A DNA stretch of 64,000 nt. Source: Cucumis sativus. Lineage: Eukaryota; Streptophyta; Magnoliopsida; Cucurbitales; Cucurbitaceae. A program made the translations under genes and the position numbers. The first letter of the stretch is position 1. Each line of letters begins with the position of its first letter. Location of the stretch: NCBI RefSeq assembly GCF_000004075.3, contig NC_026658.2, positions 9,424,001 to 9,488,000 of the forward strand, read 5' to 3'. The notes beneath the pieces were generated by a model that saw only the letters and a program-made list of their open reading frames with translations, was not told the DNA's origin and made no database searches. Below are positions 1-64,000 of the stretch, one piece after another.

Positions 1-625
1 GAAAGCATATAGTGCAACCCCTTTTTTTGTTTTTCTTTCTTTCAAGGAAAACATGAAGTGCAACTTTTGAGATCTTACTGGCAACAACCCAATACCAATG
101 CCAAAAAAGACCTATGTCTTTTTTTAAATTAATTTTTTTAAAAAAAAAATTGAGATCACCTGGATGAGTGTAAAACAAAACAGATTTCATGATGTTATTG
201 GACAAATCTCATCTGGCAGAATAAGTCCTTAACTAAAATTTTTAAAATGCTGAAGATGATGCGGTGGCGATGCAACCTGTAATTTTTATTTCCATACTTG
301 TAGCAACGTCAGGCTTTAGAAAGGCAGAATGAAAGAATGAATATAATCTTAATCCAGAAAAGGTACATACACTTTTCCATCAGCTCTATATCATATCTCT
401 TAGCAGAATGAAATCCATTCAGATTCCAAGTTTTAAAAACAAGTAATATTAGAAAAGGAAATGAAAAACTCAATATCCTATCATTTAAAGAGAATCTACA
501 CTTTGTAATGCAAACAAGTGGATCAATTTTAAAGGTAGCTGAACAAAGCTCAAACACATTTCCCCAAATCCAAAAATTTCTGTTTTTCCTAACAAAATAG
601 CAAAAGATGTCGATAGCAACTATAC
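1..625 (-). other. Intron of the RRP6-like gene, cut by the window edge
   Basis: After the donor at 625-624 no further exon encoding the expected continuation of the exonuclease domain is visible. The stretch is AT-rich with poly-T/poly-A runs. The small ORF on the minus strand (309-557) resembles nothing and lies inside this intron. Confidence 0.6.
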
Positions 626-3600
626 CTCTACCAGAGGAAGATCAGATTCTTCAGATTCACGAGGCATTGAGGCCAGTTTCATCCTCATCAAATCGTAAAT
701 ATACAACAAATAATGTGTATCTTCCCGTGCATATCTGTGATTAAAAGATATGAAGTTAAAGAAACGTTAGTAAGGATGTGATGAAAAATGTACAACCAAA
801 GAAAACTTCATGCAATATCACATGCTTTAAAGAATAGACTTGGGTACTTTGTTCAATACATCCATGACTTGTTGGACACTTACAGGGAAAATATAACACT
901 AATTACACCAAATACTCTTACAGAAATCTCCATATGAGAAAAATTGCACTGATCTTTTAACTTAAGCATCATTGCATAACAGCGGCCTATTTTCTCCTTA
1001 TCAAGTTTGTTTTAAATGTAGACCACATGCATAAAGACCTTACAACATTTATCTTATCTCACCAACTTCACATGGTCAAATCAAATGCATCCACGCAAAG
1101 ATTACTAAAGAAGAGAAATAATAATGCAATAGAATAACTGGCACCGTCCAGGAGAAAAATATATAAACAAAGGTGTAACTAATAGGAACAAAAGAAAAAC
1201 AGCATGACAAGAACCAACGACGTTTATACCTCACCATCTCCTCAGGGAGAGGTCTTAATCTCCAGTCTGCATTTTGGTACCTGTAACAAATTTTAACTGT
1301 TAAAGCTACAGAAAAAGACCCATTCAATTCCACACATAAAGTATCCAGATGCAGAGAGAGAAAGTTCCTACTCTTTATTGGCTGCAACACCACAAAAGTG
1401 ATGAAGGAGATACTCCAGACTATTTCTTTCCAGTTTTAATACTCTTGAAGCCTGAGGATAAAAAATGTATGAATAAAGTCAACAGTTATTCGTCCTCTTA
1501 AAGTTAAAACACAGAAAAATAAGGCCCTGCATTCTCAAAAGAAGTCCAAAGATAGATAATCCTTGAAAGAAAAATTAACCATAAATCAATCACTTATTTT
1601 CGGAAACAGAACCCAAGGGCCACCAGTTTTAAAAAATGGCCAGCGATGATGAATTTTGTTATAATCAGAAAATCAAAGTCGTTCTAGCTCCTATAATCAT
1701 TGGAAAACCTATTATCAAATGTCAGGATACCTTTGAAATTTTTTTTACGAGAAGTTGTATAATTTGTGAAGACAATGATAAAGGGCGATGATAAAAGAAC
1801 AAAAACATCCACTCACATAGTAATTTGAAGACACTAAAATACTAATGCAAGAACTAAAGCACAAGTGTAAATAAGGGAAGAACAAGTAGATACTGTAATC
1901 TGACCACCATTTTTTTTCCAGATAGAAAAACAAAACGATAGACAAAAGGACACGTGGGCAAAAACCTCTCGATTCCATAATTAAAAGTGGAAAAAAAGGA
2001 TAAAGGTCCCATCTTATTTACTATTTGTTTTGGATAAAACTATATACATCTGAGGGGACAAGTTAATGCAAGAATCTAGGAATGCAATTTCTTTTCTAAA
2101 CAGAAATAAATTTTCAATGATGCACCTATGAATGAGATTGTAACCTGCAGAACATTATCTTAATGTAGACCTAAGAGAATTTAACAAGAGGAACAGCCAT
2201 AAAAAGACAAAGGAAACAAATACTTGAATGGATCCAAGATAATGGCTTTAAAAACACGACCTGTCCAGTGTCAAATAAGTTGCATATATAAATCCCAAAA
2301 TCTCGTTGAAGCCATACAACGTCTCGATCTGCTCCATGCAGCACCTAGATGAGTATGAATATTATAATAAAACCCCACGCAAACTAAGCTTCAATGTATC
2401 TACAAAAAACACTTCATCTCCAACTTTCACCTTTTTCTTTGAAGGATCCTTGAAAACCTCTCTCAGATAGGGCCCCACATGAATTCTAAGCTTCAATGTA
2501 TCTACAACATAATCCTCAGTTCTTGTAGAAATTTGCATCAGACAGGTAAGTCCTTGAAAAGACCGATACTGATTATGTTCCAAATCAACCTAAGAGATCA
2601 ATACCGTGCATTAAATGACAGAACACAGAAATCAAAATTAGAAAGTAAATGCGAATATAGACTGCACATCAAAAGTGAGTGTTAGATATCTATGCATAAA
2701 ACCATACCATTAGAAATTAGTTTTACTAACTGTACTATGTCCCATTGCAAATTAAAGGCCAACTCTGATTTATTTCATAATATTGCAACTAGTCTTGAAT
2801 TCATATTTGTGCATTTGATTGATTCCTTGCCCAACTCAAATTAATAATGCAAACATGAAAGTTTGGGAAGAAAGCATTTGCTACCCCAAAATAATTTAAA
2901 ACACTGTCTAAATACAGTCAATTCTAAGTAATTCTTCATTTTTTTTAATAGAAATAACTACTTTCATTAAGAAAAAATGAAATAATACAAAGGCATACAA
3001 ATGGAACCATGTAGGATATTGCCTAGAGCATAATAATAGAAAGTCTTCAAAACCAAAGTCCAAAGAGAAACATGGAACCACGATAAGGATCATACCTCAC
3101 CTATCCTATCCATACCTCAAAACGATCTATTGTCTCCCCCGGCACAAACATCCACAAATAGAAAAACGGCCTTTCTCTAAAATTGTATGAGAAAGACCTT
3201 CTATAAAATTAAATTACTAACAATTCCTTTTAATCATACAAGCTTACTAATTATGAGTCTATGACACAAAATTAAACTAATAACAATTCCGTACCGCAAA
3301 TTCGTTCACCCCTCGCAGTTTAGCTGCCAGTTCCTTCAAATCATTGACTTCCTCTATGAATTTGAAAGGAGTACAATCCAAAGATGGTGGATAGATAGGT
3401 TGAAAATCTTCACTAATCTTATCAACAAAGTCCAATACAGAAAGCTTCTCCTGCACAAACAAGTAAAATGAAGTAAGCAACAGCTCTCAGCTTCCACAAA
3501 ACAATATGTGCTCATGAAAAATAGATACACACTATACATTTGCTAATCCCATTGAAATTCAATCGCTATCCCAGCTAAACCACAGAGCAAGTTTACAGAA

Positions 3601-4428
3601 GACAAGCCAAGAACTTCTGGCCAATAAAATTTGGTCCTTTTTTGGGAGCCATTAAATTTCCAAAATAAGCTAACTAGCCAAGCACGATATCCTTCCTCCC
3701 TTGTAATCAAAGAAAATGAAAAACTAACACTTAAAACCATAACAGCCAAAGGAGGTTAAACTAACCAGTGGATGTACAAACCGGATGCCATCTTCACTCC
3801 TTTGCAACCAGACATGCTCGAAAGGCTGGTTAGAATTATTAACCAAAATATTAAACTCGTCCTGTGGTCTACGGATAGTTGGTATATGAAATGGCACTTT
3901 CGGCTTCACCCCTAAAGTTTTCCTATCCTTGGTAGCAACCTTCACACTCGACTCAAAACTCGAATCATGCATCTCATCTTCATGAGTCGGAGTTTTCTTC
4001 TTCTTCCCACACACCAACTGAAACCCATCATCAGGGTCTGCGGTCAAAGCCAGTGCCCTCCCACTCTCCTCCTCCTCCTCCTTCCGAATCTTCTGAAACT
4101 CATCCAGCGACACATCGAACCGTTCAAAAATCTCATCATTAACATTAACCAACCAATCATACGCGTCGTCGGTATCCTCAGGGAACGCCATTTCCTTACC
4201 CCAAACTTCGGCGGAAGAGCCAATGGTTTCAAGCATCGATTGAGATTGGCGCTCGATGGTCCGTATTGGGATTTTGAATTCGTCAAAGTTGTAATAAAAG
4301 TGAAAGTCCTTTTCGGCGGGAATGGCCCGAGAAGAGGCGGCGAGCTTGGAGAGAGACGAACCAAGAGAACCAGTGGTTAGGGATTGGAGAGTCTGAGCCT
4401 TCTGAGAATCAGACTGATCGACGTCCAT
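626..4428 (-). CDS. RRP6L2: RRP6-like 3'-5' exoribonuclease (nuclear exosome), 5' part
   Basis: Exons (minus): 4428-3766, 3450-3295, 2589-2431, 2344-2261, 1451-1372, 1280-1230, 734-626; the joins give 434 codons in frame and the gene continues past the left edge. Nuclear exosome catalytic subunit (EXOSC10/Rrp6 family) that trims and degrades structured RNA and rRNA precursors. The first ~220 residues are the N-terminal (PMC2NT-like) region, with KKKKTP basic stretch. The DEDDy exonuclease domain follows: [11 protein letters not shown] supplies D275 and E277, HGADRD supplies D332, and YAREDTHY supplies Y399 and D403, so all acidic residues are present. The HRDC domain and tail must lie outside the window. 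All introns seen are GT-AG. L2 rather than L1 is chosen on general resemblance; the family assignment is firm, the paralogue less so. Confidence 0.9.
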
Positions 4429-4493
4429 ATTGTTGCAAGCTCAGAGATGGCTCGCCGGAGATGAGAGGGATTCCCCGTTGAGGTTATCGACGG

Positions 4494-4501
4494 TTAGGGT
4501 T
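4494..4501 (-). promoter_or_regulatory. Telo-box (AACCCTAA) upstream of the RRP6-like start
   Basis: On the minus strand the octamer AACCCTAA lies 66 bases upstream of the ATG, in the presumed 5' UTR or core promoter. Telo-boxes are known to be enriched in plant genes for translation and ribosome biogenesis, which fits an rRNA-processing enzyme. A purine-rich run (GAGAAGA repeats, 4555-4600 on the plus strand) lies just upstream and reads as a pyrimidine patch in the gene's direction. Confidence 0.45.
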
Positions 4502-4679
4502 CCGGAGAAGAGTTGTAGAGAAGAACTTCGTTTCGGCTTCGCATATACTTCACTGTGAGAGAAGAGAGAAGAGAAAAGAGAAGAGAAATGAGAATAGAAG
4601 TGAGAGAAAATATTAGGGTAGAGAGAGAAGGGTATGTCACGTGAGAGGGCGAATGTGCACGTAACCTTCATCTTCCACA

Positions 4680-5500
4680 GATTATGTTATGTTATCAATA
4701 AATTAGGTTAAATCACAATTTTTTAATTTTCTTCAAACAAAAAAATATATTTTTAATAACTAGTCACAACAAATATATATATATATATATGTATATATAT
4801 AGTCTTCAAAATAACAAAATTATTTAATAGTTGGTTCTAATTTCAAAATAGAATTTTGCATTATTTACGTAGATGAGAGGAAACCTTTTTCGTCTCATGT
4901 TTGTAAGAAAAAATCTTCCTCATTTTACTTGTTTTATACTTCGCTTGTCCCTCTTTCTTAATCTCCTTCTTTTAGGTTTTCTTTTCTTTACTCAAATGAA
5001 ACCTAAAAGAAGAAAATTTATTAAATAATATAAATAAATTGTTTAAAATGTAAAAAAATAAAAAAAAATTGTATTTATATTTGGATGGAAGGATCTAAAA
5101 TTTAAATTCAAATTGTTATTAACATTATTTAATAAATTGTTTAAAACATTAAAAAAAAATGTGAAAATCTTGTATTTATGTTTAACATTATCTTAGGGGA
5201 GGATCTAAAATTTAAATTTACATTGTTATTAAAACTATATTATGTATTTAATGAATTGTTTAAAATATAAAAAATGTGAAATTCTTGTATTTATATTTGA
5301 CATTATTTTAGATGATTTCTTTAAAGGCTACATGAATGTGTTTTCGTAGCGCCACCTATGATTGTTAGGGAATTCCGAGGATGAAAGAGACCATTAGTAG
5401 AGATTCGAGAATCTGAGCCTAGGTGATGATATGGATGAGGGATTGTAATATGGCTTCGGGCCTAGCTTAACCCATGGTGGGTGGCTCTATGTGCACATAG
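4680..5500. other. Intergenic spacer, AT-rich, no gene seen
   Basis: Contains a short AT microsatellite (about 4774-4800) and two diverged copies of a motif with GGATCTAAAATTTAAATT (5090-5115 and 5200-5220) followed by similar TATTAA text, so a small internal duplication. No coding potential recognised. Confidence 0.5.
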
Positions 5501-5509
5501 AAGTAGATA

Positions 5510-5990
5510 TGAAGATTGTTATTGTGGGAGGTGCTAAGTATACGTGAGCTTAGTTTGGTTGTGTGTTCCCTTGTAGATATAGATAACGTGTGAGCCATTC
5601 TCAGTCGTGTATTTAGTATGTAATCATGATTGGATTGGATGGGGATTGGACCTAATGTTTCCTTGTGGATATGAATCACATGTGAGTTATTCTGTGCCGT
5701 GTATTTAGTATGCTATCATGGTTGGATTGAATGGAGACTGTTACTATGTCATATACTAAATATGTGTGAGCTCGGTCTGGTCGCGTGTTTTCTTGTGAAT
5801 ACATATCACATGTGACTTGTTCCCGGTTGTGTATTTAGTATTCTACCATGATTGGATTAGATGGAGGTTGTTATTGTGGCAGATACTAAATATGTGTAAG
5901 CTTAGTTTGGCCACATGATTTCTTGATCATGTGCGAACTATTATTGACCATATATTTAGACACTTTTGCTATGGTTGGATTTGGCACGAA
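5510..5990. repeat. Degenerate minisatellite, units of about 115-130 bp
   Basis: Three to four diverged units share the anchors GTGTATTTAGTAT (about 5608, 5698, 5828), TGAGCTTAGTTTGG-like (about 5547, 5768, 5898) and ATGATTGGATTGGATGG-like (about 5626, 5719, 5849). One unit is shortened. No open frame runs through it. Confidence 0.65.
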
Positions 5991-6289
5991 TTTATTAAAA
6001 AAATTTGTTTAACAATGTAACAATTGGACTGTGACAATTGAAATGCTGCCCCATTGATTGAGGGACAGGGACAAAGGTTAGAAATAAGGCCAAAAAAAAA
6101 AGCTATCTCAGGTAATGTCTTCGTAAGAGGAAGTAAATTACATTGTTTTTAAAATGTATAAATTATATGAAATTTATATGAAATATGTATTTTTTTTAAA
6201 AAAAAATACATTGGGGTCATATGTCTCCCCGTATCCCACCTTAAATGTCATATATTTTAAAAACATTTATTATTATAAATCACTCGCTC

Positions 6290-6545
6290 TACATCGCAAA
6301 TGTCTTAAAGACACTTACTCATCTCAAACTTGTCAAATTATCTATTGTTTAACAAATATTTTAAAGACACTCACTCATCTCAAACTATTAAAGATGCTCA
6401 CTCATCTCAAGCTTATCAAATTATCTAAAACTCTTTAAGATGCTCACTCATCTCAAGCTTGTGAAATTATGTACGGATTAACATAACAATGATATGTTTT
6501 AAAAACACTCACCCATCTCAAATTATCTACCGATTAAATACTTAC
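6290..6545. repeat. Short tandem repeat with CACTCATCTCAA core
   Basis: At least five units carry CTCATCTCAAACTT or CTCATCTCAAGCTT, most followed by a TCAAATTATC-like tail (near 6318, 6376, 6403, 6446 and 6510). Spacing ranges from about 27 to 65 bases. The ORF that crosses it is only a by-product of the repetition. Confidence 0.6.
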
Positions 6546-6559
6546 TAACTCATCTCTCA

Positions 6560-7664
6560 TCTCTAGACGTACACATAAGTGTGAGTTCTCCAAACAAATG
6601 AAAGAATGTAATCTGAAGAGATTTTCTCTTTTCATAATTTGTTTTAATTTTTAATTTTTAAAATAATTTTTAAAAAAATTATTAATTTTAGCGTGTTAAC
6701 GTTCCAGATATATGCATGAGTCATTTATGAAGCTTTGTTTGACAATGGATCTCTCTTCTGAACAAAAGAACAAAAATGTATTCACGAACGATCAATTGAC
6801 ATTTTTATATACTAAAAATAAATATAATATAATACGTAGATTGAATTCCCCTTAAAACAATTGGAAGAAGAAAGAAAATACCTGTATGCTAGTTTTACTG
6901 CCATACATATGATACTAGAGTCCTATATATATAAAGGAAATATACATTTTGTTATTCTTCTATTGTAGGAAAGGAAAAAGGTGATGTTTCTTTTATTGCA
7001 GGAAGAAAAAGATAAAAGAGTTCATGGTGGGCAAACGTGAGAGTCTAGTTAGAGGGGTCAATTATTATTATAACCAAGGTAACAATTATAAGGATAATGA
7101 AACTATTTATAATAGAATATACGATATTTTCAAATACAGCTCTCTCTATGTCACTTTTATCATTTTTTTACAACCAACCACTAAATAAAGTTTGTCAGAT
7201 TGATCTTTATTAAAATGATAATCCAAAGAATCCCCAAATTATTTATAGGAGTGAATTGAAAAGTAATAGATGAATGGACAATTAACAATCTAATATTCTT
7301 ACAGAATTTCGTTTCACACTAATTCCACACAGTGATGAAGCATGTACAGTTGAAATTCAAGTATGTCAAAATGAAATCTATTATTACTCATATCATGCAA
7401 CATTGAACAAGAAAAAGGGTTTAGGGTTTCACACCAAAAACAAGAAGCCCCCAAAATACTGTGTGTAGTATTTTTTTTCAATACTCCTAAAAACCAAATC
7501 CCACTGTCACATTATTCTCCGGGGGGAAACACTTTGTCCGTATATACACAAAAACAGATGAGATTACGAATTTTAGAACTTCGAGGAGGAAGGAAGAAGC
7601 ATAGCCAAGCTATAAGAAAGCATGCAAATTAAAGGAGAGGGTGTGAATGGGAGGGTTACCCATA
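6560..7664. other. Intergenic spacer and 3' flank of the DUF639 gene
   Basis: AT-rich with no recognisable coding region. The part nearest 7664 is the likely 3' UTR of the minus-strand DUF639 gene. Nothing else supported. Confidence 0.45.
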
Positions 7665-10600
7665 TTAATTGGAAGGGCTGTTGTTCTCAGGAAGTTTGTC
7701 GACAACACGGACGCGGATGACAGGGATGGAGCCCCACCATTCTTTGAGCCGTCTGTCTCCGCCGCTGTTGATATCTCCAGTGTTCTTCTGTAGTTTTGAG
7801 GTCGTGAAAAAGCCGTATAATATCAATCCCATTATTATGTACTTTGTTGGAACTAATGCCAGTGTTATTGCTAAGACACTCAATACTGCCATTGTCATGT
7901 CTGCGTGCTGCAACCAAACAAAGAAAGTAGGGGTATTGTTAATTTCAATTCAAAACGAACAGCTCCTCTATTTGAAATGAACTTAAATAGGTTTCTTCAA
8001 AATGGAGTGTAGTGGTGATCAACGGTGCAGAAACAGACACATCTATATGTTTTCTTTTGGTTTTTGTCAACGCAAATTGTGAAACCGGCCCTATCATTCA
8101 ACTGGTACAATATAGTTATAATTACAACCTCTAACTCACATGGCAAAAATTGAACTCTCAAACTTATCGCAATTTTCAACGATTATATATGCTTGTTATC
8201 ATTTAAAAATCTAATTTATACCACTATTGTAAATTTGAGTGTTCAATTTTAACAATCGTACAAGTACTTTTGAAGGTTTAATTTTTACGGTGGGGTGGTA
8301 ATTGAAAGCCATAAATTGTTGTTGTTGCAAATTTTTCTTGTTTTTTCTAGTTTGACACGAGGAATTGAACATTCAAACGAGAACTTTTGGAAATAGTAAA
8401 GATGTGCCTTTGACTAATTGACCACACAAGTTTTGGTAAAAGGTTAAGTGTAAATGTCCAACCCAGTTGAGTTATGCTCTATGAAAAGTATCCGGTTAGG
8501 AGTAGCTAACATAAAATAAAACTACATTTCAGCGTAAAAATGTAAAATAACCAGTTTTCTAAAATTGGTTCAAAGAGACTTTTCATCAGGCAATTTCAAT
8601 TTACCTAATAGCATTTCCTAGAACCATTTAACTATAATTTTGGCCTTCCAAAACCATATCCGCGAGAAACCAAATTCACTAAAATCATTAAAGAGTCAAA
8701 AGAAAAATCTATACTAAAATCACTAAAGACGAGGAAACCTAATATTTATTTCTTTCATCCAAATGGACATAGCATACCTAGCACAAACTATTACTACCAA
8801 CTTCAAGATAGAGGTTCAGTTCCCCCACCCAACATATTTGTGGGTATCCGTCCATGTAAAGGGAAATCTTCAATTCAAATATACTTCCCACCAACTTCTA
8901 TCAGTCTATATGCCCATCTACCTGTCTTATCATTATTGATCTAAAATCTAAACTGGCCAATTTAAGACTCAATCTCAAGAGAGATGACAGTACACATTGT
9001 CAAAAAAAATTACATAAGAAAAGTGAACATACCTTGCGAGTTTTGGATATAAAAATGGACCAAATCTTCAACACTGCAATGTTTGCAGACTGCACAATCT
9101 CATGCACATTTTGCAAACTCTGTTGGGCAGCCACTATGCTCTCCATCATAGTCTGGTCAGAGGCAGTGCAGACCACAATCTCATCGCACTTTTCCTGAAT
9201 CTTTTCCATTCTCGCTTGAAGCATTGCCATGACCACCCAAGATAAGAAGGCTGCCACAGCCTTGCCAAACCACTCCCTACATCCACAAAGAACATTAGTT
9301 GCCAAACTTGATCTTGATCCAAGAAAAAATTGAAGAATACAATTATTGAAACGTATGATTAGGATATTTTGTGCACACAAAAAGCCCAGACAGAACATAC
9401 TTGTATGTAATTATCAAAGATACAGCAAGCACAATAACAGTTGCCACTGGTCGTTCCCATTCAATAACTTCTTTGAGCCAAGATAACCTGCTCTTGAGTG
9501 GCTTTAGCAGCTCCTGTATCATATTATCAAGTTGTGATTTTAATATAAGTCGAAAGAGAATAAATTTTAAAAATATTTGATTAGATTAAGATGCTTGCCA
9601 AGAAGATGAATGCACTTTCTCCGATTCCTTCCTCTTTCAGTCCTACAGCAGTAGCCTTGGCAACTGCAACTTTCTTCTCTTCTTCTCTCGCCTGATTAAT
9701 GGCATTCTCTAAGGAAGACTGGGATTCACCAAGTTCAGTACTTGTACGATGAACTTTCTTTGTTACATCTACACTAGAGTCAGATAATTGTGACATGTTC
9801 AAATATCTCAGGGTTGAAGTCGCACTACATGGGACTCCACTATTCAGCAACTTCAGATTCTCAGCAAGTTCTTCTAGCACATAGTCCCCCTTTGGTAACT
9901 CATCGCACAAGGAAAAGATTAAGAACTTTGTAGGAATTGGTGGAGATATTCTAAGCAGTTCTCTGGCTGCATGAAGCCTTATAATCCCTAATATTGTTCT
10001 TGAATGCATCTCCCATGCTTGTGCTGGACTTTCCACATTAAATTTCTGCAAAAAGCGATGCAAGAGTATGACCTCCTTTATTAATGCTAGCCAATGATCA
10101 CGTCTTGTGGAACTTGTCATCTCTGGAAACTCCAACACAACTTCCTCTAATCTATAAAAATGTAAAAATATTTGGATTAGTTATAGATTTTTTTTTCTTT
10201 TACACTAAGCGCAATCATTGCCCAAAAAATATACAAAAATTAATTAATTAATTAAAATCTCACATTGCAGGGGATTCGTAGACTATTGCCTTGTCAAAAA
10301 GTGGTGCACCCCAAGGTCCTGTGGAAGCTGGTTTCACACTGTGCATGGTGTCCTTTGAGAGTTCTATCTCAATTGCATTTTCATATGTTATCACTCCCGA
10401 AGCCTCAAAATAGAGGCTGTAATTAGTTAATGTAAGCCTTCCTGAGACAGAAAAATGACCTTCGTGGCTCAGGCATGTTCTCCATGACAGACCAATCAAA
10501 TGGGAGAGGAAACAATGATAATCAACTAAATCTAACCAGGCCAACTTGTTGATCCAATGTGGCGAACTACCCTTTGGGAGCTAGCAGTGCCCTCCACATG

Positions 10601-12410
10601 CAATATGAACTCATCATCACGCAGTTCTACACCCTTTGGTGTGGCCTGTTTCTGCAGATACTTCATGCATCTGCAGATGATAAATTGAACAACAGCCAAA
10701 AAGAATAAGAAAAGAAGTTAGAAAACGATTTAGAAGTTATGTGATAAAATGTAAAATATTTTAACCATCTTTAACTCTATAACAGAGGTTCCCTTCCCCC
10801 TACCAGGTTTGGGGAGTTGAGCAATGATAACGAATCTATGATAACTTATAAAAAGCATCTGCCCAAAAAGAAACGCAAATTATGTAATCTCTCTAGAACT
10901 ACTTTGAAGTTCTTTTACGTGTTTTTCAAAACTTCAAAATTCAAAGTCATGAAAAATGGCTTCAGTTAGAGGAACTGAAATAGGCCTCATATATAGGCAA
11001 GGAGAGAAGAATTATTGTACTTCTATGACACACAGTCTGAGTAAAGTAGAGCAAACTAACAAAAGCATAACTGTCAAATAAACAGAAAGAGCAGGTGCCC
11101 GTTGGTGTGCTATCTTCACATATGGTTCAGAGCTTCAATTAATAACAACTATAGGGATAATGTTTACATAATCCATAGCATAAGAATCCACAGTACCGAA
11201 GAAAATTGTAATTTAGAATGAGTTATAGCAATTACTTGTCAATTTCCTTGAGAAATTTATCATATGCCGGGAAATGAAGCCGGTGTCCAGTTGGAGCTGT
11301 TAGAGTTTCGAATGTGAATCTTGCATTGACAAGATCCGAAACTAATGGAACTAAAGACCCTAACCACACATATGCATCTTCTCCAACATCTGGATCGTCG
11401 TTAACCTGCCAAGATGACACCAAAATTAGGTGTCCAAACGAGAGAGAGAGAAAACAGGTAGGAAATGGACCCACCAATGATCAATCAATCGTTCAATCAC
11501 ACACACAGACACACGATATTCTTACCAACAAAGGCATAATGTCCGAATAGAAAAGAGGAATCTCATCCTGCTCCGGAGGCACATTGGCTGCTACGACTTT
11601 CTTCTTCTCTTCTTTCCCCTTCGCCACACACTCCTGTTACATTAACAACAGAGAAATGTAAAAGTTATACACGAACAAACTCGATAATAATACCGATGCA
11701 TAAGGCAGAGATTCAGCATGAAAAAATCAACTGGAAAGAAACGTAAAAAAGATTTCGAATATTACATTGTAACACCATAATTCAAGTTTTGGAGGACACA
11801 ATACAAAAGAACAATCACCGAATTAACTAACCAAATTTCGGAAGATTGTAAGCATAAATACAGTGGTATAAATCTTCAAACTAGATCGATGAAACCGATA
11901 TATTATAGGAGCCTCATAGAGAAGAAGAGAAGTACGTGTGTATACGTACCTGACGAGTCTGTTCATCTTGAGAAGAAGGCGTCTCCCAAGCAAGCATCAT
12001 ATCAAAGCTGAAACGGGTAAACGATCCATTACCAATACCTTCCTCCAAGTTCCGACACATATTTGCCAAAGCCTTAGCGCTACAAAACTCCACGAACTTC
12101 CTCGAATAGGTTCCGGTCTCAGGTTTCCAGGAAATCTCAAACTCCTCCACCAATCCTTCCACCGAACTGCCGACTTTCCTGCACAAGTACACTCCAAAAA
12201 TCGTTAAACAAACACAACAGTTCTGTGCAAACCAGAGAACAAGAAGAATGACATTACGAAGTTGCTTCGATTTGGAATGAAGGAAGAAGAAGAGAAGGAG
12301 TTATCTTACAGAGCACAGCGTTGGACGACGTCATTGGCGATGGAGGAGAGGTGTTTCCGAGAGGTGGTCGCCATTGTTGTTGCGGTGATTTCGATTTGCT
12401 GCTGAACCAT
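7665..12410 (-). CDS. DUF639 family membrane protein, complete (690 aa)
   Basis: Ten exons (minus): 12410-12310, 12178-11950, 11633-11526, 11405-11236, 10670-10537, 10441-10264, 10151-9599, 9513-9401, 9276-9033, 7907-7665; 691 codons with the TGA, close to the usual length of plant DUF639 proteins. The middle has a GRAM-like stretch (GRLTLTNYSLYFEASG). A hydrophobic segment near VATVIVLAVSLIITY, another at WFGKAVAAFLSWVVMAML, and a C-terminal pair (MAVLSVLAITLALVPTKYI, MGLILYGFF) predict an integral membrane protein. The molecular function of the family is not known to me. The first ATG is at 12410; a second in-frame ATG at 12374 is also plausible. Intron 7 requires a GC donor (9598-9597). 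The last intron is long (7908-9032) and contains no recognised element. Confidence 0.9.
9597..9598 (-). other. GC-AG intron donor in the DUF639 gene
   Basis: Exon 7 ends ..TTCTTG followed by GCAAGC. No GT in reach keeps the frame into the next exon (acceptor ..ATACAG at 9520-9514, then GAGCTG). GCAAG is the typical strong form of the minor GC donor class. Confidence 0.75.
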
Positions 12411-13869
12411 TGGGGAACGAAATGAAGGAGGTGGGAAGAAGAAGAAGAAGAAGGTTTGTTCGGTCGGTTGTAATGGCTAAGGAGTGAAAATTGGGTGTTG
12501 ATGAACGTGTCTTTACACTACTAGGCCACGTGGCATTCCTCATGCAATGCTTTGTGCATGCCCACAGGGGACCTCTCGGCTCGGAACCTATGGATAGAAT
12601 CTCCCCTTTGTCGCTTTATGAATTAATTAATTACACCTTTTTGTTTTTGTTAATTATTACATATTATAAATAATGCAAACCCCCAAACTCAACTAATTTT
12701 GATATAACATTGCTTTCTTTTAACACGTAATAGTTGCAAATTTACCAATTAAATTCAAATTAATTAAGTATATCACTGATAGACCATGTTGCAAATATTG
12801 GTCAATCACTGATACACCATGTGAAGTCTATCAGCGATACAAGTTTATCAGTGATATTTTTGCTATATTTCCATTTTTTTTAAATATTGCTATCTTTAAT
12901 TATTATTGCTAAAATAGTCATCTATTGCAATTTCTCATGTCATTAACTAATGCAGTTAAATGATTATTTGACCCATAACTTTAAAGTTGAGTTGAAGTAT
13001 AATCAATTTCACTAAAGCTATCGGTGTTCTTGAATACAATTCACCTTCACCAACTTTAACGTTGTTTAATATTAAAGTTTCGTAAATGTATATAGAACTT
13101 AAATCTTTCCCTCTTTCTCTTTCTCTCTCTCACCGTTTCCATCTACTCAATTATCTCGTCGATCAACCAACTCCATAACAGCCAACCATCAACAACTAAT
13201 ATTACCTCACTTAGATGATATGCTCTAATGACCATCGTTATTAAAAAGTATATGTAATTTTATTGGTTCTAAAGTACAAATTCTTTCGTTTTCAAGTGAT
13301 ATTGTCTATATATATATATAAACACACACACAAATATAGCAAAATATATGTGATAGACTATTCTTAGTTTATCACGATACAAATAGACACAAATAGTAGT
13401 TTATTTTAATCTATCACGGTACGTCATATATATACTATGATATTTTGTTATATTTTGATTTATTTTATTCTATATTTGAAAATTCAAATTAACACATAAC
13501 TATATGTATATATATATAATCGGTAATATAGTGAAATGTTATATTTGAAGAAGTTGCAACATTTTTCTTTTATTAGTTGTTTGAATAAATCAAATTTTCT
13601 AACTTCTTTATAGAATTAATTTGTCAAGGTGGGTCTAAAAAAGTGTAGTTGTAAGCATATTTTTAAATCCATTTCAATTCTACCACATGCCATCAAACTA
13701 AAAATAGTCACTATCCTTTATTTCTTGAAAATAGTGCGTTGAGGATAGATTGTAAGAAGAGAATGTTAAATCAGGATGAAAGTCGGTTAGACTAATTGAT
13801 AACTAAAATGAATGGATTGATTTTACACAGGAAGCAATAAATAGGCTTGAGGATCATATTTTCAGATTT
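12411..13869. other. Intergenic spacer with dispersed TATC/GATA repeats
   Basis: Begins with the promoter side of the DUF639 gene. It holds two copies of a dispersed repeat (12773-12875 and about 13300-13450) built from TATCACTGATAGA-like inverted motifs, and TA/CA microsatellite tracts near 13305-13335. No gene seen. Confidence 0.5.
12773..12875. repeat. Dispersed repeat with TATCACTGATAGA inverted motifs
   Basis: Alternating TATCACTGATA / TCTATCAGCGATA / TATCAGTGATA words, each nearly its own reverse complement. The same vocabulary recurs at about 13330-13450, 33740-33860, 36520-36605, 52795-52945 and 62660-62830, always next to text like AGCAAAATAT and TTGCTATATTT. Confidence 0.5.
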
Positions 13870-14980
13870 AGTGTGATCATATTATTCTTTTGTGACTGTT
13901 GGTCACCACTGTAGTCAAGTAATCTCTATGTAGCAGCAAGAACAGAGGCAAGATCTTGAACTTTCTGTTCGTATAACTTAGTTATGGTCCACGACTTGAG
14001 CTCTTCTACAAAGTAAAATACTTTATCTTTTTCTGACATGTATTGAATGTCTAACATATCATCGAAGAACTATTTGACATACTCTCTTATGGTTCCCGTG
14101 TGTATAAGCTCCCACAGTTATCTTTGAGCAATAAATTTAAGATTTTTAGGGAAGAACTGAGCCCTTTGTTCTTTCTTAAGATCTTCACACATAACAGTGG
14201 TACATCAACCATTTTTGGCGTAGTTCACTTTTGACCTCCATAAGAGTTTTGCATCATCAGACAGATGCATTGAGGCTAATGTCACCTTGGTTTCTTTAGA
14301 TTTGGTTCCACTGACCTTAAAATATTATTTCATATCAAATATGAAAATTTCAAGCTCTTTAGCATCGCGGTTCTCGTTAAAAGTTTTGGGTTTCAGGATT
14401 TTGAACTTGATCGAAACACTATATGCTTAATTCGGGGTCTGATTCCCCACTACTTGCATCATTAAATTTACTTGCATTTTCATCTTGGGCATCTCGACCT
14501 TGATTGTCTATATCGTTGCTCTAAAGTCGTCTGACAGATCGCTGAACAACTTCATGGTTTTCTGGGAATAGTCAAGCTCTTCCATGTGCGCAACAGATAG
14601 AGCTACTCTCGCCTTCAAAACTACCCGCTCGAGCAGTTTCATGTTCTCAGGAATCAATCCTCGGCGTCAATTCATTTATAGGTAGTCTGTCTACATGGGC
14701 ATTCAATGCGTCTATTTTTTTGACTTTTTCTTTCAACCCCTCTAGCCGGGTCTGGAGAAATCTTACTTTGTCTGAAAATTCTCTCAGATACAAGAATTGC
14801 TCTTCAATCTCAGTCGGTCGCTCAGATTGCAACTTCGACAGTTGTTTAATTGCCGTCATAGTTGCATCTCGCTTAGCCAATGAGCTAACAAATACCACTA
14901 GTCACAATCACAAATTTTCAACACCGACAAACGATTGTGCAACACTTAATTCTAACTCGGTGAACAAGTCATCTGTATGA
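13870..14980 (-). pseudogene. Degenerate Ty3/gypsy gag relic
   Basis: Read on the minus strand, 14898-14647 is open and gives a gag N-terminal coiled-coil segment (SLAKRDATMTAIKQLSKLQS, then IEEQFLYLREFSDKVRFLQT). Downstream, broken by stops and frameshifts, are the gag core words LASMHLSDDAKLLWRS (about 14275-14228), AQFFPKNLKFIAQR (about 14163-14122), YMSEKDKVF (about 14041-14015) and ITKLYEQKVQDLAS (about 13985-13944). These match, in order, the retrotransposon gag domain of plant Ty3/gypsy elements. No protease, reverse transcriptase, integrase or LTR was seen next to it, so this is a decayed 5' fragment, not a functional gene. Confidence 0.8.
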
Positions 14981-16253
14981 AATCTAAAAGTCGCAGACAA
15001 ATTCGAGGTACGATGTAGCCTCTCTTCACATTTTGAGATAAATTGGTTTTATAAAACATGAAAGAAAGAAAAGCATTGAAAACATCGTTAAATAAAACAT
15101 TAAAGACTGTCAATTGCAAATAGTACAACAAGACTTGATCGATGATTCAACTACCATGTCTCCCCTATAGTATATTCTAAACTTTTTTAGCTTTGATAAA
15201 CTTACATATGAAAATGTAGAAATGTCAAACTCTAGGTCGGTGACAACAAAAGAAAAACAATAGACTAAACTAAGTACAAAACATAAAGATAAGGTGGTTT
15301 GAAGATGTTCAGGCATGTGACCATGGGCACAAAATGCGATAGGTTTGTGCAAGATATGCAATTGTTTTATAAACTTCCCTCGAATAAATTAAGAAATAAT
15401 TAATTACGAATAATTAAGAATCTCCATTTTTCAATTTATTCATAGAATGGATTCACGAGTTTCACACTTCTTCAAGTACCAAGGACTCATAAGAAATCAT
15501 TAAAAAGATTTACTTGATTGAAATTTTACTACCTCAATATTATTATTTGAATAAATTTTTGTAAAAAAAAAAGAAATAAAACGATAAAAATAGATAACAA
15601 CAATACATACATATCAGCATTTTCTGCCTAGTTTATTTAACTCAAGAGACTCAAGAATCTTACGCTAAAATAAAAAATAAAGTGAGATGTTTTGACTAGT
15701 AATGGAGAAATCGGCCAAACCAAGCCAACTTTGTAATATATATAATTTCTATGCACTATTTGACATGTTGGGTATAAATTTTGTAGTGTTTTACCAATTT
15801 TTGTACAAAATATGCAATTGTTCTATTCTTGTCCACTACGTTCAATTATTTTTGGCTTATGCCATTCATGCAAGTTGCCCTTGATTTTTCTAATAAAAAC
15901 CAATCCAATATTTTTTGTTCATTTTCTCCAAATACAATCCAATTTCACACATCAATCATGAATCCATTTGGTATTTGGTATTATTATTCTTATTGTTTTT
16001 GTAAACTCATACCATGCTTTCTTCGTCTTCGTAAATACCCTTTTAAATTATTCTATTACGTGGCAGGTGATGACTGGTTAAATAGCGTGTTTCGTAAGAG
16101 AAAAAAGTTCCTTTATTCTTCTTCTTCAAAATCGCAAAAATTTATTAGATTGACTCAAAACAAAAACCACTGCTCCTCTCTCTCATTTCCAATTTCAGCT
16201 TCATTTCAATTTTCACCACCGGAGTTCTGACATTCCTTCCTCTCACCTCATCA
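14981..16253. other. Intergenic spacer and promoter of the BTB/pentapeptide gene
   Basis: No gene recognised. Pyrimidine-rich text with CTTCTTCTTC and CTCTCTC patches at 16110-16250 is a plausible core promoter/5' UTR of the gene starting at 16254. Small ORFs here have no family resemblance. Confidence 0.45.
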
Positions 16254-19200
16254 ATGAAGGGCGTCTCTGATCCTTCTCTCATTCGTCTCAACATTGGTAA
16301 CTCCACTTCTCCACTTCTCCCCCTCTCACTCTCTTGCATCCATTGCCTCAACTCAATTATCTAAACTGTTGATTTCAACAACTGCCGATTGGTTTCTGAA
16401 AAGAATTTCGACGTTTAGGATGTTTCAATTAACAATTAATTTATGAATTTACCTGATCTTTAACATCTTCTTGCTTGGAAATCAGCATTGTACTATCTTT
16501 AGTTCTCTTCTATTTGTTCATTTAGCGTTAATTGAGAAGTATTCTGGGTTATTTTGGATTTTCCCTTTTTATTATTGGCTTTAAGTGAATTAATTAAACT
16601 ATTGATTTCACAAACTACCGATAGGGTTACGAAAAAAAAATTCGACGTTCAGTTGCTGATAATCTTGTTTAGTTGTTGTAATTAACAATTAATTCAAGAG
16701 TTTAACTGATCTTTGACATGTTCTTTCTGGGAAATCAGCATTGGACTATCTTTAATTCTGTTCTATTTTTTCATTTAGCGTTAGTTGAGGAGGGTTTTGG
16801 GTTATTTTGGGTTTTCCTCTTTTGTAAAATTTTTCGTGCTTACTTGCAGGTGGGAAGAAATTTAGAACAACATTAGATACATTGACTCAGCGGGAACCTG
16901 ATTCCATGCTAGCTGCAATGTTCAGTGGCCGTCATACCTTATGCCAGGATCCTGAGGAGGTGTGTGTTTTTAGTGTCAAAATCATTTATTTTTTCATTTT
17001 TCAGGATCGGAAATAATCTGTTTTGTTTCAATGAAAAATCATTTGATTTTAGTCTCAGATTTGGGTTAGACTATTGGAATCTAGACTTCATTGACATATA
17101 TGATTTTCTTACCTGGAAATCTACTCCGTCCCTATTATGAACATTAAATTGATTTGATGCAGGGATCTGTCTTTTTGGATAGGGATGGGAAACATTTTCG
17201 ACACATCCTCAATTGGTTAAGGGATGGCATAGTTCCATTTCTTTCTGACATTGACCTTTCAGAGCTTCTGCGTGAGGCAGAGTACTATCAATTGCTTGTA
17301 AGTCATCGTTTTCTGTAGTTCAATTTTTAGTTGATATCTTAATCATATGATTCATATCCTACTTCCACAAGTTCTTTTAGTTAATATTTATTTTCAATGT
17401 CAGTTTTCTGGTTGAAGGAGCTGGTTTCTTTATTGAACTTCTTGCTTGTTTTTTTTCCCCTTCTATATTCATGATTTATGAACTAAATGATACAGTTGTA
17501 CAACCTACATAACATATTTTCTTCAAGTAAGGTAGTTTTTCTTCTATGTTAATGGTTAAAATTTGTTTCAGGGACTCATAGACGGAATCAATGATTTATT
17601 AAGTAAAAGGAAGGAAGACGAGGAACCTCAGTCAGAGCTGAAGCGTGTTGATATTATCAAGTGCATTCAGTCTGAGAAAGTTAGACTACGAGGGGTTAAC
17701 CTTTGTGGCCTTGATCTTTCCAAGCTGGTAATTTTCTAGTTTCTTGACTCATGAGATTCTAAATTTTTGGATAAAAGAAACAGTCTCATTATTATATATG
17801 AATCAACAAAGAAAAAGGACTATAACGGGCCAAATATTACAAAAAAGGTAAGAGGTAGCCTTGACAACTTTAAGAGGAAGGAAGACTTTTAAAGGTGCTA
17901 AACACGTTCCTGGAGAGAGGCATCATCAAGGCCGCTAGACTGAAACCTAATCTGTCTTGTTCTTAAACAGTTGTTGCCCATGGAATCAAGGGCTTCAAAC
18001 CTATAATTCCAGCCACCAACCTATAATATTATTGCCAAGATTTTGACAGAGAGAATGCACAAAATAGTCTCAAGTACCATTATGGAAAGTTTGGACGCCT
18101 TTGTGGATTGGGGTAGTTCTCATACTTGCTACGAAAGTTACTGCATGCTATAGGACTTCGGACGGTTTCATTGTCAAAATACTTTGAAAAGGCCTAAGTT
18201 CAGATTACTATTTATTTATTTTTTGTTTTCATATAACCCTCTGAGAGAAAGGTTTTGATTTTAAGTGGATATCTTGATTGGGTAGTTGTTTTCTCTTTGT
18301 CAACGTTTCTCTCTTAATTAGTGGTAGACTGAATAGGCAATGAGTGAATTCATTACCACTAGGGGTGAGGGAAAAATAAAATTCAGCTAACCATCTAAGC
18401 TTGCAAACAATACAATATTCCTTTGTTTGCGTAGGTTATTTCAATCTCTTTGAACGAAATCCTTTTTGTTTAAGGGGGAAGTAAGATTTTATTATTTTCT
18501 TGTTATTTGTGACACTTTCAGGAGTTCTTGCAAAGTCATCCCCTGTTTGCCTCAGCTTTAGAACATTTCTTTTTAGTTAGTGTTAGAAATAGTGGGCTTG
18601 GGCCTTGACGAAAGCCAATGGGTAGTTAAGATTTACTTTGCCCTAATTTTTTATTCTTTTAATTAAGCTTGTCTTGCCTATAAATTTTTCCCCTTTTGTA
18701 TCTTTATGATTATCGGAAAATAATAAGAAACATATATACTGTGGATTTTCTCCCTGTACTAGGGTTTCAACGTAGATCTTGTCTTCTTTCTTTATCTTTG
18801 TTTTTCAATAGTTAGGAATGAGATTCTATTTGCATCTAGGAAAATCACTGGTTGCATCAAATCCTTTCACTTTTTCTTCCTTGATTCATGCAATATTCTA
18901 CTTGTAAAAGAATTCCCCATCTTTTCTTTTTTTCCTTTTACCACATGTAAGGACCTTCTCATAATTTCCAAATTTTGAAAGGTCTAATCTGATATGAAAG
19001 TGGACACACTGGATTCCGGTTATTTTTTGAAAATTGAACTCTAAGTAAAGTAGTCAGGCCCTAAACTATACCTCAATTTTCCCTCCCTGCTCCTCTGAGG
19101 CTCGCATGTCAAACTTGAAGAAGGATGTATTTTTTCATCACTCTTTTGGCTTGCTTGGTGCTCTTGGGAGGATCTATGACATACAGTTATTTTCCTCTTT

Positions 19201-22200
19201 TGTGCTTGACTGTCTGTGTGTTTATGTAAGTAGGAAAGTGGGAGAAATAGGAGAATTTTTAGAGGTTTGGGCTTTGGACCTTTGTTTAGGTTCAAGGCTT
19301 CCCTTCTGAATTTCTATATTTAAGGATTCTAGTGTTATTTGTCAATTGGACTATGGAGATATTTTATGTATTGTTTTGTAGCTAGCAAGTTTTTGTATTC
19401 TTTGTTCTCATTTTTCTGTTGCCCATTTGTCTACTTTCATTTTTATCAATTGAAACGGGATCCTCATATATTTGTGTGTGTGTGACATTTTAAAGGCAAG
19501 TAGGTAACTTATTAATTTTACCATAAATAATAAGTTATATGCTTAATCTAGATATCCATTTTTTTTCTTTAAAAAAAAATAATAAAAAAAGAAAGATATC
19601 TATTTTTGTAATTATCTTATTTCTTGGCTATTTTCATAAAATTTGCTTTTCATGTATGTATGTTTGTTGCTATATTTGCAAATGTCTCTGTTTGAAGTAG
19701 GTTGCTACCAATGCAAGATTTTATGACATGCCTAAAGCTATTAAGAAATGTACAGGACCTTTCATATGTAGACTTCAGCTATGCAAGTCTTAAAAGTGTG
19801 TTCTTCTCACGTGCAAACCTTCAGTGTGCTAAATTTCGGGTATGTACTATTGCTGTTCCATCTACAACCAAAGCTTCTGTCACTATAAACTTATAATATT
19901 ACTTTTTCCTTGAAGAGTAGAAAATATCTTCGATCAGCAACAGTTAGGATATTTTCTTATAAACTTCAATAGTATGGAACGAGCTTGTAGTTAGTGAAAA
20001 GAAGCTCTTCAATATATATTTTAAGGATGATCCAAATTTTATCAATGATAATGCATTTTGCATAATGTTTATATCAATAATTGCTTTTTGATTGATTGAT
20101 CTTCTGAAAGATGTTTTAAACTTGTAAAAGTTGAGTTCACACAGTATCTAAAAAAAGCATCTAATCTATATCCCATTTGGTGTTATGTAGGATGCCGATG
20201 CTGAGGGCTCAATATTTCATAATGCAACTTTGCGAGAGTATAAAATCAATATTTTCTTCTCTTCTCATCACATTTTTTTTCTAATTTTTTTGAGGATTGC
20301 CTTAATAATTGTATTTTGCCTAGAAAGATGTGAATTTACTGGAGCAAACCTTCGTGGGGCCTTGTTAGCAGCTGCTAATCTTCAAAGTGCTAATTTACAA
20401 GGCAGGTTTCTTTTATAACTATGCAGTTCTCTCTCACATTTGTCTTTTCTTTGACACGTATTTCTCCGTCAGTTCTTTGCTTGATTTTACTGGACGATCT
20501 AATTCTGTTTGACAATGAAGCTTTCGTCATATTTGATTACATTATATGCTAGTTTCGTTCCAACGAGATATTAACTTGTCACTTTGAGATATGTTTAGTG
20601 AAAGAAAATTTTGATAGACATAAGTGGAGAACACAACCTAAAAATAAAGTCCTTGGGTTAATGAGATATTACTTTCTTGCTTTTGTTTCTTTTTGTAATA
20701 TTCTTTTCTTCGATGCTTCGATGAGTTGGATCTTCGAATCTTCTTTTCCATAACCATCTTTCCCTCTGATTTAGGTTGAATTTCTCATTTTCTAGACTTT
20801 CTTATCTTCATCCATGTACTGTCTTTTGTTTCACACTAGAGTTGTGTGTGTGTGCATGTGTGAGAGAGAATTAATGTAGCTTATCTAAATTTGAGATGTT
20901 TAGTTTTTTTTGTTATATGCGTGAGTGTCCGAGCTAGCTTAGCGTACCTCGACTAAACACACAGGACAACCTTTTTGACCCTACAACATTTGGGTGTTAA
21001 GAAAACTCATAGAAAATTAATTCCTAGGTAGATGGCCACCGTGGATTGAACCCATGACCTTTTAGTTAGTTATTGAGACTATGTCTCCTTTTTTCAATAC
21101 TACCATGATGGTTTTGAGATGTTTAGTCTAGGGAAATGAAAGATTCTCCTTTATAAACTTAAAGTGTGGTGGGATTTAGATCATTTTATTTATTTAATTT
21201 TGGTAATCTGTATCTTCTTTCGTTACATCATTTGTCTTTGTAAAAACTTATTTCTAATCAGCTACCAGTAAGTGGTTCACTTTTGTTAAGTTTAAGCGTT
21301 AACCATCAAATTGGTTGTAATATGGTTTCTCTCCATTAATAATAATAATATGAGTAATTTTTTTGTTAAAGAACTATGGTGCATATTCTTTGTTTCTTTT
21401 AGTATTTTTACTTTACCCCTCAGAAGTCTTTCATGTCATATTGCAGATGCTTGTTTGGTTGATTGCAGCTTCTGTGGAGCAGATCTACGCTCTGCACACC
21501 TTCAGGTTTGGTTTATGGCTTTGTTTAAGTTTTATATACTCTGGATATTGTCTTTATAGTTTTCTGGATTAGGATTATTTCATCAAGAAAATATAAGGCA
21601 TCCTCCAAGTCCAAAAGTCGAGGAAATTACCAAAAGATTCAACTCTTCATTTGATAATTAATAGAACAGAGGATGTTAGGGGTCGGAAAGGTGAGAAGAT
21701 TTTAGTGGCATTTCTAGTCAAGGATCTGGTAGAGTGTATCTCTCTTGAATGACTTTCTTGTTTGGTAGTATCCAAATACTTCTTTTTACCTTTCAAAGAA
21801 GGTCTTGCTTTACCTTCCTAGCCATTTTTCGCCTTCATTCAGGAGTTAGGAATATCTGAATGACATTTAGACGCCGTAAATAAAACAGGTTGAATGTAAG
21901 CTAAATTCACATCATAGGGCCGGGTTAATGCTTTTACCATTATTGCAAAAAATTCAGGGTGCCGATCTAACTAATGCGAACTTGGAGGGAGCTAATCTCG
22001 AAGGAGCTAATTTGAAGGTTAAATTTATTTGTAGCACTTTATTTATTCCCTCAGCTTTGTAAACAAAAATTCCTGACCTCAACTACTTGTAGGGCGCAAA
22101 ACTTCCCAACGCCAACTTGAGGAGTGCAAACCTACAACGAGCCTATTTGCGATATGTGAATCTCAGAGACACTGTAAGTAAAGGCGATTGAATCGTAAAA

Positions 22201-22336
22201 CCACATATACTTTGTTCATGCTCATTCTCTTTTAGTTCCTTTATTTTTCAAACTTTTATTTGGTATCTACTTAATTTTATAGCAGTTGGAAGGTGCAAGA
22301 CTTGATGGGGCAAATTTACTGGGAGCAATCAGGTGA
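16254..22336 (+). CDS. FIP2: BTB/POZ (T1/KCTD-like) and pentapeptide-repeat protein, FIP2 type (299 aa)
   Basis: Eleven exons: 16254-16296, 16850-16959, 17163-17297, 17572-17727, 19756-19839, 20191-20237, 20328-20401, 21447-21505, 21958-22017, 22093-22173, 22286-22336; 300 codons in frame. Residues ~8-105 form a BTB/T1 domain (LIRLNIGGKKFRTTLDTL, FLDRDGKHFRHILNWLRDG). Residues ~125-297 are pentapeptide repeats with the A(N/D)LxG/S pattern (GANLRGALLAAANLQSANL, GADLTNANLEGANLEGANL), a right-handed beta-helix. The length and layout match Arabidopsis FIP2 (FH1-interacting protein; BTB proteins of this kind act as formin partners or CUL3 adaptors). Exon 7 needs a GC donor; the last intron has tandem acceptors. 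Intron 4 hosts a LINE relic and a solo LTR, intron 7 a SINE. Confidence 0.93.
17970..18210 (+). pseudogene. LINE reverse-transcriptase fragment inside intron 4 of the FIP2-type gene
   Basis: In shifting frames the text encodes consecutive words of a plant non-LTR reverse transcriptase: GFKPIIPATN (RPI.L.. block), NIIAKILTERMHKIVSSTIM (the IIAKVLA.R.. block), AFV, then VLILATKV (the ..ILIANE.. block) and GFIVKI / FEKA (the K.DFEKA block). At least three frameshifts separate them. Same orientation as the host gene. Ends and target-site duplication are not visible. Confidence 0.65.
18581..18810 (+). mobile_element. Probable solo LTR (230 bp) in intron 4 of the FIP2-type gene
   Basis: Begins TGTTAGAAATAGTGGG and ends TTTTTCAATA, flanked on both sides by the 5-bp direct repeat GTTAG (18576-18580 and 18811-18815). 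Inside, in order, are a TATA-like TATAAATTTT (about 18680), an AATAA signal (18720-18728) and a pyrimidine-rich 3' part, as in Copia-type LTRs. The 3' end is TA rather than canonical CA, which lowers confidence. No internal retrotransposon domain is near. Confidence 0.5.
20402..20403 (+). other. GC-AG intron donor in the FIP2-type gene
   Basis: Exon 7 ends ..TTACAAG, followed by GCAGGT. Using the GT four bases further would run into a stop in the next exon. With the GC donor the frame continues as ..NLQ-DACLVDC.., which keeps the pentapeptide pattern. Confidence 0.7.
20904..21113 (-). mobile_element. Au-type SINE in intron 7 of the FIP2-type gene
   Basis: Flanked by a perfect 13-bp target-site duplication TTGAGATGTTTAG (20891-20903 and 21114-21126). 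On the minus strand it has a box-B-like GGGTTCAATCC, the Au-SINE body TAGGAATTAATTTTC.. and TAGTCGAGGTACGC.., and a 3' A-rich tail next to the 20903 end. Orientation is opposite to the gene. Confidence 0.85.
22281..22285 (+). other. NAGNAG tandem acceptor before the last exon of the FIP2-type gene
   Basis: The intron ends TATAGCAG, giving two acceptors three bases apart. The choice adds or removes one residue (Q) just before LEGARLDGANL without changing the frame. Exon 11 is given here from 22286. Confidence 0.5.
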
Positions 22337-22744
22337 ACAGGCATTAAAGGTGCATGACTTAAGAAATATATCTATACTTTTAAGTATTTTCTACTGTATA
22401 TACATATTGTGCCATTCTCTTTCCCTGCTCCATTAAATTACGCAAGGCAAATCTAAGCATATGCTTATAGACGATTAAAATCACTTGGTTGATCATTATT
22501 TACCAGATTTTTACACATCATTTCACCGTTCTCTCCATCCAAATCATTACACATACACTCACATATTCGTACACTGTTGTATTATATTTAGATCATTTGT
22601 TGCTGACTGGTCCAATTTTTAGTTTTTATACTTCGCTGTCGCTTCAAGATTTGACTACCCATTTCATGCTCGTTTCATATTTTGCAATGCTGGAATCTAA
22701 ATAATCACAAATTTTAGTTTTAGGGCGTGTTTAAATTAATTTCC

Positions 22745-22925
22745 TAAAAGACATTTGGAGCATTGAGTTGGTTATTATAGTAAGTGAGTCATATAATAGT
22801 CGGATGGTTATAACAGCTAGTATTTGGGGTGTACTGTTTTTACTTGAGTAGGAAATAGTAAATATTATAGCAAAGAAAAAAAGAGACCACGAGTGAAAAA
22901 TAGTAAATACTATAGCAAACAGTAA
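22745..22925. repeat. MITE-like dispersed repeat, copy A
   Basis: Shares GAGTTGGTTATTATAG, a (T)ATAATAGTC motif, TATTTGGGGT and GAAAATAGTAAA with 35375-35690, and the GTTATAATA-type core with about 37655-37730. The family appears non-coding. Terminal inverted repeats were not established. Confidence 0.4.
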
Positions 22926-23150
22926 TATTGTTATGGACAAAAGAAGAGGGTTTTGAAAAAGTTACTATACTTAATTGTTTGTTAGATGATTGTACACACC
23001 AATATTCTATTTGGTGCAATCCACTTCAAACCATCACCAAATGACCCATAAGCGTTTTTAAGTGAAAAAAAGTTGTGTAGAAACGCACCAAAAGCGGATC
23101 CAAATGGCTGCTTAATTACTCACTATACACAACAATCGAAGATGGTTAGG

Positions 23151-23180
23151 TGGAGGATGGAGGATGGAGGATGGAGGATG
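23151..23180 (+). repeat. 7-bp microsatellite (TGGAGGA)4
   Basis: Four perfect TGGAGGA units in a row followed by a partial one. Confidence 0.85.
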
Positions 23181-25226
23181 ATTCTGTTTTTTTAGTGCTC
23201 ATCTGGAACTTGAGGGGGTTAGGATGAAAAACAGTATTATTGAAGGATCAAGACAATTTGAGTTGTCCTTTTTTTTTGGTCCTTAGATACTCGATCAAAC
23301 TACAATTTAAGTTCAACACACCATTTAATATCTGTTGATCACATCGTTTTAGATCTTCTATTGGGTTTTTACTTCTTGGTAAGTTAGGTGTGTATTTTTT
23401 TTTTCTTTTATTATTTTAGTTATTTATTCATTTATTCTAGGTGGGTTGGCTTCATGTGTCTAGATGATTTCAAGGAGAAATTTATTACTTTTTTTGGACT
23501 GAACATAATTGAGAAAGCATAAATTAAGGTTGGCCTATTTTGCCAATTTGCTGTCAACAAATTTAGTTTACTCTAAATTTCTAGTTTTGACCTTTGAACT
23601 TTATGTTCATTTGGTAATAATTATGTGAAGTTTTGAAATTACATTTCAATCCCTCCAATTTTAACAAAGTACTCTTAGTTAAAATTTTAAGGTTGAATTA
23701 CATGTATAGACTAGTTTTGTTATTGAACTTTTATATTTATACTTAATAAGTTATTGAATTTTAAAAAGAGCTTTCAACTTTGAGTCTAACAAACCTTCTA
23801 AATTTTAAATATGTTAAGTACTTCTTTAACATTTGATGTGTTTGATAGAGCACGATTGATATGTTACTAATTTAACATTTAACAATTTATTAAGCATAAA
23901 ATTGAATTTTATGTCTAATATGACATTGAATAATCTTTATATTTAATTGTGTTAAGCCTTTGTTTAGGATCTCGATGGAATTAGGTACGAGAATGAGTTA
24001 CGATTCCTTTTGAAGAATTTACTTGGATTCAAAATTGAAATGAAATGCTTACATTTGAAACTAGGACAAAATTAAATAATTAATGGAATATCATTTTATA
24101 TTTCTAACCAACTAAAATGCATTAATGTGAATTAAAATACTATATTTTTATTTGATTACTGGCTCAAATTTTTATTTTTACTTGCCTAATCAAATTTTTG
24201 TACTTGAAATTTGGAAATATGTTAAATGACGAAAGTTCTATTATAGTAGTAATCTATCTTAGTTCGTTGATTCATTTTGCTATATTTCAAAATAGTACAA
24301 TAAAGATAAATTATTTTAAATCTCCGTTTAGTTATTGATTCACTCATATACAATAGTGAAAGAATTTTTTTTGGGTGAAGTTTTGGACAGTTACAAATTT
24401 AAATTTAATTTAATAAGATGACATAATCTTAGTTTTATTCATATTTAGGGTAGATTGTGCAACACAAACTATGAGGTTAAAAAGAGAAAAAAAATTAGAA
24501 GTTGAAACAAGAGCAAACGCAATAATACGTAGAGTAATTATGATTGAAATAAACTATGCAGGGAGTTTGAGAAGATGAACGAGAAGGTGGATAGTAGAAT
24601 GAGTAAGAACTGGAATGAGAGCAAGCTTTAGGAGTCTCATTCATATCTTCACAACGAAGGAATTTCACAAAATCAAAAGACAATTTGTTGATTTGGTTTT
24701 TATTTTTTGTTGTTTACTCCATGATTATATCTCCAACAAAACACTTGGCGACTTGGCGAAGGTGATGAGTTAGGTGATGCCACAATTGGCCCATAATTGT
24801 GCATTCCTTAACCAATCACTATATCCCTTATCATAAACTAACAATCCTATCAAATTTGATTCTAATTATAGGTTTCGTACAAAATAATGATGAATTTAAA
24901 TTAAATACGAGAATTGAATTCTTAAATTGAGACTTCATATTTTATTCTCATTTCTCATTTTTATTTTGATAAATACCTACCAGATAAGAATGCAAAGTAC
25001 GGGAAAGAAATTACAAAAATACAAAAATCTTAACAAAGAAAAATAAGTATCAAACCCGTATGAGTAATTTACTCCAAGATTTAAAACCTTCAAGAAATAA
25101 TTTGAGTTACAAAATAGCAGTTTATTCTTTCATTTAGCCAAAACATGACAGTGTACAACACATCCCTCTTCTCTATAAGTAAGATCAAAAAGAGAACTTT
25201 GAAAACTCTAATTCTCACTCCAAAAT

Positions 25227-28200
25227 TCACATTAGTATTCCCTCAACATTGTTAAGCGCTTTCTTGATAAGCTTAAACTTCTCTGCATTAACTTTACTAG
25301 TTTTAATCATGTACTCTTTAATGAAGAACAACATACCACTTCGAAGAGGTTCGAGCTCAGGGTTAACAGCAACTCGAGTGAACACGTTCCATATCAGCTT
25401 GTCAGGACGTTCAAAAATTGCATCAAACAGCATACGAAAATGCATGATTCTCTTTGCAGTTAGCAGCCTAATATCACTCAAATCTACTGACTTCAAGACA
25501 GCAAGTGAGAGAGTAAAAGAGGTGATCATCTCGGCGACAAACTTCGCAAGATTCATCGACCTGATAAGTTGCATCGTATCCAGTTCTTTGAATTGATCCC
25601 ACAAGCAATACTGTGAAGATGAGGTGTGGCGTAGTTAGAAGATGGTACTTTCGCAACCGTATCTAAAGTTTCATTAACCAAACTGAGTACAGACCAAAGA
25701 GGCAAAGAACTTACCTGTAATGTAAACTTGTGGTTCTTTTCATGCTCACACAATTTGGAAGCTAGAACAGTGTAGTACTTGTTAAACACTTTCTCTTGTA
25801 AACAACAGTCCACAAGAACCCTCATGATCTCCCGGTCCTGTAGACGACATGGAGATGGTAAGCACAATAAGAGGTATGATTTGGAGGTAGGGTGAAGAAA
25901 ATTTACAAAATTCCACCAACCTGCTTTCCAGATAAATCCAACCTAATTAGCTTCTCAAATGCATCAACGTAGTCCTCTCCACTCATTATAATACAAAATA
26001 TCGCTTTCCTAGCATCTGTATTCATTCTTTGTGCAGCTGCAAGCTGAAGCATTTTTTGAGCTTCAAGTACCTCTTTATCAATAGTGTTGGCAAACTCTTC
26101 AACGTTATCTGATGTCGTTGACAAATCCCCAGACAACCACCACTGCCCCTTCTTGTCAGGATCAAGCAACTTGTTCCATTTGATCCCTCTAATTATTATA
26201 TCATCTACTCCTAACTGAAAATAATAATTGAAGAATGAGGCTTAAAAAAAGGTCAGATTTCAATCACACTCAACAATGCAAGGTTAGGTAGTTCAAGCAT
26301 AGAATCCCACTTTTTGTTTAACTATCGATGAGTTGGCCTAATAGCATTACAACATGCAAAAAGTAAGAAACATTTTTGGGAGAATAAAAGTCATCATGAC
26401 TACTTGACTAAGATTTTTTTTTCATATCCGTGAGTGTCCAAGCCTGCTTACGCACACTTCAACTAATCTCACGGGACAACCCACCTGACCCTACAACATT
26501 TGGGTGTCAAGAAAACCCAGAAGAAATTAATTCCTAGGTAGGTGGCCACCATGCCATGACCTCTTAGTTATTGACCTTTTTACGACTAGGTCAACCCATG
26601 ATGGTTACTACTTGACTAAGATATTAAAAATGTTTCATGCGCTCAAAAAGAGACTAATTGAAAATCTTTCACTGTCCTTGCATTAGACCTACAAAAAATT
26701 ATCCAACTTGACCTTTCAAGTGAACAAGTCTGCTTTTGAAGTAAAATGTTTACTCTATAAAGAGCAATTATCTAGCAAATTAAGATCTACGCACTACAAA
26801 ATAATGTAACCACAAACATGCAATGCTAGCCAATGAAATAGAATAAGGTAGACCTTCTGTAGCCATTTCTTTATCCTTGTATGGTGGGCTGGATCATCCT
26901 TAGATCTTTTCTTGTTATTCTTGATGTCACATATAGTCTCCAGCATGAACTCCATCTGCATGCATCCACGTTGTAATATTAGAAAATCAAAATTTTAAAA
27001 ATTTAAAAACTCAGCAAATGAAATACTACTTATAGAGACTCACTCTCTTCCCATTGATATTTTGTAGACCATCTCCAGAAGCTGCCTTTAGCTCATTAAC
27101 CTTACTTTGAACACTGACAATAAAACTCTTCATTGCAGTGGGATCATCAGCCCTTATTTTCATTCCACAACCTACCAAATTAGAGACGATTTAAGTTATA
27201 TATCAACTTCCCATGACCATCAATTTGTTGTAATATATTAAGAGTTCAAGACCAATAATTTTGTTAGAATATAAAAGAATTGAGAAGCTAAGAATATTCA
27301 ACCCATGATATGAACATCCATCAACGATATAATAGTCAAATTCAATATTTGAAAGTGAACAACCATCTAAGTCAGCAGCCTTTGTTATTGACAAAATTTA
27401 TGAACTACTAAATATCCATCACAAGTGGTTCGATCTTTTCTTTTTTTTTTTTGAAAAAGAAACATCACCGGTGGTTAAATCCAAGCACAACTTTTAACAT
27501 AATGCACAGCCCTGAGTCTGCTAATGTTCAGGAAATATCTAGGAACGATTAGAAAAAGGGATAATGAATTTAGAATATATTTAACATCTTGACATTTAAA
27601 CAAGACAAAATTCCAATTTAAAGAGAAACTCTAGTAGTGGATTAACAAGGAGATGGTGCTATATCTAAACATATCAAGCTTGAAATCAACTTACATTGTA
27701 AAACTGTCAGGATGGTGGATACATCAATTTCTGTCAACCGCTTGCTCAGTATAATTAGAAAATCATAGATCAGATCACTGAAAAGTATTTAGAAAAAATG
27801 CTTATTAGAAAGACGTGCACGCTGATGGGAACCGTATGTATTATGAAGTAATCTTTTAAAATAGTATCTAGTCAATGACTTTACATGTAGGGAATTCTGC
27901 TCTTCTGTATCTTGTCTTTCAAAGATGCACAGAAGTCTCTCTCTATTTACTCACTATAATTTTCCTGCCTCTTTCTTTCTTAGCCTCTCTTTTTATTACC
28001 ATAGCACTAACGGTACCAGCTAACTTCTTAACTTCCTGACTAACTGTTAACTAACTTCTTAACTTCCTGACGAACTGTATTGGCTAACAGTCTACTAACT
28101 AACTTTCTTTCTTCTATTATATTGGTATATGATGGGAGGTCTATCACATGCATCCAGTATAATGAAATAGATTATACAAACTAAAACACACAATTATCTG

Positions 28201-29866
28201 ATATTTGAAAAACAAACAAAAAGAAAAAAAAATCGTGAATAATACATAATGTGTGGATATATGTACTTACCTGGCGCAAACCCCAAATACACATAAATAG
28301 GAAAGCAATAGTGTAAGGTTCCGCAAAGAAAGATTATCTTCATTGAGGTATTCATCCTGAAAAAAAAGTATTTATCACTTTAGTAGAGGTCTCTACAGCC
28401 ATGCAAAACCAAATAATTAAATGATGTATTTAGCAGGCAAGCTCACCTCAAATGTTTTAGCAAGGGAAGCCATGAGCCTTGCGCTAAAGTCAGTACCAAC
28501 CAAACAACCCATGCCTGCAACAAAAGAGGCAAATACAGCAGCATACCTTGAACAAGAAGAAACAAACAAACAAAGGAGTTTGTCAAAAGTTAGAGAAACC
28601 CAAAAAACAAACGGTCAACATGTTATCATTATACAAAGTTTCAAATTTGACCAATTCAGCAGAAACTCCTCAACATTGTGTCAACCAATGTTCTTAACTA
28701 TAATAAAAAAGTTATAGTGAAGTGATGAATGAGAAGTTAAATATAAAACTTTTATCAAAATAAAATCTAACTATATATTTTAAAAAAGAAAAGGATTCAA
28801 CATATATAAACAACAATAGATAGAAGTGCCAAATAAAAATATAAAACAACACTTAACTGTTCATTGCCTCGAGGACCACGTGAACAAGATGCCAGAATCT
28901 CATCACCAATAATTTGAGAAGCAATGCTGCGAGAAATAGACTGCAAATTGATACAACACAATAGATTCACTGACGAGCTTAGATCAAATAGAGACTAGAT
29001 ACCATTGATCACAAGTTACAAGCGCTCAGTAAGGCTGTAATAGACATTCAAGAAACATAGGTAACGAGATAGTTAGAAGATAACATCATACATGAAAAAC
29101 CGTAGACATTTCCCCTGTAACCGATTCGATATTTGATTCAGAGAGCCTATTTAGAAGACCTGATGAAAAATCAATACAACGCAAATTACATCCAAATTAA
29201 AAAACAAGAAAGGGGAAAAAAATGAACGCATAATCATACAACCTCCACACCTCGAACACGCCGACGGAGTTGAGTATGATCTTCAGGCTCAGCTCCTTTT
29301 TGCAATCTCAAGTAAGGAGCAACATATTTTTGAGCTTTGGGAGGAACTTTATCCACTGCAGCCTCTACACAATGTGATTCCACAGGCATAGATTCATCAC
29401 CAGCGGAATCCTCTGTCACTACATCGTCAAGTTTTTCAGATATCCTCTTCTTCTTCTTACGTTTCTTATTTTTCTTTGAAGCATTTTCCTCCTCAACAAC
29501 AGTAGTTAACTCACTCTCCATATCTAGGGCTTGATCTAATGATTTCCTTCTGTTCCCCTTTTTACCTAATGGATTTTTCTTAGTTTCCTCAACAGCGCAC
29601 TCCTCAGAAAACTGCAATACTTCCTCCCCAGGGAAATCAACAATGGAAGGGATTCCTTCAAATAACACATTGATACCATCATCCACTCCCCTTAACTTCC
29701 CAGCCTTGACCTTCAATTTCTTTGCAAGCTTTCGTTCCAATTCCAAGTCCTCCTCAGCAGATAACCCAGGGTTTCGCGTGCCCGTTTCCATATCCAAATA
29801 CTCCTCGAATTTCGTTTTTCCCTTGTACTTGGTCCGAGACCGGTGCTTCGCATCCTCCTTCCCCAT
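25227..29866 (-). CDS. MIF4G and MA3 domain nucleolar protein, NOM1/SGD1 type (688 aa)
   Basis: Eleven exons (minus): 29866-29251, 29159-29092, 28940-28858, 28546-28447, 28356-28271, 27777-27695, 27171-27044, 26955-26854, 26214-25921, 25837-25715, 25610-25227; 689 codons in frame. The first ~205 residues are charged and lysine-rich (ASKKNKKRKKKKRISEK), as expected for nucleolar targeting. KYVAPYLRLQK precedes a MIF4G domain (about 207-395). An MA3 domain follows from about 488 (TDARKAIFCIIMSGEDYVDAF, then the LCEHEKNHKFTLQ block). In yeast and animals this family (Sgd1/NOM1) binds eIF4A-like helicase for small-subunit ribosome biogenesis; the same role is inferred. The length is somewhat below my memory of plant homologues, so a short exon could be missed. 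Intron 8 carries a SINE. Confidence 0.9.
26415..26606 (-). mobile_element. Au-type SINE in an intron of the MIF4G gene
   Basis: Perfect 16-bp target-site duplication ACTACTTGACTAAGAT (26399-26414 and 26607-26622). The body matches the 20904-21113 element through TAGGAATTAATTTCTT.., the ACCCAAATGTTGTAGGGTCAG block and a GGACACTCACGGATAT end followed by a poly-A tail on the minus strand. The box-B region is partly deleted compared with the other copy. Confidence 0.85.
28019..28092. repeat. Direct duplication with CTAACTTCTTAACTTCCTGA
   Basis: The 20-mer occurs twice (from about 28020 and 28052), followed by CTAACTG / CGAACTG, inside an intron of the MIF4G gene. It looks like a local slippage duplication in non-coding DNA. 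Confidence 0.6.
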
Positions 29867-29974
29867 TCCCCCTTGCTTCCTGTTTACACTACCGGCGAAG
29901 ACACAGTTTCAGTTATGAAATTGGGGTATTTGAAAAGGCAAATGAAACCAATTTTGAGGTGAAGAAAAAAGATG

Positions 29975-30004
29975 AAAAGAGAGAGAGAGAGAGAGAGAGA
30001 GAGA
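29975..30004 (+). repeat. (GA)n microsatellite in the MIF4G gene 5' region
   Basis: A run of GA dinucleotides about 110 bases upstream of the ATG; it reads as a CT-rich patch in the direction of transcription, a common 5' UTR or promoter feature in plants. Confidence 0.8.
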
Positions 30005-30179
30005 AGCGGCGTCGGTGAGTAAGGGGGATAGAGAAGAAGGGTGATGAAGAGGGTGGTGACTGGTGCCCGGTGGGTGGAGGGGTTTAGGAAAGGGGTTTTT
30101 GCGGAGAAGGGGATGACTCTTCCGAAGGCCGAATTGAGATTTAGACTAACAGTGCCCTCCCGCTCGTTGTCCATCTATT

Positions 30180-32221
30180 TTCCATCCAATTTTATGATTA
30201 ATAATTAAATATATAACTTTATTTTATAAATTTTATAAAAATATATTAATTATAGATCTTTACACTTTGCTTTATTTATAATCTTTTTAAAATGTTACTA
30301 TATATATATCATAATATTTTAAATCTAATTACTATATTTGTAATAAAATTTGACAATTTTGGTTGCAATAAAGTTTTTTATATTTTGAAGTTTTATTAAT
30401 GATTAGCGTGAAAGTTAAATGTGGCATTGATACAATCCTTTATAGGAGCACTATAGCTTATTTCTTTTTATTCTTTAGAGAGTGTAAAACGAAGAATTTT
30501 AATTGTGGTTCAAGATCTTGAGTACCTTTTGTTTAAACATACATGATATTGCTCAATCTTTTGAACCATATACCAAAATCGTTGTATCATTAAACTCTTC
30601 AATTTTATATTTTGTTGATGCCATTTTTAAAATTCCTTCCTAATCTTTCAAAGTGTTTCTTTTTTCGAATCTCTATAACTTTGATACCAATTAATTATTA
30701 TTGTATCATCAATTTCTAACTACTATATCTCTTGCACTTATGTGTTTTCAATAATAACCTAAATCCTAGCTTTTGCACTCATTTGTTGTCAATAATCTAA
30801 TCTAAACTTGTAGGTTGTAAAGTTTCAGTTTAAGCCTCTTGAGCAAAATGGAATGGAGAAGAATAATAGATAGAAGAAAGGTTTAGATATCATGTTTTTA
30901 GATACTTACATGGCTTTCATGACATTTAAAAATGAATAATAGAAGCAAAACATATTTTATAAAATATTCTTTACTTTCAAATCTCAAATGTTAATTTTTT
31001 AATTCTATATTTGTTTAAATATTAAATTTACTCGTTATTGCTAATACTTCGATCCAAATTCTATAAAAACATATTCACATATTATATTTTCTTCTTACGT
31101 GAAAATTAATATTATTGTTATTTAAACTAATTTGATTAAATTTTTTTTGAAAATACTAAATTTAATATTTATTAAAAGTATAGAAACTAAAATGAAACAT
31201 TTGAGAGAGTAGAAAGCACAATAACCAAAATAGTATCTAAGCATTGTTTTTATAAAAAAAAATTAAAGAAACATCCATCGACAACTATATTTATCTATGT
31301 TTCATCTACATTTCCATAAGAATGGAGCCTTGACATTTTTTTCTTACATCTAGATTATAAAAGAGTCTACGAGTTTTACACTTTGTGTAAAGGATGTTCA
31401 TGAAGTTTCAAAAGTTTAAAAGGGAGCTTAGTTCCTTTATTAGTTTTCAATGAAAACTCTTCAAGTTTGTTTCAAAAGTATACATAAACTTTCAAAAGTT
31501 TCAAAAATACATTTTAGCTCAATAAAAGTTTCAAAAATACATTTTAACTTAATAAAAGTTTCAATTCTTAACCTACACAAATTTTCTCAACAACTAAAAT
31601 AAATAAAACAAAATGTCAAGCTAAACCATAAAATTTCACAAAACTCCAAAATTAAAGTCCCCTCTTAAAACATACCATAATGATAAAGTAGTCATTTAAA
31701 AAAGGTATTTTGGCTATTATGGCACACTCAACTGCTAATGTACAATTTTGTAAAAATATTAAACTCATTTGGTACTTCATTTGACAAGAAAAAGATAGAC
31801 AAAAAAATAAAATACGGTACTAACGATTTCTGTTTATAGATTTTTTTTTAATTTAAAAGTATTTTTTAAACTTTTGAAATTTTAACTGTACTTTTTACTC
31901 AATACACTAGAGATTTTGACGTAGCGGAGTGTAAGTGTATTTTTAAACTCGTATATGAAAAAGTTAGTCATACAACATAATTGCATTTTTGAAACTTCAT
32001 ACAAAGTACTAACGGTTGATCTAAAAGTGTAAATTTCACTTTGCCATATATTAAAATTTAGCATTTCTTTTAAGAAGAAAAGCAAAGTTTAATTTTCTTG
32101 CTTTTTATCTCTCTCACGCTCTGTCGAGTGATTCTTTCTTTCAAATTGCTTCCAACCTCCAACCTCTACAACTTCCTCTCTATCTCTACAAGAAATTCGC
32201 CAAATTCTTCAATCATTAGCT
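30180..32221. other. Intergenic spacer between divergent genes
   Basis: AT-rich, no gene recognised. The last ~120 bases before 32222 are pyrimidine-rich (CTCTCTATCTCTACAAG), consistent with a 5' UTR of the downstream gene. A short direct repeat of TTTCAAAAATACATTTTA(G/A)CT lies at about 31498 and 31529. Confidence 0.5.
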
Positions 32222-35200
32222 ATGCAGGTAACAGATCATTCAATTTCCATTACTTTCTTCAACTTTTGCTTCTCTGATTTCCATTATCAACTTCAATTGA
32301 TTTCTTCTCTTCAGTCTCAGACTCGGACGGTTCAAGTCAAGCACGTTTCGAATCTAGCTACTGAGAGGGAGATAAACGAGTTCTTCTCCTTCTCTGGACA
32401 AATTGAACGCATTGAGATTCAATGGTAGCTCATTAACTCTGTGTTACTCTGAACTGAATTGCAAACAGAAGTTGATTATGATTCCCTTCTCTATGCGGTT
32501 GATTTCGTTATTGTAGGTTTCTTATTAAATGTAGGTTGCAATTAATAAGCATGAGGCTTGTAAACTCGTAATACTAGCTTCCTAGTAATTAAGGAATCCC
32601 TTGCTGAGTTTTGAAAAATGGTAGAAATGTAATTGTCGAACTTATGGTTTCAACCACTATAAAAGGAGGAAATGCCTTTAGTTTGAAATTGTCCCAGTTA
32701 TAAAGATACACTTTAAGTTTGAGTATGCTAACTCTTGTTAAATTCTCTTCTGTTTTATCTTCTCTAGTTTGAGAGTGAACTTAAAGGGTGTGAGTACTGA
32801 GTAGTATGAAAATTTTGAAAGAGTGCTCTTGGAATTGGGATCGGATAGAGGATTATTCAACATGATTGTAACAAGTTTTTGTATGGTGAATTTCTTTTTG
32901 GAATCATGGTTTTTCTCTGGTTTGGAGGATGTTTTTTTACGCTAATTCTTGTGTTCCCAGTTTTATTGCTTTCTTTTAGTTTCTCTATTATTATTTTTTT
33001 CTTGCTTATTCATGCGGTAGTCTTGGGAAGCTTTTCCCAACAATATAATTTTTGAGCCAACCTCACTCTTGAGAAGATAAGAAGGGTCTGATGGATTGTA
33101 ACTTGTATTTATCTTTACTTTACCACTGTGATGCAGTGTTGAGTAAGCAATTGCTTGAGTGTTATTCTAATTTATTCTTGTTGGTGCAGTGAACAAGGGG
33201 ATTCCAGGACTGCGTTCGTCACATTTAGAGATCCCAAAGCTCTTGAAATTGCCTTGCTATTATCGGTATTTTATTATCTCAATTCTCTTTCATATCCACG
33301 AAGTCATTATCATGTTGAGCTTGTGGTTTTGCAATGAATGTCAGAAGTTTGGTTCATGTTGGTCTACATTTGGCTGTAAATACCTTCTTATTTAATATGT
33401 GTTGTTTTTAAGTGTCCAGTTAGTTCTATATCATCTTTAGTTTTCCCCCCTTCATTTTTCTTCCATTAATTTTGATTGAATTGAAAAGTGGTGGATGAGT
33501 GTCATCTTGATTTTTTCCCCTTTCCTTTTCCTAATGAAATACATTTTTTCAGAAAAAAGATTTTCTACTCGTAACCTCAAACATAACAGGAGGAACTTTT
33601 TTATAGCTGTAAATGTAATATACGCTGTTTTAGTAGAAGTTCCTCTGTTTTTGTATTTTGTCTGTCTGATCACCACCTTAGTCTTTCTAATAATAATAAT
33701 AAGAAGAAAAATTATTTTAAATGACAAAGCTTCTAAAAATATTTACAAATATAGCAAAATATTAGATCTATATGTGATAGATCACAATAGACTAAGATAG
33801 ATTACTATCTATGTCTATGATGATACAGTAGACATGGACACAGATAGAAGTTTATCTTGCATGTTTCTAGAAAAATAGGGAACCGATACTTTTTCTTTGC
33901 ATGATCATTGCTTTACTCAATAATGGAATTATTTAATATTTTCCTTTTCATCGTGCAATAGTGGAAATAGACCTCTTTTTCTTCTTATCTTGTCAATGCC
34001 ATAAGCTACTGTAAACAATTTCAATCATTTATTTATATGCCATTCAGGGAGCGACAATTGTAGATCAGATTGTGAGCATATCTCCTGTTGAAAATCATGT
34101 ACCAAGAAGAGAAATGCAGGTACTATTCTTATATTTGAATATGTTTCAAGGCTCGCCTAGTTGTTTATTCTATATTCAATATTTTAAATTTACTATGTTT
34201 GCTGGAAGTACGGGTTGTGGACAATGCTGCTGCATGTCTTACACCTACAGAAAATAATTTTCCTAGCACTGAGGTAAATGTGTTGACCCCACTCTATGAA
34301 TATCAAGTAGCATTTGAGTAGCATTTCGTTCCCATTGATAATATACTTGTTGGAATGCTTTGAATTTGTTATTTGGCGCGTCAAATGACCAATTACAGAG
34401 GCACCTCTTTAACTGTAATTTGAATTATTCTATCAAATAATAAATTCCCTCCCTCTCTTCTTGGACATAGCCTATCACATTGTTCGCGAACCATGTAAAT
34501 CTATAAGTCGTTTCTCTATTGTTTACGTTTTGTCAATTGCATAACAATACTATCAAAGAAAAACCAAGAGGCTGAAGAGTTTCATCAAATGAAAAAGTTT
34601 AGGACTTGTTTCTTGTTTACTGTCTTTCGATTTTCTTAAATTGATGTAGATGGATGAAAACTGAAAAGTAAAACCTCCCTTTAGTGCCTGTCTGTCCTGA
34701 ACCTCATTACACTTCTATAACTAGGGTGAAGAGCTGGTGAAACAGTTTCACACTTTTAGTTTTCATGCGGATGGTGAAAGAGTTCCTTGGTTTATTTAAC
34801 TATACAAGTGGATGGTGAGGCACCTTATCTTTTTTCCACCTTAAATCTTTTGATGTTTCAGGATTCTGGAAGCCAGTCTAGCAGTGGAAAAATGTATGTT
34901 AATAGAGCGCAAGAAGTAGTTGCAAATGTGCTTGCTAAGGGTTCAGCAATCGGACAAGATGCCATGAACAAAGCAAAGGCATTTGACGAAAAGCATCAGC
35001 TAACAGCTAATGCATCTGCAAAGGTATTGTCCTTTGACAGAAGAGTTGGGCTGACAGAGAAATTGACGGTTGGGATATCAGTGGTTAACGAGAAAGTCAA
35101 GTCTGTCGATCAAAATCTTCACGTTTCAGATAAAACAAGGGCTGCAATCTTTGCAGCTGAGAGGAAACTCAATGACACAGGATCTGCTGTTAAAACAAGC

Positions 35201-37348
35201 AAGTATGAGTCATCATTCCTGAGGAAACTTTTGTTCGCATTTTCATTCACACTACTCATTTCTGTTAGCTTATCCCCTAATTAAGCATCCTTTACTTCCC
35301 TTCCACTTGCTATCTTCAAATTTTAGAACTCGAATATTCTCCACGCCTTGCAGGAAAGCAGAAAATTGATGGTATTTGAGATGTTGAGCTGGTTATTATA
35401 GTTAGTGGGTTATAATAGTCTATATTTGGGGTACGTGGGGTACATACTGTTCTAGTCTAGATTGTAATAGTCTATGTTCAGGGGATAGACGGTTTTATTC
35501 TGTGTAGAAAATAGTAAACACACTGTGATAGTAAACACACTATGACAAAGAAGGAAATAGAGGATGAGTAGCACAAAGTAGGATTTGAAATAGGTAACAT
35601 ATAATTAGTTGTAGATTATAATAATTGGAAACCCCAATTATAGTTCACCCACTTGAAGTTGGGGCCAAACACTCCCTTTAGTTTTCTATAATAGCTCCTA
35701 AGCAACTCCTAAGTGTAACTTATTGACCTTTAGATCGGTATAGTCGTATATTTCTATTATCCAAATAATTTACAATGGTTCTACTATCCTTTATGACAAT
35801 AGACGGAAGTGAATTTGATTGTTTCACTCTATCTTGGCGTTGAACAGGTATGTGACAGCAAGTGCTGCTTGGCTAAATGGTGCTTTTGGCAAGATCGCAA
35901 AAGCAGGGCAGGCAGCGGGAACAAAAACTAGAGAGAAATTCCATTTGGCCATGTCAAACTTAACTTCAAAGGTGCGTTTATGAATGGCGACGTAAAAGTT
36001 AGGATTTTCTTGAACTGGGTTGGTGTAACTAAGAACAATCATAGAAACAATAGGTTTTATAAATTAGGTATTGTTTGATATCTATTTCGTTTTCGGTCTT
36101 TTTTTCAAATAAGTCTATTTTTTTTACCGTGATTTGCATCTTCTCACATTTTTAGTCAATTGTCTTTTAAAAACTAATTTTTTAGTTTTTAAAACTCTAG
36201 TAAAGAGTAGATAGCAAAGCAAGAAATTTGGAAGTGGTAGGAGTTGTTGTACTTAATTTTTAAGAACTAAAAACTAAAACCAAATGGTTACTAAAAAAAT
36301 GGAGCCTTAATTATTCGTATATTTTTCTAATTTTCTGTTTTATGAATTAGCCAAAACAATGTTAAAAAAGGAAGTCTGCCAAAAGAATTTAGGTTGTTTG
36401 GAGTCCTAAAGAAAAGCACAAGTAATTAATAACAATAACAAGTAGTATTAATTAAAAGAGACCGTTAGTAAATAAAGAGCTAGATTCAAAGTATTAATAT
36501 ATATAACAACATTTAAAAAAGATGCAAATGTAGCAAAATCTATCAAAGTCTATCATTGATAAGCTATGCTATATTTGTTATTTTTTAATTTGTTGCTATA
36601 ACTCTTCGTTATTATCCCTTAAAATTGCTACCATTATAATTACTCTATTTAAAATCAACATCTTAACGAAAGGTTTAGCCAAATCTATGGCAAAAGATGA
36701 ACGGTTCCTAGTCGAGAGAAATCTCTTTACAACCTTGTTTCTTTAAAAGCTTCTTTCAAACAATCAAGATTTACCTTTACCTGTTTGAATTCATTTTTTT
36801 CTCTCCTGAAAATACAACAAATCTGGGCTTAAACAAGCATCTGTAAGTCAATAAAAAAGTGTTTGTAAGCTCTTTTGGGAATTTGTTCAAACAGATCTTC
36901 AAAGACTTGCAAGATTAAAAGAAATAGCTGATAAAAAGAAAAAAAGTAAAACTAAAATTTTGTTAGGTAACTATTTTGTTTTTAGTTTCTGAAATTTATG
37001 TTTGTTTTCTCATACTTTTTCTATTATTATTATTATTATTATTTTTACCTATCTAAATAAACACTTGAATATGTAGTGAAATTCCTAAACTGAAAAAACT
37101 AATTTTTCAATTTTCAAAATTAGGTTAGCTTTCCCAAACATGTGCAGTAAGTGCTCACAAAGGTTAGAAACTTATGAGTGGTAATAGCATTTATTAACTT
37201 CATTAATGATTATCAAACAAGCATTAAAGATTAGGAGTTCTTTTTAGTTGGAAGTGTAGAAGAAGATCCATTATTGTTGGATTTATGAAACTGACCTTTA
37301 TTTGTTATTTGAAACATGTAGGAATCCCCTGTTGTTGCCTCATCTTGA
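32222..37348 (+). CDS. RRM protein of the BPA1-like (binding partner of ACD11) family (274 aa)
   Basis: Eight exons: 32222-32227, 32315-32424, 33190-33265, 34048-34119, 34205-34273, 34862-35202, 35848-35971, 37322-37348; 275 codons in frame. The first exon encodes only M-Q. An RRM-like fold spans residues ~5-90 (RTVQVKHVSNLATEREINEF, TAFVTFRDPKALEIALLLSG). The C-terminal half is alanine- and lysine-rich and helical (MYVNRAQEVVANVLAKGSAI, KVLSFDRRVGLTEKLTVGIS), ending ESPVVASS. BPA1-like proteins bind the sphingolipid-transfer protein ACD11 and modulate cell death and immunity in Arabidopsis; the role here is inferred. Exon 5 is assigned from reading frame although no AG precedes it (see findings); skipping it leaves the frame intact and gives a 251-residue form. 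Confidence 0.82.
33740..33860. repeat. Dispersed TATC/GATA repeat in intron 3 of the RRM gene
   Basis: Contains TATGTGATAGATCACAATAG, GATAGATTACTATCTATGTC and similar near-palindromic words, preceded by TATAGCAAAATATTAGA. Same vocabulary as the copies near 12773 and 62660. Confidence 0.45.
35375..35690. repeat. MITE-like dispersed repeat, copy B, in intron 6 of the RRM gene
   Basis: Shares GAG(C/T)TGGTTATTATAGT, TATAATAGTCTATATTTGGGG and AGAAAATAGTAAACAC with 22745-22925. It ends near CCAACTTCAAG-like text (reverse of CTTGAAGTTGGGGCCAAACA) and GGGGCCAAACACTCCC at 35665-35680, the usual kind of edge for short plant DNA elements. Confidence 0.45.
36520..36610. repeat. Dispersed TATC/GATA repeat in intron 7 of the RRM gene
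   Basis: AGCAAAATCTATCAAAGTCTATCATTGATAAGCTATGCTATATTTG; a shorter and more decayed member of the same group. Confidence 0.4.
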
Positions 37349-37649
37349 AAGCTTAGGCTTCAAGAAACTCAATTGGCTTTGGCTGCTTCTATTTGTACTC
37401 TGTTTCTTTTCATTCTATTTCTTCAGATTATTTTCTCTTCAGGACTTTGCTCTATTATTATTATTACTATTTGTATTTTTTTTTATTCATATTCTTTAAC
37501 TAAACTATAAGGGTGTTTGGCTGATGAGAATTTTGTATTTGTAAGATTGGTCATGGAAGTGTAAAGAAAATCCAATTATTATTTATCTTATACTCTTATT
37601 ATTTATTTGTTGTCTTGTGGCTCCGTTGCTTACCAATCGGTTCTAATTT

Positions 37650-37735
37650 TTAGGGTGCGTAGGGAACGAGTTATTATACTATGTGAGTTATAATAAATTA
37701 TGTTATTGTATTATAGTCTGTATTTGAGAATTTTT
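37650..37735. repeat. Possible fragment of the MITE-like repeat family, copy C
   Basis: GGGTGCG..GAGTTATTATA.. with GTGAGTTATAATAA and TTATAGTCTGTATTTGAG echoes the cores of copies A and B. Short and decayed. Confidence 0.3.
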
Positions 37736-39943
37736 GTCGCAACCTTTGCGATGAAATTACAACTATTACACACCAAGTCTTGCAACAAAATTACTTTTTC
37801 TAATTCCAATTTTGTAATGTTCATTTGTTACTTTTTTATTAAAATATATTTCGTTGATGACAAATTTTGGTCAAAAGAATACGCACTTGATACCGACATA
37901 AATTTGTAATTTTGTGAAGAGGATCACCTGAAAAAGCAAAGAATAATAATAATAAGTAAAAAATTATAGTTTTCTTAAATGGAGCCATAGTGATGTATTC
38001 TTAGTTTTAGTTGACCTAAAAACTCTCTCCTCGGCCAAGCTCGATATAAAGCATATTGGCTACGGCCATGCTCGCCTCTTCCACTTTGTCCATTTTGGTC
38101 ACAGATTGCTACCTTCATTTTGAATCATGCTATCCCTCGTGCTTTATCGTCCATGTTCTCGTCAAATGATGTTTATGTCCTTTATATATATAAATATATA
38201 AATAATTGTGTAATTAGCATGAATATACTTTTCATAAAAGTAGATAATGACAAATACTCTCTTGTTGTCTCTCAATCACTCTTTATTATCATGAAACCAC
38301 ATGAAATCTAACCCCATATACATACATATTAGAAAAGAGAAAAAAAAAAATTAAAGTCCCATATAATTTATAGAAGTTTGCCAAAGTAACATTTTTGGGT
38401 GGTGGTATGACTGACATCTTTGTCAAACCATATTCAAATAATTGGGTGTATGACACAAAAGTAAAAGCTGTTTATAGGCAAAAGGCACTTCCTTTTTGAC
38501 TCATTCTCTTCACCCATCTACTCATTATCTTTCTCAAATATATAAATAATTCTTCTTCAATTTCCTTTCAAACCCATTTGCTTTCCTTTTTTCTTCTTTC
38601 AACCATAAATTTCCCTTTTAAGCTTCTCCATCATCTTACCATTCATGCATGCCTTACCCAAACTTCAAATGCATCTTCTATCCATTCCAGTAATTTTTCT
38701 TTAAACTTATTATCACCACATTATTGTTTTCTTTGCTTTATTCCACACTGGAATTCCATCAAAGTTCACTTGTTTTTGTATGTAAAAAGTAGCACGTTCG
38801 ATCAAAGTACTCGAACACTTTTATCATGCTTAGGTGACTTACTCACAAATGAAATATACCATAAAGTTCACTATGATAATATATTAATTAATTATTAAGT
38901 TAGAATGATAAGACATCATATTATACTTTAATGTAATTTCATTTGTTCATTGTGAATTTTGTTTTAACACATTTGATTAAAGGAAGTTTCAATTAAATTT
39001 ACTAGGGTTGTTATTCAATTGTCTAAAAAACAAAATTTTCACTAATATTTCAAAATTCTAAACTCCCAAATTATCGTAAAACACACCGTATATATAATTT
39101 CATAAAATCAAATTATCTTTTAACGTGCATGATGTTTTTTTATATGGTTGTAACACATTGATATAAATTTATAATATAATTTATTCCCAATACAATTATT
39201 TATTTGAATATTACAAACTTTTTAAAGTTAATTTTGGAATGATTCTCTTCATAGAAAACAAATCAAACATATACAAAATCTTATATATTTTTGTGTACAA
39301 ATATATGTTTGTGGTCCATGAAAAGATGCTACATTGTTTTTTAGCAAATCCGATTATTTTAAATATTCAGTTTTTTTAATCACAAATCATTTCTACGAAG
39401 ATATGATTATTGACCTTTGTTATCGAGGTCTATAATATAGTTTTGATGTCAATTGAACTATTTAATTTTGATAAACTAGATAAAAAAAAATGAAATGACA
39501 AGTTTTAGTATTAAAGAAACTTATGAATAAGTTCGCTTTGTTTATGTTAAAGTGAAAGAAATCTCTATGGAACTAAGAAAGTTGCCTAGTAGAATATATA
39601 TATATATGTTAGGTTAAATATTCCTTTGCCTCTTTAAATTATTCATATTACTTTACCTAAAATATTAAAATTGATTAATATTTATTTTATAATTATTTAA
39701 TAACTATTTTGAGTACGGACAATATTTTCCGACCTCTAACCAATCGATGATGTAATCGTAATGAAATTTTATTGATGAATCAATTTGTATGAGCCTTCAA
39801 TCGCAACATAAATTAGATATATTTTTTTCACTTTTATTTAGACATTTTGACATTAATTGTGACAAACTTCATAATTCTCTTATTATAACAACCATATTAT
39901 TTGGAGCTCTTCATCAATGGTATCTCCTTCTCAATAAATAATG

Positions 39944-40070
39944 GTTAAGTGGTAAGGATTCAATCCACATAGTCACTTACCTTAGGAATTAATTTTCTAC
40001 GAGTTTCCTTATCATCCAAATGTTGTAGTGTCAGGTGGATTATTGTCCCGTGAAATTAAGTAATTAAGGT
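39944..40070 (+). mobile_element. Truncated Au-type SINE
   Basis: Plus-strand text GGATTCAATCCACATAGTC (box-B-like), TAGGAATTAATTTTCTACGA, ATCCAAATGTTGTAGTGTCA and TTGTCCCGTGAAATTA follows the order of the two intact copies. The 3' part (the TCGAGGTGCGC.. end and A tail) is missing, and no target-site duplication was found. Confidence 0.7.
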
Positions 40071-40800
40071 ATCTCTTAGTGGGTCCCACAAAATTATCAA
40101 ACATAATGAAATTGATCATCATGACAAAAAATGTAATAAACTTCAGCTTTACTTTTCAAAATATCATCGATGGATTGCAATTTTGGAAAATAAACATGGC
40201 CATAACGTGTCTAATTTGATTGAATTAGCTAGAGATGTATACATGTTTAATAAAAAAATCAAATGAATTCCTCAACTCCATCCCACATCTAAATTGAAGC
40301 ATAACCAATCACGCTCGAGACATTATAGTACGTTCCATGCATTAGAACGTTATCTATAAATTCTAACTCAATCACTTTGAACTCGTCACATAATATACAT
40401 TATTTTAAAGTGGTCATAATTGTAATTGTATTAATCATATATGTATATATATATATATATTAAGCTCACAATTAGACATATCAAATATATTTAATTTATA
40501 TATATATCAAAGTAATAAAGTATTTACAAATTAAAACTTTAGAGAATTTTTGATCACATAGATTTATAAATTCTCCTTCACATTAAGGAAAGCAAAAACA
40601 CCAAAGAAAATTAAAGAAAGTGTCTCAATAAAGCTGCTTGCCCACTAAGTTAAGCACCACAAACTTTAAAAGCAAAAAAAAATCATAACATAATCATCAT
40701 CTCTCCATATACTTGCCTCTCTTTACTCTTTTTCTTCCTTTATTTTCCTACTCATCTCCTTCGAAACTCTTCACCATTATTATTATTCCCATCCTAAGAA

Positions 40801-40830
40801 ACCTCTCTCTCTTTTTCTCTCTCTCTGGTA
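40801..40830 (+). promoter_or_regulatory. CT-rich leader (Y patch) of the MCTP gene
   Basis: CTCTCTCTTTTTCTCTCTCTCTGG directly upstream of the ATG at 40837; a pyrimidine patch typical of plant 5' UTRs. Confidence 0.5.
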
Positions 40831-40836
40831 ACACAC

Positions 40837-43800
40837 ATGGCCACTGGCCAACTTAGGAAGCTTATAGTTGAAGTTGTGGATGCTCGTAACCTCTTGCCTA
40901 AAGATGGACATGGATCCTCCAGTCCTTACATCGTGGTCGACTACTATGGCCAACGAAAACGGACACGAACCATAGTGCATGACTTGAACCCGACGTGGAA
41001 CGAGGTTCTCGAGTTCAATGTCGGGCCACCATCGAGTGTGTTCGGAGATGTTTTGGAACTTGATGTGATCCATGATCGAAGCTACGGGCCAACAAGACGA
41101 AACAACTTTTTGGGACGGATCAGATTGAGTTCTACTCAATTTGTGAAGAAAGGAGAAGAGGCTTTGATTTATTTTCGTTTGGAGAAGAAGAGTCTCTTTA
41201 GTTGGATTCAAGGAGAGATTGGCTTGAAAATTTATTACTCTGATTGCGTTACACCTGCAAGGGTTGAGGAGGGAGATGCAATCAATACAGTTGAGCAACC
41301 AACGACTGAAGGCGATGCAATTAATACAGTCGATCAACCAACGACTGAGCCAGAACTAAAGCCCAAAGAGCAAAAACCAGAGCCAGACTCAGAACTAAAG
41401 CAATCACCTTTGTTGGAACAACAAGGTAATTATTTAGAATAGTCACTAAAAATTTAAACTTAAATCCTCCTTGTTTTGGTATATCTCTTAACTTTATAAT
41501 AGTTTCTTGTTGTAAAATTCTGTAAGATTGTAGAATTTTATTTGCTAAATTGTTTGTAAAATTTAGAATTAATTATATAACAAATACTTTTTTAAAAAAA
41601 CTTTATTATATTTATTTTAAAAATACACTTATATATAATACTTCCAAAAAATTGTATTACTTTTTATTTAACTTTCTTAAATCTTTCAAAATTAAAATGC
41701 TTAGTAGAAATATTTTTAAAATAGCCTAAAATAACGTGATCATCTAAAATTTTACTCTACGTCAAAATTGAATTTAATATTTTCAATATCCTTCAAAATT
41801 CTAAAGAATTTGTACTCCTCCAGATCAACAGTAATAATATTATAACTTTGAAAATATTAAGAGTATTTTATAGACAAACTATCAAGGAATGTTTTTCTTT
41901 TTTTTTTATGGCTTAACTTAAAAACAAAATTTACAAGGTAAATACATAAAACCTCAAATCCTTCCTTTTGGATGAACCCTTCAATTGAAAGATGGAATGA
42001 AAAACTTTGAAATAATCACATTATAAGTTTGTGATTGCATCATTTGGTCATATAACATCTGTTGAAGGATATTGAAACAGCTTTTAAAGTAATATAAGTT
42101 TTTATTTTCTTTATCGAAAAAAATACTATGTTAGATTGTTCCATAATTAAAGTTGTTACTCGTACATTTGACAGATGTCACCCAACAAACGGACGAACTA
42201 GCAAGTATTGAAGGCCAAATCGCTCCAACAACAGAAAATTTGGCAGATAAGGGCAATGCAGCTCCGGAAGTAGAAACTTTGGGAGTCGAGAGCAGTACTA
42301 GTCCCACAGAAATTCCAACTCCTGCTGTTGAAACGGTGTCATCAGAAACCCATCCACCGGTGGAAGCGATGGAACAAGGCCGGGAGGCGCCACCAAAAAC
42401 ATCATCGGAAGAGAAGCAACCGACAGCAGAGTCAAAAGAAGAAGCAGAAATCAACTTGACGCCACAACCAATTAAAAGATCGATGCCGATACCAAGCTAC
42501 ACATTGGAGGCAACAGAAAGTCGAACAATGGAACAATCCACATTTGATCTTGTAGAGAAGATGCATTACCTCTTCGTGCGAGTAGTAAAAGCACGCTCAC
42601 TCGCCACTAATAGCCATCCAATAGTGCAAATCGAAGCATTTGGAAAACGTATCAAATCAAACCCAGCCAGAAAGAGCAACGTGTTTGAGTGGGACCAAAC
42701 ATTTGCATTTAGCCGCGGTGCAGCGGATTCTGCCTCCATGATGGAAATTTCAGTTTGGGATGGCAAAGTAAACGACGCCGTATCACCAACTGACGTGGAC
42801 GGACGCAATTTCTTGGGTGGCTTGTGTTTGGACGTATCAGATATTCTATTGCGTGACCCACCAGATAGTCCACTGGCCCCACAATGGTACAGATTGGAAA
42901 GGGAAAGAAACGACGCCGCTTTTGGTGGGTATTTAATGTTAGCCACGTGGATTGGTACTCAAGCCGACGATGCGTTTCCCAACGCGTGGAAAACAGATGC
43001 CGGTGGGAATTTTAACTCTAGAGCAAAAATTTACCAATCGCCAAAAATGTGGTATCTACGCGCCACAGTCATTGAAGCACAAGACGTCGTTCCGATCACC
43101 GCTGTGAAAGAAGCTTTGTTTCAAGTCAAAGCTCAACTTGGCTTCCAAGTTTCCGTAACAAAACCCGTCGTGACCCGAAATGGCGCTCCGTCGTGGAATC
43201 AGGATTTGTTCTTTGTTGCCGCTGAGCCAATGACCGACCACTTGATCTTCACCGTTGAGAGTCCTCGTAGCTCGAAGTCTCCGACCGTCATCGGAGTTGT
43301 AAAAATCCCACTCACTGACATTGAGCGGCGAGTGGATGACCGAAAAGTGACAGCACGGTGGTGCACACTCGCCGGAGTTGTGGATGAAAAGGGATCATCT
43401 TACACAGGAAGAATTCAGTTGAGGTTGTGCTTTGATGGAGGGTATCACGTGATGGATGAGGCGGCGCACGTGAGTAGCGATTATCGGCCGACGGCGAGAC
43501 AGCTGTGGAAGCCGCCGGTAGGTGTGATTGAAATTGGTGTGATCGGATGCAGGGATTTGGTTCCAATGAAGTCCACGGCGACCGGAAAAGGATCCACCGA
43601 TGCGTATTGTGTTGCAAAATATGGGTCTAAATGGGTCCGAACTAGAACGGTGAGCAACAATTTTGATCCCAAATGGAATGAACAATATACGTGGCAGGTA
43701 TATATTTTTACCTTTTACTTTTTCAAATATGTAAAACTTCATTTTTTACTTTTTAAAATACCAATTTAGTTTTTCTTCTCATAAATTTAGTAATAAAATT

Positions 43801-45370
43801 AACATTTTGATACGTTCAATTTTTGTTCCAATACTATAATTTTAGTCCCTGTGTTCTTTTTTTTTTCTTTAGCAAATCTTAAGTTTAGTTATCAATTATT
43901 AGATTTTTTTAAAAAAGCTTTTTGTCATGTATGATATTTATACTATAAATAGTTAAAATATTCATGAAAATTATTAATATTTTCAATTCAGTTTGGTAAA
44001 AATTAACTAAATTAAGATTATTAAAAATATCTAGACTAATAATGACAATATAGAAGGTCTAATACGAAACAAATTGTAAAGTATAAGACAAAAATGATAT
44101 TTTAATACAATTTAATACTCTGTTCGCAACCATGAATTAAACTTTTATCATAAAATTTAATATTAAACTTGTTATGTTCAAAGTTGAAGAATTTAGGAAC
44201 AAATATAACGGAAATTTGAAATTTATTAAATGATTAAAATATCATAAATAAAAATTATTTGAAAAAATGAATATATTTTGGACTAACGTGAAATTATTTT
44301 TCCTCCAGGTTTACGATCCATGTACGGTTTTGACAATTGGAGTTTTCGATAGTATGGAAGAATCTGAAAATGGTGATCGACCTGATTCACGAATCGGCAA
44401 AATACGAATACGAATCTCCACCTTAAAAACTGGTAAGGTATATAGAAATTTTTACCCTCTCCTCCTTTTAACCACTGCTGGTACAAAAAAAATGGGTGAA
44501 CTTGAAATCGCTGTTCGATTCGTTCGTTCGGCACCGCCGTTGGATTTCTTACACGTGTACTCCCAACCATTGCTGCCGTTGATGCACCACGTGAAGCCTC
44601 TCGGAGTTCGGCAACAGGATTTGCTCCGAGGCGCGGCAGTGGAGACGGTGGTTGGTCATTTTTCCAGATCGGAGCCGCCGCTTCGACGGGAGATCGTTGT
44701 ATTCATGCTGGATGCCGAATCACATAGCTTTAGCATGCGAAAAATTCGTGTGAATTGGTACAGAGTCATCAATGTGGCCTCCACCATCATCGCCGCTGTG
44801 AAATGGATCGACGATACTCGATCGTGGCGGAATCCGACGGCCACCATACTAGTCCACGCGTTGCTGGTGATTCTGATTTGGTTCCCTGATTTGATCATTC
44901 CGACGATTTCATTTTACGTTTTTGTCACGGGCGCATGGAATTACAAATTGCGATCGTCGGAGCATATTCCGAGTTTCGATTCAAAGCTTTCAATGACGGA
45001 CATCGTGGAACGAGATGAATTAGATGAAGAGTTCGATGACGTACCGAGCACGAGATCAGCAGAAGTTGTACGGATGAGATACGATAAGTTGAGGGTGATT
45101 GGGACACGTGTGCAAAGTTTATTGGGGGATTTAGCAACTCAAGGGGAGCGTGTACAGGCGTTGGTGACATGGCGTGACCCACGTGCCACTGGTATTTTTA
45201 CTGGGATATGCTTTGCGGTGGCAGTGGTGCTCTACGTTGTGTCGTTGAGGATGGTGGCAGTGGCGTTCGGGTTTTATTACCTCCGCCACCCAGTTTTTCG
45301 AGATCGATTGCCATCACCGGCTCTTAACTTCTTAAGAAGACTTCCGTCTTTGTCAGATCGATTAATGTAG
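40837..45370 (+). CDS. Multiple C2 domain and transmembrane region protein (MCTP, QUIRKY type), 1057 aa
   Basis: Three exons: 40837-41425, 42175-43697, 44309-45370; 1058 codons in frame. Four C2 domains: C2A residues ~5-125 (RKLIVEVVDARNLLPKDGHG, DLNPTWNE), C2B ~330-460 (LFVRVVKARSLATNSHPIVQ), C2C ~489-620 (WYLRATVIEAQDVVPIT), C2D ~645-790 (GVIEIGVIGCRDLVPMKSTA, DPKWNEQYTWQVYDPCTVLT). A proline/glutamate/threonine-rich linker (residues ~145-320) separates C2A from C2B. The C-terminal phosphoribosyltransferase-C-like region (~828-1057) has hydrophobic spans at ILVHALLVILIWFPDLIIP and GIFTGICFAVAVVLYVVSL. MCTPs tether ER to plasma membrane at plasmodesmata; QUIRKY, of similar length, acts in organ shape with STRUBBELIG signalling. 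Which MCTP orthologue this is cannot be told from the sequence alone. Confidence 0.93.
41272..41349 (+). repeat. In-frame tandem duplication of about 39 bp in the MCTP linker
   Basis: Encodes GDAINTVEQPTTE followed by GDAINTVDQPTTE. The two 39-base units differ at a few sites. It lies just after C2A in the unstructured linker. Confidence 0.85.
43880..44040 (+). repeat. Repeat in MCTP intron 2 shared with the BAHD cluster
   Basis: Text from ATTAGATTTTTTTAAAAAAG through GCTTTTTGTCATGTATGA, TTTATACTATAAAT, GTTAAAATAT and AAAATTAACTAAATTAAGAT to AATATCTAGA is closely matched at 51446-51595, 7.5 kb away. Non-coding; probably two copies of one dispersed element. Confidence 0.75.
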
Positions 45371-46500
45371 ACTGTATAGAGATGTTTGAAGAATAGATAG
45401 GGGAGGAAACATTTTTAAAAATTATTCAATATGATTGTGAAATAACGTTATTGACAAATTTGGTATGGTTTCCTTCGTATCCACAAAATTAAAGGTTGCA
45501 AAAATCTAATGGGATAAAATAAAATCTAGAGAATATTGATTTAAACAAATAAATATGATTTACATACTATTTTAGCAATGCTACTAGTAAAAAATAAAGA
45601 AATTTGATTTCATAGAAGAGGAAGAGAGATTTCTAAGGAATAAAGTTTAAAATAATAATAAATATTGAATAAATTAGACGAAATTTGTTTATAATTAACA
45701 TTTTATATACATATCCACTATATTAATCATATTTTGTGTAGTTGATTCAACGTGTATCACATCTTTACTTGAATAATTGTGTAATGTTAGCATAGGTTGC
45801 AACAAGTCGATCCTTCCCTTGACATACATTTGAGTTGGAAGAGAATCGACTTAAAGATGTCCATTTTCAAGAGTGAAAGAGAGGCAGTGAAGGAAATAAA
45901 TGCATGATGTAAACTTGGAAGAGTCACATCCATGTTCCCATCTCATATACATATATGTGTGTTGGTATATTTTGAAATTACAATCAGATGGCACCACCCA
46001 ACTTCAACAAGATTTGATTTCTTCTCATCAGCGTTTGTTCATTTCTTGTTTTATTTTATTTTTTTCCTAAGCTCATTTCACCCATTTTTACATTTTCTTA
46101 AAGTTTAATTTAATTTAATTTAATTGTGAAAAAATGATTTACACTAAGTTTGATATTATTATTCGTTTGACTTCTATAAACATTACAAACTATTATTATT
46201 GGACCAAAAAACAATTACTTAGAATACATTGTTAGACGTAAATTTTAATATCTAGAATGTGTACGGTTACGGGGTAAGAATGACACTGTGGTAATATTTT
46301 AAAGTGTTCTAATTAGTTTTGTTTCTAAAATCAACACAAATATCACTTTTTATAGTTTTAATAAATTTTTATTGGAAGAGTGGTTTTGAAATGCTTATAA
46401 AAGGCAAAGTTGAGAGCCTATTTTGGTTTTTCTGGGGTAAATTAACCTTATACAGACCATTCATCTAAACCTTTTTCAAAGATCTTGATAGAAGAACTCT
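45371..46500. other. Intergenic spacer between the MCTP gene and the BAHD cluster
   Basis: 3' UTR of the MCTP gene, then AT-rich text without a gene. From about 46260 the sequence matches the 3' flank of BAHD copy 3 (61413 onward), so the duplicated segment begins there. Confidence 0.5.
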
Positions 46501-47235
46501 TTACTCTTTGAAATACTCCATATGCTTCATCTGTAACTGTATTGCTATGATGATCGAACCATTATTGTTTGACCCTGGCATGATGAACACCTTCCCATCA
46601 TAAGCTAACAGTGATGGTCCAACATAATTTGGGTGTCCCCTCCCAAAATCTGCATCATATATTGACATTGACAACCAAGACACTGTAGATAGATTCAGGT
46701 TGCTCAAGGATGTGCCTTTAACTCGAACAATGGATGAAGATGACGACGATGATGTTCTCGTCCAACATATGTCCTCTTCTGTTGTTAGAAAGTCTATTGC
46801 TGATGTCACGTATATATCAGTCATCTTCCATGATGCTTCTCTTATCTTTTTGGCAGCATAGCTTAATGGTTGAGACATTAACTCCCCAAATTCGCACTGC
46901 GGAGTTATGCTAATCAAGGCTGCATTTCCACAAAAGTTTTTAGGGATGGGTTTCCTAAGTCGTTGTCTTACGTTAACAACTATTTGAACCATTGTTGATA
47001 GGTTGCTCTTGTCATTGTCGATGTTACGGGCTTTGCTTGCACACACCCATATGTGTCCCGTGATCGATTCATATCGACTGTATGGTGATGGTTGCAGTAG
47101 TACTTCATTGACATCTACCGATTTCTTGATGTTTTGATTAGTTGGATTTGAAGAATTTGCTCTCATTCTTAGCTTTTCAACTTGCTCCTTGGTAAGTTTC
47201 AACAATGTGGATTTGGTTTCTTTCATCTTCTCCTC
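46501..47235 (-). pseudogene. BAHD acyltransferase copy 1: orphan second exon
   Basis: Open reading frame of 244 codons equal to exon 2 of the neighbouring BAHD copies, starting at the acceptor (..GAACAG then GAGGAGAAG). The matching first exon, with start codon and HxxxD motif, is absent: similarity to the other copies' intron stops at about 47400 and unrelated sequence follows. The conserved DFGWG motif reads DFGRG (codon at 46641-46639). The C terminus ends in FKE at a stop, without the KKFFYEDL tail of copies 2 and 3, because of a small change near 46500. With no N-terminal half it cannot be a working enzyme. Confidence 0.85.
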
Positions 47236-47399
47236 CTGTTCAATGATTTAAAATTTTAGAGATATAATTTTGGTAATTGTACTTTAAGAAACATTTTTTT
47301 TAAAATTTTAACCCTACATTTTCTGTAAATCTTGAAAGGCCTTTCAACTGTTAGCCAATGGTCAACTTTTTTTCTTCAAAATATATGTTTATCTTCTCA

Positions 47400-47715
47400 C
47401 TTTGCATGTTGCCTCCGAAACGAAAAAGTTTTGTCTATGTGGTTTTGTTGACGGGTTGTTGCTCACATGCGTTGCCTCAGAAACCAAATCCATCATCTTT
47501 ATTTTTCGATTAAGGGTTTGTAGTAACAGATTGGTGTCGAACTTCCCCTTGCTGCTTCGACGATGCCTTGTCGCTCTGATTTTGACATTGTCGCGCTTTT
47601 GTTTCTATCGAACGGTGCTTCAAGTGACAGATGCTACACTTAAGTACCATGTGCTGAACGAAAGAGTCTGGTGCCCACTCCTTTGGAAAGGTATGTCTAG
47701 CCGATGACAAACACA
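47400..47715. other. Unrelated segment replacing exon 1 of BAHD copy 1
   Basis: Starts exactly where BAHD intron homology ends. It is less AT-rich than its surroundings and carries a direct repeat (ATG(T/C)GTTGCCTC(C/A)GAAAC at about 47406 and 47468). No protein family recognised; an ORF at 47402-47707 (+) has no known motif. Likely part of an inserted element or a rearranged fragment. Confidence 0.4.
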
Positions 47716-47779
47716 AAAATAATGTGTACCTACTCTGATTCCTTATTTCAAATTTGCATTAATCTTTGCGGCATTGATG

Positions 47780-48449
47780 CTTTTTTTTTTCTCACATTAA
47801 TTTGCATTAATCTTCTCATCCTTGCTTCTTATTTTGTTTTAACATAATTTTTGAGCAATACCTATATGTAAGATCTGTAAGTGATTCGATGAGATCACTT
47901 ACAACCCGACTCTCCTTTAGGATGATTCCTTCGGGTCCATCGAGAGCCCAGTCCAATCCCGATGGGACCACTGGATAGTGTGCGTTCGTGAGCACAATAG
48001 CGTGTGGTACTTTATTACTGGACTCTAACGAGAGACTAATAGACACATAGTGAGACCAATAGTGGACCTCTTACTGAGTATAAATTCATATTCACTCTTT
48101 TAGATGTTTAATTTTCAGGTAAAAGGAGAGGCAAGGGCAAACTGGCGAATGATAAGAAGTGACCGTGGATCGTCATAGGGGACAGTTTAGTTTTTCTTCC
48201 GCATTTATATTTTAGTAGTTATATTTTCGTAGGTTTATTTCAGAACTCCGGTTCAACTATTTTAAATATTTTTTCTACTTTTATGGGCCCAAACTAATAT
48301 TTTGGTTAGTTATTTTAATTAATTAATTATTTTTATTATTTAAAGCTTTTCCTCAAATTTTAATTTATTTTCTTGTATATATTAAAAAAAAACATATATT
48401 TACTTAATTAGTAATGACCTCAACCTTCTAAAAAGCTTGGGTTGTTACA
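47780..48449 (-). mobile_element. LTR-retrotransposon LTR-like relic
   Basis: On the minus strand the block starts TGTAACAACCCAAGC (48449 downward), the usual start of Ty3/gypsy LTRs in eudicots, and runs through GC-richer text (TGGTCCCATCGGGATTGGAC and neighbouring words, 47940-47985) before returning to AT-rich DNA. The other end and a target-site duplication were not located. A 9-bp perfect inverted repeat GTAAGTGAT/ATCACTTAC lies at 47877-47902. Confidence 0.35.
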
Positions 48450-50359
48450 ATTTGAAGGATGTTATCTTGATGTATTTATTCGAATTTGTTTTACTGAAGC
48501 ACCTAAGGTGTTTGTTTGATTGCTTGTTTGTTTGTATTTTACTTCCATGTATACAATTTGAAAGAAAAAAAAGACTGTTTCTATTGCCATCCCCCAATAT
48601 GTAATAGATCTTTGCTTTTAGAACTATGCTTTTTTATGGTTTTTTAAAGTTTTTGTTATGATTCATTATTTTTCGTAATAGCCTCTATTTATTTTGATTT
48701 ATTATTTTTCCACGTACTCTTCTGTTTGTTCTGATTTCTTATTTTTTCACACACCCCCTTTTAGGTCCATAGTTTCATGTTTATTGTTCGTTTTATGAAT
48801 TGGTAGAATATTGTTTCCATACACTTTTATCTTTCTGTTTAGTTTATATGTTTATGCTTCAACATTCTTTTGTTCTTTTAAATAGCGTGTATGATGAAGA
48901 AATTCTCCATACACACGGTAGTGTATTTGCTTGTTCTCTGCCTTTAATTTTGATGACATCGTTTTGACTACGAAATTCGAGTGCAACACTGATTCTTGGT
49001 GAATGTCTTTGCACGAATTTCTTTACTCTGATGCTACTTCTTTTTCCTTACATTACTTTTCTATGCTTATATTTAATCTTATGAATTTTTAAGGACAAAT
49101 ATCGTGTAAGGCAACGATATGTTAAACAACTTTTGATTCTTTATTAACATTTCTAATTTCCAAAATTTGTTCGTAGAGTCCTTTCTAATTTATGTCATTA
49201 ATATTTTCAGGTTGCACCAATTTAGAATCATTCACGAGGTACTATCGTTTTAAAAGTGTAATTTCATAAAGTTGTGCATATATACTTTTTTTTTATTTAT
49301 TCATTGTTGTAATATGTCATTAATATTTTAAGTTTTTTTTTTAAATTATCGTTTAACACTATAATGACTATTTCTCATTTTTTGATCTAGTTTGTAATTT
49401 TACATTTTTTATGGTCGAATGTTTTTTTTTCATCGCATAAGTTTGAGGTAAATTGCTATTAGATACAAATCACCAATTTTATTATTTTTGTATTTAAATT
49501 TCATAAGCAACTTTGCTTGTGCGAAAATTTTTAAAAATATATGTACTTCAGAAAATATCAATGTTTTCATTCCATATATTATCTTTAAACTCAACACTTT
49601 AAATTTTTGTAAACATCATATTTGGAAAATTCGAATAATTTTTCGATTTCGTCATGAATTTCGTGTAGAATCATAATTTTTTTAAAAAAAGTAAGGTTTT
49701 TTAATCAATAAAACTGTAAAACGTCAATATAGGTCTAAGAGACTAAGACACATATTAGATTGGTGCAATAAAAAAAAATTATAAGAAAAAAATCATATTA
49801 CACGCACATTACAGCGATATAGATTATAGAAATGTGTAACGAGTTCAATAGTATAACATATAGGAAAATATGTTCATCAGTTTTCACATGGGCAATCGAT
49901 ATTATAAAGTTATCATATGATAAGGTATTAAAAGGGAACCATAAATGACCCCCACCTAACCGCATTGTATCTTTATTACTATCTTTTTTGCAAGAAGGCT
50001 TCGAAAAATTTACATAGGAAAATTATGATTTGAATAAATTTTCAAGATCCATAAACCAAAATTCAAAGCCTGTGACTAGGTTAACCAATTTCGTTTTTAA
50101 CGCTTTCGTAAGCTTTCTTTTTTTCTAACAAGGTGTCGATCTAGAATTTCTAATGGATGAACACGAATTTGAATTTCTACTAAATACGTTCATAATACCC
50201 CAATGTCAGTTACTACTAATGATACTAATATGTTTGCGTTCATTTCATAATATCATTTATTATAATTACATATAGTAATATCGTTTATTTTTTAAAAAAA
50301 TATATAATTTACTATAAATACATTTATTAATATTGTTTATTTTATAAAAAAAAACCACA
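48450..50359. other. Intergenic spacer, AT-rich
   Basis: No gene or clear element seen. Long T runs; some pyrimidine-rich text with repeated TTATTTTTC-type words at 48660-48760. Confidence 0.45.
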
Positions 50360-50665
50360 AATCCATTAACAGTATCCTTTCCCCAAACCCATATTATCAT
50401 AATACTACACTTTTAACTTTTCTCCCAAACATATGTAATAATAACACTACAATCATAATCTTTCCCTGAAACACATATTATAATAATAGTACAATAATAA
50501 TCCTTCCCCCAAATACATATTATCATATAACACCACTATCATAATCCTTCTCTTAAACACATACTATCATAACACTACCGTTCATATTCTTTTCCCCAAA
50601 TACATATTACAATAACACTATCAATAATAATCCTTTCTCCAAACACATATTATCATAATCTTTTT
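50360..50665. repeat. Minisatellite, about 50-60 bp units
   Basis: Five to six units share CCAAA(C/T)ACATATTATCATAA, AACACTAC and TAATCCTT(T/C)CC words (near 50380, 50425, 50465, 50510, 50560, 50595, 50640). Confidence 0.7.
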
Positions 50666-50679
50666 TCCCGTAACTCTTT

Positions 50680-51020
50680 TCCTTATTATCTATTATTTGA
50701 AGTACTAATGTATACTGGAGTTCCCAACTTTCAAATTGGTTACATTGTTACGTTTCCATTCCACTTTTAGTTCTTTTATATTTTCTTTCCTTCATCTTTT
50801 TCAATGTAAGTTTGGATTCATCGTAACAATAAGGATAATCCATTATGTGGTCTTTTGAAATTATATAATATCACAATGGCTTACTAGCAAAATAAATATA
50901 TATTTTAGGTTTGGATAAATAGCAAAAGTAATTATACAAATGACAAAACTAAAATATTAATGATAAAATTAAAAAATTAATTGAACACAAATATATAAAT
51001 TGACAAAAATAATAAAAATC
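50680..51020. repeat. Left flank of the BAHD duplication, copy 2 side
   Basis: Aligns along its length with 56468-56811: TGTATACTGGAGTTCCC, TTTCAAATTGGTTACA, AAGTTTGGATTCATC, CCATTATGTGGTCTTTTGAA, ACACAAATA..AAATTGACAAAAATAATAA, ending AAAAATCCAAC in both. Confidence 0.85.
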
Positions 51021-51171
51021 CAACCTTCAAATAAAGCCTCACAAAATAAAACTCACCAAAAATACACTAAAATAAAACAAGGTTAGTAATTAATGTATCC
51101 AATAAACCAAGAACAAACCCTCTATCTTCTTTTAACTTTTCAACTTCTCTCCACTTTCAACCTATTTTCCA

Positions 51172-51173
<2 letters not shown>

Positions 51174-51204
<31 letters not shown>
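51174..51204 (+). repeat. Poly-A tract of about 31 bp
   Basis: Uninterrupted A run in the 575-bp segment that is specific to the copy 2 locus. Could be the tail of a retroposed sequence, but no element body is recognised to its left. Confidence 0.7.
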
Positions 51205-51206
<2 letters not shown>

Positions 51207-51445
51207 ATCGTGCTTGAAACTCTCTTGTCAAAATCCATGAAGACATGAAGCTCTCTAATATATGTTCATTAGAAGCTCTAGCACTGGAGGAAAAAAATCA
51301 TCGGACTAAGTGAAGCTTTCCATTATCTGTTCGTTTGAAATTTGGCCCTGGCATGACAAGTTTGCCACTAATATTTATTTTTCTTTCCGATTCACCACTT
51401 AGTGTAAGATTCTCATGGTACAAGGTTGTCTTTTGAAGTGTTTGA

Positions 51446-51595
51446 ATACCCATTAATTTTTTTAAAAATGCTTTTTGTCATGTATGACATTTATACTATA
51501 AATTGTTAAAATATATTCATATCTTTAAAATTATTATTATTTTCAATTTATTTTGATAAAAATTAACTAAATTAAGATTTATTAAATATCTAGAG
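51446..51595 (+). repeat. Second copy of the MCTP-intron repeat
   Basis: Closely matches 43880-44040. The match ends at AATATCTAGA, exactly where homology to the BAHD 3' flanks (GTGTTCTA(A/G)TTAGTTTTG) starts, so this is a junction between two unrelated repeated segments. Confidence 0.75.
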
Positions 51596-51784
51596 TGTTC
51601 TAGTTAGTTTTGTTTCTAGAGTCAACACAAATCTCATTTTTTATAGTTTTAACAAACTATTATTCCAAGAGTAGTTTTGAGAGGCTTATAATAGGTGATC
51701 TAGAGTAATAAAGGTAAAGTTGAGGGCTTTTTTTGGTTTTTTTTGGTAAATTAACCTTATACAGACCGTCAATCTAAACCCTTT

Positions 51785-53957
51785 TCAAAGATCTTCATAG
51801 AAAAACTTCTTGAAATCCTCCATATGCTTCATATGCAACTGTATTGCTACAATAATCGAACCATCATTGTTTGGCCCTGGCATGATGAATGTCTCTCCAT
51901 CACAATCTAACATTAATGGTCCAACATAATCTGGGTGTCCCCACCCGAAATCAGCGTCATATATTGGCATTGACAACCACGACACTACAGATAAATTTGG
52001 GTTGCCCAAGTATGTGTTTCTAACTTGAACAATGGAGGAAGAAGATGACGACGATGTTCTCGTCCAACATATGTCCTCATGTGTTGTTAGAAAGTCTATC
52101 GCTGATGTCACGTATTCATCAGTCATCTTCCATGATGCTTCTCTTATCTTTTTGGCAGAATAGCTTAATGGTTGAGACATTAACTCCCCAAAATTGGACT
52201 GCAGAGTTACGCTAATCAAGGCTGCATTTCCACAAAAGTTTTTAGGGATGGGTTTCCTAAGTCGTTGTCTTACGTTAACAACTATTTGAACCATTGTTGA
52301 TAGGTTGCTCTTGTCATTGTTGATGTTACGAGCTTTGCTTGCACACACCCATATGTGTCCCGTGATCGATTCATATCGACTGTATGGAGATGGTTGCAGT
52401 AGTACTTCATTGACATCTACCGATTTCTCGATGTTTTGATTAGTTGGATTTGAAGAATTTGCTCTCATTCTTAGCTTTTCCACTTGCTCCTTGGTAAGTT
52501 TCAACAATGCGAATTTGGTTTATTTCATCTTCTCCTCCTGTTCAATGATTTAAAATTTTAGAGATATAATTTTGGTAATTATACTTTATGAAACTTTTTT
52601 TAAAAGAATTTAACCCTACATTTTCTGTAAATCTTGATGGTCAACTTTGTTTTCTTCAAAATATGTGTTTATCTTCTCGCTTAGAGACTTATAAATCTAT
52701 TTGAATATTGATTCTTTTCTTGTATGAAAATTATTGTTGGTATTATTATTATTTAACTTCCGTCAGAAATGAACATTTTTACATATGACAAATTGAATAA
52801 AAATATTCACAAACTATGAAAAATTACAGATTCTATCAATGATAGACAATGATAGAGATTGATAGCAAACTTTTTGATTTTATCGATGATAGATATTAAT
52901 AGACATAACATAAAAGTTTTATTATATTTTGTAAATATTTTTAACAATTATTTCATTTATAACAATTTTGACATATATATTAAATTAGAAAAACAATTAT
53001 AGAGTGCAACTTTTGAATATTCAATAATTAAAAAGTGATTTATTTGAGAAAAATCAACTAGAAACAGTAAAGTTTCTCTATTACTTTCTACTCAATCTTA
53101 AACTAATTTTGCCTAAGAAAAATAGACTATTTGACACACCGTCAACAAATTTAGAAAAAGAAGAATAATTTCAACCTAATTAAGAAAAGATATTTCATGT
53201 ATATAACTAAAGCTATATATATGGATCCATTAAGGTGAAATTCAACCAAACCTAAGAATTGAACCAAAGAGATGGAATTTTAGTTCATAATTTAACTTAC
53301 CTTATAGTCGGAGCAACCTATGACAAATGGCAATACGTGGTATTCATAGTGGAAGAATCGTGGCGGGGAAAACGGTTTTTGTGCTTGAAGAACATTTCGA
53401 TCATGTGACGGTTGCAAGATACTCTTTGCCGTCTTCTCCCCTCGTGCAATGCTGGCCCACGAGTTTATGAACATAATGGCAGAGACCCCATCGACGAGAG
53501 TGTGAGAAACGTTGAGGCCAATAACAAGTCCACCACAACTGAATCTCGTCACTTGAACAACAAACAATGGTACATCTTCGATCGGTGAATTATAATCTAC
53601 CTTAGGAGTGAGTTTTCTTAACCCATCAGCGTGTGTGAAGTCACTGCAATCATCGAGTGTTCCACCATAGGAAGCTTCGATGAATAAGGCACCTGCAGCA
53701 CAACAGTGGAGCTCGAATCGACTACCAACGATCAAGCGGAGGCGTCCGGCAAAAGGGTAGTAAGGTACAAGGATTTCGCTTAGGGAGCTTTTTAAGGTGT
53801 CAACAACGACGGCAGCGTCGAGGAATTTGTAGACATAGACGGTTGTAGAGTAAGCCCATGCCCTAAATTGATCAGCCTCTGATAACGAAAGTGTGAGATT
53901 GGGAGTTGGGAGGTTAGGAATGATGGTTGAGGAGGAATGGATGGTTATAGACTCCAT
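51785..53957 (-). pseudogene. BAHD acyltransferase copy 2, nonsense-mutated
   Basis: Exon 1 is 53957-53301 (219 codons, HTLVDG intact, donor GTAAGT) and exon 2 is 52537-51785. Exon 2 opens GAG GAG AAG ATG AAA then TAA (52522-52520), where copies 1 and 3 have GAA; a single G-to-T change truncates the protein at codon 225, before the DFGWG motif. The remainder of exon 2 is open (240 codons) with DFGWG intact and the same length as copy 3, so the lesion looks recent. BAHD enzymes use acyl-CoA to acylate alcohols or amines in specialised metabolism. A 224-residue half-protein would lack one catalytic face. Confidence 0.85.
52795..52945. repeat. TATC/GATA repeat in the intron of BAHD copy 2
   Basis: TCTATCAATGATAGACAATGATAG and ATCGATGATAGATATTAATAG words. 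The orthologous part of copy 3's intron (62660-62830) has them too, so the repeat predates the duplication. Confidence 0.55.
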
Positions 53958-54115
53958 TGTTGTTGATTTTCAAGAGCTTGAATGGGACGAGGGAGTTCTT
54001 TTTAAGTTAATTTACACCTTCAAATGTTTGTCACTATATTTGTACATATATGAGAATAAATGTGGGGGATGGGCATTGTGGTTAGAAATGGTAAAATTAA
54101 GGATGATTTAAAATC
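53958..54115 (-). promoter_or_regulatory. Promoter and 5' UTR region of BAHD copy 2
   Basis: Nearly identical to 63839-64000 upstream of copy 3 (for example AAGAGCTTGAATGG and TTTGTACATATATGAGAATA). A TATA-like ACATATATGAG lies about 90 bases upstream of the ATG. Both loci therefore inherited the same proximal promoter. Confidence 0.5.
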
Positions 54116-56467
54116 GTTTGACATTGGTATAATTGGTATTATTCAAATATCCATTTTCATTTATTCACTATATTAAAATTTCTACAGTCATACCAATGCT
54201 ATGATATATAATAGACTCTAACTAATTTAAGTTTAGAAATATTTAGACAAAACACCTATTTTACACTATAATCCCATCCATTTTTTTCAATAAGATTTCG
54301 AAATTATTATTAACAAATTGATCCATTAAATTAATTATAAATAACATTTATTCTTGAAAATATATAATAATATAATATCATATTATATTATATAATTTAT
54401 TATGTATCTTAAAACTTACCTATTTAATATATTAAATAAAAAATAATTTCATTTTCATTTACTTATATCATACCATTTATTAGTTTTCAATTTAATTATG
54501 GTATATGTTTAAGTCAAATATGATAATAATATATTGAATATTTTTCACAAAAGAAACGATTTTATCATAAATGCAAATTTAATAAAGGTTTTTATAACTT
54601 ATGTCATCTCCTTCCATAAGAATTTCGTCCACTTTCTTAAGTTTTTCACCCAATAATTTAATTTGATCGTTCAATTTATCTCTCACTGATCAATATTTTT
54701 TATTCTAGACATCTCCTTTAACTTATTCGATGAATGTATAGTTCGATTTAGTTTTTCATTGAAGTTTTCGATCAAAATATTGTAAACTTTTTGGTCATCT
54801 CCTTCTATTAATTGTTTTATGTTATTAATTTTCTTTTTAAAATTGTGTAATATAATATACAGTATATAATGAACTTCTTTTTCCCTTCTTATTTAATAGA
54901 ATTGTAAGGTTAATGAACTTATTTGTTAAGTTTCTAAGCTCTGGACCATTTATTCCTTTTTCGGATCAATTGTGCACCTTGCAAATGTACAACATAAAAA
55001 ACATCATATAGTTTACACTATATATCATATATTATTAACCATTAAGCATTAAACATCACACACATAATATATAATTAAGCATTATACATGATATATATAA
55101 AATATCATTAATCATATATTATACGTGTTATACACAAATTATTATTAGCAATACCTCATACACATCCTCTCTTGCTTTTTTTTGTCCCTTTTAGCTTTTT
55201 AAATAATAACCTCATATATTTTAAATATTACAAAGTATATCTATAAGTATGCTAGACATAATATATAATATATTATATAGTATATGATGTGTATCGTTCA
55301 GTCTCTTGATGATCTATTTGAAGTTCTCTCGCTATTTCCTTCTTTCTCTCAACTTATTTTTTTCCCGTTTGGTTTCCTTCTTTTCTGATTTATTTTCTTG
55401 CTCTATCCTAGCTCATTCAGTCTCTTCATTTTCCTTAATATAAATTTATACTTTCACGTAATGTGAAATTTGTTACAAAGTTAAAATACAATGTAAAATA
55501 CTCACATATAAATTGTTATAAAATATTATGTTAAATATACAGAGGTATATAATGAGCTATGTATTTAAATCGAAAACAGTTGCAGCTATGATAAGATTTT
55601 ACAAATTGACTTTCAATATATGAAAATCAATGCAAATTTGATCAAATATAATAGGTATATATTAGAAATTATTAAATTACATAGAATATATGAAAAAAAA
55701 AAAGCAAAACGAAAGAAAGTGACGCGGTATATATAATTGACTGACTGTAAATAGGGTATATACTTTAAAGTATGTGGCATATATACTCCATTCATTGTAA
55801 ATTTTCTTTATAAAAAAAATTACCGAAAAATTTCACCGACATATTATATTTCATAATTTCATACACAAAATTAATAATATGAAATGAATATGTACTCATT
55901 TTGAAAAAATTTGAAGGAGATGAACGAAGACAGAAATTGGAAAGTGAGAGAGAGATTGAAAGGAGGGAAGTTTGTTCTTTAATATATTATTAATAATAAA
56001 GATAGTGTATTATTTATCTAACTAAGTTATGTCCATTTGTTTGGTTAATTAGTTGAGTTTTAATACTTATTTATTTTTGTTTTAATAAACGTGTTATGAT
56101 AATATTGTTTGACATTGCAACCATATTTATTTTGGTTTAGGTAAAACAAAAAAAAAGGACGAATTTCAAATTGGTTTTTATTGTAAATAAATGTTTTACT
56201 TATGATTGCTTCCAACCTACTTAGTGTTAGGTTAGAATTAATTGTAGCAGTGTTTGTATTTAGAATTGTAGTAGTGTTTGTATGATTGAATAAATGTTTT
56301 TGTAGTTGAATTTGGTGAAACCTTTGGGAAAAAAATGGATACAATTTGTAAAAATTATATTTGTGTAATAATGTGAGTGTTTGGTGGAGGGGAATGGTAG
56401 CCATTTTTTAGGTGTAATGGGGAGTGAAGAAAAAAGACTATGATGCTTTCTACTGTGAAAGATGTAA
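54116..56467. other. Intergenic spacer with relic coiled-coil coding text
   Basis: Very AT-rich. The minus strand carries traces of a lysine/glutamate-rich protein between about 54590 and 55440 (see separate entry). The rest holds no gene that I can recognise; ORFs at 55613-55795 and 56060-56404 are low-complexity. Confidence 0.45.
54590..55440 (-). pseudogene. Decayed coding relic, coiled-coil-like, unidentified
   Basis: On the minus strand, 54850-54680 reads NNIKQLIEGDDQKVYN followed by ILIENFNEKLNRTIHSSNKL, and 54675-54590 reads KLLGEKLKKVDEILMEGDDI; the two share an (I/E)GDD(Q/I) word as if repeats of one another. Further upstream, 55435-55330 reads RIEQENKSEKKETKREKNKL with stops nearby. 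Family not recognised; could be part of a transposon protein. Confidence 0.3.
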
Positions 56468-56811
56468 AACTATTATTATTTGGAGTACCGATGTATACTG
56501 GAGTTCCCGACTTTCAAATTGGTTACAGTATTACGTTTGCATTCAACTTTTAGTTCTTTTGTACTTTCTTTTCAGTTTCTTTTCCTTCTACTTTTTCAAT
56601 TTAAGTTTGGATTCATCATAACAATAATGATATTCCATTATGTGGTCTTTTGAATTTATATATAATATAACAACGGCCAACTACCAAAATAAATATTTTA
56701 GGTTTAGATAAATACCAAAATAATTATATAAATGAAAAAATTAAAAAGTTAATTAAACACAAATAATATAAATTGACAAAAATAATAACATTGCAACTAA
56801 AAATCCAACAA
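56468..56811. repeat. Left flank of the BAHD duplication, copy 3 side
   Basis: Homologous to 50680-51020. Homology stops at AAAAATCCAAC (56801-56809 region), marking the left edge of the inserted element. An extra ACATTGCAACT just before it is absent from the other copy. Confidence 0.85.
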
Positions 56812-56820
56812 CGGTTGTTG
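56806..56820. repeat. Perfect 7-bp inverted repeat at the element's left edge
   Basis: CAACAAC, one G, then GTTGTTG. It straddles the point where homology with the other duplicate breaks. Confidence 0.7.
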
Positions 56821-56840
56821 TTTTCATTTTTAATAAAAAA

Positions 56841-57196
56841 CGTCAAGAATTTTTCTGAAACATCATTCTTGACGTTTATTAAACGTTTTTCTTGACGTTT
56901 TTAAAACATCAAGAAATATCTATTAATTTTTTGACATTCTTAAAACGTCAAGAAGCGTATGAATTCGACATGCTTGACGTTTCTTAAACGTCAAGAATTT
57001 AAAATTTTACTCGACGTTTTAAAAACCGTCAAGAAATTTATAAAAAAATCCTTGACGTTTTGAAAAATGTCAAGAAATTTATAAAAAAAATCCTTGACGT
57101 TTTTAAAAACGTCAAGAAATTTATAAAATATTCTTGACGTTTTTAAAACGTCAAGACTATTGTAAAAATTTCTTGACGTTTTAAAAACGTCAAGAA
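56841..57196. repeat. Left subterminal array of palindromic TTCTTGACG units
   Basis: About nine units of ~27 bases, each close to TTCTTGACGTTTTTAAAACG followed by TCAAGAA, separated by 10-20 AT-rich bases. Each unit can fold on itself. The arms vary (GACG, GACA, GACAT) while the self-complementarity is largely kept. Confidence 0.85.
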
Positions 57197-57206
57197 TTTA
57201 GTCGTA

Positions 57207-57220
57207 AAACGACGTCGTTT
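57207..57220. repeat. 14-bp perfect palindrome AAACGACGTCGTTT
   Basis: Fully self-complementary, just inside the left array. It is followed by an AAACCCTAA telo-box-like word (57247-57255) and less AT-rich leader-like sequence, so it may be part of a promoter carried by the element. Confidence 0.6.
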
Positions 57221-57239
57221 CATTTAAGTCCATTTTCTC

Positions 57240-58060
57240 TTTTCTAAAACCCTAATTAGTCGTGCGTGAAGGGAGCCTTTAGACGTCGTCGAAATCCTTT
57301 CCCTCTCCAGCCTACATGATCCGAAGTGTTATTATATATATATATAAGAAAATATTACGTTAATTCCATTTGAAAGCCCTAGATTTTTGCCCCTTTCGCG
57401 AAAACGTTCAACCTCTCCGGATCGAAAACGTTCTCCCTTCACTTCTGTTGTCGTTCAAGAACCTAGCAACACTTACGCCGTCTACCGTCAACTAAGTACC
57501 AGATCCTTCACCTTCGATTGTTCGTCGCCTGCTGTCCACTGAGTACCAGTACCTAGCTAACACTTCCACCATTCGACCGTTTTGTTGGTGCCTTTATGTT
57601 ATCGTTGCTCAATGGTATGCTTTTATTTGATCTGGGCTAAAATCTCATGGCAACCACGAGCAAGATGACCCCAACAAGAAGGACAAGAAACAACACCCCT
57701 CATCATCGTATTGGCGATCTCTTTTGAGGTCGCTGCATCTGTACTAAGAAAAATGGTGGATCAATGCGCGTTATATTTATTGTTCAACAAGAAAAATTGC
57801 GGAGTTTCGAATGAATGGAGACGTGAAAGCCTAAAGAATATCGCCACCACGACTGGAGAATGCAAATCAAGTAATAGCGACAGCGACATTAGGTATTGTA
57901 TGATTTATGTTCAACTGGCACTCATTTTTTTTTCTATAATATGGCATTTCCGCGCTATAGTTAGGTTGTTCACAAAGGAAGTATCACATGGCGGTAGGTT
58001 GTTAAGTGGGCGTTTCTATTTTATACTCTGCTTGCCTGTGTTCATTAATTTTATTTGATT
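57240..58060 (+). other. Internal segment of the CACTA-like element, unidentified
   Basis: Less AT-rich than its surroundings, resembling a 5' UTR: telo-box-like AAACCCTAA, repeated CTAAGTACCAG / TGAGTACCAG words (57493, 57540), then an ORF at 57711-58058 with one hydrophobic stretch (YVQLALIFFSIIW). No family recognised. It may be captured gene sequence. Confidence 0.35.
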
Positions 58061-58111
58061 ATTTCTTTCAAAACTGGAGCAGATTCCAATTTATGCACTG
58101 GAATTATGTTG

Positions 58112-58115
<4 letters not shown>

Positions 58116-58150
<35 letters not shown>
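58116..58150. repeat. (AT)n microsatellite
   Basis: About 35 bases of alternating A and T, then ACACAC. Confidence 0.9.
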
Positions 58151-58158
<8 letters not shown>

Positions 58159-58624
58159 TCATCGTTACTTTACTTTAACTAAAATTAAAACAAATATATA
58201 TGAAAGTTAAATCACAATAATGATAGAAGAGGGTTATTTTTTGTGCACATGTAAAGGTGTGGTTTTATGGAAAGAATTCAAAATTTAGATGGAGTATTGA
58301 ATTAACACCTAAAAACATAATTCGAGTTGAATAGCTTCTTAGCAGTGCATGTACTAATTAGTTACAGTTACAAGTGTGTATATGGTAAACATTATTGCAC
58401 TCAAATGATCTTAATCTAACAGCCTGTTTGGAATAATACTTTACAAATACTGAAAATTACTAAAAAGAAAAAAGATGAGTTCTTAATTAGTTAGTGTTAC
58501 AAAAGAAGCATTCTTGAATATTTGAAAAGTCACTCCAAACAAATCCAAGCTTTTAACCAATAGAAGGTGTTTGTATAACTTTGCCAGAAGAATCAACTAA
58601 TAGCTAAACACAGTTAAATCTAAG

Positions 58625-58770
58625 ATCAGAAGTTATGGCATAATCAGGAGGAACCACTGAAACATAAACCTCTGTCATTTCTTCTTTTATCTTCTTCTCT
58701 ACCTCTTCTGTGCTGTCAAACTCACTAATGATGGCTATACCTTATTCTTTGGTGTCTCCGGTTGAAATAA
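58625..58770 (-). other. Possible captured exon, unidentified protein
   Basis: On the minus strand a stretch after an AATAAG acceptor-like site (about 58745) reads GIAIISEFDSTEEVEKKIKE then EMTEVYVSVVPPDYAITSDL and a stop. The composition is protein-like rather than AT noise. Family not recognised. Confidence 0.3.
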
Positions 58771-59126
58771 TTGCATTAGCTCCTTATAAGATTCTGTGTA
58801 ATATTTGTGTGTCAATCATTTTTTTAGTACAATAATACATATTCTATAGAAAGTTGCTGCTATAGGGGTTTTAAAAAAATGGATATTAACAGGTATGGGT
58901 ATTGATCATGGTGCCACATAGTTGGAGAACCACGATCATAATAGTCAGCATTCATTCTACTTTCTTTCTTTTTTTCTTTTGGAATATGCCTTCTAATTTC
59001 TGTTTGTACGTTATCCATAAACCACTGAGAGCAAAACTCCATCTCCTGGTTTTCAAAAAGAAAACATGGGTGTTCAATTGTTTTTGGTTCAGTGTGTAAC
59101 TTCACGACTTCTCTCTATTGATTCAG

Positions 59127-60552
59127 TTTGTAAACTTCACAAAGCTCATGTCTGAGAGCATAGAAGCGTCAAAGAAGGAAGCAGCATTTGCCTTGGCCAC
59201 ACTCATGGAAATTCCATTTCAATACAGAGCTACCCTCTCCTTGCCAAATTCAAAGTAAGCCAGGATTTTCAACTTCAATTGAACGGTTGAAATGTCGTGT
59301 TTTTGTTATTTGGCATTCTGATTAACCAAGTAAATTAGCCTACATTGTGATTGTGTTATGTGTTATTTAAGATTTTAGGCCTAAGGTTCAAATAGTTGTC
59401 ATAAAAACTCTCTAACCCTATTGATGTTTATGTAATTTGTATTATCTCATATTTTCTCTGTTAATAGCTTAATAAAACTACTATCTTCCTCAGCCCGTGG
59501 ATATAGCTATGTTGATCTTTATTGTTTGCACTTTCTCGCTTTCTTTATTTGTTGATTTCGTAACAATTTCTGTTTTGGGTTTGGAAAAATAACACACTAA
59601 CTATTATGCAGGAGAGAATCTGTATATGGAAAAAGTGCAGGGCCACTTCCTCCTCCTCCTGAAGTCATCAATTATGACAATGCAGTTGCAAACCAAATTT
59701 TGGAGAATGCAAAAGCTGAAAAACATAGTTCCTCATCTGAATCGGTAACTTCGCTTTTATTTTATTTATGGAGTTTTCTAAGAATGAGAGAACCAAACAT
59801 GTGTGGCTTTACAATTACTCTAGGAAAATTTTGTTGAAATCTGGGGTTTAAGATTGATTAAGGCAACAAGTTGTGAGAGCCTTGTCTACTGAAACAAAAG
59901 AAATTTCTCTTTTGTTTCATGACTTCATTAATATAAATTATTAATTAAATGTCTCTTGTTCAAGGTCTGCCCCATATGCCTCACAAACCCAAAGGACATG
60001 GCTTTTGCATGTGGTCATACAGTAAGTTCTCTACCTTTGAACTTCTAACAGTGCTAATGTTTGCTAATATTTTCTAATGGAATAAAAAATGTTTGAATGG
60101 TTTCATATTCGTATTACTTGGCCAAGACACTCATGAATGTTTGAATGGTTTCATATTCGTATTATTTGGTCATACAGTAGGTTTTGCTGTTAAAGTATCT
60201 TTCTAATGTTTATTTTTCCAATATATTCAACTGACCTTAATTATCCACTAATTTGAATTTTTAAGTTTGTTGATTTGATGGTGATTTTTTAGGCTGCTTC
60301 AACTATTTCACAAGCATTGCATGCTATTTTATTTTAGTCAGTATACTGAATCCATTTCTTTATGTCAACTTTTCTCTGTTATATGTTTAGAATATGTTGA
60401 AAAGAATAAATAGTACCCTAAATTTATCTTTTTGAACTTAACCTTTTAGTTGATATTTTAATGAACATTTATAATTTCACCAAGTGTTGGAGATTTTATT
60501 GGTACTTAATTTTATATTTTTATTTTTACAGACTCTGGCCTTATGTGTTTGA
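59127..60552 (+). pseudogene. Captured 3' fragment of an RGLG-type (copine/RING) E3 ubiquitin ligase gene
   Basis: Exon-like blocks with intact splice sites: 59127-59254 (FVNFTKLMSESIEASKKEAA, ALATLMEIPFQYRATLSLPN), 59612-59744 (GPLPPPPEVINY), 59965-60021 (VCPICLTNPKDMAFACGHT) and 60532-60552 (TLALCV, stop). They join in one frame (113 codons with the stop). The order matches the end of the vWA/copine domain, the proline-rich linker and the start of the RING finger of RGLG ligases. The RING stops after C-x2-C...C-x-H: the remaining zinc ligands are missing, and no vWA N-terminal exons are present. It can therefore not be a normal ligase. It sits inside the CACTA-like element, so it is read as a gene fragment carried by the transposon. 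Confidence 0.75.
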
Positions 60553-61003
60553 AGCTATTTTCTGATCGATCCATTGTAGTGATGAAGCTACGAAGCAAGT
60601 GATTGATGTTTGGTTAGTGACAAGATTTATTGTAATTTTGTTATTCATGACAATATAACCTTGTTGTATTTAGTTTCTTTGTAAAAATATATTACCCACG
60701 TTCAGTTTCTATTTTGCTTGTATTTGTCCCTTCGGAAAATTTCGATAGATTTTCTACACTTAGTTTCTTTGTAAAAATGTTATCTATGAAATCTAATGTA
60801 AAGCCTATTTCATTATGTATATGTAAAGTCTTGGAATTGAATATATATGGTGAATGGTTTTATTTATATATGTTTGAGATTTGAAACTATATTTGATGAA
60901 TATCAAATATCTATGAAACTGTTGCTGGACAATTACAGGACAATCATCTTTCCATTACAGCATAATTCAATTACAATTTCTTTTTTTAAAAAAATTAAAA
61001 AAT

Positions 61004-61391
61004 GCTTGACGGTTTTAAAATGTCATGAACAATTGCAAGCTTAACGGTTTTAAACTATCATGAACAATTGCATTTTTTACGGTTGACAAATGTCAAGAAC
61101 AATTACATTCTTGACAGTTTTAAAATGTCATGAATATTAAAATTCTTGACGGGTTTAAAATGTCATAAATCAGTTCATCCTTGACAGTTTTAAAATGTCA
61201 TAAACAATACCAGTCTTGACGGTTCTAAAACGTCATGAACATAAGTATACTTGACGTTTATAAAACGTCAACGTTCACTATTCTTGACGTTTAATCAACC
61301 GTCAAGAACTTTGCCTTTCTTGACGCTGGCTTCAACGACGGTTTTAAAACCGTCAAGGGAGCCTTCTCTTGACAGTTTAAAAACATCAAGA
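61004..61391. repeat. Right subterminal array of palindromic TTGACGG units
   Basis: About eleven units of TTGAC(G/A)GTTTTAAAA(T/C)GTCA(T/A)GAA type. Those nearest the terminus (61250-61391) are the most perfect palindromes (GACGGTTTTAAAACCGTC), while inner ones are diverged (..TGTCATGAAC). Confidence 0.85.
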
Positions 61392-61412
61392 GAGCCTGTT
61401 TTTGTAGTAGTG

Positions 61413-61642
61413 ATGGTTATGAGGCAAGAATGACATGTGGCAATGTTTTAGAGTGTTCTAATTAGTTTTGTTTCTAAAGTCAATCAAATCTCACATTTTA
61501 TAGTTTTAACAAATTTTTATTTCAGGAGTAGTTTTGAAATGCTTATAAAAGGTGATATAGAGTAATAAAGGCAAAGTTAAGAGCTTACTTTGGTTTTTTT
61601 TGGGTAAATTAACCTTATACAAATCGTCGATCTAAACCTTTT
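61413..61642 (-). other. 3' flank of BAHD copy 3
   Basis: Matches 46267-46500 (copy 1) and, from the GTGTTCTAATTAGTTTTG word on, 51596-51784 (copy 2). No coding content. Confidence 0.7.
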
Positions 61643-63838
61643 TCAAAGATCTTCATAGAAGAACTTTTTGAAATACTCCATATGCTTCATCTGCAACTGT
61701 ATTGCAACGATGATCAAACCATCATTGTTTGGCCCTGGCATGATGAACATCTTCCCATCATAAGCTAACATTGATGGTCCAACATAATCTGGGTATCCCC
61801 ACCCAAAGTCTGCATCATATATGGGCATCGACAACCAAGACACTATAGATAGATTCGGGTTGCTCAAGGATGTGCCTTTAACTCGAACAATGGAGGAAGA
61901 TGATGACGATGATGTTCTCGTCCAACATATGTCCTCTTGTGTTGCTAGAAAGTCTATCGCTGACTTCACGTATTCATCAGTCATCTTCCATGATGCTTCT
62001 CTTATCTTTTTGGCAGCATAGCTTAATGGTTGAGACATTAACTCCCCAAACTCACACTGCGGAGTTATGCTAATCAAGGCTGCATTTCCACAAAAGTTTT
62101 TGGGGATGGGTGTCCTAAGCCGTTGTCTTATGTTTACAACTATTTGAACCACCGTTGATTGTTTGCTCTTGTCATTGTCGATGTTACGGGCTTTGCTCGC
62201 ACACACCCATATGTGCCCCGTAATCAATTCATATCGACTGTGTGGACATGGTTGCAATAATACTTCATTGACATCTACCACTTTCTCGATGTTTTGATTA
62301 GTTGGAGTTGAAGAATTTGCTCTCATTCTTAGCTTTTCAACTTGCTCCCGGGTAAGTTTCAACAATGCAGATTTGGTTTCTTTCATCCTCTCCTCCTATT
62401 CAATGATTTAAAATTTTAGAGTTATATTTTTGGTAATTGTACTTTATGAATCCTTTTTTTTCTTATTAGATTAAAACCCTACATTTTCTGTAAATCTTAA
62501 AAGACCCTTCAATTGCTAGGTGATGGTCAACTTTTTCTTCTTCAAAATATGTGTTTATATTCGTGCTCCGAGACTTATAAATCTATTTTAATATTGATTC
62601 TTTTCTGGTATGAAAATTATTGTTAGTATTATTATTATTTAACTTCAACAAGAAGCGAACATTTTTAAATATAGCAAAATAGATCAAAATATTTACAAAC
62701 TATAAAAAAAATTTAGATTTTATCGGTATTAGGCAACGATAGACACTAATGACAAACTTTCAAATTCTATCAATGATAGATACTAATAGAAAATTTTTAT
62801 TATATTTTGTAAGTATTAATTTTAACAATTTTGTCATTTACAATAATTTTCATATATATATTAAATTAGAAAAATAATTATAGAGTGCAAACTTTTGAAA
62901 ATTCAATAATTAAAAAGTGATTTATTATAGCAAAATTAACTAAAAACGGTAAAGTTCTCAATTGCTTTCTTGCCTAAAAGAATATACTATTTAATACATT
63001 GTCAACAAATTTAGAAAAAAATAAAAATAAAAATCATTTCAACCAAAAAAAAAGATGTTCCATGTGAGAATCAAGGGAAGGTATATAACTAAAATTATAT
63101 ATATGGATCATTAAGAAGAAATTCAATAAAACCTAAAAATTGAACCATAGAGATGGAATTTCAATTCATAATTTAACTTACCTTAGAGTTGGAGCAACCT
63201 ATGACGAATGGCAATATATCATATTCACAATGGTAGAACTGTGGTGGGCAAAATGGTTTTTGTGGTTGAAGAACATTTCGATCATGCAACGGTTGCAAGA
63301 TACTCTTCGCCGTCTTATCCCCTCGTGCAATGCTGGCCCATGAGTTGATGAACATAATGGCAGAGACCCCATCGACGAGAGTGTGTGAAACGTTGAGACC
63401 AATAACAAGTCCACCACAACTGAATCTTGTCACTTGAACAAGAAACATCGGTACATCTTCGATCGATGAATTATAATCTACCTCAGGAGCGAGTTTTCGT
63501 ACAACATCAGTAGGTGTGAAGTCACCGAAATCATCAAGTGTTCCACCATAGGAAGCTTCAATGAATAGGGCACCTGCAGCACAACAGTGGAGCTCGAGTC
63601 GACCACCAACGATCACGTGGAGGCGCCCAGCAAAAGGGTAGTAAGGTACAAGGATTTTGCTAAGGGAGCTTTTTAAGGAGTCAACAATGACGGCGGCGTT
63701 GGGAGATTTGTAGACGTAGACAGTTGTGATGTGAACCCATGCTCTAAATTGATCAGCCACCGATAATGGAAGTGTGAGATTAGGAGTTGGGAGGTTAGGA
63801 ATGATGATTGAGGAGGAATGAATGGTTATAGACTCCAT
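61643..63838 (-). CDS. BAHD acyltransferase copy 3, intact (469 aa)
   Basis: Exon 1 63838-63182 (219 codons), exon 2 62395-61643 (250 codons plus stop); acceptor ..GAATAG then GAGGAGAGG. The BAHD signature HxxxD is HTLVD (H152, D156) within LNVSHTLVDGVSAIMFINSW, and the structural DFGWG motif is present in exon 2 (DADFGWGYPDYVGPSML). Length is normal for the family. BAHD enzymes transfer acyl groups from CoA thioesters to alcohols or amines in the cytosol; the general look is of the vinorine synthase/alcohol acyltransferase side of the family or hydroxycinnamoyl transferases, but the substrate cannot be told. It is the only one of the three copies here without a lesion. Its 3' side is split from the ancestral flank by the CACTA-like element. 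Confidence 0.9.
62660..62830. repeat. TATC/GATA repeat in the intron of BAHD copy 3
   Basis: AAATATAGCAAAATAGATCAA, then TCTATCAATGATAGATACTAATAG; the counterpart of 52795-52945 in copy 2. Confidence 0.55.
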
Positions 63839-64000
63839 TGTTGTTGATTTCCAAGAGCTTGAATGGAATGAGGGAGTTCTTTCTTAAGTTAATTTACACC
63901 TTAAACTCTTTTTCACTATATTTGTACATATATGAGAATAAATGTGAGGGGTGGGCATTGTGGGTAGGAATGGTAAAATTAAAGATGATTTAAAATCGTT
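63839..64000 (-). promoter_or_regulatory. Promoter and 5' UTR region of BAHD copy 3
   Basis: Very similar to 53958-54115, including AAGAGCTTGAATGGAA and the TATA-like ACATATATGAG. Similarity runs to the window edge, so the duplicated block extends beyond it. Confidence 0.5.

Follow-up and report, generated by a model that had tools for sequence, protein, structure and literature searches.

A very probable left-truncated, Pack-type CACTA transposon copy carrying pieces of three host genes beside a BAHD acyltransferase gene of Cucumis sativus

The locus and its features

The window, i.e. the whole 64,000-nucleotide stretch of Cucumis sativus DNA that was analysed, contains an intact BAHD acyltransferase gene on the minus strand and, 231 bp past its stop, an element that lies between this gene and its left flank. 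The features of the region are the following (strand in brackets where assigned):

56471-56810: left flank with homology to 50687-51024, next to another BAHD copy (alignment reaches 56797, visual comparison 56810)
56811-57220 (+): left subterminal array of palindromes at about 40-bp spacing
57221-57321 (+): backbone in common with the transposase-bearing sister L002, 92%
57322-57699: interior, common wholly or partly to other elements with squalene epoxidase (SQE) and potato inhibitor I (PI-I) pieces
57700-58117 (+): captured SQE piece comprising 5' UTR, exon 1 and part of intron 1; 7.84% substitutions
58136-58910 (-): captured PI-I gene fragment, antisense to SQE and RGLG; 7.21% substitutions
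58911-59001: stretch in common with L032 and L022, ending at the RGLG join
59010-60143 (+): captured RGLG segment with introns retained, from C6:23952369-23951234; 2.65% substitutions
59148-59254 (+): RGLG exon from an internal ATG (frame open from 59100)
59612-59744 (+): RGLG exon
59965-60021 (+): RGLG exon with the first half of the RING finger
60136-60183 (+): patchwork filler at the right RGLG junction, copying 60088-60124 and then 60012-60028
60237-60788: interior block found at many other loci, within or outside RGLG-bearing elements
60785-60960: right backbone common to many family members, including the transposase-bearing one at C4:9774189
61001-61391 (+): right subterminal array of palindromes at 35-bp spacing
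61392-61412 (-): right CACTA terminus, CACTACTACAAAAACAGGCTC read inward; single occurrence in the window
61643-62386 (-): exon 2 of the BAHD gene adjoining the element (PF02458)
63173-63838 (-): exon 1 of the same gene (PF02458)

The original prediction described a 4.6-kb insertion with defined edges that splits a duplicated locus. The right edge at 61412 is indeed exact, but the left edge lies at 56811 rather than 56813: family sequence starts at ACGGTTGTTG, and the homology that the flank shows to the other BAHD-linked copy stops at about 56797-56810. Likewise, the element does separate the BAHD gene from its left flank, but no gene is interrupted. Homology to 46265 starts 3 bp beyond the right end of the element, and homology to 51024 ends near its left end, while 51025-51590 has no match in the flanks of the window copy. 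An empty site was sought in two other BAHD-linked copies, and no clean undisturbed site was found in either.

Element ends and family

The expectation of a CACTA-like terminus on one side is borne out at the right edge, where CACTACTACAAAAACAGGCTC has its one match in the window (61392-61412, minus strand) with 0 mismatches and 0.00 matches expected. The 20-bp terminus occurs 157 times genome-wide compared to 0 in the control, and it forms the right end in all 20 right-end loci fetched (window included) with at most three substitutions. The flanks of these 20 loci represent 17 distinct sequences, with L051, L054, L055 and L059 having one common flank. Palindrome arrays are likewise present in both subterminal zones, as had been predicted: the 23-mer palindrome gives 14 two-strand matches at 9 sites (at most three mismatches; 0.00 expected from 100 shuffles), all of them confined to 56891-57194 and 61005-61390. 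The window copy therefore has the subterminal arrays of short direct and inverted repeats that the consulted part of PMC8978399 states as a feature of CACTA elements.

At the left end, sister elements begin 26 bp farther out than the window copy, and the sister-type left terminus has 0 matches in the window with up to three mismatches allowed. The left array misses its outermost 26 bp, CACTA terminus included, and has a further deletion of about 40 bp near 56822. The left terminus of the window copy is deleted and not merely divergent. The sisters have CACTA terminal inverted repeats at both ends, whereas the window copy has the exact right one and has lost the left one, and it is therefore classed as a truncated family member and not as an intact element. 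Without its left terminus it should no longer move, and its own target duplication is not readable.

A CACTA-type left start is present in 17 of the 19 other left-end loci with at most three substitutions (14 distinct places after removal of assembly duplicates), L003 and L014 being the two that have none. A 3-bp target site duplication is a hallmark of the CACTA (En/Spm) superfamily. Perfect 3-bp duplications (TGT, TTT, GAT, TTG, ATC) are found in five of the seven sisters with both ends readable, 1.0-6.9 kb, and the end pairs of the remaining two differ by one base (GAA/AAA and ACA/ACG). RGLG DNA lies inside three of the five sisters with a perfect duplication (TGT, GAT or TTG), which shows that captured DNA was spread by transposition, since these sisters carry both CACTA ends and 3-bp duplications elsewhere in the genome. 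Between the matched ends of sisters, Transposase_21 (tnp2-type) domains were found among the best 150 of 435 candidates scored, for example at C4:9772476 and C1:16368405. The window element is thus a member of a large CACTA family, and a tnp2-type transposase domain is found in other members of it. The search for further copies proposed in the original prediction yielded many places with the same terminus and arrays; the family copy counts are to be read as "at least", the best 40 having been scored of 312, 212, 371 and 68 candidates, and also as partly inflated because unplaced contigs duplicate chromosome places (e.g., C61 equals C4:12528509, C24 equals C4:13434179 and C47 equals C6:19428053).

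No transposase is visible in the window copy itself, in agreement with the prediction: the longest stop-to-stop frame in 57220-60990 measures 129 aa, and none of the 10 frames scanned in Pfam, of 16 listed, contains a transposase domain. A larger intact gene at the element was rejected on the same longest interior frame. From the structure, the termini would be acted on in trans by a transposase from sister elements, for which the palindrome arrays are putative subterminal binding sites. A Helitron or Pack-MULE origin was set aside solely on the CACTA ends, the 3-bp duplications and the Transposase_21-bearing sisters. Taken together, there is little doubt that 56811-61412 is a non-autonomous, left-truncated CACTA transposon copy of Pack type.

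Captured gene fragments

The predicted capture of an RGLG-type fragment is confirmed in its exons, but the element holds three gene fragments and not one. The parent gene, which was to be sought, was found intact on C6, with a 1.13-kb copy in the element that is 96.7% identical to it over 1139 columns, introns included. The donor has vWA exons before the captured stretch and, after it, the last RING exon that the captured segment misses; its protein gives Copine at E 3.6e-60, and its best PDB matches are RGLG1, RGLG2 and RGLG5. In L033 and L034, the RGLG DNA extends left beyond 59010 and matches the donor there as well.

The SQE and PI-I pieces are two gene fragments beyond the RGLG one and are new here. 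SQE exon 1 starts with the ATG at 57753 and runs to about 57888, in a fragment with two deletions. An intact donor-like gene lies at C4:24915717-24916426 (PF08491, E 6.9e-122); the exact donor is not fixed, because this gene is 7.8-9.2% divergent and the intron piece matches two other places at 82%. The 77-aa SQE exon alone is weak in Pfam (best E 0.006), and the name is taken from the downstream exons. The PI-I piece of the window is similarly weak on its own (E 0.032) and is named from an intact relative at C4:14794070-14794791 (gene at C4:14794184), to which the element pieces are 69-86% alike in protein, compared to at most 46% for all other PI-I family members. A TAG at 58735-58737 is common to all six element copies where the intact C4 gene has TGG. 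A second TAG at 58604-58606 is absent from the five other copies, and a frameshift is also present.

Capture junctions and order of events

The junction filler is present in eight of the ten RGLG-bearing loci with at most one substitution, and the same eight share the donor end 23951234. L033 and L034 have neither the filler nor the right junction; since their deletions cover the junction, the most parsimonious reading, though not a proven one, is that RGLG was captured once. At the join to the RGLG segment on the left, 59002-59009 is unmatched. We infer captures in at least two stages, in which the SQE and PI-I pieces would have come first and the RGLG piece later and once. The left RGLG junction is most easily explained by a later fusion between two lineages of elements, so that the window type would combine the left half of an SQE/PI-I element with the right half of an RGLG-bearing one. 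From the structure of the junction, the RGLG capture may have occurred during break repair, with the template switching inside the RGLG gene.

For the capture step only, and with no bearing on the Pack-CACTA reading, this repair competes with a tandem-insertion route, in which host DNA between two adjacent elements is mobilised together with them as a unit once the ends that face each other are lost. This route is described, in the parts consulted of PMC8903248 and PMC13317346, as a proposal for Arabidopsis Pack-CACTA elements, and members of the present family do occur in tandem, the right end and left end of L011 and L012 being about 185 bp apart. However, comparison with the window element and inspection of reading frames reveal no element around the donor RGLG gene (C6:23949734-23956500), and a filler copied twice from inside the captured gene suggests template-switching synthesis, although end joining after aberrant excision could also produce it. 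The tandem route is plausible but less likely than not.

Coding capacity and the fate of the captured exons

A quite different reading gives the captured pieces a function, either as a working chimeric gene or as the origin of small RNAs acting on the donor genes. The window copy retains the splice sites that link its three RGLG exons, with an open frame of 99 codons to which a putative final exon at 60532 would add a short tail, and PI-I stands antisense to both SQE and RGLG; furthermore, the soybean element Tgm-Express1 is known to yield chimeric transcripts (PMC1947982, as far as consulted). Against this, the eight element copies have 4 substitutions in 190 exon columns compared to 6 in 434 other columns, so that the exons changed no slower and no constraint on them is seen; in addition, one of the eight copies is without a splice donor, half of the RING finger is missing, the PI-I copies have a common stop and the SQE fragment is without its FAD-binding start. 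A functional role is therefore very doubtful. The captured exons appear to behave as passengers, and the window copy is most likely an inert passenger.

That the RGLG stretch is the remnant of a local gene duplication with inserted repeats, as its retention of the donor's introns and exon order might suggest, can practically be dismissed, since ten elements, each at a site of its own, hold it within the same right end (terminus present in 10/10), their right flanks are unrelated (no more than 42 matching bases in 100), and no additional RGLG exons accompany it in the window, where it is not part of a larger gene.

In a broader scheme, elements would pick up single pieces by template-switching repair and swap halves, which would bring together SQE, antisense PI-I and RGLG by recombination and not by repeated capture, and some of the combinations would give rise to chimeric or antisense transcripts affecting the donor genes. 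As a whole, this scheme is improbable.

Comparison with known systems

To the original prediction the combination seen here looked undescribed, but CACTA elements of this kind with several captured genes are already known from PMC8903248 and PMC1947982. The window element is a well-traced example of gene shuffling by transposons, in itself a known phenomenon. Its capture history can be read stepwise because intact donor or donor-like genes, elements with longer and shorter pieces and transposase-bearing sisters all occur in a single assembly. Common to eight copies, the templated junction filler bears on Pack-type gene acquisition, which the literature, to the extent consulted, describes as a proposal.

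The closest likeness is to the Pack-CACTA elements of Arabidopsis and maize, which according to the consulted part of PMC8903248 have CACTA ends, no transposase and host-gene fragments, often from more than one locus. The window copy likewise has no transposase and contains pieces of three host genes whose parents lie elsewhere in the genome, and mobilisation of captured DNA is seen at the level of the family in the three RGLG-bearing sisters. It differs from the elements described there in being without one terminus, and in that donors, capture stages and a templated junction are traced. Tgm-Express1, as portrayed in the portion consulted of PMC1947982, is a 5.7-kb member of the CACTA family that holds five gene fragments comprising exons and introns; it lies within an intron and has transcribed exons, whereas the window element lies beyond a gene and is known from sequence alone. 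Finally, the CACTA-like elements of Chenopodium (PMC8978399, in part) also hold host gene fragments and subterminal repeats, but there a transposase domain is retained downstream of the fragments; the window copy has no such domain.

Element boundaries and family

The window covers C4:9424001-9488000, and its insertion of 4.6 kb (window 56811-61412) ends on the right in the terminus CACTACTACAAAAACAGGCTC (read inward), an exact match and its single occurrence in the window, confirming the CACTA-type edge that had been predicted. With at most three substitutions, this terminus is present in all 20 right-end loci fetched (window counted), beyond which 17 distinct flanks follow. Four family loci (L051, L054, L055 and L059, on C1, C50, C4 and C47) have one common 100-bp right flank, 99-100% alike, and represent either duplicated segments or one place assembled repeatedly. 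The original prediction proposed a genome-wide search for other copies, and the 20-base terminus indeed occurs 157 times in the 226.6-Mb genome, compared to 0 for a reversed-pattern control. The palindrome arrays noticed in both subterminal zones are likewise real, with a unit close to CTTGACGTTTTTAAAACGTCAAG; allowing up to three mismatches, 14 two-strand matches fall at 9 sites, all within the element (expected 0.00).

Seventeen of the 19 left-end loci besides the window begin with a CACTA-type terminus; once assembly duplicates are removed, these 17 represent 14 distinct places. L003 and L014 have no such start. The window copy has lost its outer 26 bases, plus approximately 40 bases slightly further in, and nothing similar to the sister-type left terminus remains anywhere in the window. 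Because of this loss, its target duplication is unreadable. Five of the seven sister elements with both ends readable have a perfect 3-bp target duplication, while in the other two the pair differs by one base. Transposase_21 domains are located between matched ends of sisters, two examples being:

Sisters encoding Transposase_21
C4:9772476, element of 5.0 kb, duplication TTT
C1:16368405, element of 7.9 kb, imperfect pair GAA/AAA

Inside the window copy, scanning 10 of 16 listed reading frames revealed no transposase, in agreement with the earlier impression. One member, L056 (C7:6057401-6058437), is just 1037 bp long, yet has a CACTA terminus on either side and an ATC duplication. In L011/L012, two family elements stand in tandem around positions 1213-1450 (element orientation), a right end lying approximately 185 bp from a left end; L011 (contig C61) and L012 (C4) look like a single place assembled twice. 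The interior block 60237-60788 has whole or partial copies at no fewer than dozens of places (40 of 68 candidates scored), some outside RGLG elements.

Insertion site

The element was thought to split a duplicated locus, but no gene is interrupted: it lies 231 bp past the stop codon of an intact two-exon BAHD gene (both exons open, PF02458).

Further BAHD copies in the window
51785-53957, second copy
46265-47396, third copy, partial

Homology of the partial copy to the element-bearing one begins 3 bp past the right end of the element. Beside the other BAHD copy, 566 bp with a long A run (51025-51590) lie between two flank-homologous parts and gave no match in the flanks of the element-bearing copy.

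Captured gene fragments

The expected piece of an RGLG-type E3 ligase gene is present, but it is not the only capture, two more gene fragments having been missed.

Additional fragments
57700-58117, plus strand, squalene epoxidase (SQE) 5' UTR, exon 1 and part of intron 1
58136-58910, minus strand, decayed potato inhibitor I (PI-I) gene

The RGLG segment (59010-60143) is 96.7% alike to its parent gene at C6:23952369-23951234, introns included, with 30 substitutions in 1131 aligned bases. The C6 locus reads as a whole RGLG gene, in which vWA/copine exons precede the matched segment and the last RING exon follows it; its joined exon pieces match Copine (E 3.6e-60) and RING (E 2.5e-9), with RGLG1, RGLG2 and RGLG5 as best PDB matches. 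RGLG-like places elsewhere in the genome are 58-73% alike in protein. Pieces of C6-type RGLG DNA occur in ten elements (window counted), all ten with the right terminus and with right flanks unrelated to each other.

RGLG-bearing sisters flanked by a perfect duplication, left and right ends present
C5:20361465-20368329, TGT
C1:18086944-18091085, GAT
C6:14491768-14496307, TTG

The PI-I piece has an intact relative at C4:14794184-14794420 (PF00280, E 2.6e-21). It is found in six elements, with a protein likeness of 69-86%, and family members ranking after these reach at most 46%. A TAG at 58735-58737 is common to all six, where the intact gene has TGG, and the window piece holds a second TAG, absent from the five other element copies. 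The start of the FAD-binding region is deleted from the captured SQE piece, whose intact relative starts at C4:24915717 (joined exon pieces PF08491, E 6.9e-122); in family locus L032 this piece is free of the larger deletion (711 columns, 89.9%).

Eight element copies can be compared over 604 shared bases, where the 190 exon columns hold 4 substitutions and the 434 remaining columns hold 6, so that exons change no slower than other columns, the numbers being small. One of these copies has lost a splice donor. With zero substitutions against the majority in the common region of the window copy, the element copies look young. Splicing of the window copy could give a short open frame (105 codons), which would end with half a RING finger.

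Order and mechanism of capture

Substitutions relative to donor or donor-like genes amount to 7.8% for SQE, 7.2% for PI-I and 2.65% for RGLG. If rates and donors are comparable, this lowest divergence suggests that the RGLG piece was acquired after the other two. SQE and PI-I pieces are also carried by elements at C4:10.02, C4:10.68, C5:14.07 and C5:18.70 Mb, four places where RGLG had no match among all 35 candidates scored, nor in the fetched loci. All eight RGLG-bearing loci extending that far share the right donor end 23951234, while left donor ends vary (23952615, 23952506, 23952369, 23952137, 23951839), and in two RGLG-bearing loci, L033 and L034, donor-gene DNA extends leftward beyond window 59010. 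On this evidence, the window type, also seen in L022 (C6:13.415 Mb), is most plausibly a composite of two joined elements, with its left half from an SQE/PI-I element and its right half from an RGLG element.

Filler at 60136-60183 adjoins the captured DNA at the right RGLG junction. It copies 60088-60124 and next 60012-60028; the second patch scores 14, whereas 300 shuffles reached no more than 11. Eight of the ten RGLG-bearing loci contain this filler with at most one substitution; in L033 and L034, which are without it, the region falls within their deletions. Such templated filler points to RGLG capture through repair synthesis, during which the template would have switched. The tandem-insertion route, as set out in PMC8903248 and PMC13317346, may instead have brought in captured DNA, but we consider this less likely here and favor repair synthesis.

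Comparison with known elements

Among the papers listed by searches of an open library, no title or opening lines of an abstract mention a cucumber CACTA or Pack-TYPE gene-capture element. CACTA elements with captured genes, including those from several donors, are already known (PMC8903248, PMC1947982, PMC8978399 and PMC13317346). The element adds a case to these known gene-capturing CACTA elements.
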